DNA of 64,000 nucleotides from an uncultured Bryobacteraceae bacterium (GTDB taxonomy: Bacteria; Acidobacteriota; Terriglobia; Bryobacterales; Bryobacteraceae): NCBI GenBank assembly GCA_938027685.1, contig CALJAM010000002.1, positions 186,001 to 250,000 of the forward strand, written 5' to 3'. The position numbers and the translations under genes are program-made. The number at the start of each line of letters is the position of its first letter. Position 1 is the stretch's first letter. Below, one piece after another: positions 1-64,000 of this stretch. Below the pieces are notes generated by a model. The model was not told the origin of the DNA. It made no database searches and worked only from the letters and a program-made list of their open reading frames with translations.

Positions 1-1264
1 CCGCAAGGTAAATGCGGCGCACGTCGCTCAGCTCCGCACCCAGCTTTCGCAAGACGATCCGTATCCCCGCGGCGATCGCGGCCTTGGCCAGCTGCAGCTC
101 GCGAACGTCCCGCTGGGTGAGCGCCACGGGCGGGCAGAGCTCCCAAACGCCGCCCTCGACTCTCAGGCGCCCCCTTTCATTCAGGAGGCCCAGATCGAGC
201 GCCACAGCAGCCGCGTCCACCAGGCCGCTGCCGCAAATGCCGCGCGGCGTCCCGTCACCTATTACGCGACATTCCGGCCGGCCGTCGTGCAGAATCACCT
301 CCGAGATGGCTCCGGTCGCCGCCCGCATCCCCCAGCGGATGCGCCCTCCCTCGAAGGCCGGACCGGCGGCCGCAGAGGCGCAGAGCGCTCCCTCCCGCGA
401 GCCGAAAACGATTTCGCCGTTGGTCCCTAGGTCAATGAGGCCCGCGAGTTGATCGCCCTCGAGCAGTCGCGTGGCCAGCACCCCTGCCAGCACGTCGCTG
501 CCCACGAAGCCTCCGACGCAGGGCAGAAAAAAGACCGGCGCGTCAGCCGGCAGGTTCCAGCCGAGCTCGCGGGAGCGAAACATTTGCAATCCGTCTTGTT
601 CCGGTCGGAAGGGAACGTGCGACAGCGGCTCCACGTCCAGTCCCGCAAACAGGTGGTGCATGACGGTGTTACCCACGAGTACCGCCGCGGTCAGGGGACG
701 GTCAAGGCCCGCAGCCAGCTCCTCTGCCATCCGCCCGATCTCGGCGCGGATCATATCGCGCAGACGCTGCAGCCCCTCCGCCGACAGCGCATATTGGATT
801 CGGCTCATGACGTCGGCGCCGAAAGCCGCCTGCGGGTTCAGGGCGCTGCGCACGCCCAGCACGCGGCCGCTCTCGCGATCGACGAGTTGCGCCACCAGCG
901 TGGTCGTCCCCACATCCACCGCTAGGCCGACGCCCTTCGCGGGCCGAAAGGCGAAAGGCGTGTCATCCGCCAGAATGGGCGTCTCCCACTGTCCGATCTC
1001 CAAGGTGAGGTCCGCTTCCGCGCGGGCGTGGCAGGCCAGTCGCCAACCGGCTTTGATTTCTGCGGAGGAGAAAGCGCGCCGATCCGCTTCGGTGACGGCA
1101 AGTGAGCCTTCGAGCACGCGCACGCGGCAGCGCCTGCACAAACCGCGCCCGCCGCAGGGAAACTCAACGCCCCATCGAAACAGCGTTTCCCTGAGCCCGC
1201 TACCGCGCTCGACGCTCAGGGCTTGGCCCAGTGGTTCCAAGCGGACAGTGACGGCGTTGTTCAC
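1..1264 (-). CDS. [2Fe-2S] ferredoxin/ASKHA-domain protein (DUF4445, RACo/RamA-like corrinoid-protein activase), 3' end outside window
   Basis: The reading frame opens at a GTG at 1264, 19 bases after the accA stop, and stays open to base 1 (about 421 codons), so the C-terminus is missing. Residues 1-90 form a plant-type ferredoxin domain with Cys37, Cys43, Cys46 (motif FPCGGRGLCRRC) and a fourth Cys78 (WRLACH). From about residue 115 an actin-like ATPase fold follows, with phosphate-loop motifs VDVGTTT and IDLGTNGE. This arrangement is known from reductive activators of corrinoid proteins (RACo, RamA), which use ATP to drive electron transfer to Co(II) cobalamin. No corrinoid protein or methyltransferase is visible here, so the partner is unknown. 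It is the last gene of a run dnaE-accA-this gene on the minus strand. The family assignment is firm; the exact substrate is inferred. Confidence 0.85.
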   Translation of the reverse strand, partial: MNNAVTVRLEPLGQALSVERGSGLRETLFRWGVEFPCGGRGLCRRCRVRVLEGSLAVTEADRRAFSSAEIKAGWRLACHARAEADLTLEIGQWETPILADDTPFAFRPAKGVGLAVDVGTTTLVAQLVDRESGRVLGVRSALNPQAAFGADVMSRIQYALSAEGLQRLRDMIRAEIGRMAEELAAGLDRPLTAAVLVGNTVMHHLFAGLDVEPLSHVPFRPEQDGLQMFRSRELGWNLPADAPVFFLPCVGGFVGSDVLAGVLATRLLEGDQLAGLIDLGTNGEIVFGSREGALCASAAAGPAFEGGRIRWGMRAATGAISEVILHDGRPECRVIGDGTPRGICGSGLVDAAAVALDLGLLNERGRLRVEGGVWELCPPVALTQRDVRELQLAKAAIAAGIRIVLRKLGAELSDVRRIYLA

Positions 1265-1283
1265 GGACGTGCCGGCCGGCCGC

Positions 1284-2123
1284 TCATTCGGTGAAGAAAT
1301 TTCCCATGCGGCGGAATTTTTCGAAGCGCTGCTGGACGAGCTCCTCGGGACTCAGCGGCGTCAGCTCGTCCAGCGCTTTCCGCAGCGTTTCCCGAACCAT
1401 GGCGGCGGCTGCGTCCCAATCGGTATGAGCGCCCTCGCCTGGCTCGGGGATGATACCGTCGATCAGCCCCAGCCGATAGAGATCCTGAGCCGTAAGCTTG
1501 AGTGCCGCCGCCGCACGTTCGGCCAACTTGGCGTCGCGATAAATGATGGCCGCGCAACTCTCCGGGGAGATGACGCTGTAGATGGCGTTCTCGAGCATGT
1601 AGACACGATTGCCCACACCCAGAGCCAGCGCTCCCCCGCTGCCTCCCTCGCCGATGCAGATCACGATGACGGGCGAACGCAGCCGCGCCATCTCACGCAG
1701 GTTGGAGGCGATGGCTTCTGCCTGGCCGCGTTCCTCGGCGTCAATGCCCGGGTAAGCGCCCGGGGTGTCCAGCAAGGTGAGGATGGGTCGGCCGAACTTC
1801 GCCGCCAGCTGCATCACACGCAGCGCCTTGCGGTAGCCTTCCGGCTTGGGCATGCCGAAGTTGCGGTAGAGCTTCTGTTTGGTGTCGCGCCCCTTCTGCT
1901 GTGCGGCGATCATGATCGGCCGGCCCTCGAAGAAGGCCATCCCGCAGACGATCGCCGGATCGTCACCGAAACGCCGATCCCCGTGAATCTCGTGGAAATC
2001 GGTGAACAACCGCTGAACGTAGTCCAGCGAATGGGGTCGCTTGGGATGCCGCGCCAGTTGTACTCTCTGCCAGGCGATATTGGTTTCGCCCGGAGCAGGC
2101 GGCTGTAGGGCTGTGTCGCTCAT
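1284..2123 (-). CDS. accA: Acetyl-CoA carboxylase carboxyltransferase subunit alpha
   Basis: AccA pairs with AccD to transfer the carboxyl group from biotin-BCCP to acetyl-CoA, giving malonyl-CoA for fatty-acid synthesis in the cytoplasm. The 279-residue product carries family hallmarks: HPKRPHSLDYV and HGDRRFGDD near the N-terminus, the LDTPGAYPG and GEGGSGGALAL oxyanion/CoA segments in the middle, and a C-terminal helix ending in GNFFTE. I chose the ATG at 2123, preceded by GAGAGG, over an in-frame TTG at 2159 that overlaps dnaE. It is about 40 residues shorter at the N-terminus than the E. coli protein, which is common in this phylum-level variant. It lies 25 bases after the dnaE stop, so the two are probably co-transcribed, an association also seen in E. 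coli. Confidence 0.96.
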   Translation of the reverse strand: MSDTALQPPAPGETNIAWQRVQLARHPKRPHSLDYVQRLFTDFHEIHGDRRFGDDPAIVCGMAFFEGRPIMIAAQQKGRDTKQKLYRNFGMPKPEGYRKALRVMQLAAKFGRPILTLLDTPGAYPGIDAEERGQAEAIASNLREMARLRSPVIVICIGEGGSGGALALGVGNRVYMLENAIYSVISPESCAAIIYRDAKLAERAAAALKLTAQDLYRLGLIDGIIPEPGEGAHTDWDAAAAMVRETLRKALDELTPLSPEELVQQRFEKFRRMGNFFTE

Positions 2124-2148
2124 CGGCCTCTCACAGCGATCGGCGTCC

Positions 2149-5100
2149 TCAACCGGCAAGAATTTCCAGCGAGTCGGGGCCGCATAGGCGCTCGACCTCG
2201 TCGCGGAACTCCCGGTCCGGCCGGACTTTCTGCGTAATATCCAAGATTAGCGAAAAATCGCGGGGCCGTTCCAAGCGCAGGCGCACTTCCGTAGGACCGG
2301 GCTTGCGCTGGAACAGTCGGGCAAGCGCGACCGCCGTGTCGTCTGCTGCAACGCCCAGCGGCACGCGAATGGCGATCAGCGTGGGGAGCGCGGGGCTCGC
2401 CACCGTGAGCGGAATCATCTCTTGGACTGACACCTTGGGCGCCGCGCCCTCCTCGGGCAGCGCCGTACCGCGTACCAGCACGGCCTCGCCCTCTTTGAGC
2501 TCGCCGGCCAGCTTCTCGTAGGAGGGCCCGAAGATAACCAGCTCGACGGCCCCATAAAGATCCTCGAGTTGCGCCGAAGCCCACGGGCGGCCTTCGCGAG
2601 AGCGACGCCGCTGCACATTGCTGAGCAGGCCACACAAGGCCACCGGCGCGCCCCGGTCCAAACCCTCCAGGGTTTCACTGGTGTGCGTAGCCAGCTCCCG
2701 GATCTTGTCGGCGTACTGCTCGAGCGGATGGCCGGTCACGTAGAGCCCCAGTACCTCGCGCTCGAATGCCAGTCTCTCGGCCGGCTCCCACTCAGGCACA
2801 GAGGGGAGCGGGCGATCCGCCAGCTCCTGGTCTTGCCAGCCTGCAAACAGCCCCGCCTGCCCGTTGACCCGGTCCCGCCAGGCGCGTTGGCCCGCCTCGA
2901 TCGCACTGTCCAGCGCCGCCAGCAATTGCGCGCGATGCCCTCCCAATGAATCCATCGCACCCGCCTTGATGAGATTCTCGAGCACGCGCCGGTTCAGCGC
3001 GCTCAGATCCACACGCTCGCAGAAGTGGTAAAGCGAGCGGAAGCGCCCTACTTCCTGCCGGGCGGCGAGAATCGCTTCGGCGGAGCTCTGACCAAGGTTC
3101 TTGATCGCCCCCAGACCGAAGCGGATGGCCTCCCCGTCCGGCGTGAAGCTCCATTGGCTCGTGTTGACGTCAGGCGGGAGCACCCGGATCCCCATCTCGC
3201 GGCATTCGTTGATGTAGCGCACCAGCTTGGCGCTGTTGCCTGCTTCCGAGGTCAGCAGCGCGGCCATGAAGTAAACCGGATAGTGAGCCTTCAGATAGGC
3301 CGTCACGTATGCCAGGTAGGCGTAGGCCGCCGAATGCGACTTGTTGAAACCGTAACCCGCGAACTGTTCCATCAGATCGAACAGGCGCTCCACCTTGCGG
3401 CGCGGGTGGCCGAGGGCGGTCGCGCCGCGGATGAATCGTTCGCGCTGCGCGGCCATTTCCTCCGGTTTCTTCTTGCCCATGGCCCGCCGCAGGATGTCTG
3501 CTTCGCCCAGACTGTAGCCGGCCAGCTTGTGGGCGATCTGCATGACCTGTTCCTGGTAAACGATGACGCCGTAAGTCTCCTCCAGGATCTCCTTGAGCTC
3601 GGGCAGCTCGTAGACCACCGGGCGGCGCCCGTGCTTGCGCTCGATGAATTCGTCGATCATGCCCCCCTGGATGGGTCCGGGCCGATAGAGCGCGTTTAGT
3701 GCGATCAGGTCTTCCAGACGGCTCGGCTGTGCCCGCCGCAGCAGATCTCGCATGCCGGCCGATTCGAACTGGAAGACACCGCTGGTCAGCCCCCGGCAGA
3801 AGATCTCGAACGTCTTGGGATCATCCAGGGGCAGATCCTCCAGCGCCAGCTGCTCGCCGCAATGCGTCTCGATCAGCCGCAGGGCGTCGTGGATCAGGCT
3901 CAGCGTCGCCAGCCCCAGGAAATCCATCTTGAGCAACCCGAGCTGCTCGAGGCCGTGCAGGTCGAACTGCGTAACGATTTCGTCCTTGCCCGTGCGGTAC
4001 AGCGGGACCAGCTCCTTCAGGGGAACCGGCGAGATCACGACTCCGGCGGCGTGCACCGAGGCGTTGCGCGCCATGCCTTCCAAACGCCGCGCCACTTCGA
4101 TCACCTCGGCCACGCGTGCATCCTTGCGGGCGGTCTCGGCCAGCATGGGCTCGAGCCGTAATGCTTCGTCCAGCGTAATGTTGAGCACATTGGGTACGAG
4201 CTTGGTGATGCGGTCCACCTCCGCGTAACTCATGTCCAGCGCCCGACCTACGTCCTTGATCCCCGCGCGCGCTCCCAGCGTGCCGAAGGTGATGATCTGA
4301 GCGACGTGGTCGCGGCCGTACTTCTCGGTCACGTACTGGATGACTTCGCCGCGACGGAAGGCGCAGAAGTCGATGTCGATGTCCGGCAGGCTGATGCGCT
4401 CCGGGTTCAGGAAGCGCTCGAAAAGCAAGCCGTACTGAAGCGGATCGATGTCGGTAATGCCCAGCGCGAAGGCGACCAGACTGCCGGCCGCCGAGCCGCG
4501 TCCCGGACCCACTGGGATGCCCTGCTGACGGGCGAAGCGGATGAAGTCCCAGACGATCAGGAAGTAGCTGGAGAACTTCATCTGCTGGATGATGCGGATC
4601 TCGCGCTCCAGCCGCTCTTCGTACTCGGCCAGATCGTGCTTCAGGCGACCGGCGGCGCGGAGCGCCTCCAGCCGCGGGCGCCGCTTCTCGAAGCCTTGCC
4701 GCACGGCCCACTCGAAGTAGGTGTCCGTGGTGTGGCCCTCGGGCACGTCGAACCTGGGGAAGGGGTCCGGGATGCGGTCCAGCCTTACCTGGCAGCGCTG
4801 TGCGATCTCCCAAGTGCGGTCCAGCGCGTCTTCCAACCCGCTAAAGAGCTGCATCATTTCGGCCCGGCTCTTCAGGTAGAAGTCGGGCGTAGGCCAGCGC
4901 AGCCGCGACGGATCGCTCATCGTTTTGCCGGTCTGGATGCAGAGCAGCACCTCGTGTGCACGGGCGTCCTCGCGGCGCAAGTAGTGCGTGTCATTGGTGA
5001 CGACGAGGGGGATTCCGGTCTCTTCGGAAAGCCTCACCAGGCCGGGCACGACCATGCGATCTTGCGGAAGGCCGTGATCCTGAAGCTCCAGGAAAAAATT

Positions 5101-5601
5101 CTCCTTGCCGAAGATGTCCTGCCACGTATAAGCCAAGCGCCGGGCCTCTTCGTAGCGGTCCGCCGCCAGGGCCTCGCTGACATCGCCCTTCAGGCACCCG
5201 GACAGGGCGATCAGACCTTTGGCGTGACGCGCCAGCAGATCGCGGTCCACACGCGGCTTGTAGTAAAAGCCTTCCAGGTACCCGGTGGTGACGAGCTGAA
5301 TCAGGTTTCGGTAGCCCTCCTGCGTTTCGCTGAGCAGGACCAGGTGGTAATACTTCTCCGTGCGGGTGCGGTAACCCTGCGCCGCTACGTAGACTTCGCA
5401 ACCGATCACCGGATGCACCCCGCGGGCGCGCGCCGCGTTGTAGAAACGCACGGCGCCGAACAGGTTGCCGTGATCCGTCATGGCGATGGCCGGCATGCCC
5501 TGTTCGGCGACCGCCTGCATCAGTTGTTCGATTTCACAGGCGCCGTCCAGCAGCGAATAATCCGTGTGGCAGTGCAGGTGGACGAAGGGGGCTTCGGCCA
5601 T
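2149..5601 (-). CDS. dnaE: DNA polymerase III subunit alpha
   Basis: This is the replicative polymerase alpha subunit (C-family), 1150 residues, close to the usual DnaE1 length. An N-terminal PHP domain starts at residue 6 (HLHCHTDYSLLDG). The catalytic palm has PDIDIDF at about residues 406-412, whose first two Asp match the metal-binding pair of E. coli DnaE. The GPGRGSAAGS and FNKSHSAAYA motifs follow, and helix-hairpin-helix and OB-fold regions fill the C-terminal third. An upstream in-frame TTG at 5631 exists, but the ATG at 5601 aligns with the conserved MAEAPFVHLH start. accA follows 25 bases downstream. A terminator for the preceding receptor gene lies at 5630-5660, so dnaE needs its own promoter in the short gap. 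Confidence 0.97.
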   Translation of the reverse strand: MAEAPFVHLHCHTDYSLLDGACEIEQLMQAVAEQGMPAIAMTDHGNLFGAVRFYNAARARGVHPVIGCEVYVAAQGYRTRTEKYYHLVLLSETQEGYRNLIQLVTTGYLEGFYYKPRVDRDLLARHAKGLIALSGCLKGDVSEALAADRYEEARRLAYTWQDIFGKENFFLELQDHGLPQDRMVVPGLVRLSEETGIPLVVTNDTHYLRREDARAHEVLLCIQTGKTMSDPSRLRWPTPDFYLKSRAEMMQLFSGLEDALDRTWEIAQRCQVRLDRIPDPFPRFDVPEGHTTDTYFEWAVRQGFEKRRPRLEALRAAGRLKHDLAEYEERLEREIRIIQQMKFSSYFLIVWDFIRFARQQGIPVGPGRGSAAGSLVAFALGITDIDPLQYGLLFERFLNPERISLPDIDIDFCAFRRGEVIQYVTEKYGRDHVAQIITFGTLGARAGIKDVGRALDMSYAEVDRITKLVPNVLNITLDEALRLEPMLAETARKDARVAEVIEVARRLEGMARNASVHAAGVVISPVPLKELVPLYRTGKDEIVTQFDLHGLEQLGLLKMDFLGLATLSLIHDALRLIETHCGEQLALEDLPLDDPKTFEIFCRGLTSGVFQFESAGMRDLLRRAQPSRLEDLIALNALYRPGPIQGGMIDEFIERKHGRRPVVYELPELKEILEETYGVIVYQEQVMQIAHKLAGYSLGEADILRRAMGKKKPEEMAAQRERFIRGATALGHPRRKVERLFDLMEQFAGYGFNKSHSAAYAYLAYVTAYLKAHYPVYFMAALLTSEAGNSAKLVRYINECREMGIRVLPPDVNTSQWSFTPDGEAIRFGLGAIKNLGQSSAEAILAARQEVGRFRSLYHFCERVDLSALNRRVLENLIKAGAMDSLGGHRAQLLAALDSAIEAGQRAWRDRVNGQAGLFAGWQDQELADRPLPSVPEWEPAERLAFEREVLGLYVTGHPLEQYADKIRELATHTSETLEGLDRGAPVALCGLLSNVQRRRSREGRPWASAQLEDLYGAVELVIFGPSYEKLAGELKEGEAVLVRGTALPEEGAAPKVSVQEMIPLTVASPALPTLIAIRVPLGVAADDTAVALARLFQRKPGPTEVRLRLERPRDFSLILDITQKVRPDREFRDEVERLCGPDSLEILAG

Positions 5602-5611
5602 TCTGGTTTTC

Positions 5612-5617
5612 AGTATA
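5612..5617 (-). promoter_or_regulatory. Candidate -10 box of the dnaE promoter
   Basis: On the minus strand TATACT, one mismatch from the -10 consensus, sits 10 bases before the dnaE ATG. The region 17-18 bases further upstream is the T-rich end of the preceding terminator and gives only a poor -35. If used, the transcript would have a leader of fewer than 10 nucleotides, consistent with the absence of a clear Shine-Dalgarno sequence. Confidence 0.35.
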
Positions 5618-5629
5618 GGATGCGGGACC

Positions 5630-5660
5630 AAAACAAAAGGGGCGGAGCGTCGGCCGCCCC
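5630..5660 (-). terminator. Rho-independent terminator of the TonB-dependent receptor gene
   Basis: Read on the minus strand, a perfect 7-bp GC stem (GGGGCGG/CCGCCCC, loop 5646-5653) is followed at once by TTTTGTTTT. It begins about 30 bases after the receptor stop at 5691 and just before dnaE, separating the two transcription units. Confidence 0.85.
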
Positions 5661-5690
5661 GCCCCCCGTAACTTCAGCTCTGCGGCGTGC

Positions 5691-8600
5691 TCAGAAGTCC
5701 ACGCGCAGGTTGAACTGAATCACGCGGCTCAGGCCGCGCTGCGTGTTGACCATACCGAAGTCCGCGCGGGTCGGATCGGTCACCGGCCCCGCGAAGTTGG
5801 TGTGGTTGGTGGCGTTCAGCAACTCGACGTCGAAGCTCGAGCGCAACCGTTCGGTGATCCGGAACACGCGCTTGATCTTGACGTCCCAGTTGCGGATGCC
5901 ATCCTCGCGCAGGACATCCAGACGAGTGGGGAACACACGCACGTGGAACGAGCCGGGCTGCATGGCCGTGCGACCCTCGAAGCCGACGAAGCCCTGAGGC
6001 ACCGGGCCCGCGCCGGTATAGCGGATCGAGCCGTCGAACCACCGATGGATGTCTTTCTTGTGGACCTCCTCATGCTTGAACAAATCGGCGATCTTCGAGA
6101 TGTCGCCGTAGAAGAAGCGGTTGCCCCAGCTCGTGGGCGGACCCATCTGAAACTGATAGACCCAGCTAAGTTGCCAGCCGCCGATGAGGTGCTGGATGGG
6201 GTTCTGGGTCACCCACTTGCGCCCCTTGCCGAAAGGCAGCTCCCAGATGGCGCTCCAGACCGTGCGGTGCGGCCGGATGGCGTCCTGAGGACGGAAGGAG
6301 GGTCTCGCGTCGAACTCGTTGGCGTAGAAGTCCGACTCGCTGCCCTTGGCCCAGGTGTACATCACCGCGGTCTGGAAACCGCGGGAGAATCGCCGCTCCA
6401 GGCGCAATTGGATGTCGTGGTAGATGTTGAGGCCGCGCGCATCCCCGTACTTGACGCCCGGTCGCAGACCGCTCAAACCGTTCATGTTCGGGTACGCGCG
6501 CAGCAACTGGTGCTTGCGGATCGTGGTGCCGGTGAAGAAACCGAGCGTACGGAGGTAGTTGTAGACCGTGGGATCCGAGCTGGCCAGCGGGCCCAGGTTG
6601 TTAATGTGGAACGGATTGGGCAGGCTGCGGTTCAGGTCGTCGTCAATGGCCTGATTGCGCACCAGCCCGTAGGCCCAATACTGCGCCGGCAGGTAACTTA
6701 TGCTCTGCGAGACCGGAATGCGTGAGTAAGCGCCGCTGTAGGCCGCCTCGAACACCATGTCCGACGTGATCTCCCGCTGGAACCCGAAGCGGCCGCGCTG
6801 CTGCCAGGCGGGGCGATACTCGCGCGGCACAAAGCTCCAGCCGCGGCCCTGTCGGACGATGGGCCCGAGAGTGTTCCCGTACGGCACATTGAACCGGGTT
6901 CCGTCGGCGCGCACCGGGAACGGGTCCAACATGGGGTTCCGATTGGCCGCCAGATTGCTCACGGGTCCCACGCCGCAGCAGAAGGTCAGACCGCGATCCG
7001 TGGTGACCACCGTCGATGTCGGCTGGCTGTAGCCGTCCTGGCTGGGCCGGTCGTTGTTCGAGTTGAAAACGTCGTAATACCAGCCGTAACCGATGCGCAT
7101 GACGGTTTTCTGGGTAATCTGGTACACCAGGCCGAGACGCGGCATAAACAGGTGATTGCCGTCGGTGTAAGTCTTGTACTTCTGACCCAGGTAGTACGTG
7201 CCGCCGCGCACCTTAAACTGGCCGGCAGGCAACTCGGGCAGCGGGTTCTTCGCATACGCTGCTTCAACCAGATCGGCAAACGGCGGCTTGTAGTCGAAGT
7301 CGAAACCGCCGGCGATGCCGCGATTGAACCGCTCGGTAATGCCGCCCTGGCGCTCGTAGCGCAGGCCGAGCTGAAGCTGAAGCTTGCGCGTCACTCGCCA
7401 GTCATCCTGCAGGTAAATGCCGCGATAGCGAGTGCTCCAGATGGCGGTGTCGTTGGTGTCGATCGAGATGCCCGAAGGCAGCCCCATCATGAACGCCGCC
7501 CAGCCCAAGCCCAGGTCGGACGCCGTCGTGGTGTTGTCTGCCTGCCGGACGTAAAGCTGATTGAAGCTGAACGTGCCGGAAGAATAACCCGGGCCCGCCG
7601 TCGTCGTCCAGTAGCGCCGCTCCTGCCAGCCGTAGCGCAGCGAGTGAGAACCCAGCACGCTGGTCAACTGCACCCGCGCCTCGCCGGTCGTGCCGCGGAT
7701 GGTAATGGCCGGATAGCTGGCGCCCACCGTCTCCACGCCGGCGATGGACATTTGCGGCAGTGTGTGCCACTTGTCCGCCTTGGCGTCCAGATAAGAAGGC
7801 AGGCCGACGTCGGTCGGCTTGTAAGCTGTCTGAATGGGCCGCTCGGCGCCCTCGTTGAACCGGGTCCAGCTCAAACCCAGGTCCATCACCGTAGTGTTCG
7901 AAAGCGTCCAGATGTAACTGCCGCCGCCGCCCTTATTGATGCGGACGAGTCCGTTGGTATGGAGCCCGCGCTTGGTTTCGTATGTCCAGTCGTACTCGTC
8001 CGCCAGCCGGTGGTTCCAATACCAACGAGCGTAGAGCCGCTGCCGCTCGTTGACGTTGTAATCCCAGCGGTTGACGATCGAATTGAAGCGTTCGTCCTTG
8101 GGCATGTTCACGGCGTAGTAATTGTTGATGCCCTCGGGCGACGCCAGGCCGGGCACGTCATTGGGTTTTGGATAAAGCGGCTCGTAGAACTTATAAACGG
8201 GATTCAGGATCGGTACCCCTTTGTTGCCGGGGAAGGGTGTGCGGACCACACGGCCGCCGACCTCGCGCGCCGAGCGGGGATCGTAAACGGTGTACTTGAC
8301 CGCGTCGATAGCCAGCAGATCCGAGAAATCGCCCTGCCGCCAGGTCAGCTTGGGTACGGTGCGGTTGATCGCGCCCGTCGTCTCCGCCTTTTTCTGGTAG
8401 ATGCCGTTGTACTGGAAGTAGAAAAAGAACTTGTCACGACCGTTGTAAACTTTGGGAATCCGGAACGGCCCGCCCAGATCGAAGCCGAAGTTGTTCGAGC
8501 GCCCAGGCGCTTGCTTCGGATCGCTCGGCTTCTTCTTTCCCTCGCGAACATCCCGTTCCCAAAGCAGCCGCGTGAAGTGCGGCGTCGCGTTCCAACGCTG

Positions 8601-9374
8601 TTGCCAATGCTGATCGAAAAGCGAGCCGTGGTAAGTGTTGGTGCCCGCCTTGGTCATGACGTTCACCACGGCGCCTGAGGTGTAACCGTAGGAGGCGTCG
8701 ATGGCCAGCGTCTCGAGCTTGAACTCCTCCACGGCTTCCGAGGAGGGCACAAAACCCACGCGACGCCCGGTCCCCGTGACCGGCATGCCGTCGATCGAAT
8801 ACTCGTTGGAGCCTACGCCGCCCATGGTGTTGAAAGACGAGGTGCCCGCGTTATCGAACGGGCGGCGATACTCGGGCTGTCCGGTCCAGTGCATGCCTGG
8901 CGCCAGAGTGGCCATGGCGAACGGGTTCATGTCCGAGAAGGGAAGCTCTTGGATTTGCCTGCTGTCGATGACCCGGCCGCCCGAAGCCGTCGTGGTGTCC
9001 AGCAGCGGAGCTGCCGCCACCACTTCCACGGTCTCCGCAATCTGGCCCACCTGCAGCTGCAGGGTCAAGTTGACGCGCCCGGCCACTTGCAGCACCACAC
9101 CGCTCTGCAGCGTCCGCTTGAAGCCGGGAGCCTCCGCCGCTACGGAGTAATTGCCGGGATTCAGCAGGCTTACTTCGAAGTAACCGGTCTCGTTCGTCAC
9201 CGTGCGGCTGGTGACGTTGGTCTCGGTGTTGGTAACTATGACAGTGGCGTTGGGCACTACCGCGCCCTGCGGGTCTACGACGCGCCCGGAGATCGTGCCG
9301 CGCGGGTCCTGCGCAAGGCAAAGGCCGACGACGAGCAACAATGCCGCGACGCTCAGGAGAATTCGTTTTGACAT
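5691..9374 (-). CDS. TonB-dependent-receptor-like outer-membrane protein with carboxypeptidase-regulatory-like N-terminal domain (Oar-like)
   Basis: The 1227-residue product starts with a signal peptide (hydrophobic residues 5-20, cleavage near LCLA-Q). A CarboxypepD_reg/Ig-like domain follows at about 26-110 (TISGRVVDPQGAVVPNATV, GYFEVSLLNPGNYSV), then a plug-like region at about 125-260, then a long beta-barrel rich in aromatic and Arg residues ending in Phe (NLRVDF). This is the architecture of the Oar-like receptors that are expanded in Acidobacteriota; they lack a SusD partner, and none is present here. The substrate is unknown, probably an oligosaccharide or peptide (inference). The start is fixed by GGGAGAA eight bases before the ATG. 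A strong promoter lies at 9471-9499 and a terminator at 5630-5660, so the gene is monocistronic. Confidence 0.9.
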   Translation of the reverse strand: MSKRILLSVAALLLVVGLCLAQDPRGTISGRVVDPQGAVVPNATVIVTNTETNVTSRTVTNETGYFEVSLLNPGNYSVAAEAPGFKRTLQSGVVLQVAGRVNLTLQLQVGQIAETVEVVAAAPLLDTTTASGGRVIDSRQIQELPFSDMNPFAMATLAPGMHWTGQPEYRRPFDNAGTSSFNTMGGVGSNEYSIDGMPVTGTGRRVGFVPSSEAVEEFKLETLAIDASYGYTSGAVVNVMTKAGTNTYHGSLFDQHWQQRWNATPHFTRLLWERDVREGKKKPSDPKQAPGRSNNFGFDLGGPFRIPKVYNGRDKFFFYFQYNGIYQKKAETTGAINRTVPKLTWRQGDFSDLLAIDAVKYTVYDPRSAREVGGRVVRTPFPGNKGVPILNPVYKFYEPLYPKPNDVPGLASPEGINNYYAVNMPKDERFNSIVNRWDYNVNERQRLYARWYWNHRLADEYDWTYETKRGLHTNGLVRINKGGGGSYIWTLSNTTVMDLGLSWTRFNEGAERPIQTAYKPTDVGLPSYLDAKADKWHTLPQMSIAGVETVGASYPAITIRGTTGEARVQLTSVLGSHSLRYGWQERRYWTTTAGPGYSSGTFSFNQLYVRQADNTTTASDLGLGWAAFMMGLPSGISIDTNDTAIWSTRYRGIYLQDDWRVTRKLQLQLGLRYERQGGITERFNRGIAGGFDFDYKPPFADLVEAAYAKNPLPELPAGQFKVRGGTYYLGQKYKTYTDGNHLFMPRLGLVYQITQKTVMRIGYGWYYDVFNSNNDRPSQDGYSQPTSTVVTTDRGLTFCCGVGPVSNLAANRNPMLDPFPVRADGTRFNVPYGNTLGPIVRQGRGWSFVPREYRPAWQQRGRFGFQREITSDMVFEAAYSGAYSRIPVSQSISYLPAQYWAYGLVRNQAIDDDLNRSLPNPFHINNLGPLASSDPTVYNYLRTLGFFTGTTIRKHQLLRAYPNMNGLSGLRPGVKYGDARGLNIYHDIQLRLERRFSRGFQTAVMYTWAKGSESDFYANEFDARPSFRPQDAIRPHRTVWSAIWELPFGKGRKWVTQNPIQHLIGGWQLSWVYQFQMGPPTSWGNRFFYGDISKIADLFKHEEVHKKDIHRWFDGSIRYTGAGPVPQGFVGFEGRTAMQPGSFHVRVFPTRLDVLREDGIRNWDVKIKRVFRITERLRSSFDVELLNATNHTNFAGPVTDPTRADFGMVNTQRGLSRVIQFNLRVDF

Positions 9375-9470
9375 TCGCTTTTCTCCCTGAAGGATTGTCA
9401 GGGCTCAACCCCTGGGATCGGCGTCTGTGGAGGCCGCCCCCTGCGGCGTCCCAGACCCAATCCTAGGCTT

Positions 9471-9499
9471 AGTATATGCACGTGAATACTAGCTGTCAA
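9471..9499 (-). promoter_or_regulatory. Near-consensus sigma-70 promoter for the receptor gene
   Basis: The minus strand reads TTGACA (9499-9494), 17 bases, TATACT (9476-9471). The predicted start of transcription is near 9464, giving a leader of about 90 nucleotides to the ATG at 9374. The -35 matches the consensus perfectly and the -10 differs at one position, unusually good for such a GC-rich genome. Confidence 0.8.
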
Positions 9500-9588
9500 G
9501 GAAAGCCCTCAGCCGATCCGGCGAAACGATCGGCCGCCGGCGATCCGCGACCCCTCTGCCGCACGCGCGCCGCCATCCTGCAACCGGC

Positions 9589-11010
9589 TCACGCCGCCCC
9601 GATCTTCGCCAGCGGCAGCGAAAGCAGGGCCGCCACCTTTTCGATCTCGCCCATCCTGTGCCCGACACCCAACGCACAATGGTGCGTCGGGCCTTCCTGA
9701 CACCACCGGTTGACAAACTCAGCGGGCGGCAGGCGGAAACGGAGCCGCGAGTTGGTGTTGCCGATGCGCAGGATGGGCCCCGGCAGCGATTCGCCCTCCG
9801 CCGCGATCAACTTGAAGCGCCCTTCTCGAGTCTGCGTGAGACCCAGAATGGTAACCGGTCCCGTCTTGACATTGAACTCCACCGAGACGCCGTACCCGCG
9901 CTTGCCGTGGTAAAGGCCCAGCCCGCGGAGCACGGGGCGGCGGTCGCTGATCGCGATGTGCCCCGGACCGTCGTGCCCCATCAGCACGAAGTTCTCGCGG
10001 AAGTCCATTGCATAGAACTCCGTGTAAGAACCACCCGCGCCGAGCCGGTCCATCAGCAGCATCGCGATGCAGTTCTTCAGATCGCCTTCGCCGCTGGCCG
10101 GGACGCCGCGGGCCGTCAGGAGTGAATTGCCGAGGATCATGCCCGCGCCCAGCCTTTCGTATAGATTGCCATCCAGCCCGCGGTAGTAATAGGCCAGCCC
10201 GTCAAGATCGAACTCCTCGACCAGCCGGTCGAGCCCTACCGCCACGCGCGCCGCCCAACCCAGATCTTCTTGGTCCACCCCCTCGACGATGTCGAATATG
10301 CGCGCCGTCTCCTCCAGCTTCTGCCGGATTTCCGCTTCGGAAACCTGCTCGACCAAGCGCGCCAGGTCGCACATCTCGAGCACCTCCACATGCGCGCCGA
10401 GCAGGCCGTGAACCATGGTGAAGTCCGAGTACATGTCGAGCATGCCCGGATACGTGTGCCCGAGGAACCCCAGCCTCGCTCTTCGCAGGGCTCCGGCGGC
10501 CGCCGCCGCGCGGCACCACTGTTCGATCTCACGCCAGGCCCGCTCGTCTTCGTAGAGCATGCCCGAGACTACGTGGAAATCGATTCCCGAGCGCGCGAAG
10601 GCATTGGAGATTTCCGGCACACAGCAGGCCGAGCAATTCGCCAGCCATTCGCCCGTGTCGGTCCGCTCGTAGTCGAGCGCCGCCACAGGTTGGAGGTTGA
10701 GCACCACCACCGGCACGCGGGCGCGCTGCACCACAGGGAGCACCTGCGACGAGGTCGCATACGTCGCCGTGTGGCAGACCAGCAGATCGACGCCCGCCCG
10801 CGCAAATAACTCTCCTGCCTCACGCGCTGCAGGCGCGGTATCGATCAACCCCGCCCGCACGAGCTCTGCGCCAAAACCTGCCAGGCGTTTCTCCACCGCC
10901 TCAAGGTATCCTTCCAAACGCTCTTTCAGACCGGGGAACTGCGGCCAGTAAGCCGCCAGGCCGACGGCGAAAACGCCGATGCGCGGCCGCGTTTCACGCC
11001 TTCCTGCCAT
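9589..11010 (-). CDS. L-arabinose/L-fucose isomerase-family protein
   Basis: The 473-residue protein resembles the sugar-ketol isomerase superfamily (AraA/FucI-like). An N-terminal Rossmann-type domain begins RIGVFAVGLAAYWPQFPGL, and the C-terminal half has the motifs that carry metal ligands in this family: EGDLKN, the FRENFVLMGHDGPGH segment, and a closing THHCALGVGH that parallels the HH motif of AraA. The substrate cannot be read from sequence; a deoxy- or pentose sugar is likely. The upstream TTG/GTG-initiated extension (to 11184) is low-complexity, so I use the ATG at 11010, preceded by an AGGAGG. It is divergent from the aminotransferase/PEPC fusion with a 155-base gap. No sugar kinase or aldolase is adjacent. 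Confidence 0.75.
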   Translation of the reverse strand: MAGRRETRPRIGVFAVGLAAYWPQFPGLKERLEGYLEAVEKRLAGFGAELVRAGLIDTAPAAREAGELFARAGVDLLVCHTATYATSSQVLPVVQRARVPVVVLNLQPVAALDYERTDTGEWLANCSACCVPEISNAFARSGIDFHVVSGMLYEDERAWREIEQWCRAAAAAGALRRARLGFLGHTYPGMLDMYSDFTMVHGLLGAHVEVLEMCDLARLVEQVSEAEIRQKLEETARIFDIVEGVDQEDLGWAARVAVGLDRLVEEFDLDGLAYYYRGLDGNLYERLGAGMILGNSLLTARGVPASGEGDLKNCIAMLLMDRLGAGGSYTEFYAMDFRENFVLMGHDGPGHIAISDRRPVLRGLGLYHGKRGYGVSVEFNVKTGPVTILGLTQTREGRFKLIAAEGESLPGPILRIGNTNSRLRFRLPPAEFVNRWCQEGPTHHCALGVGHRMGEIEKVAALLSLPLAKIGAA

Positions 11011-11165
11011 CCCTCGCCTTCCTCCTTGCTTTGGCGTATCGAAAAGCTCAAGTCTACCAACCTGCCGATCGCGATCGGTCGCGTCCTGCTGCTCGTCCGT
11101 GCCTTGGCGAGCGGCCGGCAGCCTGTTTGCCTGCTCTGTTAGGCTTGATTCCGAGTGGGTGTGCG

Positions 11166-14100
11166 ATGTCGTCCGTCGCTCCAATGACCGCGGCTGCCGC
11201 TCTCACTGCGGCGACGGAATGGGCCGAAGCGTTTCGGCTGCGGCCGGCCAAAGGCGCCGTCGTCTCGGAAATCAGCGAGGCGACGGCGGCCGCTCCCGTG
11301 CCGCCGGCCGAACGCGTGAACTTTCACATCGGCAATCCGGTGGAGGATCCCCGGCTCGTCGAGCTGTACGCGCGCATCGCGTTGGGGCTCGAGCCGCGGT
11401 ACGGCTCCGCGGGAAACGATCTGGCCGGAGTGTTGCTTCACGAGCTGAATTGGTTGGAAGAGGACCGTTCGGCTCTGGAGTTCCTGATCACCGCCATCCG
11501 GCGCAGTGGGCCGTATCTGCCACGAGGCGGTTTCCCGCGCAGCAGGCCGGACGAACTGGTACGCCGTTTCACGGAATGGCTTAACGGGCAAAGCGAGCCG
11601 CTCTCGTACGATCTGGGCGAAACGAGCGGCCGTCGCGAAGTCATCCTTGCTACCGGCGGCGTCGCCGAGGTCCTGCGCGTTTTCTTCCACGGCCTCTCGC
11701 GCTATCTGGAACGCCTTCCGGCGCGCATCTTTGTTTATGGTCTGCCGTTGCCCGCCCATCTGCGCCGTTTCCCGGGCCTCGCCTTCCAGGATCTGCCGGA
11801 GCGGGAATCCATCGCGTTCGGCATCCTGGAACAAGCGCTGCTCGAGGCCCCGGGCGTGCCCGCTTTCCTGCTGCTGGGCCGCGTGCCCTCGGAAGAGTCC
11901 CGCCGCGCTCTAAGACGCCTGAGCCGCGATCACCCGCTTTTCGTGATCGAGGCCAACGACGCTCCCAATCATGCCTCGCTGGCGCGCGAAGCGCGCATGA
12001 TGAATCGCACGCTGCGGCTGCTGACGCCGGCCATTTTCGCCCCCGAGCTTGCGCCGCTTTCCGTGGTCTTCGTCGCGGGCTATCACGAGTTCGTCAGTCT
12101 TATCGAGCGCATGCACTTCGAGCTCAAGGGCACCCCGTCGGCCGCCGAGGTCGAGTTCCTGAGTTACTTGCTGCGGCGGCCGGCTTCTCCCCGTCTGCCT
12201 GCCGGCAACGGATCGGAGGCGCTCTACGTAGAGAAGGACGTTCGATTGGCCGGGGTTCAGCAGGTCGTGCTCCGCGTCCTGGCGGCCGCGGAAGACCGGC
12301 TCGCCAAAGCGGTCGGAGAGCGCGCCGCGACTTGGGAACAGCGGCTGGCGGAGAGGACAGCGCGCAGTGGCGAGCGACTGGCGCGACTGCTGAGCCTCCC
12401 CCTGACCTTAGCCGCACCCCGCGATCCGTTCGAAGGACTTGGCTTCCGCGAAATCCTACGCGTGCTGCCCGAACGCTCCGCCGATCTGGTCGACGCCTTC
12501 CGCGCCGCTTTCCTGCGGCACCACCCGGAATATCAGCCTGAAGCCGCCATCGTGGTCAGCGGCTCAGCGCGCACTGCGCTCAGCCTGCTGGGTTTCCATT
12601 GCGGCATACGCGAAGCCGTGGTCGCCGACCTGAGCTGGACCTACGAGCACTGCTTCCCACAAGTGACCAGCGTGCCGCTGGCCGGCGACTTCGAGCTCGA
12701 TGCGGACGGCATCCTCGCCGCCGTGGACGAGCGGCTGCGGAGGCATCCTTCTTGGCGCGAGCAAGGCGCCGTCGTGCTCAACAATCCGCACAACGCCACC
12801 GGGCAGGTTTTCTCGGAGGCCGCCCTGCGCCGACTGCTGGTGGGGCTGCTGGAGCGCGACGTGCTGGTCATCGACGATCTCTCCTACGAAAACGTCGCGC
12901 CATCGCAGGAACTCGCCGGCCCCCCTACGCTGCGCCGGATTGCCGACGATTTGCTCCGCCTCGGCCATGTCTCCCGCGAACAGGCCGGCCGCGTCGTCAC
13001 CGTGCATTCGCTGTCGAAAACCGATTGCTTGGCGGGCGCGCGGCTGTGCGTAGTGGAAATCCGCGATCCTGCGCTCAGGCAGCGATTCGCGGAAGTCAAC
13101 GCAGCGGTGACGCACAACCTGGGCGCCCTGTTGCTCGGCTATCTTTTTTACCGCGCCGGCGCGCAGTCCATCCACAACTACTGGCGCATGCGCAACGTGA
13201 TTCTCGACGAGCGGATGTCGGCGTTGGAACAGGCCGCGCGCAATCTTCCCGCCGAACGGAATCCGTTCGGCATCGCGGTGGTGCGCCCGCGCGGCGGCAT
13301 GTATCCCCGCCTGGTCGTGGAGCGCCTGCCGGCGGGAATCTCGCTGGATTGGATCGCTTCCCGCTTGGCCAGGCAGGGTGTCGGCCTCGTTCCGTTGTCC
13401 ACCTTCGCCCGCACCGAACAGGGCATCGAAGTGGGACGCAAGTCGTTCCGGCTCACGCTCGGGGGCGCCGACGATGCCGAGCGCCTCCTGGTCAAGACGC
13501 GGCGCGTTCTGATCGACCTGAACCGCATCATCGCCGAAGAGCAGGCGCACTACAGCCGCCGCACGCTGGAGTTGCGTCCGCCCCTTGCCACGACCCGCTT
13601 AGATCGGGCCGCTCTCTGGCAGGCGTGGCGCGAGTTCGAACATCGTCTAACCCGCGCTTTCGCCGCCCTACTCGAGGCTGAGGCGCGACGTCTAGGAGTG
13701 CCTGCGCGGGAGAATGGCGACGGCCTGCGCGCCGATGAATTTTTCCAGGATCGGCTGGAGTGCTTCCGCACGCGCTTTCGCGATCGCCTGGAACTCCTCG
13801 AACTGCGCCTTTGGCTGGCCGCCGAGCGGGAAGGCGCGGCGCTCGAGGAACTGCTCGAAAGGGAACTGCAACCGGACCGACTGGAGCGCCGGCAAGCCTG
13901 CTTTCGCCAGCGTATCTCCGACCGTACTGTGCATCCCACCCAGATGTACTCGCTCCAGGCCGAGCTCCAGTGGGAAAAGGCCATCGCGTCCGTGTTGGAA
14001 GGCGGCGACTGGCCCTCCCGCGTAGGACCCCTGGCCCGCGAGCTCGCACGTGAATACCTGGGTTTGAACGTCGCCATCCCCTCCCGCGCCGAAGGGGACG

Positions 14101-16781
14101 AGCTGCTGCTCGATCTTGCCGCCCGCATTGCGGTCGAGGACCTGCTGCGCTTCCGCGCCGGCATCGAGGAGCGAACCTTTCTTTCCTACTGGGGCGACTG
14201 GGATGGCAGCAATCGCCCCTCCGGCCAGGGCCACCACCTTGTCGCCACTGTCCTCATGGCCAATGTGGAGCACATGGGCCGGCTCTTAGAAACGCTGTTG
14301 CGCGAAGTCCCGGACCTGAGGGTCGATGCCGCCTTGGTTTCCGAAGTCCGCCGCCTCCCCGAAACGGGCCGCCGCTTCCGTGCCCTCTTCGACGAGATCA
14401 ACCAGTTGACTCACCAGCTCGAGCGTCGCTACCGCGGGCTACTGCCCTGGCAGTTGCAGCCCGGCGCCTTGCGCAAACTGGGTATGCGGCTTCACCTGGC
14501 GCGCGATCCCGTCGTCGTGCTTTGGGAGCACAACGACCGGCTGGAACGGCGCATGCTCGAGCTCCGCCGCCGTCGCCGCCGCATGCTCGAGCAGTATTTC
14601 CGCCTCAACGCCGCGCTGCGCCATTGCCTACGCAACAACCTCGCGGCGGTCCGGCGGCTCCGTCACCAACCGCAAACCGCGCTCGTGGCCGCATCCTATC
14701 GCGACCTGCTCAGCCGTTTCGTGATCACTCCCCGCATTCACCAGAACATGATCACTTCGGCGGATCCTTTCGCCGTGGACACCACCGCGCACAATCTGAC
14801 CGAGATCAACGAGATCGCCGGTCGCTTCGGCAACCCCGGCATGGTGCTGGCGGTGCAGGTCAGCATGGCGACGGAGCCCGAGGCTCTGATTGCGCTGGAT
14901 CGCAAGCTGCGCGCCCGCCGAGAGGAGGCCCTGAGGGCAGGCGCGGAGCAGATCCCTTCCATCTGGCTCGTGCCGCTGTTCGAACGACAGGAGACGGTGC
15001 GGGGCATCCCCGCCTACCTGGACAAGCTTTGGGAATACGCCGTGCAGAGCCGGCGGCTGAATCAGACGCCGGAACAAAGGCTGGCGGAAATGGTTTGCGA
15101 AATTTTTATCGCGGGCTCCGATCTCAGCCAGGAAGTCGGACAGACTGCCGCCCTGCTCGCTTTCCGCGAAGCCAAGTGCGCCATCACGCTCTGGCTGGCG
15201 CAACGGGGACTGGTAGGCGAGGTCCGTGTCAAGATGGGGGCCGGCGAGCCCATGCAACGGCAGGGCTGCTACTACGCGCCCATCTCCGGCCAACCGGCCT
15301 TCCTGCCCGGCCCGGACAGCGACCTGCGGCTCAGCCAGAGCGTAGGCGCTTCCGCCAAGCGCAGCGCGCAATACGCCGTCACGCCGCTGCTCGGCATCTT
15401 TGCCGCCTGCGATTTGACGACCTTTCAGAGCAACCTTTCCGAACGGCTGCGCCACCTGCCCGCCGAGGAGCTGGCGCAGGTCCTTCATCACGTCAGGGAG
15501 ACGCAACAGTTTCACCTCAACGAGCTGCGACGGGCGGCCGAGCCGCTCACTGAGACGCGCCTGCACTTCGCGCAGCGGGGCCGGCGCGAGCTGGAACGCC
15601 TCACGCTCGGGCCGCGCGATGAGTTACTGGACGAGTTCGCGCGCCTGAGCACGGAGAATTTCCGGCACATCCTCTACGGGCGCGAGGATGATGTGGTCGG
15701 CATTTACGCCGTCTCTTACTTTGTCGCCCGGACCCTGCCTCAGTTGCGCGACCGGCCGCAGGTGCGGCCGGCCGGTGGTCCCGCAGCCGCGGCAGGCCAA
15801 AGAATTCTCGAACGCATCGCGGCGACCGTCCCCTTCTGCCGCTACGGCAGCTCGCTCCGCGCCATCGCCCACAACCAGGCGCAAACCTTCGTCCTCGGAG
15901 TCAATCAACTGACCACGGGATTGTTCCGCTCGTTAGACTGGTTCGCTCGCAGCCATGCCGGCGAGGACGGCGCCGAGATGCTGCTTGCCGACCGGATCCT
16001 GCCCCACCTGCCGGTCTACGAGATTCTGCAGAGTCTCCGGCTTTATCAGGATCTCGAACTCGAATGGTTGTGGCGTCTGGAGCGGGCCTTCCCGGCCGGA
16101 AATTCCGCCTTCGCCGTCCTGCGCGAGGACGTAGACGCCATCCGACCCGCCGTGGCTTTGTTCCAGAAGGAACTGGTTCGCCGCCATGGCTTGCCCGCGG
16201 CAGAGTTCTTCGAGGGCGATCGTTTCATTGTGCGCTTGCTCCCCGCTCTGCGTCCTGACCTCGCCGTCCTGCTCCAGCCGGATCTCTTCAATACGCAACT
16301 CGAGCCGCTGCTGGCGGAAATCGGCCCCACGCCTCCCGACCCCTGGATCCGCGAGGTCGAGCGTCTGCTGGCCGTCCCTGCCAGAATTCGTGTCCTGCGC
16401 GCCAAGGCGTGGGAGCTGCTGTTCGACCCCATCTTCGAGCGAGTCTCGCGCTTCGTGGAGCTGGCCACCGCCCTCCATTCCGTCGCGCGACGGCACGCGG
16501 CAAACGAGACCCTTTCTTCCCCACCGCCCTCGTTGCGCCAGGCCATGCGTTACCTGCGCAGCTCGCAGGAGGATTCCTTGCAGCAGTTCCTGCTGGCCGC
16601 CTTCGAATACCTCTCCGCCCCTCTCGGCGCCGTCGAGCTGCCCACCAATTTGGTGCGGGCTATGAAAAAGGATGTCGAGCGGCTCGTGCGCATCGAGGAG
16701 CAACCTCTGCCCGCGCGTCAGCAGGATCTACTGCGCTTCTACCTGCTGGAAATCGCCCGCCTGGCGGGAGAGAACGGCTGA
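11166..16781 (+). CDS. Giant fusion: degenerate aminotransferase domain + PLP aminotransferase class I/II + phosphoenolpyruvate-carboxylase-like domain
   Basis: The product is 1871 residues from the ATG at 11166; an in-frame TTG at 11031 would add a low-complexity leader. Residues about 50-380 look like a fold-type-I aminotransferase ([20 protein letters not shown]), but the Lys segment is replaced by [13 protein letters not shown] around 280-300. Residues about 430-790 are a second, apparently intact copy: NNPHNATGQ (539-547), DDLSYE, and [13 protein letters not shown] with the PLP-binding Lys618, plus a C-terminal FRLTLGG substrate-Arg motif. From about 860 to the end it matches the PEPC fold: HPTQ with His923 (bacterial TAHPTE), GDWDGSN (GGDRDGN), VPLFE with Glu1273, GSDLSQEVG with Asp1319 (the two Mg ligands of PEPC), and [12 protein letters not shown] at 1356-1367, where archaeal PEPC has GMGSAPFRG. 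PEPC makes oxaloacetate from PEP and bicarbonate; an aminotransferase could turn that into aspartate. The coupling is inference. Confidence 0.75.
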
Positions 16782-16824
16782 GCAGCCTAGCGACCGCCGG
16801 GCGGGCTACGCTAGCATCGTTTCG

Positions 16825-18882
16825 ATGCGCAAGGTTTTGGGCCATTTGGTGTGGGCCGCCGTCTCCGTCACGGCGGCTTTCGCTTTGGGCGGCATCGCCC
16901 TGAACCGCGGCGAGCCCGTCAACTCCGTCTGGCTGGTAGTCGCCGCGGTTTGCACCTATCTGGTGGGCTTCCGCTTCTATGCGCGTTTCATCGGCGCGCG
17001 CGTGATGGGTTTGAACAACGACCGCGCCACGCCCGCCGAGCGGCTGCGCAACGGTCATGATTACGAGCCCACCAACAAGTGGATCCTCTTCGGCCATCAT
17101 TTCGCCGCCATCGCCGGTCCCGGCCCGCTGGTCGGTCCCGTGCTCGCCGCCCAGTTCGGCTACCTGCCGGGCACGCTCTGGATCATCATCGGCGCCGTGC
17201 TGGGCGGCTGCGTGCAGGACTTCATGATCCTGTTCGCCTCCATGCGGCGCGACGGCAAGTCGCTCGGCCAGATCGCGCGTGAAGAGATCGGGCGGGTGGG
17301 CGGCGCGACCGCTCTGGTGACCGTGCTGCTGATCATCATCATCCTGTTGGCGGTAATCGCCCTGGTGGTGGTCAACGCACTCAAGGGCAGTCCGTGGGGG
17401 ACCTTTACCATTGCCTGCACCATGCCCATCGCCGTGTTCATGGGTCTCTACCTGCGCTACTGGCGTCCGGGCAGGGTCCTCGAGATCTCTCTCATCGGCT
17501 TCGTCCTGGTGGTGTTGGCCATCATGGGCGGCGAGTGGGTGGCCAAATCCCCCGTATTGGCGCCCCTGTTCACGCTCTCCGGTCCGGCGCTCGCCATCGC
17601 CGTCATCATCTACGGCTTTTTTGCCAGCGCGCTGCCGGTCTGGCTGTTGCTGGCTCCGCGCGATTACCTCAGCACCTTCGTCAAGCTGGGCGTGGTCGTC
17701 CTGCTTGCCATCGGCATCCTTCTGGTGCGCCCGCAATTGCAACTGCCGCCTTTGACGCGCTTTGCCGACGGCACCGGACCTATCTTCGCCGGCAACATCT
17801 TCCCCTTCTGCTTCATCACCATCGCCTGCGGCGCCATCTCGGGCTTTCATTCGTTGATCGCATCCGGCACCACGCCCAAGATGATCGCGCGCGAATGGCA
17901 CGCCTGGCCGGTGGGCTACGGCGCCATGGCCCTGGAAAGCTTCGTGGCCGTCATGGCCATGATCGCCGCCTGCGCCCTTTCGCCCGGTGTGTACTTCGCC
18001 GTGAACTCGCCGGCCGGCGTGGTCGGCGAGACGCCCGAAGCGGCCACCGCCACCATCACGGGTTGGGGCTTCCCCGTCACGCCCGCGGAAATGGACGAGC
18101 TCGCACGCGAAGTGGGTGAACAAACGCTGTTTTTCCGCACCGGCGGCGCACCCTCGCTGGCGCTCGGGATGGCGCACATCTTCGCCAGCTCGGTAGGACG
18201 CAGCCTGCTCGGCTTCTGGTACCACTTCGCCATCATGTTCGAAGCTCTCTTCATCCTCACTATTGTGGATGCCGGCACGCGAGTCGGCCGCTTCATGATG
18301 CAGGACCTGCTCGGACACATCTGGAAGCCGCTCGGCCGCACGAGCTGGATGCCCAGCGTCATCCTCACCAGCGCCGGCATCGTGCTGGCCTGGGGCTATT
18401 TTCTCTACCAGGGCGTGCTCGACCCGTTGGGCGGCATCAACTCGCTCTGGCCGCTTTTCGGTATCGCCAACCAGTTGCTGGCTGCGGTCGCCCTGTGCGT
18501 GGCTACTACCATCCTGGTCAAGATGCACGGCCTCCGTTACATGTGGATCACCTGCACGCCGCTCGCCTGGCTCCTCACCGCTACCTTCTCCGCGGCTTAC
18601 CAGAAGATCTTTTCGCCCGAGCCCCGCATCGGTTTCCTGGCGCAGGCCGCGACGCTCGAAGAAGCGATCCGTGCCGGTACGGCAGTGGACGTCGCAGAGG
18701 CGCAAAGACTCATCTTCAATGCCCGGCTGGACGCGGTGGTCTGCGGCATCTTCCTGGTCCTGGTGCTGCTCATCCTCACCGATTCCCTCCGCGTCTGGTA
18801 CGGGGTCTTGAGCGGCAAGAAGGAGGCGCGCCTGCAAGAGGCCCCCTTTGTCATGACGCAGCTCAGACCGGAGGAGATATGA
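16825..18882 (+). CDS. cstA: CstA-family carbon-starvation transporter
   Basis: CstA-family proteins are multi-pass inner-membrane carriers, induced on carbon starvation in E. coli; characterised members move peptides or pyruvate. The 685-residue product (E. coli CstA is 701) has about 15-16 hydrophobic segments and clear family motifs: [16 protein letters not shown]-like residues after the second helix, [38 protein letters not shown], and [17 protein letters not shown] near the C-terminus. The start is the ATG at 16825; the longer frame from 16672 would run back into the fusion gene. It overlaps the ybdD-like gene by four bases (ATGA). The preceding gene ends 43 bases upstream, so it may share a transcript with the aminotransferase/PEPC fusion. 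Confidence 0.93.
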
Positions 18883-19055
18883 GCCGCCTTCGCCGATGGG
18901 CCCACCTGCTGCTCGCACTGCTGCGGGAGCTGGCCGACGAAAACGCCTACCGTCGGCACCTGGCTATCCATAACGAGCAACCGTCGCCGGAAGCCTGGCG
19001 CAGATTCTGCGACGAGCGGCTGGGCGCCCGCTTCGTCCGTCCGAAGTGTTGCTGA
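18879..19055 (+). CDS. YbdD/YjiX-family small protein (DUF466)
   Basis: This is a 58-residue protein whose ATG overlaps the cstA stop (ATGA) and is preceded by a strong GGAGG inside the end of cstA, so translation is coupled. It keeps the family signature: [14 protein letters not shown] followed by the [13 protein letters not shown] segment and the C-terminal Lys-Cys-Cys, parallel to the RCC end of E. coli YbdD. YbdD/YjiX proteins accompany CstA/BtsT transporters; a role in transport function or regulation is suggested by that constant pairing. The N-terminus carries a short hydrophobic run (HLLLALL). Confidence 0.88.
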
Positions 19056-19057
19056 AG

Positions 19058-21112
19058 ATGCTCGCTCCGCTGCTCGCACTGCTCTGGGTTCAGCAACCGC
19101 CGGCCGCGCGCCTTGTAGAAGTCCGCGAACTCCTGCATGGCGTCGAAATCCGGGATCCGTACCGGTGGCTGGAAGATTCCACCGCCCCGGAGGCGCGTGC
19201 CTGGATCGAGGCGCAGGACCGTCATGCGCGCGCCGTGCTCGACGCTCTTCCGGGTCTGCACGAAATCGAACGTCGCCTGGCGGCGTTAATGCGGGCCGAT
19301 GCCGCGCAGATGCCCGTCGAGCGCGGGGGACGCTACTTTTTCCTTCGCCGCCGCGCGGATCAGGAGCAGCACGTTCTGGTGATGCGCCGCGGCGTTCGCG
19401 GTTCGGACGAGATTTTGATCGACCCGCATCCATGGAGTCCGGACCACACCGTCTCGCTCCGCCTGCTCGACGTGGCCTCGGACGGGACCTGGCTGGCCTA
19501 CGGAGTCCGTCGCGGAGGCGAGGATGAAGTCGAGGTCCGCTTTTTCGACGTCGAAGCCAGGCGCGACCTGCCCGTCACCCTGCCACGCGCCCGCTATCAC
19601 TCGGTCGCCTTGCTGCCCGCCCGCGAGGGCTTTTACTACAGCCGCTACACGCCTCAGGGTCCGCGCGTTTACGGGCGCCTGCCTGCCTCCGCCGAGGCTT
19701 CGGATCGCGAAATCTTCGGCCAGGGCTACGGTCCGGAGACCGCCGTCACCGTGCGCCTCACCGAGGATGGTGAGCGCCTGTTACTCCACGTTCTTCACGG
19801 CTCCGCCGGCGACCGCACGGACGTCTTCTTTCTCGTTCGCGCCTCGGGCGCCGTGCAGACGATCGCGCGCGACATCCCCGCCGCATTTTTCGTGGAACCG
19901 GCGGGCAAAGGTTTCTTCGTTCGGACCAACTGGAAGGCCCCCAATTGGCGGGTGATGGCCGGAGAATGGGAGAAGCCTGCTCCCGAGAGCTGGCGCGAGG
20001 TGATTCCCGAGGGACCCGCGGTGATCGAGCAAATGATTGCGGCCGGCGGCCGCATCATCACCAGCACACTCGAGAACGTCCGCTCCCAGCTGGCGATGTT
20101 CGATTCTCGGGGGCGCCTTGTGCGACGCATCCGCCTGCCGGCCATGGGCGCGGTCTCGGAATTGGTCGGACGGTGGGGAAGCGACGAGGTCTTCTACAGC
20201 TTCGCCTCGTTCCACCTCGCGCCCAGCATCCACCGCCACGAAGTCCGGACGGGTCGGCAGGATGTCTGGTTCCGGCGCAACGTGCCCGTCGCCAGTCGTG
20301 ATTTCGAGCTCCGGCAGGTCTGGTACGCCTCCCGGGACGGTACGCGCGTGCCCATGTTTCTCCTGCATCGCCGCGGTCTGATCCGCGACGGGCGCCGACC
20401 GACGCTGCTGACGGGATACGGCGGCTTCAACATCAGCATGACGCCTGCGTTCTCGGAGCTGGCCGTCGCCTGGGTCGAGCGTGGCGGGGTGTTCGCCCTG
20501 CCCAACCTGCGCGGCGGCGCCGAGTTCGGCGAGGCCTGGCACCGCGCGGGCATGCTCGAACGCAAGCAGAATGTTTTCGACGATTTCCTGGCTGCCGCCC
20601 AGTGGCTGATCGAGAACCGCTACACGGAGCCGGGACGACTGGCCATTTACGGGACCTCCAACGGCGGCCTCCTGGTGGGCGCAGCGATGACCCAGCGGCC
20701 CGAGCTGTTCGCTGCTGTCGTCTGTCGCTACCCGCTGCTAGACATGCTGCGCTACCACCGCTTCCTGGTCGCGCGGTACTGGATTCCCGAGTACGGCTCG
20801 GCGGACGATCCCGCACAGTTCCGTTACCTTTACGCTTACTCGCCCTATCACCGCGTGCGCGACGGCGTCAAATACCCCGCCGTGCTGTTGGTGACAGGAG
20901 AGGCCGATACCCGGGTGGCGCCGCTGCACGCGCGCAAGATGGCCGCCCGACTCCAGGCCGCCAGCGCCTCGGGCAAGCCCGTCCTGCTGCTGGACGAAGC
21001 CCGCGCCGGCCACTCCGCGGGCTTGCCCGTTTCACGGCGTGCGCGGGATCTAGCCCGCGAGCTCGCTTTCATGCTCTGGCAGACGGGCGCCCTGGCCGGC
21101 GCGCAACCCTGA
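19058..21112 (+). CDS. Prolyl oligopeptidase-family serine peptidase (S9A)
   Basis: The 684-residue enzyme has an N-terminal seven-bladed propeller (about 60-390) that begins after the DPYRWLED motif typical of prolyl oligopeptidases, then an alpha/beta-hydrolase domain. The catalytic triad is visible: Ser534 in GTSNGG, Asp617 in GEADTRV and His652 in AGHSAG. It cleaves short proline-containing peptides after proline. A hydrophobic N-terminus (MLAPLLALLWVQ) suggests export to the periplasm. The ATG at 19058 lies two bases after the ybdD stop; a GTG at 19046 overlapping ybdD is an alternative. Position directly after cstA-ybdD fits a peptide-scavenging unit (inference): the peptidase would trim peptides that the CstA-type carrier then imports. 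Confidence 0.92.
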   Translation: MLAPLLALLWVQQPPAARLVEVRELLHGVEIRDPYRWLEDSTAPEARAWIEAQDRHARAVLDALPGLHEIERRLAALMRADAAQMPVERGGRYFFLRRRADQEQHVLVMRRGVRGSDEILIDPHPWSPDHTVSLRLLDVASDGTWLAYGVRRGGEDEVEVRFFDVEARRDLPVTLPRARYHSVALLPAREGFYYSRYTPQGPRVYGRLPASAEASDREIFGQGYGPETAVTVRLTEDGERLLLHVLHGSAGDRTDVFFLVRASGAVQTIARDIPAAFFVEPAGKGFFVRTNWKAPNWRVMAGEWEKPAPESWREVIPEGPAVIEQMIAAGGRIITSTLENVRSQLAMFDSRGRLVRRIRLPAMGAVSELVGRWGSDEVFYSFASFHLAPSIHRHEVRTGRQDVWFRRNVPVASRDFELRQVWYASRDGTRVPMFLLHRRGLIRDGRRPTLLTGYGGFNISMTPAFSELAVAWVERGGVFALPNLRGGAEFGEAWHRAGMLERKQNVFDDFLAAAQWLIENRYTEPGRLAIYGTSNGGLLVGAAMTQRPELFAAVVCRYPLLDMLRYHRFLVARYWIPEYGSADDPAQFRYLYAYSPYHRVRDGVKYPAVLLVTGEADTRVAPLHARKMAARLQAASASGKPVLLLDEARAGHSAGLPVSRRARDLARELAFMLWQTGALAGAQP

Positions 21113-21143
21113 CGGCGCCCCGTCGCGCGCGAAAATAAGAGGT

Positions 21144-21359
21144 ATGGGTCTAGGGCGCTTTCTTATCGTCGTGGGCGCTGTGCTCATGCTGATCGGTGCT
21201 CTGATCAGCATCCTGCCGCGCCTGCCCATCCCGATTGGCAAGCTGCCCGGCGACTTCGTCTTCCGCGGCAAGAACTGGGTCTTCTACTTCCCGCTGGGCA
21301 CCTCGATCCTGCTCAGCGTCGTGCTGACGCTTCTGTTCTGGCTGCTGGCGCGCCGCTGA
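21144..21359 (+). CDS. DUF2905 small membrane protein
   Basis: This 71-residue protein has two transmembrane helices (about 5-27 and 48-68) joined by a short loop with the family motif LPIPIGKLPGDF and the YFPLGTSILLS segment that opens the second helix. DUF2905 proteins are widespread in bacteria and have no established function. It lies 31 bases after the prolyl oligopeptidase and ends 11 bases before the convergent aminotransferase, so it closes this plus-strand run. Confidence 0.85.
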   Translation: MGLGRFLIVVGAVLMLIGALISILPRLPIPIGKLPGDFVFRGKNWVFYFPLGTSILLSVVLTLLFWLLARR

Positions 21360-21370
21360 CGCAGCTCAGC

Positions 21371-22477
21371 CTAAGCCACCTGTTCGAATGCCTCGCGAAA
21401 CCGGGCCATGTCTGCAGCGGTGCCGATCGAGACCCGCAGCATATCGTGAAGCGGCGGGAACGGGCGCCCCACGGCAACCCCGCGCTCCCACAAAGCTTCG
21501 ATGAGTGCGCGCACGTCGCGGCGGACCCGGATCATGACAAAATTGGCACTCGGCTCGATGTAATCAAAGCCACGTTCGCGGAGCCATGCGCATAGCTCCG
21601 CGCGAAGCCGTGCCAGCCGTGCACGACGTTCCGGGATCAGGCGCGGCGCCTCCTCCAACGCGGCCAGTGCGGCCTGTGCGCTCACATACGAGATCACACC
21701 GCTACGAAAAGGCCGCATGCGGCGGATCAGATCGGGGCGCGCACACGCGAAGCCGACGCGCAAACCTGCCATTCCATAAATTTTCGAAAACGTGCGCGTG
21801 ACGACCACCGGCGCGCCCGCCCGCACGTACCTGAGCGCGCTGAGCTGTTCGGCCCCTTCGACGTAGTCCAGGTAGGCTTCGTCCACCAGCAGAACGGTTC
21901 CCGGGGGAAGGCGCTCGACGAGCCGCTTCAGCCGCTCGTCCGGCAGCAGGGCGGATGTGGGATTGTTCGGATTGCACAGGTAGACCAGGCTGCCTTCGGC
22001 CTGGGCGGCCTCCCTGACCAGGCGCTCGACGTCCGCCAGATAACCGTCCGTCAGGGGCGCCTGAACGACGCGCCGCCCCAGAGCCGAAGCCAGATCCGCC
22101 GGCAGCTCGAACGAGGGACTTGGCGTAATCAAGGGCCGGGCGGGTGAGGTGAAGGCATGCACGGCTGCGCACAGCACCTCGCTCGAACCCGCGCCCACCA
22201 ATACTTGTTCAGGACTGAGCCCCACGCTGCGCGCCACCGCCGCATAGATCTCGGGGAACTCCGGGTAGTGATACCGCCAGCACTCGGGCATGGCGCGCCG
22301 CATCGCCTCCCGTGCGCGCTCGCAGGGGCCGTCCGGGTTCTCGTTGGCATTCAGCCACACCATGCCCGCGGGCGCGCGTCGCTCCAGCAAAGAGCGTTGC
22401 GCGAGCAGCCGCTCGCCCCCGGCGACCAGTGCGCCGGCCAGCCATGCAAGGTTTCCCGAGATCTCCCGCCTGGTCAC
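21371..22477 (-). CDS. HisC-like PLP aminotransferase with a twin-arginine-like leader
   Basis: The 368-residue protein is a class I/II aminotransferase closest in motifs to histidinol-phosphate aminotransferase: WLNANENPDGP near the N-terminus, YHYPE, NPNNPTS, DEAYLDY and RTFSKIYGMAGLR with PLP Lys232. The start is a GTG at 22477 that shares bases with the stop of the E2 gene (GTGA), so it is translationally coupled. Its first 27 residues (TRREISGN then a hydrophobic AWLAGALVAGG run) look like a Tat signal, which would place the enzyme outside the cytoplasm or leave it membrane-tethered. That is unexpected for HisC itself, and no other his gene is near. The true amino donor and acceptor are unknown. 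Confidence 0.82.
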   Translation of the reverse strand: MTRREISGNLAWLAGALVAGGERLLAQRSLLERRAPAGMVWLNANENPDGPCERAREAMRRAMPECWRYHYPEFPEIYAAVARSVGLSPEQVLVGAGSSEVLCAAVHAFTSPARPLITPSPSFELPADLASALGRRVVQAPLTDGYLADVERLVREAAQAEGSLVYLCNPNNPTSALLPDERLKRLVERLPPGTVLLVDEAYLDYVEGAEQLSALRYVRAGAPVVVTRTFSKIYGMAGLRVGFACARPDLIRRMRPFRSGVISYVSAQAALAALEEAPRLIPERRARLARLRAELCAWLRERGFDYIEPSANFVMIRVRRDVRALIEALWERGVAVGRPFPPLHDMLRVSIGTAADMARFREAFEQVA

Positions 22478-23862
22478 AAGACCTCTTCGGACCAGTTCTC
22501 CAGCACGGATTTGATCTTTTGCATGAACTGATCGGCCAGAGCGCCGTCGATCAGGCGGTGGTCGAAGGTCAGCGACAGCAGGCAGACGCTGCGGATGGCG
22601 ATCTTGTCGTCGTCCACCACCACGGGTGCTTTTTCCACCACGCCCACGCCCAGGATGGCCACTTGCGGCTGGTTGATGATGGGCGTGCCCGTCAGGCTGC
22701 CGTAACTGCCGAAGTTGGTGATCGAGAACGTGCCCCCGTGCACCTCGTCCGGCTTGAGCTGCCGAGAGCGTGCGCGCGCGGCCAGATCGGCAATCGCACG
22801 TTGCAGCCCGATCACGCTCTTTTCGTCGGCATTGCGGATCACGGGGACGATCAGACCGTTGTCCAGCGCCACCGCGATGCCGATGTTGATCTCGTTGTGA
22901 TAGACGATGTTGGTCCCGTCGATGGAGGCGTTCAGCAGGGGGTAGGCGCGCAGGGCTTGCGCCGCGGCGCGCGTGATGAAGGGAAGGTAGGTAAGCGAAA
23001 ATCCGTAGCGCTGCTGAACCTCCGCCTTGTAGCGCTCCCGCATGCGCGCCACACGCGTCATGTCCACGCGGTGAATCGTCGTCACGTGCGCCGAGGTGCG
23101 CTTGCTCAGGACCATGTGCTCGGCGATCCTCTGGCGCATGATGCTCATGGGTTCTACGCGCACCTTCGGCGCCTCGGCCCGCGCGACGGGCGTGACCTCC
23201 GCGGCGGGCGGTGGCGCCGCAACGGCTGGAGGCGGCGCGGCGGCGGGTGGGGCAGCAGCGGCCTCGGCTCTGGTTGACGGCGGGGGAGGGGCCTCGGCTG
23301 CCGGTGGCGGGGGCGGCGCCGCCGCCTCGCGCGCTCTCGCCGCCAGATACGCTTCCACGTCCTGCTTGGTGATGCGGCCGCCGGCGCCGGTGCCCTTGAT
23401 CAGGCGCGGGTCCAGATTGTGCTCGCGCAGCATTTTGCGCACCAGCGGCGACAGCGGCCCCACAGCTTCCGCCGCTGCTTGAAGATCTTCCACCGCGGCG
23501 GCTGCAGGAGCGGCCGCCGCCGCTTCGGGCGCCGCCGGAACCGCGGGCGTCGGTGGTGCCGCCGGTTGCTCGGCGGGAGGGGCCGCCGCGGCCTCCTCCA
23601 CAGCCGCACTGGGTGCACGCGCAGCGCCGGTTTCGTCGATCCGCGCTACCACCGTATTGATGGGCACGGTCTGGCCCTCTGGCACCAGGATCTCGGCCAG
23701 CGTGCCCGCCGCCGGCGACGGGATCTCGGTATCCACCTTGTCGGTCGAGATCTCGAACAGTGCCTCGTCGCGCTCCACCCGATCGCCCGGCTTCTTGAGC
23801 CACCGGGTTACGGTTCCTTCGACGATGCTTTCGCCCATCTGAGGCATTACGACGTCGATCAT
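22474..23862 (-). CDS. Dihydrolipoamide acyltransferase (E2) of a 2-oxo-acid dehydrogenase complex
   Basis: The 462-residue E2 core component has three clear parts. The lipoyl domain (1-78) carries the lipoylated Lys42 in TDKV. Ala/Pro-rich linkers flank a peripheral-subunit-binding domain at about 140-175 (PLVRKMLREHNLDP, GAGGRITKQDVEAYL). The catalytic domain carries the His435/Asp439 motif DHRLIDG. Such cores join pyruvate, 2-oxoglutarate or branched-chain oxo-acid complexes; the motifs do not separate these, and no E1 is in the window. The ATG overlaps the lipB stop (ATGA) and has an AGGTGA ahead of it. The second linker is extremely Ala/Pro-rich. It is third in the operon lpd-lipB-E2-aminotransferase. 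Confidence 0.93.
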   Translation of the reverse strand: MIDVVMPQMGESIVEGTVTRWLKKPGDRVERDEALFEISTDKVDTEIPSPAAGTLAEILVPEGQTVPINTVVARIDETGAARAPSAAVEEAAAAPPAEQPAAPPTPAVPAAPEAAAAAPAAAAVEDLQAAAEAVGPLSPLVRKMLREHNLDPRLIKGTGAGGRITKQDVEAYLAARAREAAAPPPPPAAEAPPPPSTRAEAAAAPPAAAPPPAVAAPPPAAEVTPVARAEAPKVRVEPMSIMRQRIAEHMVLSKRTSAHVTTIHRVDMTRVARMRERYKAEVQQRYGFSLTYLPFITRAAAQALRAYPLLNASIDGTNIVYHNEINIGIAVALDNGLIVPVIRNADEKSVIGLQRAIADLAARARSRQLKPDEVHGGTFSITNFGSYGSLTGTPIINQPQVAILGVGVVEKAPVVVDDDKIAIRSVCLLSLTFDHRLIDGALADQFMQKIKSVLENWSEEVL

Positions 23863-24527
23863 TTCACCTGCTCCGCCGGGATTACCGGTCCTATCATCTC
23901 GCATTCGAAAACACGGCTGAAGGCTGCGACCAGCGCCGCGTGCACCTCGCGCAACTCCGCCCGCGCCCCCAGCTCCCACATCGAGGTCACCGGCGCCGCC
24001 AGGCCGCAGGGCACGATGTAACGGAAATAATTGAGGTCGGTCGAAACGTTGAAAGCGAATCCGTGCGAAGTGACCCAGCGGCTCACGTGTACGCCGATGG
24101 CCGCGATCTTGCGTCCGTCGATCCACACGCCCGTTCGGCCCTCCACGCGCTCGCCCCGCAGGCCGAATTGCGCCAGCGCCTCGATGATCACCTGCTCCAG
24201 AGCGCGCACGTAGGCGACGACGTCCCGGCGCCATTCGCGCAGATCGAGAATCGGGTAACCCACGACCTGCCCGGGACCGTGATAGGTGATGTCGCCTCCG
24301 CGGTCGGTGTGAAAGAACTCGATCCCGGCGCGCTCGAGCACCTCGGGCGCGGCCAGCAGGTTCTGGAGCCTCCCGTTACGCCCGAGGGTGATCACATGCG
24401 GGTGCTCGAGCAACAGCAACTGGTCCGGGATCGCCCCTTGCTTGCGCTTCTCCACCAGTTCGCGCTGAAGCCGGAGCGCATCACCGTAGCGGACGCGCCC
24501 CAGCTCTCGCCATTCGCAGACGCGCAT
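23859..24527 (-). CDS. lipB: Octanoyl-ACP:protein N-octanoyltransferase
   Basis: LipB moves octanoate from acyl carrier protein to the lipoyl domain of E2 subunits, the first step of endogenous lipoate synthesis. The 222-residue protein has the family motifs RGGDITYHGPGQ and KIAAIGVHVSRWVTSHG, and the catalytic pair Lys140 and Cys174 (PCGLAAPVTS). The ATG at 24527 follows GAGAG; a GTG one codon earlier is possible. It is placed between lpd and the E2 gene, overlapping the latter by four bases, so the enzyme is made together with its substrate protein. No lipA is visible. Confidence 0.95.
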   Translation of the reverse strand: MRVCEWRELGRVRYGDALRLQRELVEKRKQGAIPDQLLLLEHPHVITLGRNGRLQNLLAAPEVLERAGIEFFHTDRGGDITYHGPGQVVGYPILDLREWRRDVVAYVRALEQVIIEALAQFGLRGERVEGRTGVWIDGRKIAAIGVHVSRWVTSHGFAFNVSTDLNYFRYIVPCGLAAPVTSMWELGARAELREVHAALVAAFSRVFECEMIGPVIPAEQVK

Positions 24528-24534
24528 CACGCTC

Positions 24535-25929
24535 TCAGGCGTTGATCGCCAGCCCGTACACCGCGTTGAAAGCTTCCCCCAAAGTCTCGTAGAGCGTCGG
24601 GTGGGCGTGGATGGTGTTCATCATCGTCTCCACGGTGGCCTCGGCCGCCATGGCAGCCACCGCCTCGCCGATCAGTTCGTAGGCCTTCGGCCCGATGATG
24701 TGCACGCCCAGAATCTCCCCGTAACGCTCCTCGCTGATCACCTTCACGAACCCGTCGTGACGACGCAGGATCGTGGCCATGCTGTTCGGGCGGAAACCGA
24801 ACTTGCCTATGCGCACCTTGTAGCCCTGTGCGCGCGCCTGTTCCTCGGTCAGGCCCACGCTGGCCACGCCCGGCTCAGTATACACGCAACTGGGAATCCG
24901 GCGCGGATTGACCGGGTCGGTCGGCCTGCCCGCGATGTCGGCCACGGCCACCAGCCCCTGCCGCGCAGCGACGTGCGCCAGTTGCGGCGTGCCCAGCACC
25001 ACGTCGCCGATGGCGTACACGCCCGGCTCGGCCGTTCGCTGCCGCTCGTCGACCGGGATCAAACCGCGCTCCAGCCGAATCCGCGTGTTCTCGAGTCCGA
25101 TGCCCTCGGTGTTGGGACGCCGCCCGACGCCGATCAAAACCTTCTCGGCTTCGAAGGTCTCAGGCTGTCCGCCGGCCAGCAGCGCCGTAACCCGAACGCC
25201 TGTCTCGGTGGGCTCCACGCGCTCCACGCGCGCGCCCGTCTCCACCCGGATGCCCGATTTTCTGAACACCCGCTCCAGCTCACGGGAAACCTCCGCATCT
25301 TCGAGCGGGATGATGCGCGGCAGCATCTCCAGCAGCGTGACGCGGGTGCCGAAGCGGTGGAACATGGAGGCGAACTCCACTCCCACCGCGCCCGCGCCCA
25401 CGATCACCAGCGACTCGGGAAGCCGGCCCAGATCCAGAATCTCGATATTGGTGAGAACCCGCTCCGGATCCGGCGTAAGACCCGGCAGCAGGCGCGCCTC
25501 CGATCCCGTGGCGATAATCACGGCGCGCCCTTCGAGCGTCTGCACGCCGTCGCCATGGCGAACCTCCACCCGACCGCCGCCCTTCAGCACGCCCTCGCCG
25601 CGGATCACATCCACCCGATTCTTCTTCATCAGGAACTCGACGCCGCGCGAGTGTTGCGCGACGATTTCGTTCTTCCGCTCGATCAAACGCGCGAAATCGA
25701 GCCGCAGGTTTTCGGCGTGGATTCCGTCGGCGGCCGCTTCTTGCAGGGCCTGCCAGAGCTCAGCGGCGTGCAACAAGGCCTTCGTGGGCACGCACCCCAC
25801 CAACAAGCAGGTGCCTCCCAGCCGCGCTTGCTTCTCCACGAGAGCCGTCTTCAATCCGTACTGCCCGGCGCGCACCGCCGCCGTGTAGCCTCCGGGCCCG
25901 GCGCCCAGAATGATCACGTCGTAATTCAT
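24535..25929 (-). CDS. lpd: Dihydrolipoamide dehydrogenase (E3)
   Basis: The FAD-dependent E3 re-oxidises dihydrolipoamide on E2 and passes electrons to NAD+. The 464-residue product has the FAD fingerprint ILGAGPGGYTAAVRA at the N-terminus, the redox disulfide Cys41-Cys46 (GGTCLLVGCVPTK), an NAD-binding GAGAVGVEFA, the second FAD motif YAIGDV, and the C-terminal interface with His443-Glu448 (HAHPTLYETL). It is the first gene of the minus-strand lipoate operon; lipB begins eight bases after its stop. Confidence 0.96.
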   Translation of the reverse strand: MNYDVIILGAGPGGYTAAVRAGQYGLKTALVEKQARLGGTCLLVGCVPTKALLHAAELWQALQEAAADGIHAENLRLDFARLIERKNEIVAQHSRGVEFLMKKNRVDVIRGEGVLKGGGRVEVRHGDGVQTLEGRAVIIATGSEARLLPGLTPDPERVLTNIEILDLGRLPESLVIVGAGAVGVEFASMFHRFGTRVTLLEMLPRIIPLEDAEVSRELERVFRKSGIRVETGARVERVEPTETGVRVTALLAGGQPETFEAEKVLIGVGRRPNTEGIGLENTRIRLERGLIPVDERQRTAEPGVYAIGDVVLGTPQLAHVAARQGLVAVADIAGRPTDPVNPRRIPSCVYTEPGVASVGLTEEQARAQGYKVRIGKFGFRPNSMATILRRHDGFVKVISEERYGEILGVHIIGPKAYELIGEAVAAMAAEATVETMMNTIHAHPTLYETLGEAFNAVYGLAINA

Positions 25930-25960
25930 GCGTTTCCTATTTCGGCAAACTCTGCCTATG

Positions 25961-26986
25961 CTACTTCCAATCCGCTACGAATATGTTGAATTCGTACCGG
26001 CTTTTTGCCCCGTAATCCGACGCAAAAACGAGCCGCTTGCCGTCGGGAGAAAATTCCGGAAAAGAGACAAAGCCGCCAAAATGGGTGAGCCGTTCAAGCC
26101 CACTGCCGTCCAGATTCATCATGTAGAGCTCGAAATTCCGACTGTCGCAGTCGTGGTGGTTGGATGCGAAAACGATCTTCTTACCGTCCGGTGTGAACGT
26201 GGGCGCGAAGCTGGCGCAGCCGAAATTCGTCAGCTGTCGAGCGTTGCGGCCGTCTCCGTCGGCGAGGAAGATCTCCACGCGCGAGGGTGCGATCAGATTG
26301 CGCGCCAGCAACTGCTTGTACTGGTTCAAGGCCGATTCCTCCTGCGGGTAATGGGCGCGCCAGACGAGCCTACTCCCGTCGCGCGAGAACACGGCGCCCC
26401 CGTCGTAACCTAGGCGGTTGGTAATCTGACGTTTGCCGGAGCCGTCACTATTCATCACCCACAAATCGAGATCTCCCGAAGCCAGCGAAGTGTAGACGAT
26501 TCGTCCGGTCTTGAAGCACACCGTGGCCTCCGCGTCGTAGCCCGGCGTGTCGGTGAGTTTCTTGAGGATGCGGCCCTCGTCGGTGGCCAGATAAATGTCA
26601 TAGCTGGGGTACACGGCCCAGACGTACACCTTGCTCTGGCTGCGATCGGGCGGCGGGGGACACTCCGGTCCCGCTTCGTGGGTCGAGGAGTACAGGATGT
26701 GTTTGCCGTCCGGCAGAAAATATCCGCAGGTCGTGCGGCCCTGGCCCGTCGAAACCAGGCGAACCTCAGAGCCGTCCGCATTCATCAGGAAAATCTGGTC
26801 GCATCGATAGGGCTCGCGCGTGGATTGGAAGATCAGACGACGGCCGTCCGGCGACCAATAAGCCTCAGCGTTCTGGCCGCCGAAAGTGAGCTGCCGCAGA
26901 TTGGTCAACCGGTCGGACAACTGGCACGTCGCCCGCACCGCGACCAGCAGCACCAGCACCCCAGCATGACGGATTTGGCCCCGCAT
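25961..26986 (-). CDS. Exported TolB-like beta-propeller (PD40 repeat) protein
   Basis: The 341-residue protein has a hydrophobic N-terminus (GVLVLLVAVRATC) that acts as a signal peptide, possibly lipoprotein-like around the Cys, followed by about six TolB/PD40 blades with the recurrent SPDGRRLIFQS / FSPDGKRLVFAS pattern and NxDGSG turns. Such proteins are periplasmic and usually bind partners rather than catalyse; function here is unknown. The start at 26986 is chosen because the longer frame runs into the divergent receptor gene. Only 37 bases separate the two divergent starts, so they may be co-regulated. Confidence 0.82.
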   Translation of the reverse strand: MRGQIRHAGVLVLLVAVRATCQLSDRLTNLRQLTFGGQNAEAYWSPDGRRLIFQSTREPYRCDQIFLMNADGSEVRLVSTGQGRTTCGYFLPDGKHILYSSTHEAGPECPPPPDRSQSKVYVWAVYPSYDIYLATDEGRILKKLTDTPGYDAEATVCFKTGRIVYTSLASGDLDLWVMNSDGSGKRQITNRLGYDGGAVFSRDGSRLVWRAHYPQEESALNQYKQLLARNLIAPSRVEIFLADGDGRNARQLTNFGCASFAPTFTPDGKKIVFASNHHDCDSRNFELYMMNLDGSGLERLTHFGGFVSFPEFSPDGKRLVFASDYGAKSRYEFNIFVADWK

Positions 26987-27004
26987 AAACCACCATTGTA
27001 TATT
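26975..27004 (+). promoter_or_regulatory. Candidate promoter for the receptor/FG-GAP operon
   Basis: TTGGCC (26975-26980), an 18-base spacer and TATATT (26999-27004) precede the GTG at 27024. The -35 overlaps the first codons of the divergent TolB-like gene. Because the alternative TTG start at 27003 lies inside the -10 box, this element also argues for the GTG start. Confidence 0.4.
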
Positions 27005-27023
27005 GGCGATCGGAAGCGGCACT

Positions 27024-29501
27024 GTGACAAGGCTCGTGGGGTTGCTGGCCGCGTCGGCCGCGCTGTGGCAACTAGGGGCGGCGGGCGTACGTCTGAGCGG
27101 ACGCGTCGTGGATGAGAACAACGCACCCGTATCCGGCGCCCGCGTGACCGTCAGACCTGCGAGCCAGCCGCAAGCGGCTCGCCGCGCAATCAGCGACGCG
27201 ACCGGCGCTTTCTGGCTCGAACTGGAGCAACCCGGTGAGTACCTGATCAGCGCAGAGCGCGAGGGCTTCTTCCGACTGACGGAGCACGCAGTCCGTTTCG
27301 AACGCCCGCAAGAGGAGCTCACGCTCGTTCTCAACCACCAGCAGGAGATCTTCGAGCGCGTCACGATCTCGTACTCGCCGCCCGCGGTGGATCCCGAGCG
27401 TGCGACGCCTCAACAACGGATCACCGGCACCGAGATCCAGGCCATTCCCTATCCCACGAGCGGCAATTTGCGCAACGTCATGCGCGCGCTGCCCGGCGTC
27501 GTGCAGGACAACCGCGGCGGCGTGCACCTGAGCGGCGCCCCCGAAGAGCAGACTTACTACACGCTGGACGGTTTCCAGGTCAATGACCCTCTGAGCGGCC
27601 GGTTCGAGACCAGATTGAGCGTGGACAGCGTGCGGTCCTTGGAAGTTTCCACCGGCGCACTCAGCGCCGAATACGGCAAGGGCGCGGCCGGCGCGCTGGC
27701 CATCAAGACCGCTGCCGGCGACGACCGCTTCCGCTATTCGGCCACCAACTTCATTCCCGGCGTCGAGAACCGCAAGGGCCTCATCATAGGCGGATGGTCG
27801 CCTCGCATCGGAGTTTCAGGCCCCATAGCCAAGGGACGCGCGTGGTTCTCGGAAAGCATCGACCTGCATTACATCAAGCATGTCGTCGAGGACTTGCCCA
27901 AAGGCGAGGATCGCACCTCGAGCTGGCGCGGCTCCAGCCTTCTTCGCAACCAGTTCAACCTGACCCCCTCCAACCAGCTTTTCACCGGCCTGCTCATCCA
28001 CACCTGGACTGCCCCCCGTACGGGCCTCACCGCGCTGGATCCCTGGGAGACGACCGTAGATCGCCGCACCCGCCAGTGGCTCCTTCACGCAAAGGACCAG
28101 ATGTATCTGGGTCGGGGAGCCCTACTCGAACTGGGCGGGGCCGCCACGCGCACTTTTGGTCGCGAAGTGCCGCAGGGGCAGGAAATCCTCCATATATTGC
28201 CGGAAGGTCGGCGCGGCAATTACTTCGCCGACGCGGTGCGCCGCGCGGGCCGGGACCAATACCTGGCCAATCTCTTCCTGCCTTCGCTCATGCGGGGCGG
28301 CGAACATCAACTCAAGCTTGGCGTCGACCTGAATCGCGTCTGGTACTGGCAGGACGTCCGTCGCACCGGCTACCAGCATTACCGCCCCGACTACACCCTG
28401 ATGCGGGCCGTCCGCTTCGGCGGCAGCGGCCGACTCAACCGCTCCAACTTCGAAGCCGCGACCTGGCTGCAGGATTCCTGGCGCGCGCGACGCAATCTCC
28501 TCATCGAGGCCGGCTTGCGCCACGACTGGGACCGCCTGCTCGACCGGCACAACCTGGCGCCCCGTCTCGGCCTGGCTTGGTCGCCCCCTCGTTTCGAGTC
28601 CGCCAAACTGGCTGCGGGCTTCGGCATTGTCTACGAAACCGCCGGCCTCCGCCTCTTTTCCCGTCCCCTGGATCAGTATTCGCTCACCACTTACTTCGCA
28701 CGCGACGGCTCGGTTACTCGCGGACCCGCCATATCCCTCTTCGACATTCCCGAAATTCGTTTCGCCAGGCCGCGTTATTACAATTGGAATCTCTTCTGGG
28801 AGCAAATAGTGAGAGCAGGTTTCTATGTCCGCGCAGGCTGGATTTCACGTCGCGGACGCCGGGGACTTACTTACGAGAATGCGCTCGAGCCCGGTGAAGA
28901 GGCCCCGGCTTCTTTACAGGAGGCTTTCGGCTGGCACACCTTCGATGCCATTTATCGGCTGGCCAACCTTCGCCGCGACCTTTATGACGCCTTCGAGCTC
29001 GTTCTCCGCCACGGCTTCGGGCAGCAATACGAATGGATGATTGCTTACACGCGCTCTCGCGCCTTATCCAATGCGGTCGTAGACCTCAGCATTGACGATC
29101 CCATCATTATCTCGCGCAACGTCGGCCGCATGCCTTGGGACACGCCGAACCGGATCGTGAGCTGGGGCTACCTGCCGCTGTTCCGACGTAACTGGGCTCT
29201 CGCCTATCTGATGGAGGCGCGCGACGGCTACCCCTTCTCCATCCAGGACGACGAGGGCCGGTTGCTCGGTCAGATCAACGAGCGCCGCTTCCCCTTCTTC
29301 TTCGAGCTGAACCTGCACGTCGAAAGAAGGTTCTTGATGAAGGGCCACCGCTGGGCGCTGCGCGCCGGCTTCAACAACATCACCAACCATCGCAATTACG
29401 ATACGGTCAACAACAATGCCGGCTCGCCGAACTTTCTGCGATTCTACGGCGGGCAGGGTAGAAGCATGAACTTCCGCATCCGCTGGCTGGGGAGGAACTG
29501 A
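27024..29501 (+). CDS. TonB-dependent-receptor-like protein with carboxypeptidase-regulatory-like domain
   Basis: The product has 825 residues from the GTG at 27024, which has GGAAG seven bases ahead; an in-frame TTG lies at 27003. A signal peptide (LVGLLAASAALWQLGAAG) is followed by a CarboxypepD_reg domain (LSGRVVDENNAPVSGARVTV) to about residue 100, a recognisable plug with YYTLDGFQVNDPLSGRFETR and STGALSAEYGKG, and a shorter barrel of about 580 residues. Unlike the other two receptors in the window, it does not end in an aromatic residue. It is followed after one base by the FG-GAP protein, which has a good GGGGAGGA site, so the two form an operon. The cargo is unknown. Confidence 0.88.
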   Translation: MTRLVGLLAASAALWQLGAAGVRLSGRVVDENNAPVSGARVTVRPASQPQAARRAISDATGAFWLELEQPGEYLISAEREGFFRLTEHAVRFERPQEELTLVLNHQQEIFERVTISYSPPAVDPERATPQQRITGTEIQAIPYPTSGNLRNVMRALPGVVQDNRGGVHLSGAPEEQTYYTLDGFQVNDPLSGRFETRLSVDSVRSLEVSTGALSAEYGKGAAGALAIKTAAGDDRFRYSATNFIPGVENRKGLIIGGWSPRIGVSGPIAKGRAWFSESIDLHYIKHVVEDLPKGEDRTSSWRGSSLLRNQFNLTPSNQLFTGLLIHTWTAPRTGLTALDPWETTVDRRTRQWLLHAKDQMYLGRGALLELGGAATRTFGREVPQGQEILHILPEGRRGNYFADAVRRAGRDQYLANLFLPSLMRGGEHQLKLGVDLNRVWYWQDVRRTGYQHYRPDYTLMRAVRFGGSGRLNRSNFEAATWLQDSWRARRNLLIEAGLRHDWDRLLDRHNLAPRLGLAWSPPRFESAKLAAGFGIVYETAGLRLFSRPLDQYSLTTYFARDGSVTRGPAISLFDIPEIRFARPRYYNWNLFWEQIVRAGFYVRAGWISRRGRRGLTYENALEPGEEAPASLQEAFGWHTFDAIYRLANLRRDLYDAFELVLRHGFGQQYEWMIAYTRSRALSNAVVDLSIDDPIIISRNVGRMPWDTPNRIVSWGYLPLFRRNWALAYLMEARDGYPFSIQDDEGRLLGQINERRFPFFFELNLHVERRFLMKGHRWALRAGFNNITNHRNYDTVNNNAGSPNFLRFYGGQGRSMNFRIRWLGRN

Positions 29502-29502
29502 A

Positions 29503-30738
29503 GTGAAGATCCGCGTGGGCCTTCTCGCCTTGGGTTGTGCGTGGACGGCTTCGGCCGCTCGGCCGATCGCCTTCCGCAGTCACCTGATTGCCGGTGATCT
29601 GAAAGGCGGCTACCAGGTATTGGCCGCCGATCTGAACCGTGACCGTCGCCCCGATCTCGTGGCGCTTTGCAGCGCAGGCCGCGAGCTGCTTTGGTTCGAA
29701 AATCCCGGCTGGCAGCGTCACGTGATTGCGCGCGATCTGCGCGGCCTGATCAACGCCGCCGTCGCCGACCTCGAAGGCGACGGCGTGCCCGAGATCGCCG
29801 TCGCTTGGGAGTTTTCCATGCGGCCGCGGGAGAGCGCCGGCCTGGTGGGGCTGTTGCGCGCCGGCGCCGACCCGAAGCAATCGTGGTCGCTGCGCGAGAT
29901 CGACCGCCTGCCCAGTTCCCACCGGCTCCGCTTTGTCGCTGTCGAAGGCAAGCTCCCGGGCGTCCTGGTCAATGCACCCCTTGCGGGCCGCCTGGCTGAA
30001 ACTCCGGATTACATGGCTCCCGTCCCGCTGGTGCTCTACCGGCCCGGCGATTGGAAGCGCGAGACCATCAGCGAGGAATTGCAGGGCGTGCTGCACGGCC
30101 TGGCTGTGACGGACTGGAATGGGGACGGTCGCCAGGAGATCCTCACCGCGAGCTTTCGCGGCCTGGACCTCTTCGAGCCGACGCCGCAGGGATGGCGACG
30201 CACTCACCTGGCCGATGGCAACACCGACCCCTGGCCGCGCTGCGGCGCCAGCGAAGTGGCCGTGGGACGCCTCGGCCGGCAGCGGTTTCTCGCCGCCGTC
30301 GAGCCCTGGCATGGTCACCTGTTGACGGTCTACCTCCCGCAGGGTGACGCTTGGCGTCGTCTCGTGGTGGATGATTCCTTAGCCGAGGGTCACGCGTTGG
30401 AGACCGCCGATTTCGATGGCGACGGGCTGGACGAAATCGCGGCTGGCTACCGCGCTCGGGGCGGCGGCCTGCGGTTATATCGCGCCCAAGACCGCTCGGG
30501 TGAGCGCTGGCAGGCCCAGCCGCTCGAGTCGGGCGCCATGGCAACCTCGAGCTGCGCCGTGGCCGACTTGAACGGGGACCGGCGGCTCGATCTGGCCTGC
30601 ATCGGCGGATCCGAGCTGCGGTGGTTCGAGAACGTGACCGCCGGCGGTCGGGTCCGCGTCCGATCAGGGATCCCAAGAGCTCCGGCGCAAAGCGCCTCGT
30701 CTCAGGCTTCGCGCGACCTGAACCAGACGCCCCGTTGA
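29503..30738 (+). CDS. Exported FG-GAP/VCBS-repeat protein
   Basis: The 411-residue protein has a signal peptide (GLLALGCAWTASAA) and at least five calcium-loop repeats of the FG-GAP/VCBS type: DLNRDRRPDL, DLEGDGVPEI, DWNGDGRQEI, DFDGDGLDEI and DLNGDRRLDL, spaced about 50-100 residues apart, which would build a beta-propeller. It starts at a GTG one base after the receptor stop. Such proteins bind surface ligands or partners; with the receptor upstream, a ligand-presenting role is plausible but unproven. The last 25 residues are low-complexity and may be disordered. Confidence 0.82.
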   Translation: MKIRVGLLALGCAWTASAARPIAFRSHLIAGDLKGGYQVLAADLNRDRRPDLVALCSAGRELLWFENPGWQRHVIARDLRGLINAAVADLEGDGVPEIAVAWEFSMRPRESAGLVGLLRAGADPKQSWSLREIDRLPSSHRLRFVAVEGKLPGVLVNAPLAGRLAETPDYMAPVPLVLYRPGDWKRETISEELQGVLHGLAVTDWNGDGRQEILTASFRGLDLFEPTPQGWRRTHLADGNTDPWPRCGASEVAVGRLGRQRFLAAVEPWHGHLLTVYLPQGDAWRRLVVDDSLAEGHALETADFDGDGLDEIAAGYRARGGGLRLYRAQDRSGERWQAQPLESGAMATSSCAVADLNGDRRLDLACIGGSELRWFENVTAGGRVRVRSGIPRAPAQSASSQASRDLNQTPR

Positions 30739-31007
30739 AGCTTTGCAAAGCGGCTTCCCCTCCTCGCCTTTGGGCCTTGACGGCGCCGAATCCGCCATCA
30801 AGACCGTGGCCCCGCGAGAGTCCTCGCTGCACCCCGCCGCACACGCGCACTCCTTGACGCAAGGGGCATATCCGGACAGTTTTCTGCCCACCCGGCCGCG
30901 CCCACGGACCCATTCCGCGTGGTCGGCGGCGCGCGCCTGAGCCGCCCGACCTCGTCGCTCCCTTTCCCGTAAACGAAAGGCGCTTGCCCGACCTGCGTGA
31001 GCAGCCC
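30739..31007. other. Intergenic stretch without a supportable gene
   Basis: Between the FG-GAP stop and the convergent HDOD gene the open frames are short, in several phases and without similarity that I recognise. I see no tRNA-like cloverleaf. The only structure is the hairpin at its right end. Confidence 0.6.
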
Positions 31008-31036
31008 GGTCCGCCGCAGGCATCGCCTGCCGGACC
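31008..31036. terminator. Hairpin between convergent genes
   Basis: GGTCCG-CC-GCAGGC, loop ATC, GCCTGC-CGGACC forms a 12-bp stem with a two-base bulge. It ends one base before the HDOD stop codon. There is no U-tract on either strand, so it would be a weak intrinsic terminator or a transcript-end stabiliser. Confidence 0.5.
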
Positions 31037-31037
31037 C

Positions 31038-32264
31038 TCAGGCGGCTTCGGTCAAACACGCCACCAACCAGTGCTCCGGTTCGGCCCCCGGCCTGAGAGA
31101 CTCGGCTCCCAGCCCCAGTTGCTTCAGTGCACGCTGCACGCGCCGCGGCGATGGCAGATCTTCTTCTTCCGCCTGGTCGCTCCAGGCTTCGGCGACGTGC
31201 AGCAAGGCCGCCATCGGAGAGCGACTCGCCTCGGGTCGATGATGATGCTCGACTGCCTCTACCATGTGAGCGGGGAAGCTCCAGGAACGAAGAATTTCAG
31301 CGCTTGCCACGCCGTGATCGAAGCCGCACAGCATCAGCTCGACGAAAACCGCATCGGCTCCCTTCTCCCGCAATCGCGCGTATCGTTCCCCTTCCGCTCC
31401 GCCCAGCCGGTGCAGAGCCAGCCGCCCTACATCGTGGACGAGGCCGGCCAGGAATGCTTCCTGTGCGTTGGCCGCTCCCGAGAGCACGGCCAGCCGCTCC
31501 GCCTTCACCGCTGCCTCCACCGCGTGACGCCACAGCCGCCCCAGGGCCCGACAGGCGAACAGCGGTCGAAACACTTGCGCCAGCACCACGCGGCGAGCGC
31601 CTTCCAGGCCGATGTAGGTCAGAGCCTGCGTAATCGTGGAAATGCGCCGCGACGGATTGTACAGGCTCGAATTGGCCGCCTCGATGACGGCGCCCGCCAG
31701 CACCTGATCCGAGCTGACGAGGCTTTCCATCCGCTCCAGGCTGGTCTCCTCCTCCGGCGAGATCATCAACGCGCGCAGCGCCACGGCCGGAAAGACCGGC
31801 AGCCGGTGCACCGTGGCTAGCACGTCCTCCATGCGGATGGAAACCAAAGCGCCCAGATATGCGGTGACGTTGGGATCGTACACGCCCCTTTGCGCCAGCC
31901 AGTTCATCTCATCGATGATCTGCTCGAGTGCGGCGGGCTGGAAAGGGAGGAACTCCACCCGCTCCGCGAATGCTTCCGCCACGCGCAGGATCGCCGCAGG
32001 CCGCCCGCCGGCAGGATGCTCGGGATGGCGGAAGCTGTGCAGGACGGCGTGCGCTCGCGGAGAGAGATCGGGACCGGCGGCCTCGCCTGCGCCGGGTGCA
32101 AGCTCCGCATGGTGGCGCAGAGCCGCTTCCTCCAGCGCGATCAGCTCAGCGGACGAAAGGCGTAAGCGACGCCCGAGTTCGCAGGCTAGCGCCGCCACAC
32201 GGCGGCAGTGCCCGCCCCAGGGCCGCTCGGCCGCACCGACCCCGGCCTGAGCCTGCACTTCCAC
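31038..32264 (-). CDS. HDOD-domain signalling protein
   Basis: The 408-residue protein starts at a GTG at 32264; the frame closes 14-18 codons further upstream without an ATG. Residues 15-60 (HCRRVAALACELGRRL, ALRHHAEL) resemble the beginning of an HD-GYP helix bundle but have HH where HD is expected, so this part is degenerate. Residues about 135-340 are an HDOD domain: LPVFPAVALRALMI, VSSDQVLAGAVIEAANS, QALTYIGLEGARRVVL, and a LVHDVGRLAL segment. HDOD proteins act in regulatory networks of motility, biofilm and cell cycle; no partner kinase is nearby. It lies 51 bases downstream of DUF1015. Confidence 0.82.
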   Translation of the reverse strand: MEVQAQAGVGAAERPWGGHCRRVAALACELGRRLRLSSAELIALEEAALRHHAELAPGAGEAAGPDLSPRAHAVLHSFRHPEHPAGGRPAAILRVAEAFAERVEFLPFQPAALEQIIDEMNWLAQRGVYDPNVTAYLGALVSIRMEDVLATVHRLPVFPAVALRALMISPEEETSLERMESLVSSDQVLAGAVIEAANSSLYNPSRRISTITQALTYIGLEGARRVVLAQVFRPLFACRALGRLWRHAVEAAVKAERLAVLSGAANAQEAFLAGLVHDVGRLALHRLGGAEGERYARLREKGADAVFVELMLCGFDHGVASAEILRSWSFPAHMVEAVEHHHRPEASRSPMAALLHVAEAWSDQAEEEDLPSPRRVQRALKQLGLGAESLRPGAEPEHWLVACLTEAA

Positions 32265-32315
32265 GCCCTTCTTATCGGCCGCGGCTCGTAAAGCTTGAGC
32301 GGGGCCGCCCGCCCC

Positions 32316-33563
32316 TCAATCCCCGAGCACGTAGATCGTCATTCCGGAGAGCAACTTGGGATAAAAATCGGTGGATTTTTGAGGCATGACCCCGCCCGAG
32401 AACGCCACCCGCGCCACGTCCTCGATGGCTACCGGCTCCAGCAGGAACGCTACCTGGGCCTCGCCCCGCTCGACCGCCCCCACCGCCGCCTCCAGCCCGC
32501 GCACGTAACGAATGTACTTTTCCTCCCGCACGGCGGACTCCGTGATTCCCAACAGGCCCTCCAGAATATCTTGGTGCAGGATCTCCAGCGCCAGCCGCTC
32601 GCCGCGCTCCGCCTCGAGCAGAAAGATTGGCGCCAGACCCGCCGCTTTCACTCCGATCCTCGCCTTCTCCCACGCCCGTTCGGACCATACCGCGCGCAAG
32701 CGGTCCGCCGACCCCATCTCCCTGACCCGGAAGCCTTCTCGCAACCGCTGCAGCAGCCGTTCGGCGTCGAAGCCCTCCAGCCCCCCCACCAGGCGGTGCG
32801 TGGCCAAGATCTTCAGCCCCGGCGAGTACAGGTTGACGAACGTCATCAGGGCCTTGTCCGCCCCCGGCAGATCCGGATGCCGGCGCAGGAAAGCCAGCGC
32901 GGTTTCGTAGCGGTGGTGCCCGTCGGCGATGAGCAACCTCTTCTCCCTCATCAACTCCTGGATGGCGGCGATGCGTTCGGGCGCCGCTACCCGCCACAGC
33001 CGGTGCACCACGCCGTACTCATCCTGCACCTCGGCCAGCGCAGGCTGCGCGAACGTCTGCTCCAGCTCTGCCTCCACGCGACCCTCGGGATCGGGATAGA
33101 GCATGAAAATGGGGCCGCAGACGGCGCGCGTATGCTCCAGCAATTCCATGCGATCCTGTTTCGGCGCGGCGAGCGTCTGTTCGTGCCGGAACACGACGCC
33201 TGCCTCGTAATCCTCCAGGGCGCCCAGGCCGATGAAGCCCCTCCGCACGAAGCGTCCGCCGCCCTCGGGCAGATCGAATTCCTGCGAACAGGCGAACAGC
33301 GCCGGTTCCGGCTCGCGCACCAGCACGCCGCGCTCGATCCACTCGCGCAGGTGCGCCGCCGCCCTCGTATAAACGTTGTTGCCCTCATCGTCGCCCGCAA
33401 AGCGCGGCCCGAGCTCAATGCGCACGAGGTTGTATGGACTCAGCTCCAGATAGCGCGCCTGCATCTCGGGCGTGATCTTGTCGTAAGGCTGCGTCAGGAG
33501 GTCTTCCAACCGCCCGGCCTCGGGACTGTATCGGTAGGGTCGGAACGGAAAAATGCGCGCCAT
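32316..33563 (-). CDS. DUF1015 family protein
   Basis: The 415-residue protein begins MARIFPFRPYRY and shows the conserved DUF1015 features: QPYDKITPEMQ, a central ADGHHRYETAL motif and a C-terminal MPQKSTDFYPKLLSG. The family is widespread, cytoplasmic and of unknown biochemical function; the HHR and C-terminal KST segments look like an active or nucleotide-binding site. No SerA-like neighbour, often seen beside this family, is present here. It sits in a same-strand run TatA/B-TatC-DUF1015-HDOD, with 46 bases between it and tatC. Confidence 0.85.
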   Translation of the reverse strand: MARIFPFRPYRYSPEAGRLEDLLTQPYDKITPEMQARYLELSPYNLVRIELGPRFAGDDEGNNVYTRAAAHLREWIERGVLVREPEPALFACSQEFDLPEGGGRFVRRGFIGLGALEDYEAGVVFRHEQTLAAPKQDRMELLEHTRAVCGPIFMLYPDPEGRVEAELEQTFAQPALAEVQDEYGVVHRLWRVAAPERIAAIQELMREKRLLIADGHHRYETALAFLRRHPDLPGADKALMTFVNLYSPGLKILATHRLVGGLEGFDAERLLQRLREGFRVREMGSADRLRAVWSERAWEKARIGVKAAGLAPIFLLEAERGERLALEILHQDILEGLLGITESAVREEKYIRYVRGLEAAVGAVERGEAQVAFLLEPVAIEDVARVAFSGGVMPQKSTDFYPKLLSGMTIYVLGD

Positions 33564-33609
33564 AGGGAACCCCTCAGGATAACAGCGCCGCGCTTGTGCC
33601 CGCGCCTGC

Positions 33610-34764
33610 TCAGCGCGACAGGAAGGGCCAGCGGGGAACGATCCGATAACCGTAACGCGTTACCGCCAGCAACACCGCTCCGCCCCCGGCCAACAGCAAC
33701 AGGCCCGCAGCGTAGGCCACCTTGCGCCAGGGGAATCGACGGCCTTCGCGGTGCAGCACCAGCAGGTAGCTGGCGAACACCCCCACGAAGTACAGCAGCA
33801 CCATCGGCACCGAGAACAGCATCAGGTTGAAAACGTCGGGCGTGGGAGTGATCAGAGCCGCGATGATGACGATGATCAGGATGGCGTAGCGGCTGTTGCG
33901 CAGCAGGAAGCGGGGGCTGACGATGCGCAGCAGCGTCAAAAAGAAGATCAGAACGGGCAGCTCGAACACCAGACCCACGCCCAGGATCACGTTTACGAAT
34001 AGGTCGAAATACTCGGTGACCGAGACGATGGGCTGGATGCGGATGTCCCGGCCGATACCCAGCAGGAAGACCAGGCCGAAACGGAAAGCCACAAAGTAGG
34101 CGAACAGCCCGCCCAAAATGAACAGACCTGCGGAGCAGATGATGAACGGGCCGGCCCAGCGGCGCTCGCGACGGTACAACCCCGGCGCGATGAACGCCCA
34201 CGCCTGGTAAAGCACCCACGGCGAGGCCAGAAAAATCGCCGTCAGCATGGGCAGCTTCACCCAGACGATCGAGAACACCTCCATCGGCTTGATCTGCGCC
34301 AGCCGCGGGTCCGGAATGCCGATCTGGCGCAGCGCGTCGGCCGCCGGCTCGCTGATGATCAGCCAGAGCTGATTGGCGAAGATCAGACTGAACAGGAAGG
34401 CCACCCCGATCCCAGCCAGCGCCTTGATGATCCGCGCCCGCAGCTCCTCCAGGTGCTCGAGGAAGGACATACGGAGCATCTGCTCCTCCTCTTCTTCCTC
34501 GGGCGTCTTGGGTCGTTGTGGAGGCGCGGGTGGCGCTCCGCCGCCCGATTCTGCGGGCACGGGAGGTGCGGCCTCTGCGGCCGGCGCCCCGGCTTCGTAG
34601 TCGTAGTTACCGTCCTCGCGATACGGTCCTAACCCCTGCGCGGAAATATCAGGCGGCTCCGCCTGGGTTTCCGGCGGGCTCTCGCCCTCGGGCGGTCGCG
34701 CAGGCACATCCGCCTCGTTCTCGGCCGAGGCTTCCGCCTCCCTGGGGTCCTTCTCAAACTCCAT
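33610..34764 (-). CDS. tatC: Sec-independent protein translocase TatC with a long acidic N-terminal extension
   Basis: TatC is the polytopic receptor of the twin-arginine export system and recognises the RR signal. From Met99 on, the protein is a standard six-helix TatC (SFLEHLEELRARI, FIAPGLYRRERR, FELPVLIFF, ITPTPDVFN). The 384-residue length is well above the usual 240-270, because residues 1-98 form an acidic, Pro/Ala-rich, probably disordered extension with a run of Glu at 89-94 and NYDYE at about 53-57. The ATG at 34764 starts the extension; Met99 would give a normal-sized protein, so the extension might not always be made. It lies 38 bases after the TatA/B gene, and several predicted Tat substrates occur in this window. 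Confidence 0.93.
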   Translation of the reverse strand: MEFEKDPREAEASAENEADVPARPPEGESPPETQAEPPDISAQGLGPYREDGNYDYEAGAPAAEAAPPVPAESGGGAPPAPPQRPKTPEEEEEEQMLRMSFLEHLEELRARIIKALAGIGVAFLFSLIFANQLWLIISEPAADALRQIGIPDPRLAQIKPMEVFSIVWVKLPMLTAIFLASPWVLYQAWAFIAPGLYRRERRWAGPFIICSAGLFILGGLFAYFVAFRFGLVFLLGIGRDIRIQPIVSVTEYFDLFVNVILGVGLVFELPVLIFFLTLLRIVSPRFLLRNSRYAILIIVIIAALITPTPDVFNLMLFSVPMVLLYFVGVFASYLLVLHREGRRFPWRKVAYAAGLLLLAGGGAVLLAVTRYGYRIVPRWPFLSR

Positions 34765-34802
34765 GCCTGTAGCGGACGGATTTCAGAACGAACTCGCTGG
34801 TC

Positions 34803-35312
34803 TCAAGCGTTGCTGGCCGGTTGGTCGCTGGCGGGTCGCAAGGGGACCGCGTCCTCGAGTCCACTCTCGGCTGCCGGCCGCTCGGGCCCTGCCGCCAGCT
34901 CGAGCGGTTCCCCGCCGATCTGGCCGCCTTCGGACTGGGCGCCCTCGGGTGCGGAAACGCCGTCGGTGGATGCTTGCACGGACGACTCTGCGGAGGCCGT
35001 CTCGTATTCGCTCGTTCCTCCGTAATCCGTGCTGCCGTACGAGTCACTGCCGCTGTCGTAATAGGTGGAGTCGTAGTTGTAGTCGTAGCTGGAGTAGTCG
35101 TAGCTGCGCGTGATCTCCTGCAACGACTGGTTTTCCTGCTCCAGACTGCGCATCTCACGGTCGAAGGTTGCCTTGAGCTCGCTCGAGGCGCGGCGAAACT
35201 CGGTGATCGCCTTGCCGATATTGCGGCCCAGCTCCGGCAACTTCTTCGGACCGAAAATGAGCAGGGCGAGCAGGAATATGAACAGCGTCTCCTGCCAGCC
35301 CAAGGGACCCAT
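34803..35312 (-). CDS. TatA/TatB-type translocase protein with Tyr-rich tail
   Basis: The 169-residue protein starts at the ATG preceded by GAAGGAGGT; an in-frame GTG upstream (35408) is less likely. Residues 7-20 are the single membrane helix, followed by the FGPKKLPELGRNIGKAI hinge and amphipathic helix that define the family, and a coiled-coil-like stretch to about residue 66. The tail is odd: residues 71-103 contain ten Tyr with Asp, Ser and Gly (YDYSSYDYNYD), then an acidic Ser/Ala/Pro-rich end. Length and the coiled coil lean to TatB, the hinge to TatA; with only one copy here it may serve both roles (inference). Confidence 0.88.
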   Translation of the reverse strand: MGPLGWQETLFIFLLALLIFGPKKLPELGRNIGKAITEFRRASSELKATFDREMRSLEQENQSLQEITRSYDYSSYDYNYDSTYYDSGSDSYGSTDYGGTSEYETASAESSVQASTDGVSAPEGAQSEGGQIGGEPLELAAGPERPAAESGLEDAVPLRPASDQPASNA

Positions 35313-35420
35313 CCGATGACCTCCTTCGGCGGAACGGGGCCTCTGTTTCGCTCCCGTTCCAGCCGGGACAACTTCATGATAGCGAGCGTATCGAGGCGGG
35401 TCAACCACGCCGCTGGCCCC

Positions 35421-36515
35421 TCACCCCTGCGCCTCCCTCTCTTCAGGCGGTTTCCACAACTCGAAGGCCGTCCGCGTCACCGGTGGGAACGGCAGTTTCA
35501 CCCGCTGCCCCGTGCGGGCCGAAGCGTAGGCGGCCAGCAGGATCTCCAGCACGGCACGACCGTCCTCGCCCGTCTCGCGGGGTGTGCGATCATCCGCCAC
35601 GCAGGCCACAAAGTGCTCGAATTCCTGCGGGAAGCCGTAATTCCAAATCTCATCGAACATCGTGAACGACCAGCCCCGCGTTTCGCCTGCCTTCTCCACT
35701 GCGTAGCCGTAACCGCGCCGACTGTAAGTGAGAATCGAGCTGCCTCGCAACAGATCCGCATACGCCACGCCTTCCGAGCCGTACACTTCTGCGCGATCGT
35801 CCATCCCGCCCGGCTTCGACCAGCTCTCCTCCGCCAGCCCCGTCGCGCCGCCCTCGAAGTTGACGATGATCACAGCGTTGTCGTCGCCTTGAGTCCTCTC
35901 GCCGTGCACGTACGTTCCTAACTGCGCGTAGACGTCGATCGCCGCGGGTTTGCCCAATATCCAGCGGAAGAACTCGAGGGCGTGACAGCCCATGTCAAAG
36001 GCCACGCCCCCGCCCGAACGCCTCACGTCCCAGAACCAGGGCGAGTGCGGCCCGTCGTGCTTCTCGCTTTGCTTGACCAGGTAGACGCGCCCCAGCGCCC
36101 CTTCTTCCACCAGCTCCTTGAGGCGCACGTACTTGGGCGCAAAGCACAGCTCTTCGGCGTACATCAGCTTCACGCCCGCCTCCCGGCAGGCCGCGATCAT
36201 GCGATCCGCCTCGTCCAGATTGAGCGCCAGCGGCTTTTCCACCACCACGTGCTTGCCTGCGGCCGCTGCATCCACCGTGGCCTGGCAGTGCAGATCGTTG
36301 GGCAGGCCCAGCACCACCATGTCCAGGTCCCTGCGCTCGAGCATCTCGCGGTAGTCCGCGTACCAGGACGCGACCCCTTGCTCGGCCGCCAGCCGCCGGG
36401 CGCCGCGTGGGGATGCGACGGCCACGACCTCCGCAGAGGGCACGCGTCGCAACGCCTCCAGGTGAATCCGGCTCACGAAACCCGATCCGATCAAGCCGAC
36501 CCGCACTTTCTCCAT
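35421..36515 (-). CDS. Gfo/Idh/MocA-family NAD(P)-dependent oxidoreductase
   Basis: The 364-residue protein has the dinucleotide-binding VGLIGSGFVSRIHLEAL at its N-terminus, the family motif VVVEKPLALN near residue 95 with the catalytic Lys, and the C-terminal alpha/beta domain with a GGGVAFDMGCHALEF segment. Members oxidise or reduce sugars, inositols and related compounds; the substrate is not predictable. The ATG at 36515 is preceded by GGGAGG and overlaps the end of the YfhO-type gene by 25 bases, so the two are co-translated. No signal peptide is present, in contrast to the related gene at 54966. Confidence 0.9.
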   Translation of the reverse strand: MEKVRVGLIGSGFVSRIHLEALRRVPSAEVVAVASPRGARRLAAEQGVASWYADYREMLERRDLDMVVLGLPNDLHCQATVDAAAAGKHVVVEKPLALNLDEADRMIAACREAGVKLMYAEELCFAPKYVRLKELVEEGALGRVYLVKQSEKHDGPHSPWFWDVRRSGGGVAFDMGCHALEFFRWILGKPAAIDVYAQLGTYVHGERTQGDDNAVIIVNFEGGATGLAEESWSKPGGMDDRAEVYGSEGVAYADLLRGSSILTYSRRGYGYAVEKAGETRGWSFTMFDEIWNYGFPQEFEHFVACVADDRTPRETGEDGRAVLEILLAAYASARTGQRVKLPFPPVTRTAFELWKPPEEREAQG

Positions 36516-38647
36516 GCCATCCTCCCGTCTTCTGGCTGTCCGCTGCGTCGCGCGCAGGCCCGCCTGGCCCCGCGCACCACGGCAGCGACCCAAAGACCCG
36601 CGGCCAGCGCGCTTAATGCGAGACCGTACCGGAAGATGCCGGGCTCGAATCGCATGCGCACGCGGTGCCTGCCCGCGGGCAGGAACAGGCCGCGGAAGGC
36701 GACGTTCGTCACATGCAGCGGCGTCGGTCTGCCGTCCACCCACGCGCGCCAACCCGGATACCACGTCTCCGAACTGACGAGGAACGCTTCCCCGTCCGCC
36801 TCTGTCTCCAGCAGCACTTCCCGATCTTCGTACCTGACCACACGCACGCAGCCAAATCGTCTCGCCGCCAGCTCTCGCTTCCCGGCGCTTTCCACCACCG
36901 CTTCCCGCGCGGGATCGAAGCCGCCCGAGCCCAGCCGCGCCAGCGCCTCCCTCTCGTCGCGGGCCCGCGCCACGCGACCCACCAGGAAAAACCGCGGCAG
37001 CACGCGCAGGTTCTCGTAGACCTGGTGACCGGGCAAATCGGCCACACGCCTCCATACGGGATGCTCCACCGCAGGCTCCTGCGTCGGAGCGTACGTCACC
37101 AGGTAACGAACGTTCAGCAGCGCGGGCAACGGCGAATCCAGATTCGCCAACTCCCAGTACCGCAACCACGGTCGGCCTTCGCCGAACAGTTTCCGCACCG
37201 CAAGGATCCGCGCCGGCGCCAAAGGGTCGTTGCCGCTGGCCGTGGGGATACCGGTCATGGGCGCGCTATTGGCCCATCGCATCGAGTCCCGGTAGGCCTC
37301 CACGCGGGCCGGCGGTACGCTTTGGTTGACCAGTTCCCGCAGTTTCTCGAGAGTTTCCGCGCTTCCTTCGAATTGCTGCGCGGTTGCCGCCGGTTCGTCG
37401 GCCACCCGCACCGTGTTCATGATGCGACCTGAACCGGCCCACACCAGATCCGCCGCGGTCACCGCCGTCAACGCGACAGGCAGCCACCGCAGCCGGATCG
37501 GACTCAACCGTTCGGCGCCTAACGCCGCCAGCGCCGCCAGACCCAGAAGGAACGCCGGCATCGCAAATTCGGCGTAGAGCGGTGACTTCAACCATGTGGG
37601 CAGAGCCAGGAAAACGGCGCGCGCCACGGGCGTACTCTCGCCCAGCATCCACAGCCCTAACGCCACGGTGACGATCACGAGCGGCGCACGGTAGCGCGAG
37701 CGGGCCGCCGCGGCGCCCGTCAACGCGCAAGCCAGGCCTGCCCAGCCGCAGTAGAGGTAAAGAAAGGTCGGGTTCCATTCCAGCCGATACTTGCTCAGGT
37801 CGAAGATATGGTTGTGATGCGGCGCCACCAACGAAAGCAGTCCCACCCAAGGTACCCCGCCGCCCGTACCCGCGTACTCGCCGCGCGCGTACGCGGTCGA
37901 AAGCCGCGCCGCTTCCATGGCAGGCAACAGCTGCACCCCCGCCAGACAGGCAGCCCACAGCCCGGCCGCAACCGTCCAGACCGTCAGCCGCAGCGGAGCG
38001 CGCCGCCACAGCGCTAAGACACACGCGAGCAGAAACGCGGAAACATATACGACGATCGTGACCGCAGGGAAACCGGCCAGAACAGCCATGGCGAGCGCTG
38101 CGGCCAATATTGCCATCCGACGGAGCCGTAAATTCTTGCTCAAGTCGATCACGCCGGCCCAGGCCAGCGGCAGCCACGCTGCGCCGCAGATCGCCCCCAC
38201 ATGCTGAGTCTGCGACGCAAAATAGCCCCCGAGCTCGAAGACCGTGCCGCCGAAAGTCGCTGCCGCGCGACTGGCCCCGAGGCGGCGGCAGAACCGGTAC
38301 GCGAACAGACCCGCCAGGAACACGTGCAGGACCACGTGCCACTCCAGAAATTCGAGCAGGTGCCTCCCCCCTGCCAGGTTGCTCGCTGCGATCGTCAACC
38401 ACGCCGGTGGATAGGCGAATTGCGTCTGGATGTTGGCGTAGAACGGCACGCCGCAGTAAGTGTAAGGGTCCCACAGAGGCAGCCTTCCTTCGCGGAGCGA
38501 GCGCGCCATGAATTCCGCCAACGGCAGGTGATAATCGCGGAAATCCCAGGGGATCGTCCATTCCCGCGAAAACAGCACGCGGTGATGAAATACCAGGACC
38601 CCCGCCAACAGCGCCAGACCGGGCAGCAGACGCCGGAAGGCACTCAG
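36491..38647 (-). CDS. YfhO-type multi-pass membrane protein (GT-C-like)
   Basis: About 718 residues with roughly 12 hydrophobic helices, an early PWDFRDYHLPLAEFMARSL loop, LPLWDPYTYCGVPFYANIQ and a C-terminal soluble domain (SSETWYPGWRAWVDG, FLPAGRHRVRMRFEP). This pattern fits the YfhO family, thought to act as lipid-linked sugar transferases or in teichoic-acid or other glycan modification. There is no ATG, GTG or TTG before the first helix; a CTG at 38647 forms CTGA with the stop of the DUF4832 gene, and a TTG at 38608 would cut into the helix. I use the CTG. The gene belongs to a minus-strand operon with the DUF4832 gene and the Gfo/Idh gene. Confidence 0.82.
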   Translation of the reverse strand: MSAFRRLLPGLALLAGVLVFHHRVLFSREWTIPWDFRDYHLPLAEFMARSLREGRLPLWDPYTYCGVPFYANIQTQFAYPPAWLTIAASNLAGGRHLLEFLEWHVVLHVFLAGLFAYRFCRRLGASRAAATFGGTVFELGGYFASQTQHVGAICGAAWLPLAWAGVIDLSKNLRLRRMAILAAALAMAVLAGFPAVTIVVYVSAFLLACVLALWRRAPLRLTVWTVAAGLWAACLAGVQLLPAMEAARLSTAYARGEYAGTGGGVPWVGLLSLVAPHHNHIFDLSKYRLEWNPTFLYLYCGWAGLACALTGAAAARSRYRAPLVIVTVALGLWMLGESTPVARAVFLALPTWLKSPLYAEFAMPAFLLGLAALAALGAERLSPIRLRWLPVALTAVTAADLVWAGSGRIMNTVRVADEPAATAQQFEGSAETLEKLRELVNQSVPPARVEAYRDSMRWANSAPMTGIPTASGNDPLAPARILAVRKLFGEGRPWLRYWELANLDSPLPALLNVRYLVTYAPTQEPAVEHPVWRRVADLPGHQVYENLRVLPRFFLVGRVARARDEREALARLGSGGFDPAREAVVESAGKRELAARRFGCVRVVRYEDREVLLETEADGEAFLVSSETWYPGWRAWVDGRPTPLHVTNVAFRGLFLPAGRHRVRMRFEPGIFRYGLALSALAAGLWVAAVVRGARRACARRSGQPEDGRMAWRKCGSA

Positions 38648-40044
38648 CGAACCACGATACTGCCCAGCGGGTACCATCCCTCGTTGTCTCGCCCCTCGAT
38701 GGCTATCTTGACTTTCGGCTGCCGGATGCGCGGATCGACCAACCCGATCGCGAGCTGGTATTCTCCCGCCGGCATTTCCGCAGGCAGGAACACCGCGTCG
38801 TCGTAAACGATATCGCCGGGCAGCCACTCCCGGATGTCGGCGTCGGTTTCCAGCACCTCGGTATGGCGGTCGTTCTTCAGGCGCAAGGCCAACGGAAAGC
38901 GACGATAACAGGGGGCCACACCCTTGTTCTCCCACCAGCTCGTGAATTCAAGTTTTCCGTGCCGTCGCACCTGCGCCGAATAGGTGAACTTGCGCAAGAC
39001 GAACCGGTATCCCATCTTTTTGAGCCACCGCTCGACCTGCGGCCGCCACTCCTCGGGCACCGGCGATGACTTGGCGTTGAAGGATGAAATGTGCCACTTC
39101 AGCGATTGATCGATGATGTAGTCGATATCCCAGCCCTGATTTTTCCAGTGCTGCATGACCCAGCACGCTTCGAAGGTCACCGGCGCCCGTTTCCACGCCT
39201 CCTGCATGCCGAATTTCACCAGGGCCTGCGGGTAGTAATCGAACATATGGTTCCAGGTCGGGCTGAACCCTCCCATGTCCCCCAGGCAATCCGCCCGCCA
39301 ACCGACCGCACGCCGCGAAATGCCGTAGCCGTTGGTCTTCTCGTCCGTAAGAAGCATGACCAGCGGCGTCTTGTGAAAGGCCTCGAGGTATGCATCCACC
39401 AGGGCCTCTCGCGTCTTCTGGCTGAGCAGAGCCGAACCCGCGCCTTCCCCCCAGGCGCCCACGATCGCCATGTCCACGCTCTCCAGATCCGGATGCCCGT
39501 CGTAACGTCTGCCCAGGGCGCGGATCATGCGCCCAAAATACAACGCATAGCGCGGATCCTCCGGATCCGTACGCCATTTCTTTTCAGGAAGGCGCTTGTT
39601 GCTCTCGTCGCCGACCATCGCCCGATACCAGTCCGGTACGTCGTTGTCATCACGCGTCCCGTAAGGCGCGATGCGCAGCATGAGGGTCTGCCCCCGCCGG
39701 TGCGCGGTCAGCAGCGCCTTGTCCAACATCTCCCAGTTGTAACGACCTTCCTCAGGCTCGACAAAGCGCCAGTAAACGCGAAAGTAGGCGATGGAAGTCG
39801 CCGGATAGTTCTTGTTCTCCAGACTACCCTTGAACTCTTGGTAGACGATGGGATATCCTTCGGTCCAACTTAGCCCGGGGTTCAGCTCGTCGCCGTTGAA
39901 ACGCTGGAAAGTCATGAAGCCGATGCCGGGGTTGACAAGGACCTCGTCGCTCTCCTTGGGCCGCACGGTGACGATCTTCTGCCCCGCTAGAGGAGTTAGA
40001 AGGGATGCGACGAGCAGAAGCGTACTCGGCGTTTGCAGTCTCAT
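38644..40044 (-). CDS. Exported DUF4832-domain glycosidase-like protein
   Basis: The 466-residue protein has a signal peptide (TLLLVASLLTPLAGQ). The body looks like a TIM-barrel glycosidase: NPGIGFMTFQRF, the FRVYWRFVEPEEGRYNW segment typical of beta-galactosidase-type barrels, LMLRIAPYG, and VDMAIVGAWGEG with a Glu that could be catalytic. The C-terminal part matches the DUF4832 beta-sandwich. The substrate is unknown. Its start lies 13 bases after the APC permease stop and its stop overlaps the YfhO start, so it is the centre of a permease-hydrolase-membrane protein-dehydrogenase operon. Confidence 0.75.
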   Translation of the reverse strand: MRLQTPSTLLLVASLLTPLAGQKIVTVRPKESDEVLVNPGIGFMTFQRFNGDELNPGLSWTEGYPIVYQEFKGSLENKNYPATSIAYFRVYWRFVEPEEGRYNWEMLDKALLTAHRRGQTLMLRIAPYGTRDDNDVPDWYRAMVGDESNKRLPEKKWRTDPEDPRYALYFGRMIRALGRRYDGHPDLESVDMAIVGAWGEGAGSALLSQKTREALVDAYLEAFHKTPLVMLLTDEKTNGYGISRRAVGWRADCLGDMGGFSPTWNHMFDYYPQALVKFGMQEAWKRAPVTFEACWVMQHWKNQGWDIDYIIDQSLKWHISSFNAKSSPVPEEWRPQVERWLKKMGYRFVLRKFTYSAQVRRHGKLEFTSWWENKGVAPCYRRFPLALRLKNDRHTEVLETDADIREWLPGDIVYDDAVFLPAEMPAGEYQLAIGLVDPRIRQPKVKIAIEGRDNEGWYPLGSIVVR

Positions 40045-40057
40045 GACGGCGTCTATT

Positions 40058-41396
40058 CTACCGGGTCCGCCCGCGGAAGAGCCGATGCGCCAGAGCTCCC
40101 GTCACCAGCACGAGCAGGCCGAAAAGAATGAAAGGAGCGCCCGAGGTGGCGAACACGTAGACCCATCCTGCGAAGGCAACCAAGGCCGGGAGCGGATAGA
40201 GCGGCATCCGGTACGGCAGCTTAAAGTCGCGTCGGCGCGTGCGCAGCCAAACGAGCGCGAAGATCTGCCCGATGAACTGGACCAGAATGCGCGCCGCCAA
40301 CAGGGCCTTCAACACCGTCTCCAGCTCCAGCATGGCCGCCGCGATCGAAAGACCGCCGATCACCAGCAGCGAGACGTGCGGGAACTTGCCCGTGGGGTGC
40401 AGCCGCGCAAAAACCGCGAAAAAGTTGCCGTCCCGCGCCGCCGCGTACGGGATCCGGCTGTAACCGAGCGTCAGTGCGAAGACCGAGGCGAACGCGCACC
40501 ACAGAATCAGCGCGGTGATCGCGGCGCCCGCCCATTCCCCGTACAGCCGCCGCATGCACTCGGCCACCACGAAGCGCGATGCCGCCGCTTCGCGCCACGG
40601 AACCACCGCGATGACGGCCAGCGTCATCAGTGTGTAGATCACCGCCACCGCCAGTACCGAGTACAGAATGGCCCGCGGGATCACACGCACCGGATCCCGT
40701 ACCTCGCCCCCCACGTAGCAGATGTCGTAGTAACCCAGGAAACAATACATGGCGATCAGGGTGGCGTTGCCGAGCCCCATCAGGAAACCCAGATTGAAAG
40801 CGAAAGCACCCGGCGGGAAATCGAAAACCCTGCCCGCGTCAAAGTTCAGCAGGCCGCTGGCAATGATCCAGCTCACCGTGAGCAGCATCCCCGCCCAGAG
40901 CACCACCGTGAGGCGGCCCACCGCCGTGATCCCGCGATAAAGCAGGATCACCACTAGGATGCCGAGCGCCGCCGAGACCAGCCGCACGTGCGAGGGTCCC
41001 ATCCCTGGGAAAAAGTACGCCAGATACTGCCCGAACCCGATGAATCCCGAGGCGATCTCCAGCGGCCCGCTCCAGATGAACTGCCAGATGAAAAGAAACG
41101 GCAGCAGCCTGGCGAGACTCGTGGCGCGAAACGCCTCGCGCAAGTACAGGTAGGTGCCGCCGGCGCCCGGCATGGCGGCCGCCAGCTCGCTCCACACAAG
41201 TCCGTCGGCCAGCGCCAGCACGGTGCCCAGCACCCAACCCAGCACCGACTGCGGACCGCCCATCGTAGCCAGCATCAGCGGGATCCGTGATGAACGGGCC
41301 GATCCCCACCATGTTGCTCATGTTCAGCGCGGTGGCCTGCACCAGCCCGAAGCCGCGCACCAGATCGCCTTCCCCCGGCCTCTGCTCGCCTGCCAT
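40058..41396 (-). pseudogene. APC-family amino-acid permease, interrupted by a one-base frameshift
   Basis: Two frames make up one permease. Frame A starts at the ATG at 41396 (DLVRGFGLVQATALNMSNM, then VGIGPFIT) and frame B carries the rest from 41281 down to 40058 (LMLATMGGPQSVLGWVLG onwards). Removing one G at 41285/41286 joins them into about 445 residues with 12 helices and the usual APC start. The body is well preserved, so the lesion is either recent or a sequencing error. APC permeases import amino acids or polyamines by proton symport; specificity is not visible. It precedes the DUF4832 gene by 13 bases. If real, the truncated frame from Met at 41275 would lack the first helix. Confidence 0.8.
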
Positions 41397-41443
41397 AGCC
41401 TGGTTCAGGCTACCACGTCCCAGGCGGCAAAAAGAGGTGCACG

Positions 41444-44088
41444 GTGAAGTCTTGGCTTGTCTTGTTGACTCTGTCGTCCCTGCTGGCCGGCGAGCGGCTC
41501 ACCCTGGCAGAGAACTGGTTCATGCAATCCTCGCGCAAGGTACGCCGGCCCGGCTCGGTTCTCTCGCAACCGGGCTATGCGCCTTCCGAATGGTACCCGG
41601 TTCGTGTGCCCACCACGGTCCTGGCCGCACTCGTCGCCAACAACGTCTATCCCGACCCCTACTATGGCCTGAATCTCAAGAGGATTCCCGGTTTCAAGGA
41701 GGGCCGCTGGCTCGTGATGCCGGAGGATAGTCCCTTCCGCCCTTCGTGGTGGTTTCGAACCGAATTCCAACTACCGGATTCCTGGCGAGGCAAGTACCTT
41801 CGTCTTCACCTGGACGGCATCAACTACCAGGCCAACGTTTGGCTCAACGGACGCAAGATCGCCGACGCAGAGCATGTGATCGGCATGTTCCGCCGCTTCG
41901 AATTTCCCTTGGGCGAAAACGTACGCTTCGGAGCCCCCAACGCTCTGGCCATCGAAGTCATACCGCCCGGATTGTTACCCAATCGTACTTACGGGACGAA
42001 ACAGATTCAGGCTACTACTGGTTGGGACGACCATAATCCCCAGCCGCCCGACATGAACCTGGGCCTGTGGCGCGACGTCTACGTTACAGCCGGCGGACCA
42101 GTCATTCTCCGTCATCCTTATGTAGCCTCTAAATTGGAGTTGCCCTCGCTGGCCTCCGCCGAGCTGACGATCTCGGTCGAGGTTACGAACCTGAGCGCCC
42201 GCGAGCTGACCGCCCAGGTCCGCGGTGAGATTGAGCAGATCCGTTTCGCTCAATCCCTCCGACTGGCGCCCGCGGAGACGCCCTGGTACGCTTTAGCCCC
42301 GACCGCTTTCCGCAGCTCCGCATGCGCCGCCCCAGGGTCTGGTGGCCCCATCCTCTCGGACCGCAGGAGCTCTATCTGTTGCGGCTTTCCGCGTGGACCG
42401 GCGGTGGGCTCTCCGACAGCGCCGAGGTGCGCTTCGGGATCCGCGACGCCAAAACCTACTTGAACGAGGAAGGCTGGCGGCAATACACCATTAACGGGCG
42501 CAAGGTTCTAATCCGCGGCGCCGCTTGGATGACTTGCGACATGCTGTTGCGGCTGGATCGTCGTCGCTACGAGGCCCTGGTCCGCTACGCGCGGGAGGCC
42601 AATCTCAACATGCTGCGCTCGGAAGGCTTCTCGATCCGCGAAACCGACGAGTTCTACGATCTCTGCGACCAGTACGGCGTCATGGTCACCCAGCAGTTGT
42701 TCGGACGCAGCATTCCCGACGAGGGGCTGGCAATCGCCTGCGTGAAAGACACCATTCTGCGCATCCGCAATCATCCGAGCCTCGTACATTTCCTCGGACA
42801 CGACGAAACGTTCCCCACTCCGTCGCTGGACAAGGCCTATCGAGAAATCATCGCCGAGTACACGCCCGAGCGCACCTACCAGCCGCATTCCGGCGCCTTT
42901 GACGTCAAGGACCGTTTCCAGACCGGCGGTACGCGCACGGGAACCCGCCAGCTTTGGACCTACGCCACGCCCTCGCATTACTACCGCAACAAGGAATCGG
43001 GCGCTTGGGGATTCGCCCAGTCGGGCGGCATCGGCGCAGTCGTCGCTCGTATGCCTTCCATGCGCCGGATGTTGCCGGAACGTGACCTCTGGCCTCCTTG
43101 GACGGAGGCCTGGTCTTTTCACACCGTCATCCAGGGCGGCCGATATTTCGACGCCTTCCTGAAGGCGATGGAGGCCCGCTACGGAAAACCTGCCGGCATC
43201 GAGGACTTCGTCATGAAAGCGCAGGCCATGAACTACGAGAGCGCGCGCGGCATGTACGAGGCTTACGCCCGGAACAAGTACTCTGCCACCGGCATCACGG
43301 CCTGGAAATTCAATACCGCTTGGCCTGCCTCGCCTACTTGGCAATTCATTGACTGGTATCTCATGGCCGGAGGCGCTTACTACGGCGCCAAGAAAGCCTG
43401 CGAGCCGCTGCATGTGCAGTATTCCTACGATGACCACTCGATATGGGTGGTCAACAGCTATTACCGGGAGTTCCGTGACCTGCAAGTCGAGGCGCAAGTA
43501 TTCGATCTTGCCCTGCGGAATCGCGCCGCCTTCAAAGCCGTGGTGAACGTCGGCCCCGACGGCAAAACGCGCGCCTTTTTCGTCCGATGGCCGCCCGATA
43601 TTTCCCGCACCTTCTTTCTCCGCCTGAAACTCACGGACTCCTCGGGCCGCCTCCTCTCCGATAACTTCTACTGGCTTTCCACCCTGCCGGAGATCCCGGC
43701 CGGCCAGGGTTCGCGCGGCGGCGTCTTCTACCTCGATACGAAATCCCATCCCGATTACACTGCACTGGCCGCTTTGCCGCCCGCGCAACTTAAGGTGCGT
43801 GCCGATTTTCGCCCGGAGGAGGCAGAAATCGCGGGTTGGGTTACGGTAGAGAATCCCGGCGACCGTCTGGCTTTTCTGGTCGAGCTGTCGGTGCTGGCAG
43901 GCGACGATGGCGAAGAGATCGCTCCCTGCTACTGGGAGGACAACTTCTTCAGCCTTTTGCCCGGCGAGAGCCGCCGGCTCAGCGTGCGTTTTCCGGCTGC
44001 TGAACTGCGCGGCGCGCGACCTGTGGTGAGCTTCGCCGCCTGGCCCGAGATCGGGAGGCGCACGAACGCCCGGCGCTCAGAACAGTAA
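41444..44088 (+). pseudogene. GH2 glycoside hydrolase (exo-beta-glucosaminidase-like), interrupted by a one-base frameshift
   Basis: A GTG start at 41444 with AGAGG ahead opens a frame with signal peptide, a GH2 sugar-binding domain (WFRTEFQLPDSWRGKYLRL) and an Ig-like domain. At 42281-42283 a run of three C needs a fourth to continue into the second frame (VRFSPDRFPQLR, VWWPHPLG). That frame then carries the catalytic barrel (LGHDE region near 42800; FNTAWPASPTWQ, CEPLHVQYSYDD) to 44088. The last motifs resemble exo-beta-D-glucosaminidase (CsxA) more than LacZ. Corrected, the protein would be about 881 residues. The end overlaps the convergent receptor gene by 12 bases. Conservation on both sides suggests recent damage or an assembly error. 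Confidence 0.8.
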
Positions 44089-47000
44089 CTTCAGACCGAG
44101 CTGGATCGTCCGCGGCCATTGCGTCTCGGCCGTGACCATGCCAAAAGCCGTGCTCGACGGCGTCGTGTTGGGCGCCGCGAACTGCGTGTGGTTGAACGCA
44201 TTGATGAATTCCGCCCGGAACTGCAACTGCATCCCCTCGCTGAGCGCCGTGTTCTTGATCACCGACAGGTCCCAGTTGTTCATCCCGTCCCCCCGGATCC
44301 CCGAAAAGCGCGTAGGGAAAGTGCGGATGTTGGATGCCAGTTGCTTCCGCGGATCCCGCTCGAAGCCGGCATCCACGTTGAACCAGCGATCCACCGTGCG
44401 CTGATTCTTGGGCAGCGGGATGTCTTTGAGGTTGCCGAAAAAGATGGCGTTTCCGAAGCCTAGCGCAGGCCCGCTCTGGCCTTGGTAAATGCCCTGCGCC
44501 TGCCAGCCGCTGATCAGCCTGCTGAGCGCCGGGTGAACGTTGGACCCCCACCGCTTGTTACGTCCGAAGGGTAGCTCCCACAGCCCCGTCACTGCGATCC
44601 GGTGCGTGCGGTCCTGGTCCGAGATCACACGCTCGGGAACCGGATCGGTCTCGTTCAGGTACCCGATCGCCTCCATAAACTTCGACCAGGTCCACGACAG
44701 CGTGAAAGTATAATCCTGCGCGAAGCGTTTCTCGAAACGCGCTTGCATGGAGTGATACCACGAGTATCCCTGGTTGCAGGCTGCAGTTACGGACGTAAAG
44801 TGCGGATAGGGACGCAGAAGCTGGGAACGCGCCACGTTGATCCCCGCCAGGGAAGTCTTGGGCAGCAGGGGATAGAACGGATTGCGCACCTGCGCCGCCA
44901 GGTAATCGATGGTGGCTTGGTCACGTACCGGCAACGTGCTCAAGTACCGGCGCGGGATAGGATCGTATTGACGACTGATGCGGATTTTCGTGCCCCGATT
45001 TCCCACATAGGCCACTTCGATCACCGACTGCATGGGCAGTTCGCGCTGGATGCCGAACTGCCAGCGCTGCATGTAAGGCGCGATCAGGTTTTCCTCGAAG
45101 TAGCTGATCCCCTGGCCCAGGAAGGTAGCCAGTCCCAGACCCGCGCCGACCGGCCGGTCCAGGCCCATCGGGAACGGATTGGTCAGATTGGCGATGAAGG
45201 TCTGACCGTTGTCCAGCGACGCGACGAAATCCGTATTTCGGCTGAAGCCCGCCTGATTGACGTGCTGGCGCGTGATGCCGAGCGGATCGAAGAAGATGCC
45301 ATAGCCCGTACGGATCACAGTCTTCCGCGTCCACGCGTATACCAGGCCGACTCTCGGCATCAGGTTATTCCGGTCGGTCCGCCAGAGCGTGCGCGGCAAG
45401 CCTCCTACGCCGGCAAAGGTCAGACCGCCGCGAACCCGGAACTGATCGGGCGGGATCTCGGGGATGGAATAGCGGGCGTAATTCGCCCTGGCCTCGGCTT
45501 CGATCGGGCTGGGAGAAACCGGGTCGAACCCCCGTACCGTCCGGTTGAACCTTTCCGTGAGCGGCTCCTCCAGCTCGTACCGCAGCCCGAGACTGAGGGT
45601 CAGATTGGCCGTGAGTTTCCAGTCATCCTGGAAGTAAAGCGACCAGGTCTTGGATTGCTCGGCGTACGAGTCGTTGATGGGGAAGTAGCCGCCGTCGGGC
45701 AGGCCGTACAGGAAGCTGGCAAGGCTCTGGCCCATCGGCGCCCCCGGCGAGGTGTCCAGCGGGCCGCGCGTCCATGTCGTCCCGAAGTTGAATGCTCCCG
45801 AGGATTGTCCGAAATTGAACGCATTCTCCCGGTAAACGCGGAAGCCGGCGCCCATGCGCATCGTATGAGCCCGAACCATGCGGGTGAAGTTCGCCGCCAG
45901 ATCATGAATGTCGTTGTGACGGAAATTGTACGTCCCGTCGGCCAACACCGCGTACTGACTGACATTGATGTAGGGCAGCTTCAGGCCCCGCGGGTCTACC
46001 TGCCGGATCTGCTCTATGAAGTTTGCGGAAAATCCGAGGCCCGCCAAATCCCATCCCATCTGCAACGGTTTCGTGCCTTCGATGAAGCGCGTGTAGCTGT
46101 AACGGGTGTTCAGCAGGAACTGTGGATTGAACAAATGGACGTCATCGAAAGCTAGGCCGCGGTTCTTGCGGTAGAAGTTATTGCCCTGTCCGTCCTTAAA
46201 ACGCCGATTGTATTCCTGCAGCCGATGGTTGAGATTGCCTCGCACAAAGAAGCGGTGCTTCTCGCCCAGGTTGTGGTCGATACGAAAAACATGATTGAAG
46301 TATTTGTCCCACTCCGGGCCGGGCGTGGTCCAGTTATTGCGACCGTCTGCGGTCCCCTGTTGATTGGGGGGATCCCAAAGGTCTGCGATCTTGCGCGCTA
46401 CCGGATTGATGCGTGCCGGGGGAATCACGTTGCCCGGCAGAGGATCGCGCCGGTAGCGACCGCCGGCCTCCGGCCGTGTGGTGAAGGGGTCGTAAATCTG
46501 GTACTGGGGACCCAGTGCAAGCAGCTGGGAGAAATCGCCCCTCTTCTGGGCTTCCGTCGGTACGGCCGTCGTGTAGGTGCCGCGCGGATCCGAACCGTGA
46601 ATCCCTTCGTAGCCGTACATCCAGAAGGTGCGGTTGCGGCCGTCGAACAGTCGCGGCAAGTACACGGGACCGCTGGCCGATCCGCCCCATCGGTTCTGCC
46701 GGATCACCGCCTTTGGGAGCCCCGCCCGGTTAGAGAAGAACTTATTCGCGTTGAGTTTGGGGTTTTGCAGGAAGTGATAAAGCTGCCCGTGTAAGGCGTT
46801 GGTTCCCGCTTTCAGGCTCACGTTGATCGCCGCCCCCGGGGTGAAACCGTAACTGGCATCGAAGGTGGCAGTCTGGATCTTGAACTCTTCCACGACTCCC
46901 GGCGGCGGTACATAGGCCACGGCCGTGCGCTGGATGTTCGGCGCACCGTCCAGCATGAACTCGTTCGAACCCGTCCGAGTCCCGTTGACCGCGATCGAAG

Positions 47001-47535
47001 AGGGCGACCCTACGTCAAAGGGGCGCGTCCATCCCCCCGTGGTCAGGTTCAACACGCCCGGCGCAAGGCTGGAGAGCATGATCGGGTTACCGTCCTTGAG
47101 CGGCAATTCGAGAATCCGACGGTGATCCACCACCTGTCCGATCGAGGCGGTCGAGGCGTCCACTAGCGGTGCGTCGCTGACCACTCGGACCGTTTCCGTC
47201 GTGGGTCCGATCTCCAGCCTCACATTGAGGGTCACCTTTTCGTTCACTTGCACCGTGATGCCTTCTTGCACGAACCGCTTGAAGCCCGGCGCCTCGACGG
47301 TCACCGTGTACGTACCGGGTATGAGAAACGGAAGCACGTAGTCTCCGGATTGATTCGTGGTCGCTGTCGTGCGCACGTTGGTGGCCACGTTCACCGCGTT
47401 GACGCTCACGCCCACCACCACTGCGCCCGAAGGGTCGACCACGCGGCCCAGGATCTGCCCGCGCGTTTCCTGCGCACGAGCCGTCCCCGCGAGCAACAGG
47501 GCCAGGGATGATAATACAAGCGTCCTCCGCTGCAT
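44077..47535 (-). CDS. TonB-dependent-receptor-like protein with carboxypeptidase-regulatory-like domain (Oar-like)
   Basis: The 1152-residue protein has the same layout as the receptor at 5691: signal peptide (LVLSSLALLLAGTARAQ), CarboxypepD_reg domain (ILGRVVDPSGAVVVGVSVN) to about 110, plug at about 120-260, and a large barrel ending in Phe (LGLKLLF). Many stretches parallel the 5691 receptor (ELP...NPFMLS-type plug motif, DDWKLTANLTLSLGLRYE), so they are paralogues with different cargo. The ATG at 47535 has GGAGG five bases ahead and a promoter at 47554-47582. It converges on the GH2 gene, with the two stop regions overlapping. No SusD partner. Confidence 0.9.
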   Translation of the reverse strand: MQRRTLVLSSLALLLAGTARAQETRGQILGRVVDPSGAVVVGVSVNAVNVATNVRTTATTNQSGDYVLPFLIPGTYTVTVEAPGFKRFVQEGITVQVNEKVTLNVRLEIGPTTETVRVVSDAPLVDASTASIGQVVDHRRILELPLKDGNPIMLSSLAPGVLNLTTGGWTRPFDVGSPSSIAVNGTRTGSNEFMLDGAPNIQRTAVAYVPPPGVVEEFKIQTATFDASYGFTPGAAINVSLKAGTNALHGQLYHFLQNPKLNANKFFSNRAGLPKAVIRQNRWGGSASGPVYLPRLFDGRNRTFWMYGYEGIHGSDPRGTYTTAVPTEAQKRGDFSQLLALGPQYQIYDPFTTRPEAGGRYRRDPLPGNVIPPARINPVARKIADLWDPPNQQGTADGRNNWTTPGPEWDKYFNHVFRIDHNLGEKHRFFVRGNLNHRLQEYNRRFKDGQGNNFYRKNRGLAFDDVHLFNPQFLLNTRYSYTRFIEGTKPLQMGWDLAGLGFSANFIEQIRQVDPRGLKLPYINVSQYAVLADGTYNFRHNDIHDLAANFTRMVRAHTMRMGAGFRVYRENAFNFGQSSGAFNFGTTWTRGPLDTSPGAPMGQSLASFLYGLPDGGYFPINDSYAEQSKTWSLYFQDDWKLTANLTLSLGLRYELEEPLTERFNRTVRGFDPVSPSPIEAEARANYARYSIPEIPPDQFRVRGGLTFAGVGGLPRTLWRTDRNNLMPRVGLVYAWTRKTVIRTGYGIFFDPLGITRQHVNQAGFSRNTDFVASLDNGQTFIANLTNPFPMGLDRPVGAGLGLATFLGQGISYFEENLIAPYMQRWQFGIQRELPMQSVIEVAYVGNRGTKIRISRQYDPIPRRYLSTLPVRDQATIDYLAAQVRNPFYPLLPKTSLAGINVARSQLLRPYPHFTSVTAACNQGYSWYHSMQARFEKRFAQDYTFTLSWTWSKFMEAIGYLNETDPVPERVISDQDRTHRIAVTGLWELPFGRNKRWGSNVHPALSRLISGWQAQGIYQGQSGPALGFGNAIFFGNLKDIPLPKNQRTVDRWFNVDAGFERDPRKQLASNIRTFPTRFSGIRGDGMNNWDLSVIKNTALSEGMQLQFRAEFINAFNHTQFAAPNTTPSSTAFGMVTAETQWPRTIQLGLKLLF

Positions 47536-47553
47536 GCTCGCCTCCGGCCTTGC

Positions 47554-47582
47554 ATTCTAGCAGGGGCGCACCGGAGGATCAA
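47554..47582 (-). promoter_or_regulatory. Sigma-70-type promoter of the third receptor gene
   Basis: Minus strand: TTGATC (47582-47577), 17-base spacer, TAGAAT (47559-47554). The leader to the ATG would be about 12 nucleotides. The -10 matches five of six bases, the -35 four of six. Confidence 0.55.
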
Positions 47583-47636
47583 GAGTTTGTTGTCTTTTTT
47601 CAAACGCGGCTATTTTCGATCGGAGAAAGGACCGCC

Positions 47637-49523
47637 ATGAGACCGTTACGCGTGCTGATCGCATCGATGCCCTCCGCACTCGTCCTGCTTGCCCAGGCCG
47701 AGCCGCGCGAGTTGGCGCGTCTGCTCGAACCCGCACTGCACTCGCCCGATGCCGTAGCAATTGAATTGCGACGGTATCTGATCGTGCGCGCGCCCCGTTT
47801 ACCGGAGAGCGGGCCGGACTGGCCGGATGCGGCCCGCCGTCTGCGCGAGCGCATCCTGCGCGAAGTCGTCTTCCACGGTTGGCCGCCGGAATGGATCGAG
47901 GCGCGCACGACCTTCGAGGATCTCGGTCCGCTGCCGGCCGGCGATGGCTACCGCATGCGTAAGCTGCGCTACCGGATCGTCCCGGGCTTCTACGCCACCG
48001 CCATCCTTTACGAACCCGATCCGCTGCACGGCCGCGTGCCCGCCGTCCTCAACGTCAACGGCCACGTCGGCGCGCCCGGCAAGGCCGTCGAATACAAACA
48101 GAAGCGCTGCATCCATCTGGCGCGCCACGGCCTGCTGGCTCTCAACCTGGAATGGATCGGCATGGGGGAACTCTCCGGCAAGGAGAACTCGCACTGGTTC
48201 GGTGCGCACCTCGATCTGGCCGGCGCCAACGCCCTCGGCCTTTTCTACCTCGCCATGCGGCGCGGACTCGATTATCTCTGGGATCACCCCGCCGTGGACC
48301 GCGCGCGCATCGCCATGACCGGGCTTTCCGGCGGCGGCTGGCAGACCATCGTCCTTTCCGCCCTGGATGAACGCGTCGCCCTCGCTGCTCCCGTGGCCGG
48401 CTACGCTTCCATCGTCTCCCGCATCGAGAGGCCCGCGGACATCGGCGACATAGAACAAAATGCCACCGATTTGTTGACTTTGGCCGACTACCCCTTGCTG
48501 ACCGCCATGCGCGCCCCGCGGCCCACGCTGCTCATCTACAACGCCGAGGACGACTGCTGCTTCCGTGCCCCGCTCGTTAAGCCTTACGTCTTCGACTCCG
48601 TCCGCCCCTTTTTCGCGGGCGCACCCCACGCCTTCGCCTGGCACGAGAACACCGATCCCTCCACTCACAACTACCAGGCGGATAACCGCAGCCGGTTCTA
48701 TCGCTTCCTCAACCAACATTTCCGCCTCTCGCTCCCGGAGAGCGACGCCGGCGTCGAGCACGAAATTCGCAGCTTCGACGAACTCGCCGTCGGACTGCCT
48801 CCGGACAACCTAACCATCCTCGGCCTGGCGCGCAGACTGGCGGAAGGGCTGCGCCGCTCCTCACGCCCGCCGGCGGTCGCGCGCGCCGAACTGACCCGTC
48901 TGTTGCGTTTCCGCGGAACCGCCGTTACGCATGCTTGGGCGCTCACCAACACGAAGAACAAAGGAGTGGAAAGCATCGGTTATCGCTTCGCTTTCGATCA
49001 GGGCTTAAGCGCAACCGGCCTTTGGGCGAAGGCGATCGCCGCGCCCGCCGACGCTCCCGCGACCATCGTGCTGCACGACGGCGGCAAGAAAGCCGTCGGC
49101 GCCGAAGTCGCCGATCGCATCAACCGCGGCGAGCGCGTGCTGGCCGCCGATCTCGTGTTCTTCGGCGACGCGGCCCCTGAAAATCCGCCCGCCTACGCCT
49201 GGACCCAACTGATCGCCACGCTGGGCGAGCGACCGTTGGGTTTACAGGCGGCGCAGTTGATCGCGCTGGCGGACTGGCTGAGCGCCGGCCGTCCCGTGCG
49301 GCTGGAAGCGACCGGCATGCGCACTCAGGTCATCGCGCTGGCCGCAGCCGCGCTCGAACCAGCGCGTTTCCGACAGGTCGTAGTTCGGCAGGGAATCCGC
49401 TCGCTGGGCCATCTGCTCGAGGCGCCCGTCGAATACCGCACTGCGCCCGAGCTTTTCTGCCTCGATCTCTACCGGGAGTTCGACCTCGAATCGCTCGAAT
49501 CGCTCAGTCGGGCCTCACGCTGA
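47637..49523 (+). CDS. Exported alpha/beta hydrolase (acetyl-xylan-esterase-like)
   Basis: The 628-residue protein starts at the ATG at 47637 behind GGAGAAAGG; the frame from 47508 would run into the divergent receptor gene. A signal peptide (RVLIASMPSALVLLAQA) is followed by a hydrolase domain: the NVNGHVG oxyanion segment, nucleophile Ser231 in GLSGGG, Asp in NAEDDCC, and a His in STHNYQADN. The C-terminal 200 residues form a second, more degenerate alpha/beta domain without a clear nucleophile. Such enzymes remove ester groups from polysaccharides or act on other esters. It is divergent from the receptor with a 101-base gap that may hold promoters for both. Confidence 0.78.
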   Translation: MRPLRVLIASMPSALVLLAQAEPRELARLLEPALHSPDAVAIELRRYLIVRAPRLPESGPDWPDAARRLRERILREVVFHGWPPEWIEARTTFEDLGPLPAGDGYRMRKLRYRIVPGFYATAILYEPDPLHGRVPAVLNVNGHVGAPGKAVEYKQKRCIHLARHGLLALNLEWIGMGELSGKENSHWFGAHLDLAGANALGLFYLAMRRGLDYLWDHPAVDRARIAMTGLSGGGWQTIVLSALDERVALAAPVAGYASIVSRIERPADIGDIEQNATDLLTLADYPLLTAMRAPRPTLLIYNAEDDCCFRAPLVKPYVFDSVRPFFAGAPHAFAWHENTDPSTHNYQADNRSRFYRFLNQHFRLSLPESDAGVEHEIRSFDELAVGLPPDNLTILGLARRLAEGLRRSSRPPAVARAELTRLLRFRGTAVTHAWALTNTKNKGVESIGYRFAFDQGLSATGLWAKAIAAPADAPATIVLHDGGKKAVGAEVADRINRGERVLAADLVFFGDAAPENPPAYAWTQLIATLGERPLGLQAAQLIALADWLSAGRPVRLEATGMRTQVIALAAAALEPARFRQVVVRQGIRSLGHLLEAPVEYRTAPELFCLDLYREFDLESLESLSRASR

Positions 49524-49811
49524 ACACAACCGTCCTGACGCCGGCAAGTGAACTGGAAGCCGACAAGTCCACAAGGGCGGGCCGAGGCCGGCCTGAATGC
49601 ACAACCCTCGGACAGGACGAGCTGATTCCGCGCCGCCACGATCACAATCGTTCCGCTGACGGGATAGCCCGCGATTTGCCGGAAAATCGTTTTGGAGTTT
49701 CTCAGACGTGCTGTTGCACAAGACCGCGCAGGCCGGGAAGAATTCTCGAAACCGGCCGGCGGCTTGACGCCGGTCGCAAAAGGGGCGAAGATTGGAGTGC
49801 GAGGTGTCGCC

Positions 49812-50789
49812 ATGCATGTGCGCGCCGTGCTCTGCGGGTTGGCAGGGACGCTGGGGCTGGTATTCTCGCAGCTCCTTGCGCAGGAACTGATTTCAGCCAA
49901 GTCCGGCCTGGTCCACTATATCGAGGGCCGTGTCCTGCTCGATGGCGACACGGTCCGGCTCAAACCCGGCGAATTCCCCCGCCTCCCTGCCGGCGGCACG
50001 CTGGCCACACAACGCGGCCGCGCCGAAGTCCTGCTCGCCCCGGGGGTCTTCCTGCGCGTGGCTGAACACAGCGCGCTGCGTCTGCTCTCAGACGACGTCA
50101 CGGACACGCGTCTTGAGCTCGTGAGCGGCTCCATCCTCGTCGAGTGCGCGGATACGGTCAAGGGCAATCGGCTCGCCATCACGTTCGGCCAGGTCGCCAT
50201 TACGATCCGCTCGGACGGCCTCTATCGGCTCCACTCCGAGCCGCCCGAGCTTCGCGTCTACGATGGCGAGGCGACGGTGGAATCCGGCGGGCAGGTTTTC
50301 AAGGCAAAGAAGGGCCGCGCCGTAGCCCTCGACGGTTCGCTGCTCGCGCGCAAGTTCGACGTCAAGACGGGTGACCCCTTCCTGCGCTGGAGTAGGCGGC
50401 GCGCCGAAACGTTGGCTCTGGCCAACCTTTCTTCCGCGAAGGCGCTTCAGGAGTCGCGCGTCCGGATGCGCACCGGCGGGTGGATCTGGAATCCCTACTT
50501 CGACCTGTTCACTTACGTGCCCCATCGTGGCGTCTGGGCCAGTCCGTTCGGCTGGCTCTTTTACAGTCCGCGCGATGTGCAGGCGGCTTACGATCCTCCG
50601 CGTCGCTCCGTATGGTCCTGGGATCCCACCCCGCGTCACGACGCCAGGTTGGGCTACGGCACCATCAGCCCGACGCCCGCAGGCGCCTCCGGAACCGTGG
50701 CCGCCTCGGGTCCCCCTACCGCAGCCTCCTCAGGCTCGACTGCGCCCATCCCCCGCGAGAGCGGCAGCGCCGGCGGCAGGCCGCGCTGA
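49812..50789 (+). CDS. FecR-domain exported protein
   Basis: The 325-residue protein has a signal peptide (LCGLAGTLGLVFSQLLAQ) and a FecR-like domain from about residue 40 to 190 (LRLLSDDVTDTRLELVSGSILVE, LAITFGQVAITIRSDGLYRL, KAKKGRAVALDG). Unlike sigma-regulator FecR proteins, it lacks an N-terminal cytoplasmic anti-sigma segment and no sigma factor lies nearby, so it is probably a free periplasmic or surface FecR domain. The C-terminal half has aromatic-rich WNPYFDLFTYVPHRGV and a Pro/Ser-rich tail. A weak TTGACG-N18-AAGATT promoter (49764-49793) precedes it. The 288 bases upstream hold no other gene I can support. Confidence 0.78.
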   Translation: MHVRAVLCGLAGTLGLVFSQLLAQELISAKSGLVHYIEGRVLLDGDTVRLKPGEFPRLPAGGTLATQRGRAEVLLAPGVFLRVAEHSALRLLSDDVTDTRLELVSGSILVECADTVKGNRLAITFGQVAITIRSDGLYRLHSEPPELRVYDGEATVESGGQVFKAKKGRAVALDGSLLARKFDVKTGDPFLRWSRRRAETLALANLSSAKALQESRVRMRTGGWIWNPYFDLFTYVPHRGVWASPFGWLFYSPRDVQAAYDPPRRSVWSWDPTPRHDARLGYGTISPTPAGASGTVAASGPPTAASSGSTAPIPRESGSAGGRPR

Positions 50790-50793
50790 GGAC

Positions 50794-52929
50794 TCACTTC
50801 AGCGTCCGCTCGAAGAAGTCCAGCATGAGGGCGTTCAGGTGGCGGCGATTCTGCGCCCCATGTCCCTTCGAGGGATACAGCATCATGGAAAAACGTTTTC
50901 CTGCGCGCTGCAACGCCGCCGCCATCTGAATCGTGTTCTGCACCAGCACGTTGTCGTCCTCGAGGTTGTGGACCAACAGGAGCTCGCCCCGCAACGCCTC
51001 CGCCTTGTGGACGGGCGAGCTCCGTCGGTATCCCTCGGCGTTCTCCGCGGGCAGGCCCATGTACCGCTCGGTGTAAATCGTGTCGTAGTTACGCCAGTCG
51101 GTTACCGGAGCGCCGGCCACGCCCGCGCGAAACAGCTCCGGGGCATTCAGCATCGAGTACAGCGTCATGAACCCGCCGTAACTCCAGCCGTAAATGCCGA
51201 CCCGTTCCGGATCCACGAAGCCGAGCCCGATCAGGTAGCGCAGGCCTTCCTTCTGGTCCTCTAGCTCACGCGCACCCAGATTCCGGTAGATCGCCGCCTC
51301 CCAAAGATGGCCGCGCCCAGCCGAACCGCGATTGTCCAGTTGCCAGACCACGAAGCCGCGGTGCGCCAGCACCTGATCGAAGCTCAGTCCGGACCAGGCA
51401 TTGCGCACCGCCTGCGCATGCGGGCCGCCGTAAATCGCAACTATGGCGGGATACCGGCGCGCCCTATCGAAACCGGCGGGCTTGATCAGTCGCGCATAAA
51501 GTAGCGCACCGTCCGCGGTCCTCACCTGCACGAACTCGACGGGCAGGATCTCGTACTCAGCCTGGATCCTCGTGTCCGGAGGCCGCAGAACTCCGATTTC
51601 GTTTCCATCCGCCCTGCGCAGCACCGTTGAAGGCGGCTGCTCGAGGCTCGAGTGGATATCGAGGAAGTAGTCGGCGCCGGGGCTCATGCTGACGGCGTGC
51701 GTTCCCGCCGCGGCGGTGATGCGCTGCGGCGACCCTCCCTCGAGACTTATCCGGTAAAGCTGACGTTCCAGCGGGCCGGCTTCGGTCGAAAGATAATAAG
51801 CATAACCCGACTTTTCGTCCACCCCGACAAGCTCTGTAACTTCCCAGGGCCCGCGGGTAAGTTGAGCCAGAAGTTTACCTTCGAGCGAGTAACGATAGAG
51901 ATGCCCGTAGCCGTCCCGCTCGCTCCACCAGAGAAATTCCTTGCCGCCTTTGAGCCAACGAAAGTTATCCCGCACGTTGATCCAGTAAGGATCCTGCTCC
52001 TCGAGGATCACGCGGACCCGGCCGCCGGCTTCCGCCAGCAGCAATTCCTGCCGGTTCTGTACTCGGTTCAGCCTCTGCACCGCGATGCCGCTCCCATCGG
52101 GCGTCCAATTAAAGCGCGCCAGGAGCCTGTCGCGCGTATCACCGAGATCCAGCCATTGAGTCGGCCCGCCGGTGGCAGCCACCAATCCCAGGCGCACGTC
52201 GGCGTTGGGCTCGCCGGCCTTGGGATAACGCTGGGGTTCGTGACGCGCCGGCAGCGGCAGCAGATCCACCTGCGGGTAGAACGGCTGCCGGCTCACGTCG
52301 AATTGCAGGTAAGCGATCCGCTGTGAATCCGGCGACCACCAGTGCGCCGTGCCCAGCCCCAGCTCTTCCGGATACACCCAGTCCAACTCCGCGTTGCGCA
52401 CGGCCTCCGAGCCGTCATGCGTCAGCCGCGTGACCCTGCCCGAACCGACCTCCAGAACCCAGAGGTCGTGCCCGCGCCGGAAGCTCACCCGGCGCCCGTC
52501 CGGGGAGAGCTTCGGATCGCGTTCATCCTCGACCGTGCTCGTCAGCGCCGTCCATCCGCCGGCCCCCAAGCGGAACACGAACAGGTCCCCGCCTGCCCGG
52601 ATCAGCAGCTCCCGCCCGGAGGGAAACCATTGCACGTTCTGCTCCCGTACGCCGCGGTTCTCCCACGGGAAACTCTCCGGTGGCTGCGGCTTGACCGCTG
52701 CCGCGGCCAGCGCCGAAAGCGAGACCAGCTCGCGCTTGCTCCGAGTCGCGATGTCGTAAAGCCGGAGTTTACCTTCCTCGGTGTAAACGAAGCGCTGTCC
52801 GTCCGGCGCCCACACCGCCGAGATCGGAGCCGGCGGTCGCGCGCTCGCCAGAGCCTCCAGTGTTACCGGTTTCTTCTGCGCCGACGCGACCGCAGGCAGC
52901 AACACGATCCAAGTGAGCACTCGCAGCAT
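50794..52929 (-). CDS. DPP-IV-type S9 serine peptidase
   Basis: The 711-residue protein has a signal peptide (LTWIVLLPAVASAQ), an eight-bladed DPP-IV N-terminal propeller with the dipeptide-anchoring DWVYPEEL segment, and a C-terminal hydrolase with Ser583 in GWSYGG, Asp in HNLEDDNV and His in SKGHGAQ. DPP-IV-like enzymes release N-terminal dipeptides, often X-Pro. The ATG at 52929 follows GGGGGAG; the longer frame reaches into the catalase gene and is rejected. It converges on the FecR gene with only four bases between the stops. It follows the manganese catalase on the same strand after 119 bases; a functional link is not evident. Confidence 0.93.
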   Translation of the reverse strand: MLRVLTWIVLLPAVASAQKKPVTLEALASARPPAPISAVWAPDGQRFVYTEEGKLRLYDIATRSKRELVSLSALAAAAVKPQPPESFPWENRGVREQNVQWFPSGRELLIRAGGDLFVFRLGAGGWTALTSTVEDERDPKLSPDGRRVSFRRGHDLWVLEVGSGRVTRLTHDGSEAVRNAELDWVYPEELGLGTAHWWSPDSQRIAYLQFDVSRQPFYPQVDLLPLPARHEPQRYPKAGEPNADVRLGLVAATGGPTQWLDLGDTRDRLLARFNWTPDGSGIAVQRLNRVQNRQELLLAEAGGRVRVILEEQDPYWINVRDNFRWLKGGKEFLWWSERDGYGHLYRYSLEGKLLAQLTRGPWEVTELVGVDEKSGYAYYLSTEAGPLERQLYRISLEGGSPQRITAAAGTHAVSMSPGADYFLDIHSSLEQPPSTVLRRADGNEIGVLRPPDTRIQAEYEILPVEFVQVRTADGALLYARLIKPAGFDRARRYPAIVAIYGGPHAQAVRNAWSGLSFDQVLAHRGFVVWQLDNRGSAGRGHLWEAAIYRNLGARELEDQKEGLRYLIGLGFVDPERVGIYGWSYGGFMTLYSMLNAPELFRAGVAGAPVTDWRNYDTIYTERYMGLPAENAEGYRRSSPVHKAEALRGELLLVHNLEDDNVLVQNTIQMAAALQRAGKRFSMMLYPSKGHGAQNRRHLNALMLDFFERTLK

Positions 52930-53048
52930 AACTCCCCCGATTATAGGGGGCTTCGCTGCGCGGCCTCGCCGAGAGCGGAAGGCCGGTCGCGCCCACTGCG
53001 TGCGGCGAATGGGCCCACGACCGGCCTGCAACACGGAGCGCGGCTCCT

Positions 53049-53960
53049 TTAGCGGCCTGACGCCTTCTCGTACAGCTTGGTGGCTATCTCGAAGATCTCC
53101 TCCGGCGCGTACTCGGGAGAGAAAGAACTGGCGATGCCGGCCAGTCGCGTGAGATCGCCGCCTTGCGGCGGGCCGTCCACCACTCGCAACGGCTGCCCAT
53201 CCTGCGGGTGCGTGCCTTCCCAGATCAGAGCGATCTGCCTGTAATCCTCGGGGCTGAACCGGTAAAGATCCCGGTGCACGCCCCGCTCCTCGAACTTGCG
53301 GGCTTCGGCGAAATGCGCGTTGGGGATGTTGGGAATGGGCAGCATCTTTTTCATCTCCACTCCCGTTAACTGCTCGAGCGCCTTGGCGTAGGCCAGCGCG
53401 TGCACGCCGCCGCGCACGAACAGGTACCCCAGCATCTCGCGCGCCGCCGGGTTGTCGGTCATTTCGTAAACACGCAGCTTCTGCAGGCGCGCCCCGTTCT
53501 CCAGGAAGAAGTTGTGCAGCAGATCGAGGATCAGGTTGCCCGACGAGAACACGTAGTCGCCCCGCCAGGGCTGGCCCAGCGAATTGCCCACCAGCGTCGC
53601 CTGACCGGTCACGATGAAATGATGCGGGTTGATCCCCGGCGGCAGTCCCTTCCAGGGCGATTGCGCGGGATCCTCGGAGTTGTCGAAATCCTTGCGCGGA
53701 CCGTTGAGCAGCATGTTGACGCTGGCCGAGACCAGCTCGATGTGGCCCAGCTCCTCGGTGGCGATGTTGGCGATGAGCTCGTAGTACGGCCGCAGCTTCT
53801 CGCGGTTGCGGAAGTTGAACGACTGGTACATGTAGTTCATCAGGGTCGACATTTCCCCGAAACGCCCGCCCAGAAGCTCCTGCACGGCCGCGGCAGCCCG
53901 CGGGTCCGCCTCCGGCGCCGCGGGCAGCTCCACCTGCAGGCGATCGATGCGCAGAAACAT
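53049..53960 (-). CDS. Manganese catalase
   Basis: This di-manganese catalase converts hydrogen peroxide to water and oxygen without heme. The 303-residue protein keeps the metal ligands at the positions known for Thermus thermophilus: Glu36 (RFGEM), Glu70 and His73 (TEELGH), then Glu154 (FLEN) and His187 (GGVHAL). GGAGGT precedes the ATG at 53960. It is divergent from oxyR across a 121-base region with an OxyR-type operator, which strongly suggests peroxide induction. Confidence 0.96.
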   Translation of the reverse strand: MFLRIDRLQVELPAAPEADPRAAAAVQELLGGRFGEMSTLMNYMYQSFNFRNREKLRPYYELIANIATEELGHIELVSASVNMLLNGPRKDFDNSEDPAQSPWKGLPPGINPHHFIVTGQATLVGNSLGQPWRGDYVFSSGNLILDLLHNFFLENGARLQKLRVYEMTDNPAAREMLGYLFVRGGVHALAYAKALEQLTGVEMKKMLPIPNIPNAHFAEARKFEERGVHRDLYRFSPEDYRQIALIWEGTHPQDGQPLRVVDGPPQGGDLTRLAGIASSFSPEYAPEEIFEIATKLYEKASGR

Positions 53961-54022
53961 AATTCGCTACCTCCTGATTCGACTTCGGACGGCCTGTCGC
54001 GGGCCCGTCCCACTTCAGGTTA

Positions 54023-54051
54023 AGGGTAGGCCGCGCTTTCGAGGAAGCCAA
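54023..54051 (-). promoter_or_regulatory. Candidate promoter of the manganese catalase gene
   Basis: Minus strand TTGGCT (54051-54046), 17 bases, TACCCT (54028-54023). Transcription would start near 54016. The OxyR-type site at 54069-54083 would be centred near -60, a normal place for an activator; the poor -10 is what one expects of an activator-dependent promoter. Confidence 0.45.
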
Positions 54052-54068
54052 TGGCTACGATAACTGCT

Positions 54069-54083
54069 ATAGGCTGATTCTAT
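54069..54083. promoter_or_regulatory. OxyR-type operator in the catalase/oxyR divergent region
   Basis: ATAG, seven bases, CTAT is an exact match to the outer bases of the OxyR half-operator. The right arm overlaps the oxyR start codon (CTATGG), suggesting autoregulation. A second CTAT at 54067-54070 and a GATA upstream hint at an extended tandem site. Confidence 0.65.
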
Positions 54084-54969
54084 GGATCTCCGCCAGCTCC
54101 GCTACTTTCTGGCCGTGGCCCGCGCCCGCAGCTTCAGCCGCGCCGCCGAACAGGAAGGCGTCTCCCAGCCCACTCTCTCCGAGCAGATCCGCAAGCTGGA
54201 GCACAGCCTCGGCGTCCCGCTGTTCGAGCGCCTCGCCCGCGGGGTCCGGCTCACGCCGCCGGGGGAGCGTCTTCTTGCGCACGCCCAGGTCGTGCTTGGC
54301 GAGGTGGCGGCCGCGCGTCGCACCATCGAGGCGCTCCGCACCCGGATCGCCGGCCGGCTGGCGGTCGGGGCGATCCCTACCGTCCTGCCTTACCTGCTGG
54401 CGCCCCGCGTGGAGGAATTCCGCCGCCGCTACCCCGAAGTGGAGTTGCGGCTGATCGAGGACATCACCGCGCGACTGATTGCCGGACTGCGTACCGGCGA
54501 TCTCGACCTGGCGATCGTCAGTCTTCCCCTGCGCGAGCCCGGCCTCATTTGCGCCGAGCTGCTGCGGGAGCCCCTTCTCGCGGCGCTGCCTGCCGGACAC
54601 CCTCTGGCTGCGGAGCGCGAGCTCGACCCGCGCGCCCTACGCCGCGAGCGCTGGCTGTTGCTCCGGGACGGCCACTGCTTCCGCAAGGAGGTCTTAGCGC
54701 TCTGCCGCCGCTCTTTCCGCGATCCCGCCTCCCTGTTCGAAACCGATCAGTTCGCCAGCATCATCGCCCTGGTGGCGGCCGGCTTCGGCGTGAGCATCCT
54801 TCCGGCCATGGCCGCGGCGCAAGCGCGCGGTTGTTGCCTTGTGCCGGTGCGCGGCGCCCAACGCCGCATCGGTTACGCACGCCTGGACCGCGCCTTCATC
54901 CCTCCCGCTCAGCAAGCCTTCACGGCGTGGCTGAAAACGCTGGCGCGCCCGGGCGCTGCGCCCCCCTAG
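54082..54969 (+). CDS. oxyR: LysR-family peroxide sensor OxyR
   Basis: The 295-residue LysR regulator has an N-terminal helix-turn-helix (MDLRQLRYFLAVARARSFSR, QPTLSEQIRKLE) and an effector domain with the OxyR signature DGHCFRKEVLALC. Its two Cys fall at residues 199 and 208, the same numbers as the peroxide-sensing pair of E. coli OxyR; a GFGVSILPAM segment follows. It would form a disulfide on H2O2 exposure and then activate catalase. Divergent from the manganese catalase gene and probably autoregulated by the operator covering its start codon. It converges on the Gfo/Idh gene with four bases shared. Confidence 0.93.
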   Translation: MDLRQLRYFLAVARARSFSRAAEQEGVSQPTLSEQIRKLEHSLGVPLFERLARGVRLTPPGERLLAHAQVVLGEVAAARRTIEALRTRIAGRLAVGAIPTVLPYLLAPRVEEFRRRYPEVELRLIEDITARLIAGLRTGDLDLAIVSLPLREPGLICAELLREPLLAALPAGHPLAAERELDPRALRRERWLLLRDGHCFRKEVLALCRRSFRDPASLFETDQFASIIALVAAGFGVSILPAMAAAQARGCCLVPVRGAQRRIGYARLDRAFIPPAQQAFTAWLKTLARPGAAPP

Positions 54970-56270
54970 ACGATCTCCTCCCGCTCCGGGTCCCAGCGCA
55001 CGCGCCGCTGTTGCCGATAGGCCTCGACCGACATACAGATGGTCGCCGCCTCCTCGAATGCGCGATCCACGCCGCAGCGCGGCTCCTGCCGCGTGCGCAC
55101 GCACTCGAAGAAATTCTCCATATGGCTGGAAACCTCCAGCTCACCCTTTTTGAAGGAATACTCGGGCGGCACGGGCATATCGAGCGGGGAAATGCCCGCC
55201 TTTTCGGCCAGTTTCCGCGCCTCGGCCAGCCTCTCCTTGAACTCCGGCTTCCACTCCGCCGCGTAGGTGCGGCAGAACAGGGGCGATACCTCCAACGTCT
55301 TTTCCCGGCCCAGATACTGCGCCACCTCGCCCACGTGCCGGTTATGGAAGCAGCAGTTGAACGTGATCGCCAGCTCGCGCTTGGGATAATCGAAAAGCAC
55401 GTGCCACATGTCGGGCACGTCGCGCCCGTCGTGCCAGAAATAAAGATTGCCCTGCGTGACGCAGCTCTCCGGAATGCCCATGCCGATGACCATGTTCACC
55501 GAGTCCCAGAGATGGCTCATCAGGTCCCCCGCGATCCCGGTCGAGTACTCCCACCAGCAGCGCCACTTAAAGAACCGCTCCACGTCGAAGGGCCGCTTGG
55601 TGGCGTTGGCGATGAAGCGCTCCCAGTCGATGGTGTCCGGCCCTGCGTCCTTGGGCGGCTGCTGGATGTTGTAGGCCGTGTAGAACTGCCACTCCGGCCA
55701 GGGGTTGGTGCGATCGATGTAAGTCCGCACCAGCGGAACCTTCCCCAGCGCGCCCGACTGGTAGATCTGCCGCGCGCGGTGGAACGTCGGCAGGCTGTTG
55801 TACTGGTGGCCGAGCTGCATCACGACTTTGTTTTCCTTCACCGCCTTGCGCATTCGCTTAGCGTCTTCCAGCTTCGTGCACCAGCCTTTTTCCACGTAGA
55901 TGTCCTTCTTCGCCTCGGCCGCCGCGATCACCTGCGGCGCGTGCCAGAAATCGGGCGTGGCGATGATCACTACGTCCACCTCGCGATCGGCAACGGCTTC
56001 CTCCCACGCCTTGGTCAGCTTGACCTTCTGGTTCTTGGTGAACTCCTTGGCACGCCGCAAGTTTCCGTCGTACAGGTCGCAGATCACGCGAATCTCCGTG
56101 TTCGGGATCGCCTGCGCCTCGCGCAGCAGTTGGAACCCTCGGGTGCCCACGCCGATCACGGCTACGCCCAACACCTCGTTGGCTCCCCGTTGGGCCAGGA
56201 CGGCCGGCGCGGCCGCTACGCCCGTGGCCGTCCGCAAGAAATCCCTCCGCGCCATGTTTCCCTTTTCCAT
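54966..56270 (-). CDS. Tat-exported Gfo/Idh/MocA oxidoreductase
   Basis: The 434-residue protein opens with a Tat signal (ARRDFLRTATGVAAAPAVLA) and continues with the nucleotide-binding VAVIGVGTRGFQLLREA, a EKGWCTKLEDAKRM segment at the usual EKP position (Pro replaced by Gly), and a substrate domain with WWEYSTGIAGDLMSHLWDS. Secreted Gfo/Idh proteins of this kind carry tightly bound NAD(P) and act on sugars in the periplasm. The ATG at 56270 is four bases after GGAGGCGAA. Export would rely on the TatA/C pair encoded at 33.6-35.3 kb. The Pro-to-Gly change in EKP is common in this exported subfamily. Confidence 0.9.
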   Translation of the reverse strand: MEKGNMARRDFLRTATGVAAAPAVLAQRGANEVLGVAVIGVGTRGFQLLREAQAIPNTEIRVICDLYDGNLRRAKEFTKNQKVKLTKAWEEAVADREVDVVIIATPDFWHAPQVIAAAEAKKDIYVEKGWCTKLEDAKRMRKAVKENKVVMQLGHQYNSLPTFHRARQIYQSGALGKVPLVRTYIDRTNPWPEWQFYTAYNIQQPPKDAGPDTIDWERFIANATKRPFDVERFFKWRCWWEYSTGIAGDLMSHLWDSVNMVIGMGIPESCVTQGNLYFWHDGRDVPDMWHVLFDYPKRELAITFNCCFHNRHVGEVAQYLGREKTLEVSPLFCRTYAAEWKPEFKERLAEARKLAEKAGISPLDMPVPPEYSFKKGELEVSSHMENFFECVRTRQEPRCGVDRAFEEAATICMSVEAYRQQRRVRWDPEREEIV

Positions 56271-56355
56271 TTCGCCTCCTTCGAAAGAGAAGATGATACT
56301 ACGCCCGCCGCTCGCCTTCCCGCTTCGCGCGTGCCCCGCTGCTAAGCTGGTGAGG

Positions 56356-57771
56356 ATGCAAATTACGTTCTGGGGCGCCGTGCGTACCGTCACCGGCTCC
56401 ATGCACGAACTGCGCATCAACGGCCGGCGCTACCTGCTCGAATGCGGCCTCTACCAGGGCCGACGGAAGGAAGCCTTCGAACGCAACACGCAGTTCCCCT
56501 TCCCGCCCGAGTCCGTCGCCGCCGTCCTGCTCTCGCATGCGCACATCGACCACAGCGGCAACCTGCCCACGCTCGTGCGCCGCGGCTTCTCTGCGCCCAT
56601 CCACGCCACACACGCCACCGCCGATCTGTGCGATCCCATGCTGCGCGATTCGGCTCACCTCCACGAGAAGGATGCCGAGTACCTCAACAAGCGCTTCCAG
56701 CGCCGCCGCGCCCTCAACGTCGAGCCCCCGGGCCAACGCGTCGAACCCCTGTACACCGTGGCGGACGCCGAAGCCGTGCTCCCCCTGTTCCGTCCCGCCC
56801 CCATGCGCACCCCCGTGTCGCTGGATGACGATCTGAGCTGGGAAGCCTACGACGCCGGTCATATCCTCGGCTCCGCCGCCCTGCTGCTCGTCGCCGGGAA
56901 AGCCCGCAAGCGCATCCGCCTGCTTTTCTCCGGCGATGTGGGCCGCAGGAACCTCCCCATCACCCGCGATCCCGAACCTCCCCCTCCCGCCGACTATCTC
57001 ATCCTCGAGAGCACCTACGGCGCGCGCTTGCACAAGCCCGCCGAGGTGGTCGCCGACAAGCTCGCCAACGTCATCAACCGCACCTGTGCGCGAGGGGGCA
57101 AGATCATCGTCCCCGCCTTCGCCGTCGGCCGCGCCCAGCAGCTCATCCTTCTGCTGCACGAGCTGGCCGACGCGGGCCGTATCCCTTCGATACCCATCTT
57201 TCTCGACAGCCCCTTGGCCGTCGAGATCACCCAGGTCTTCCGCCGCCACGCCGAGCTCTACGACGATGAGACCCATCGTTATCTCGATCGCGGCCAGGAC
57301 CCCTTCCAGTTTCCACGGCTCAAGCTGATCCGCGACGTGGCCGAGTCGAAAGCCCTCAATGACCTCCGCGGCCCCTTCGTCGTCATCTCGGCCTCCGGCA
57401 TGTGCGAAGCCGGGCGCATCCTGCATCACCTCAAGAACAACATCGAAGATCCGCGCAACACCATCCTCATCACCGGATTTCAGGCCGCCAATACCCTCGG
57501 CCGCAAGCTGGTGGACAAGCTTCCCGAAGTGCCCATCTTCGGCGAGCCCATGCGCCTGCGTGCAGAGGTCGAGACTCTGAACGAGTTGAGCGGCCACGCC
57601 GACCAGCAGGAGTTGCTCGCCTGGATGAAACCTGCGGTTCGCAGCCTCAAGGGCATCTTCCTGGTACACGGCGAACCCGCACAGGCCGAGGCTCTCGCTC
57701 GCGCCATCCGCGAGCGTTACGGCCTGGAGGCCGTCATCCCCGATCGAGGCCAAAGCTTCCAGCTCGATTGA
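56356..57771 (+). CDS. Metallo-beta-lactamase/beta-CASP nuclease-like protein
   Basis: The 471-residue protein has the MBL-fold zinc motif HAHIDH (His61, His63, Asp65, His66), GHILGS, SGDVG, a beta-CASP insertion and the C-terminal SGHADQQELL motif. This is the architecture of the CPSF73/YSH1-type beta-CASP family, RNA exo- or endonucleases in characterised members; it has no KH domains. The ATG at 56356 follows a GGTGAGG directly. It lies 85 bases from the divergent Gfo/Idh start and 55 bases before the rhamnosidase, without evident functional link to either. Confidence 0.92.
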   Translation: MQITFWGAVRTVTGSMHELRINGRRYLLECGLYQGRRKEAFERNTQFPFPPESVAAVLLSHAHIDHSGNLPTLVRRGFSAPIHATHATADLCDPMLRDSAHLHEKDAEYLNKRFQRRRALNVEPPGQRVEPLYTVADAEAVLPLFRPAPMRTPVSLDDDLSWEAYDAGHILGSAALLLVAGKARKRIRLLFSGDVGRRNLPITRDPEPPPPADYLILESTYGARLHKPAEVVADKLANVINRTCARGGKIIVPAFAVGRAQQLILLLHELADAGRIPSIPIFLDSPLAVEITQVFRRHAELYDDETHRYLDRGQDPFQFPRLKLIRDVAESKALNDLRGPFVVISASGMCEAGRILHHLKNNIEDPRNTILITGFQAANTLGRKLVDKLPEVPIFGEPMRLRAEVETLNELSGHADQQELLAWMKPAVRSLKGIFLVHGEPAQAEALARAIRERYGLEAVIPDRGQSFQLD

Positions 57772-57826
57772 GGCGCCACCTCGCAGCCTGGGTTCCAGTA
57801 CAATTGCCCTTTCGGAGACTGCCAAC

Positions 57827-60454
57827 ATGGTTCCAAGAGCCTTTGCATTTTTATTGGCGGCGGCAGCCCTGCTGCCGGCGCAGCCCCAGCCGCCTACCGG
57901 CCTCCGCACCGAGTACCTGATCAATCCCGAAGCCGTGGATACCCCCAGGCCCCGTTTTTCCTGGGTCCTCGAACACACCGCACGCGGACAACGTCAGACC
58001 GCCTGGCAGGTCCTGGTCTCAACCCGCCCCGAAGTCAACGTGGGCGACGTCTGGGACAGCGGACGCGTCGAAGGCTCTCAGAATACCCACGTGACTTACA
58101 ACGGCAAGCCGCTGGAGAGCGGCCGTACTTACTACTGGAAAGTCCGGTGGTGGGACGCAGCCGGTCAGGCCAGCCCTTACAGCCGTGCGGCGCGCTTCAC
58201 CATGGGCCTGCTCAACCCATCGGACTGGAAGGGCCGCTGGATCGGGGGCGCCAACCAGCTCCGCAAGGAGTTCACGCTGCCCGCTCGGCCCGTTCGCGCC
58301 CACGCGTTCATTTCCGGTTTGGGCTACTACGAGCTCCGTATCAATGGGCAAAAAGTGGGTGACCACGTGCTCGATCCCGGCTGGACCACTTACGACAAAC
58401 GGGTGCTCTACACCGGCTACGACGTCACCGGCCTGCTCAAACAAGGACCCAACGCGGTTGGCATCATCCTCGGCCAGGGCTGGTACGGATCCCGCGCAGC
58501 CCTCCTTCAGTTGAATGTCGAGATGGAAGGCGGCCGTCAGGCGGAGATCGTCACGGACGCCTCTTGGAAAGTCCGCCAGGGACCGATCGTCTCCGACAGC
58601 GTCTACGACGGCGAAACCTACGATGCCCGCCTGGAGTCTCCCGGCTGGGATCGCCCCGGTTTCGTCGACGTCGGCTGGCAACCGGCCACGCTCGTCGATC
58701 CTCCCAAAGGCGTTCTCTCCGCCCAAATGATGCCGCCCATCCGCGTCACCGATACCCTCGTTCCGCTGAAAATGTGGAATCCGCGGCCCGGCGTGTACGT
58801 CTTTGACATGGGTCAGAATTTCGCCGGCTGGTGCCGGCTCCGCGTGCGCGGCCCGCGCGGCACGGCGGTCCGCCTGCGGCATGCCGAGCTTGTCTATGAG
58901 GACGGCATGATCAACGTCGAAAACATCCGCCGCGCCCGCGCCACCGACGTCTACATCCTGCGCGGCGACGGCGACGAGGAAGTTTGGGAACCGCGCTTTA
59001 CGTATCACGGCTTCCGTTACGTCGAGGTCACCGGTTATCCGGGCACGCCCCGCTTGGACAGCATCCGCGGCCGCGTCGTGCACACCGACGTCCGCCCCCA
59101 CGGAAATTTCGTCGCCTCCAAGCAGATCCTCAACCGCATCCAGCACCTCATTCTCTGGGGCATTCGCAGCAACCTCCACAGCATTCCCACCGACTGCAAC
59201 CAGCGCGACGAGCGTATGGGTTGGATGGGTGACGCTCACCTGTACGCCGAGCCTACATTGTGGAACTACGACTCAGCCGCCTTCTACGCCAACTTCCTAC
59301 GCAACATTCGCGATATCCAGGGACCCGACGGCAGCGTCACCGACACCGTGCCCCACCGCTTCGGTCGTCGCCCTGCGGATCCCGCCTGGGGCGCCGCTTA
59401 CCCACTGATCACCTGGTATCTGTATCTGTATCAGGGGGACCGCCGCATCCTCGAGGAGCACTACGAGGGCGTCAAAGCTTGGACCGACTTCCAGCGCTCG
59501 CAGGCCAAAGAGGGGATCCTCAGTTACAGCTATTACGGGGATTGGGTGTCGATCGAGCGGACTCCGGGCGACTTAGTCTCGACTTTCTATTACTACTACA
59601 GCGCGCACCTGACCGCGCGCATGGCCGAAATTCTCGGCCGCAAGGCCGACGCCGAAGTCTACCATAAGCTGGCCGAGCAAATCCGCGACGCCTTCAACAC
59701 GAAGTTCCTCAATCCCGACGGGACCTACGCCAACGCTACCCAGACCGCACTCGCACTGCCGCTTTATCTCGACATGGCTCCCAAAGAACGCCGCGGTGCC
59801 GCGGCTTCCCGGTTGCGCGACGACATCATTTATCGCAACAACACCCACCTGACCACCGGCATTATCGGGACCAAATACGTCATGGAGCTGCTTACGCGGC
59901 AGGGTCAGACTCACCTGGCCTACGACCTCGCTACCCAAACCACTTACCCGAGCTGGGGCTACATGGTCGAAAACGGCGCTACGACGCTCTGGGAGCTCTG
60001 GCAGAATAAGACCGGACCCGGCATGAATTCGCACAATCACCCCATGTTCGGCAGCGTCGGCGCCTGGTTCTACAAAGCGCTGGCCGGTATCGACCTCGAT
60101 CCCGAAAAGCCCGGCTTCGAGCGCATCCGCATCGCGCCGGGAGCTGTGCGCGATCTTGAGTGGGCTTCCGGCGATACCATGACCCTGCGGGGTCAGGTTC
60201 TGTCGCGTTGGAATCGGACGCCCGAGAGCTTCCGTCTGGAACTCGTCATCCCGGTGGGCAGCACAGCCGAGGTGCACCTGCCGAAGCTCAACAATTGGCG
60301 GGATATTGAAGTCACCGAATCGGGTCGGACGATATGGAAAGCCGAACAGCTCGTGCCCGGTGTCGAGGGCATCACGGCCGGAAAGCAAACGCGCGATGAG
60401 ATTATCCTCGAGGTCGGCTCCGGCCGCTACCTGTTCGAGATCAAAGGCCAATAA
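57827..60454 (+). CDS. GH78 alpha-L-rhamnosidase
   Basis: The 875-residue protein has a signal peptide (FAFLLAAAALLPAQP), an N-terminal Ig-like domain (LRTEYLINPEAVDTPRPRFSW), the GH78 substrate-binding domain with LDPGWTTYDKRVLYTGYD, the catalytic (alpha/alpha)6 barrel with TDCNQRDERMGWMGDAH, whose Asp/Glu include the general acid, and a C-terminal beta-sandwich. It removes terminal rhamnose from pectic side chains, flavonoids or microbial glycans, outside the cytoplasm. A TACAAT near 57799 could be its -10. The length is normal for the family. Confidence 0.95.
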   Translation: MVPRAFAFLLAAAALLPAQPQPPTGLRTEYLINPEAVDTPRPRFSWVLEHTARGQRQTAWQVLVSTRPEVNVGDVWDSGRVEGSQNTHVTYNGKPLESGRTYYWKVRWWDAAGQASPYSRAARFTMGLLNPSDWKGRWIGGANQLRKEFTLPARPVRAHAFISGLGYYELRINGQKVGDHVLDPGWTTYDKRVLYTGYDVTGLLKQGPNAVGIILGQGWYGSRAALLQLNVEMEGGRQAEIVTDASWKVRQGPIVSDSVYDGETYDARLESPGWDRPGFVDVGWQPATLVDPPKGVLSAQMMPPIRVTDTLVPLKMWNPRPGVYVFDMGQNFAGWCRLRVRGPRGTAVRLRHAELVYEDGMINVENIRRARATDVYILRGDGDEEVWEPRFTYHGFRYVEVTGYPGTPRLDSIRGRVVHTDVRPHGNFVASKQILNRIQHLILWGIRSNLHSIPTDCNQRDERMGWMGDAHLYAEPTLWNYDSAAFYANFLRNIRDIQGPDGSVTDTVPHRFGRRPADPAWGAAYPLITWYLYLYQGDRRILEEHYEGVKAWTDFQRSQAKEGILSYSYYGDWVSIERTPGDLVSTFYYYYSAHLTARMAEILGRKADAEVYHKLAEQIRDAFNTKFLNPDGTYANATQTALALPLYLDMAPKERRGAAASRLRDDIIYRNNTHLTTGIIGTKYVMELLTRQGQTHLAYDLATQTTYPSWGYMVENGATTLWELWQNKTGPGMNSHNHPMFGSVGAWFYKALAGIDLDPEKPGFERIRIAPGAVRDLEWASGDTMTLRGQVLSRWNRTPESFRLELVIPVGSTAEVHLPKLNNWRDIEVTESGRTIWKAEQLVPGVEGITAGKQTRDEIILEVGSGRYLFEIKGQ

Positions 60455-60679
60455 GTCCCCTCGCGGTTGGTCTCTCTGAACGGTCGCGCTGCGCTCCATC
60501 ACGCGAACCGGCGCTTCCCGTCCGACCGACAGGAACCGCCGGCATGGACCGGAGTTTTAAGAACAGCCTGGCAGATAGCACCCGCAAGGCGGCCCCCGGA
60601 GCCGGAGTGCAGGCTTGCACTGCGATGTGGTGCGTTGGCGTCCGGTGCGTCCCTCGGCGGCCGTATTATCCTGAGGCGT

Positions 60680-61239
60680 ATGACGCGAGAACAGGCATGG
60701 GAGTTGTTGTGCGAGTACACGAAATCGGAGAACCTGCGCAAGCACGCCTTGGCGGTGGAGGCGTGCATGCGGGCTTACGCGCGCAAGTTCGGCGAAGACG
60801 AGGAGAAATGGGCGGTCACCGCGCTGCTCCATGATTTCGACTACGAAATCCATCCCCAGGCGCCGGATCACCCCGTCAAGGGCGAGACCATCCTGGCCGA
60901 GCGCGGGGTGGACGAGGAGATCCGCCGCGCCATCCTCTCGCACGCCACTTACACGGGAGTGTCCCGCGAGACGCTGCTCGAAAAAACGCTGTTCGCCTGC
61001 GACGAACTGGCCGGCTTCATCATCGCGGTGGCCCTGGTCAAGCCTAACCGCAGCCTGGCCGAAGTCGACGCGCGCTCCGTGCGCAAGAAGATGAAGGACA
61101 AGGCGTTCGCGCGGTCGGTCAGCCGGGAAGACATCATCCGGGCGGCGCAGGAGCTGGGCGTCGATCTGGACGAGCACATCGAGTTCTGTGCCCGCGCCAT
61201 GCAGGAACGGGCCGCCGATCTGGGATTGGAGGGTAAAGC

Positions 61240-61243
<4 letters not shown>
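60680..61243 (+). CDS. HD-domain phosphohydrolase-like protein
   Basis: The 187-residue protein has an HD fold: RKHALAVEACMRAY, the ALLHDFDYE metal motif (H-D), and a Lys/Arg-rich C-terminal helix bundle (VRKKMKDKAF). HD proteins of this size hydrolyse phosphate esters, often of nucleotides; the substrate is unknown. CTGAGG precedes the ATG at 60680; the longer frame from 60467 is intergenic. The 225 bases upstream contain no supportable gene, only a six-bp stem at 60606-60621. Its stop overlaps the deaminase start (GTGA), so the two proteins are coupled, consistent with a shared role in nucleotide housekeeping. Confidence 0.85.

Positions 61244-64000
<2,757 letters not shown>

Follow-up and report, generated by a model that had tools for sequence, protein, structure and literature searches.

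A conserved fusion of two enzyme folds

The window, by which we mean the whole 64,000-nucleotide stretch of DNA analyzed here, contains a single reading frame in which an aminotransferase runs on into a domain resembling PEP carboxylase (PEPC). This raises the question of what such a protein does. The sequence-only reading had proposed a PEP-to-aspartate bifunctional enzyme, in which the C-terminal part is a working PEPC and its oxaloacetate is aminated within the same polypeptide. Alternatively, the C-terminal part may catalyze some other reaction, or none at all. A search of open-licence papers turned up no PEPC-aminotransferase fusion.

We asked first of all whether the frame is real. Comparison with homologues places the start of its conserved sequence at about residue 21-23. 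Pairwise comparison of the gene with two congeners gave dN/dS values of 0.11 and 0.14, and with one of them the PEPC-like part gave 0.10 versus 0.11 for the whole frame, a value as low as that of the aminotransferase. Given these low ratios, the frame did not arise by chance, and we conclude that it is under purifying selection. Named contigs yielded 65 fusion loci, of which 45 were complete or nearly so, 17 were cut by a contig end, and 3 had broken frames; at none was the fusion split into two genes. The physical fusion of 1,871 residues that had been read from the sequence is therefore borne out.

A stop-free, full-length fusion occurs in 7 of 101 relatives, the window's own genome counted, and a frame of about 1.85 to 1.9 thousand residues recurs across many assemblies from several phyla, one of the contigs being 3.3 Mb long. 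Record titles place the carriers in Acidobacteriota, Ignavibacteria, Calditrichia, and KSB1. Stygiobacter electus 09-Me (L076) is a named strain with the fusion; the remaining carriers are mostly metagenome bins, some labelled as cultured species (Melioribacter roseus, L032; Caldithrix abyssi, L079). A promoter and terminator scan returned no promoter-like and four terminator-like sites, counts that did not exceed those in shuffled sequence.

Table 1. Features of the fused gene and its downstream neighbor, in window coordinates. Counts refer to 46 aligned homologues; counterparts are given in E. coli PEPC numbering.
Feature	Coordinates	Strand	Basis or remark
Fused aminotransferase/PEPC-like gene, 1,871 aa	11166..16781	+	ATG at 11166; internal stop absent
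Residues 23-417, N-terminal segment	11232..12416	+	Predicted model and VIA aligned ranges
Residues 418-790, catalytic part of class I/II PLP aminotransferase	12417..13535	+	Pfam, structure comparison, alignment
K618 (HSLSKTD), Schiff-base lysine position	13017..13019	+	Invariant 46/46
Residues 791-1871, PEPC-fold domain	13536..16778	+	Predicted model, structure comparison
H923 (RTVHPTQ), counterpart of catalytic base H138	13932..13934	+	Invariant 46/46
R1190 (TPRIHQ), counterpart of R396	14733..14735	+	Invariant 46/46
E1273 (VPLFE), counterpart of metal ligand E506	14982..14984	+	Invariant 46/46
D1319 (AGSDLSQ), counterpart of metal ligand D543	15120..15122	+	Invariant 46/46
Q1322, at K546 position	15129..15131	+	Gln 46/46; Lys in 7/7 canonical PEPCs
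Residues 1357-1365, replacing PEPC 579-587	15234..15260	+	H579, R581 lost; R587 = R1365, 46/46
R1530, counterpart of R699	15753..15755	+	Invariant 46/46
R1565 (SSLRAI), counterpart of R713 (ESLRAI)	15858..15860	+	Invariant 46/46
CstA-family gene, 43 bp downstream of fusion	16825..18882	+	Same strand

The aminotransferase part

The claim of an intact PLP aminotransferase stood up well. PF00155 matches residues 444-769 of the window protein (E 3e-14) and was found in all 45 members scanned, and the predicted model of residues 23-790 has the fold of class I/II PLP aminotransferases such as LysN, KAT II, and AspAT (LysN 2egy_B: VIA Z 30.7, rmsd 3.1, 367/394 aligned). Besides K618, residues N543, D570, D571, Y574, S615, R626, and R762 are invariant in the 46 homologues; we take K618, N543, D570, and Y574 to be the Lys, Asn, Asp, and Tyr that serve PLP, and R762 to be the Arg that binds the substrate carboxylate. 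As to specificity, the best NCBIfam matches of this part lie far under their cut-offs, and its structure matches in VIA are enzymes of mixed specificity. A profile search with the whole protein returned aminotransferase-fold enzymes and two BAG-domain matches (E 0.76).

Unlike class I/II aminotransferases, the protein adds a C-terminal PEPC-like domain, and about 300 extra residues apparently break up its core past the N-terminal arm. The first part of residues 23-417 corresponds to that arm in solved aminotransferases, judging by the VIA aligned ranges, and the remainder is an alpha/beta region followed by a coiled stretch of low model confidence. The order of strands and helices in the model suggests that the large domain of the aminotransferase was duplicated within the protein, and the alpha/beta region may be a degenerate copy of it; a profile comparison of this putative duplicate with the catalytic copy was not significant (P 0.036, probability 1.4%).

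The C-terminal part has the fold of PEPC

Sequence searches gave a confusing picture of the C-terminal part. No PEPC model in Pfam matched the window protein at E<=1, and no gathering-level match to PF00311 or PF14010 was found in it or in the 45 members scanned. At E<=1, the C-terminal parts reached PF14010 in 5/45 members (best 1.1e-3) and PF00311 in 4/45 (best 7e-4), while the unrelated ANG-1 model PF25443 was reached by 12/45 (best 4e-4). Because ANG-1 was reached by more members than the PEPC models, these matches alone settle nothing. Genome searches placed below-cut-off PEPC matches on the fusion itself in 2/45 and 1/44 genomes, and PDB sequence searches using the C-terminal part did not find PEPC. 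A profile-profile alignment against eight PEPC rows, one of them (L091) in a wrong frame, recovered the right motif order at P 0.34 and probability 0.2%. Global profile alignment proved useless.

The predicted structure was far clearer. The model of residues 790-1871 (pLDDT 83, pTM 0.85) contains an eight-stranded PEPC barrel, and all 50 of the Foldseek matches listed for it were PEPCs (best E 1.6e-12). In VIA, it aligned with 8ojy_A at Z 20.8 (rmsd 4.7, 519 aligned) and with the archaeal PEPC 3odm_D at Z 19.1 (rmsd 3.4, 481/526 aligned), the lowest rmsd among the PEPC rows. The first non-PEPC row had a Z of 13.9, and the C-C lyases CLYBL and malyl-CoA lyase were the first non-PEPC rows by Z. 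We conclude that, as modelled, the C-terminal part has a true PEPC fold; the barrel on which the sequence-only reading had staked its claim is there.

With the bacterial and plant PEPCs (PF00311; E. coli Ppc), this domain shares the fold, the arrangement along the chain of the eight barrel strands with their motifs, and the C-terminal Gly. It differs from them in the shorter H138-to-GDRDG spacing (fewer residues), in its attachment to an aminotransferase, shared by all complete copies seen, and in having an SPFH partner, described below. With the archaeal-type PEPCs (PF14010; 3odm) it shares a compact core, along with the sub-threshold PF14010 matches noted above, yet it is about twice as long as these and, unlike them, aminotransferase-fused.

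A remodelled pocket

We mapped the pocket onto E. coli PEPC by motif and strand order and compared it with seven canonical PEPCs, namely that of E. coli and six from fusion-bearing genomes (the wrong-frame L091 was excluded). His923, Glu1273, and Asp1319, which had been named as catalytic and metal positions from the letters alone, lie on the right strands, and the counterparts of R396, R587, R699, and R713 are kept with them throughout the family. We presume R396, R581, and R713 to be the phosphate-side Arg of PEPC, two of which are retained as R1190 and R1565. The C-terminal Gly, G1871, is likewise invariant (46/46); both it and the mobile-loop Arg (R587) have described roles in PEPC, according to PMC3894211.

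In contrast to E. coli Ppc, the fusion family has replaced K546, H579, R581, and the Arg of GDRDG in 46/46 homologues. The H579 position is Met in 30 and Leu in 16, the R581 position is Ser in 38, Ala in 3, Cys in 3, and Asn in 2, and Trp stands in place of the GDRDG Arg in all; the seven canonical PEPCs keep His, Arg, and Arg, respectively, in 7/7. An identification of R396 with the GDRDG Arg, which would have made it Trp here, was rejected: E. coli Ppc has R396 in DIRQES. Given that three pocket residues are replaced in every homologue, the reaction of this barrel may be far from that of PEPC, and PEP carboxylation, and with it the PEP-to-aspartate route, is possible but unproven.

An SPFH/Band-7 gene is a near-constant partner

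An SPFH/Band-7 gene lies directly upstream of the fusion, on the same strand, at 55/65 loci by tblastn, or at 55 of the 57 that reach that far; at 8 of the 10 loci without it, the contig starts inside the fused gene or right where that gene begins. Across three samples, SPFH accompanied the fusion in 30/31 genomes, while strong SPFH matches occurred in 0/406 fusion-less genomes. Sample by sample, the figures were 7/7 with the fusion versus 0/94 without, 12/12 versus 0/284 (strong matches), and 11/12 versus 0/28. G453 has a contig-cut fusion gene and no SPFH match, and genomes of the window's own genus carry the SPFH gene unlinked to the fusion.

Three SPFH proteins scanned matched PF01145 Band_7 (E 2.3e-9, 4.4e-7, and, under the cut-off, 2e-4). 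Together with the N-terminal hydrophobic membrane helix that we read by eye, this domain likens the partner to SPFH scaffolds such as HflK-HflC, which acts with FtsH, and the flotillins, which go with NfeD. The sequence-only reading did not include this gene. According to PMC13086221 and PMC12005517, SPFH genes often share operons with nfeD, and HflKC cages FtsH. Unlike at those loci, the gene next to SPFH here spans about 1,870 codons and encodes an enzyme, neither a protease nor NfeD. Our search of open-licence papers found no work combining SPFH, PEPC, and aminotransferase.

Other neighbors and canonical PEPC

No second constant partner was found downstream. The CstA-family gene also follows the fusion in the two other genomes of the window's genus, with a broken frame in one (L019); an aspartate-type aminotransferase and PckA lie downstream at 3/65 loci (L020, L052, L056), and a canonical PEPC gene adjoins the fusion at one (L050). 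Downstream genes were otherwise unconserved, many loci being too short for a verdict. These neighbors, at few loci, support a role at a metabolic node of the kind the sequence-only reading had in mind, and say nothing for its direction; that part of the PEP-to-aspartate proposal, and carboxylation itself, were not established.

A canonical PEPC occurs alongside the fusion in 11/45 fusion-bearing genomes and in 3/7 fusion-bearing relatives. Since the two coexist, the fusion is not simply its genome's PEPC. Canonical PEPC was not found in the window's own genome or in 34/45 fusion-bearing genomes, a set with many incomplete bins.

What the fused enzyme may do

The reading we favor, by a little over even odds, is that of an SPFH-scaffolded two-domain enzyme of the PEP/pyruvate-oxaloacetate-aspartate node, in which a complete PLP aminotransferase is joined to a metal-binding domain from a divergent PEPC-superfamily branch. 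Each half is probably catalytic. The barrel would probably form or consume a Mg-bound enol or 2-oxo acid (oxaloacetate, for example, or a compound much like it), which the aminotransferase would exchange with the matching amino acid. The SPFH protein, as constant partner, most likely tethers or cages the fusion at the inner membrane.

As for the chemistry of the barrel, the strongest contender, at somewhat under even odds, is a non-carboxylating PEPC-superfamily enzyme, whether an oxaloacetate/2-oxo acid lyase or decarboxylase or an aldolase-like enzyme, that feeds or drains the aminotransferase. Such an enzyme fits a pocket that keeps the metal ligands, the catalytic His, and two phosphate-side Arg while K546, H579, and R581 are replaced and other residues in that patch (Q1322, K1356, E1361, and Q1364) are invariant. 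It also fits the C-C lyases found next after the PEPCs by structure, and PckA, which makes or uses oxaloacetate. Against it, no particular reaction is directly signalled, and the retained helical PEPC body and C-terminal Gly exceed the needs of a simple lyase barrel.

The PEP-to-aspartate enzyme is rather unlikely. It draws on the PEPC fold, the seven invariant counterparts, the genomes in which canonical PEPC was not found, and the AspAT-like aminotransferase and PckA neighbors. A plant PEPC, moreover, tolerates loss of the K546 counterpart alone: according to PMC4085955, loss of maize K606 raised the bicarbonate Km up to 9-fold and affected Vmax little. However, the fusion family has lost H579, R581, and the GDRDG Arg as well, all kept in canonical PEPCs, and canonical PEPC coexists with it in a number of genomes.

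Less likely still, the C-terminal part could have no catalytic role and act as a sensor or scaffold: by binding aspartate, malate, or PEP, it would regulate the aminotransferase or the SPFH assembly. The loss of three pocket residues would suit this role, and PEPCs contain a built-in aspartate site (PMC7569800). From that site the family keeps the R587 counterpart, and Arg may take the place of K773 (R1653, 44/46). The R832 position of the site, however, is Gln in 46/46, the catalytic His and both metal ligands are invariant, and the PEPC-like part is as constrained as the aminotransferase. Finally, an artefact, either two genes merged by an assembly or frame error or an unrelated protein in which the motifs match by chance, to which the missing Pfam PEPC match and the wider reach of ANG-1 might have pointed, is already refuted by the recurrence of the frame across phyla and by the structural PEPC fold.

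Taken further, our favored reading of a scaffolded two-domain enzyme would make this a new PEPC-superfamily enzyme with a retooled pocket, tied for good to an aminotransferase and enclosed in an SPFH cage of its own at the membrane. It would be a tethered machine that converts between amino acids and 2-oxo acids, inherited as two genes together and passed between bacterial phyla. We offer this fuller picture tentatively, as something closer to one chance in three. The fusion and its SPFH gene point to a previously undescribed enzyme unit of central metabolism. PEPC is among the best-studied carboxylases, and the fusion would test both the re-purposing of its barrel and its coupling to transamination; an enzyme conserved in several phyla, some 1,870 residues long and almost always accompanied by one SPFH protein, would provide a defined metabolic client for SPFH scaffolds.

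The fused gene and its distribution

The frame encoding the fusion protein is uninterrupted (see table) and belongs to a draft genome of 3.93 Mb (G000, with the window on contig C2). In its translation, we found the aminotransferase lysine (K618) and the PEPC-like residues H923, E1273 and D1319 exactly where the sequence-only reading had placed them. A protein search of 101 relatives gave matches at E<=0.001 in 18 genomes, comprising full-length, stop-free copies in seven (the genome's own at 100% identity, the others at 63-84%) and, in the remaining 11, short matches of E 4e-5 or weaker that were confined to the aminotransferase region.

Relatives of the fused gene were also present at 65 loci in named genome contigs, several of which come from genomes in the searched set as well (e.g., locus L019 is genome G001). 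Their record titles name Bryobacterales and other Acidobacteriota, Ignavibacteria/Melioribacter/Stygiobacter, other 'Bacteroidetes', Calditrichia, one KSB1 and one 'Caldisericaceae' bin, and their frames were complete or nearly so at 45 loci, cut by a contig end at 17 and broken at three. The PEPC-like part (residues 790-1871, hereafter the C-part) occurred in 12 of 296 genomes sampled from the phylum of the Stygiobacter match (11 single frames of 1,854-1,922 aa and a broken one in G202), in 12 of 40 from the phylum of the Caldithrix match (1,578-1,868 aa, with several truncated where the contig ends; the exception is a 1,049-aa frame in G445, whose contig stops at that point) and in 4/396 Acidobacteriota sampled evenly. 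No unfused complete C-part was found among the loci and genomes searched. For the fusion protein, dN/dS came to 0.11 and 0.14 in comparisons with two congeners and to 0.18 with a third relative; the PEPC-like part gave 0.10, 0.11 and 0.18, respectively. Searches of open-licence PMC papers for the aminotransferase-PEPC fusion, for PEPC-like domains alongside aminotransferase domains, for PEPC in Melioribacter roseus, and for SPFH together with PEPC and aminotransferase revealed no account of such a protein among the matches listed.

Coordinates of the fused gene, its SPFH partner and genes near them
Feature	Location	Strand	Observation
Fused aminotransferase-PEPC-like gene	window 11166-16781	+	1,871 codons open
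L-arabinose/L-fucose isomerase-like protein gene	window 9589-11184	-	PF11762, E 1e-9
Large outer-membrane beta-barrel protein, 1,227 aa	window 5691-9374	-	N-terminal carboxypeptidase-regulatory domain
SPFH partner gene, window's genus	G000:C1:24737-25708		separate genomic site
SPFH gene of window's genus	L102 8735-9739	-	adjoins ~660-aa protein gene
~660-aa protein gene by relocated SPFH gene	L102 9856-11823	-
~660-aa protein gene by relocated SPFH gene	L103 5073-7040
~660-aa protein gene by relocated SPFH gene	L104 3397-5421

The isomerase-like gene is divergent and is found at the corresponding site in the other two genomes of the genus; its product scored far under the cut-offs of the NCBIfam araA and sulfoquinovose isomerase models.

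Predicted folds

Judged by sequence, the relation of the C-part to PEPC is remote: PEPC family models did not match the window protein, and they gave sub-threshold matches in 4-5 of 45 members, with an unrelated model matching more. In its predicted structure (pLDDT 83, pTM 0.85), the C-part is a PEPC by fold, bearing out the earlier proposal of a PEPC-like C-terminal domain. PEPC entries made up 50 of the 50 Foldseek matches listed (3zgb and 3zge, whose titles are silent, we take to be PEPCs), with TM-scores of just 0.31-0.45 and large whole-chain rmsd. VIA matched the C-part to 8ojy_A (Z 20.8), archaeal PEPC 3odm_D (Z 19.1, rmsd 3.4, 481 of 526) and E. coli 1jqn (Z 16.2), and its best non-PEPC row reached Z 13.9.

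The model of residues 23-812 (pLDDT 87.6) has an aminotransferase fold and matches LysN 2egy_B (Z 30.7, rmsd 3.1, 367 aligned of 394). The aligned ranges extend from the model's first residue to ~769 and include only ~370 residues, so the N-terminal arm appears to occupy the beginning of the model, leaving ~300 residues (~110-418) as extra. Their predicted alpha/beta order resembles a second, degenerate large domain; profile comparison of this segment with the large domain gave no significant support for duplication.

Active-site residues

We mapped PEPC residues by motif and strand order, pairing the strands of the model in sequence with E. coli Ppc motifs. All 46 aligned homologues keep H138 (H923), R396 (R1190), E506 (E1273), D543 (D1319), R587 (R1365), R699 (R1530), R713 (R1565 in SSLRAI), the TEQGE Gln (Q1421) and the C-terminal Gly, and all carry Gln for K546, Trp for the GDRDG Arg and Gln for R832. 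The H579 counterpart is Met in 30 and Leu in 16, and that of R581 is Ser in 38, Ala in three, Cys in three and Asn in two. In contrast, these five replaced residues are present in 7/7 canonical PEPCs (that of E. coli plus six taken from genomes carrying the fusion). In PEPC, R396, R581 and R713 are the phosphate-side Arg, and H579 is an active-site residue. The aminotransferase residues K618, N543, D570, Y574, S615, R626 and R762, labeled by analogy with AspAT, are invariant (46/46).

Published work on PEPC gives the His as base, with roles also for the loop Arg and the C-terminal Gly (PMC3894211), and describes the metal ligands and aspartate site (PMC7569800). In maize PEPC, mutating the Lys that by our own transfer of numbering corresponds to E. 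coli K546 increased the Km for bicarbonate by as much as nine-fold and changed Vmax little (PMC4085955).

An SPFH partner gene

A gene for a ~320-aa protein lies directly upstream on the same strand at 55 of the 65 loci, the gap separating the two matches ranging from -3 to 518 bp. Of the ten loci that remain, eight lie on contigs that start within the fused gene or right at its beginning; the final pair, L019 and L024, belong to the window's genus, where the partner sits elsewhere (see table). Band_7/SPFH matched all three partner proteins scanned, one under the cut-off. By eye, they begin with a hydrophobic helix, and the charged residues that follow point to a cytosolic body. The ~660-aa protein beside the relocated gene contains LHVYLIKPSKYDD and, by eye, resembles a B12-binding radical SAM protein.

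The partner was found in 7/7 relatives with the fusion and 0/94 without, in 12/12 and (as strong matches) 0/284 in the Stygiobacter phylum, where six weak matches (E 1e-4 to 8e-4) are read as other SPFH proteins, and in 11/12 and 0/28 in the Caldithrix phylum, where the exception (G453) has a contig-cut fusion gene. Pooled, this gives 30/31 against 0/406, counts in which genomes of the same clade are not independent. Across 44 genomes, the fusion and partner trees were correlated (Mantel r 0.95, 0/2,000 permutations). The midpoint-rooted fusion protein tree places the Acidobacteriota branch among Ignavibacteria/Bacteroidota, so that, as read from this protein tree, joint transfer of both genes between phyla is likely. 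At one locus (L115), the genome search reported the SPFH match (G119:C1:295128-296078) within a 2,204-aa open frame; we rejected a single SPFH-fusion frame there because the DNA has a stop between ORFs 5123-6088 and 6098-11698, and the genes are thus separate.

Metabolic context and proposed role

At L020 (Acidobacteria), L052 and L056 (both Melioribacteraceae), genes for an aminotransferase and PckA (PEP carboxykinase; above cut-off in L052 and L056, contig-end-cut in L020) come after the fused gene on its strand, with an RpiR-type regulator ahead of the pair in L056. These aminotransferases share 63-79% identity with the L052 copy, and among NCBIfam models they match aspartate aminotransferase best (E ~1e-92, under cut-off). 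A CstA-family gene lies downstream in 3/3 genomes of the window's genus (43 bp off in the window, frame broken in L019), far over the Pfam CstA cut-off and under that of its nearest NCBIfam model, 'pyruvate/proton symporter'. We found no consistent downstream gene at the remaining loci.

Canonical PEPC is present in 11/45 fusion-bearing genomes, where two more weak PF00311 matches are the fusion protein itself, and in 12/101 relatives, including three of the seven with the fusion; none was found in the window's own genome. At L050, a canonical PEPC gene is adjacent and convergent to the fused gene. In two fusion-bearing Acidobacteriota (L089, L090), the Pfam match of the canonical PEPC begins only at ~64-66, Met occupies the K773 and N881 positions of the allosteric aspartate site, and the C-terminal end is QKMTG.

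Since K546, H579 and R581 are missing, ordinary PEPC chemistry by the C-part is doubtful but possible. Two of the three phosphate-side Arg remain, as do the metal site and the base, so we expect the barrel still to be able to bind an enol or 2-oxo acid coordinated to Mg. The caging of FtsH by HflK-HflC (PMC12005517) is a precedent for an enzyme enclosed by an SPFH assembly. We conclude that the fusion protein is, most likely, a bifunctional enzyme that is held on a scaffold and works at the PEP/oxaloacetate/aspartate node.
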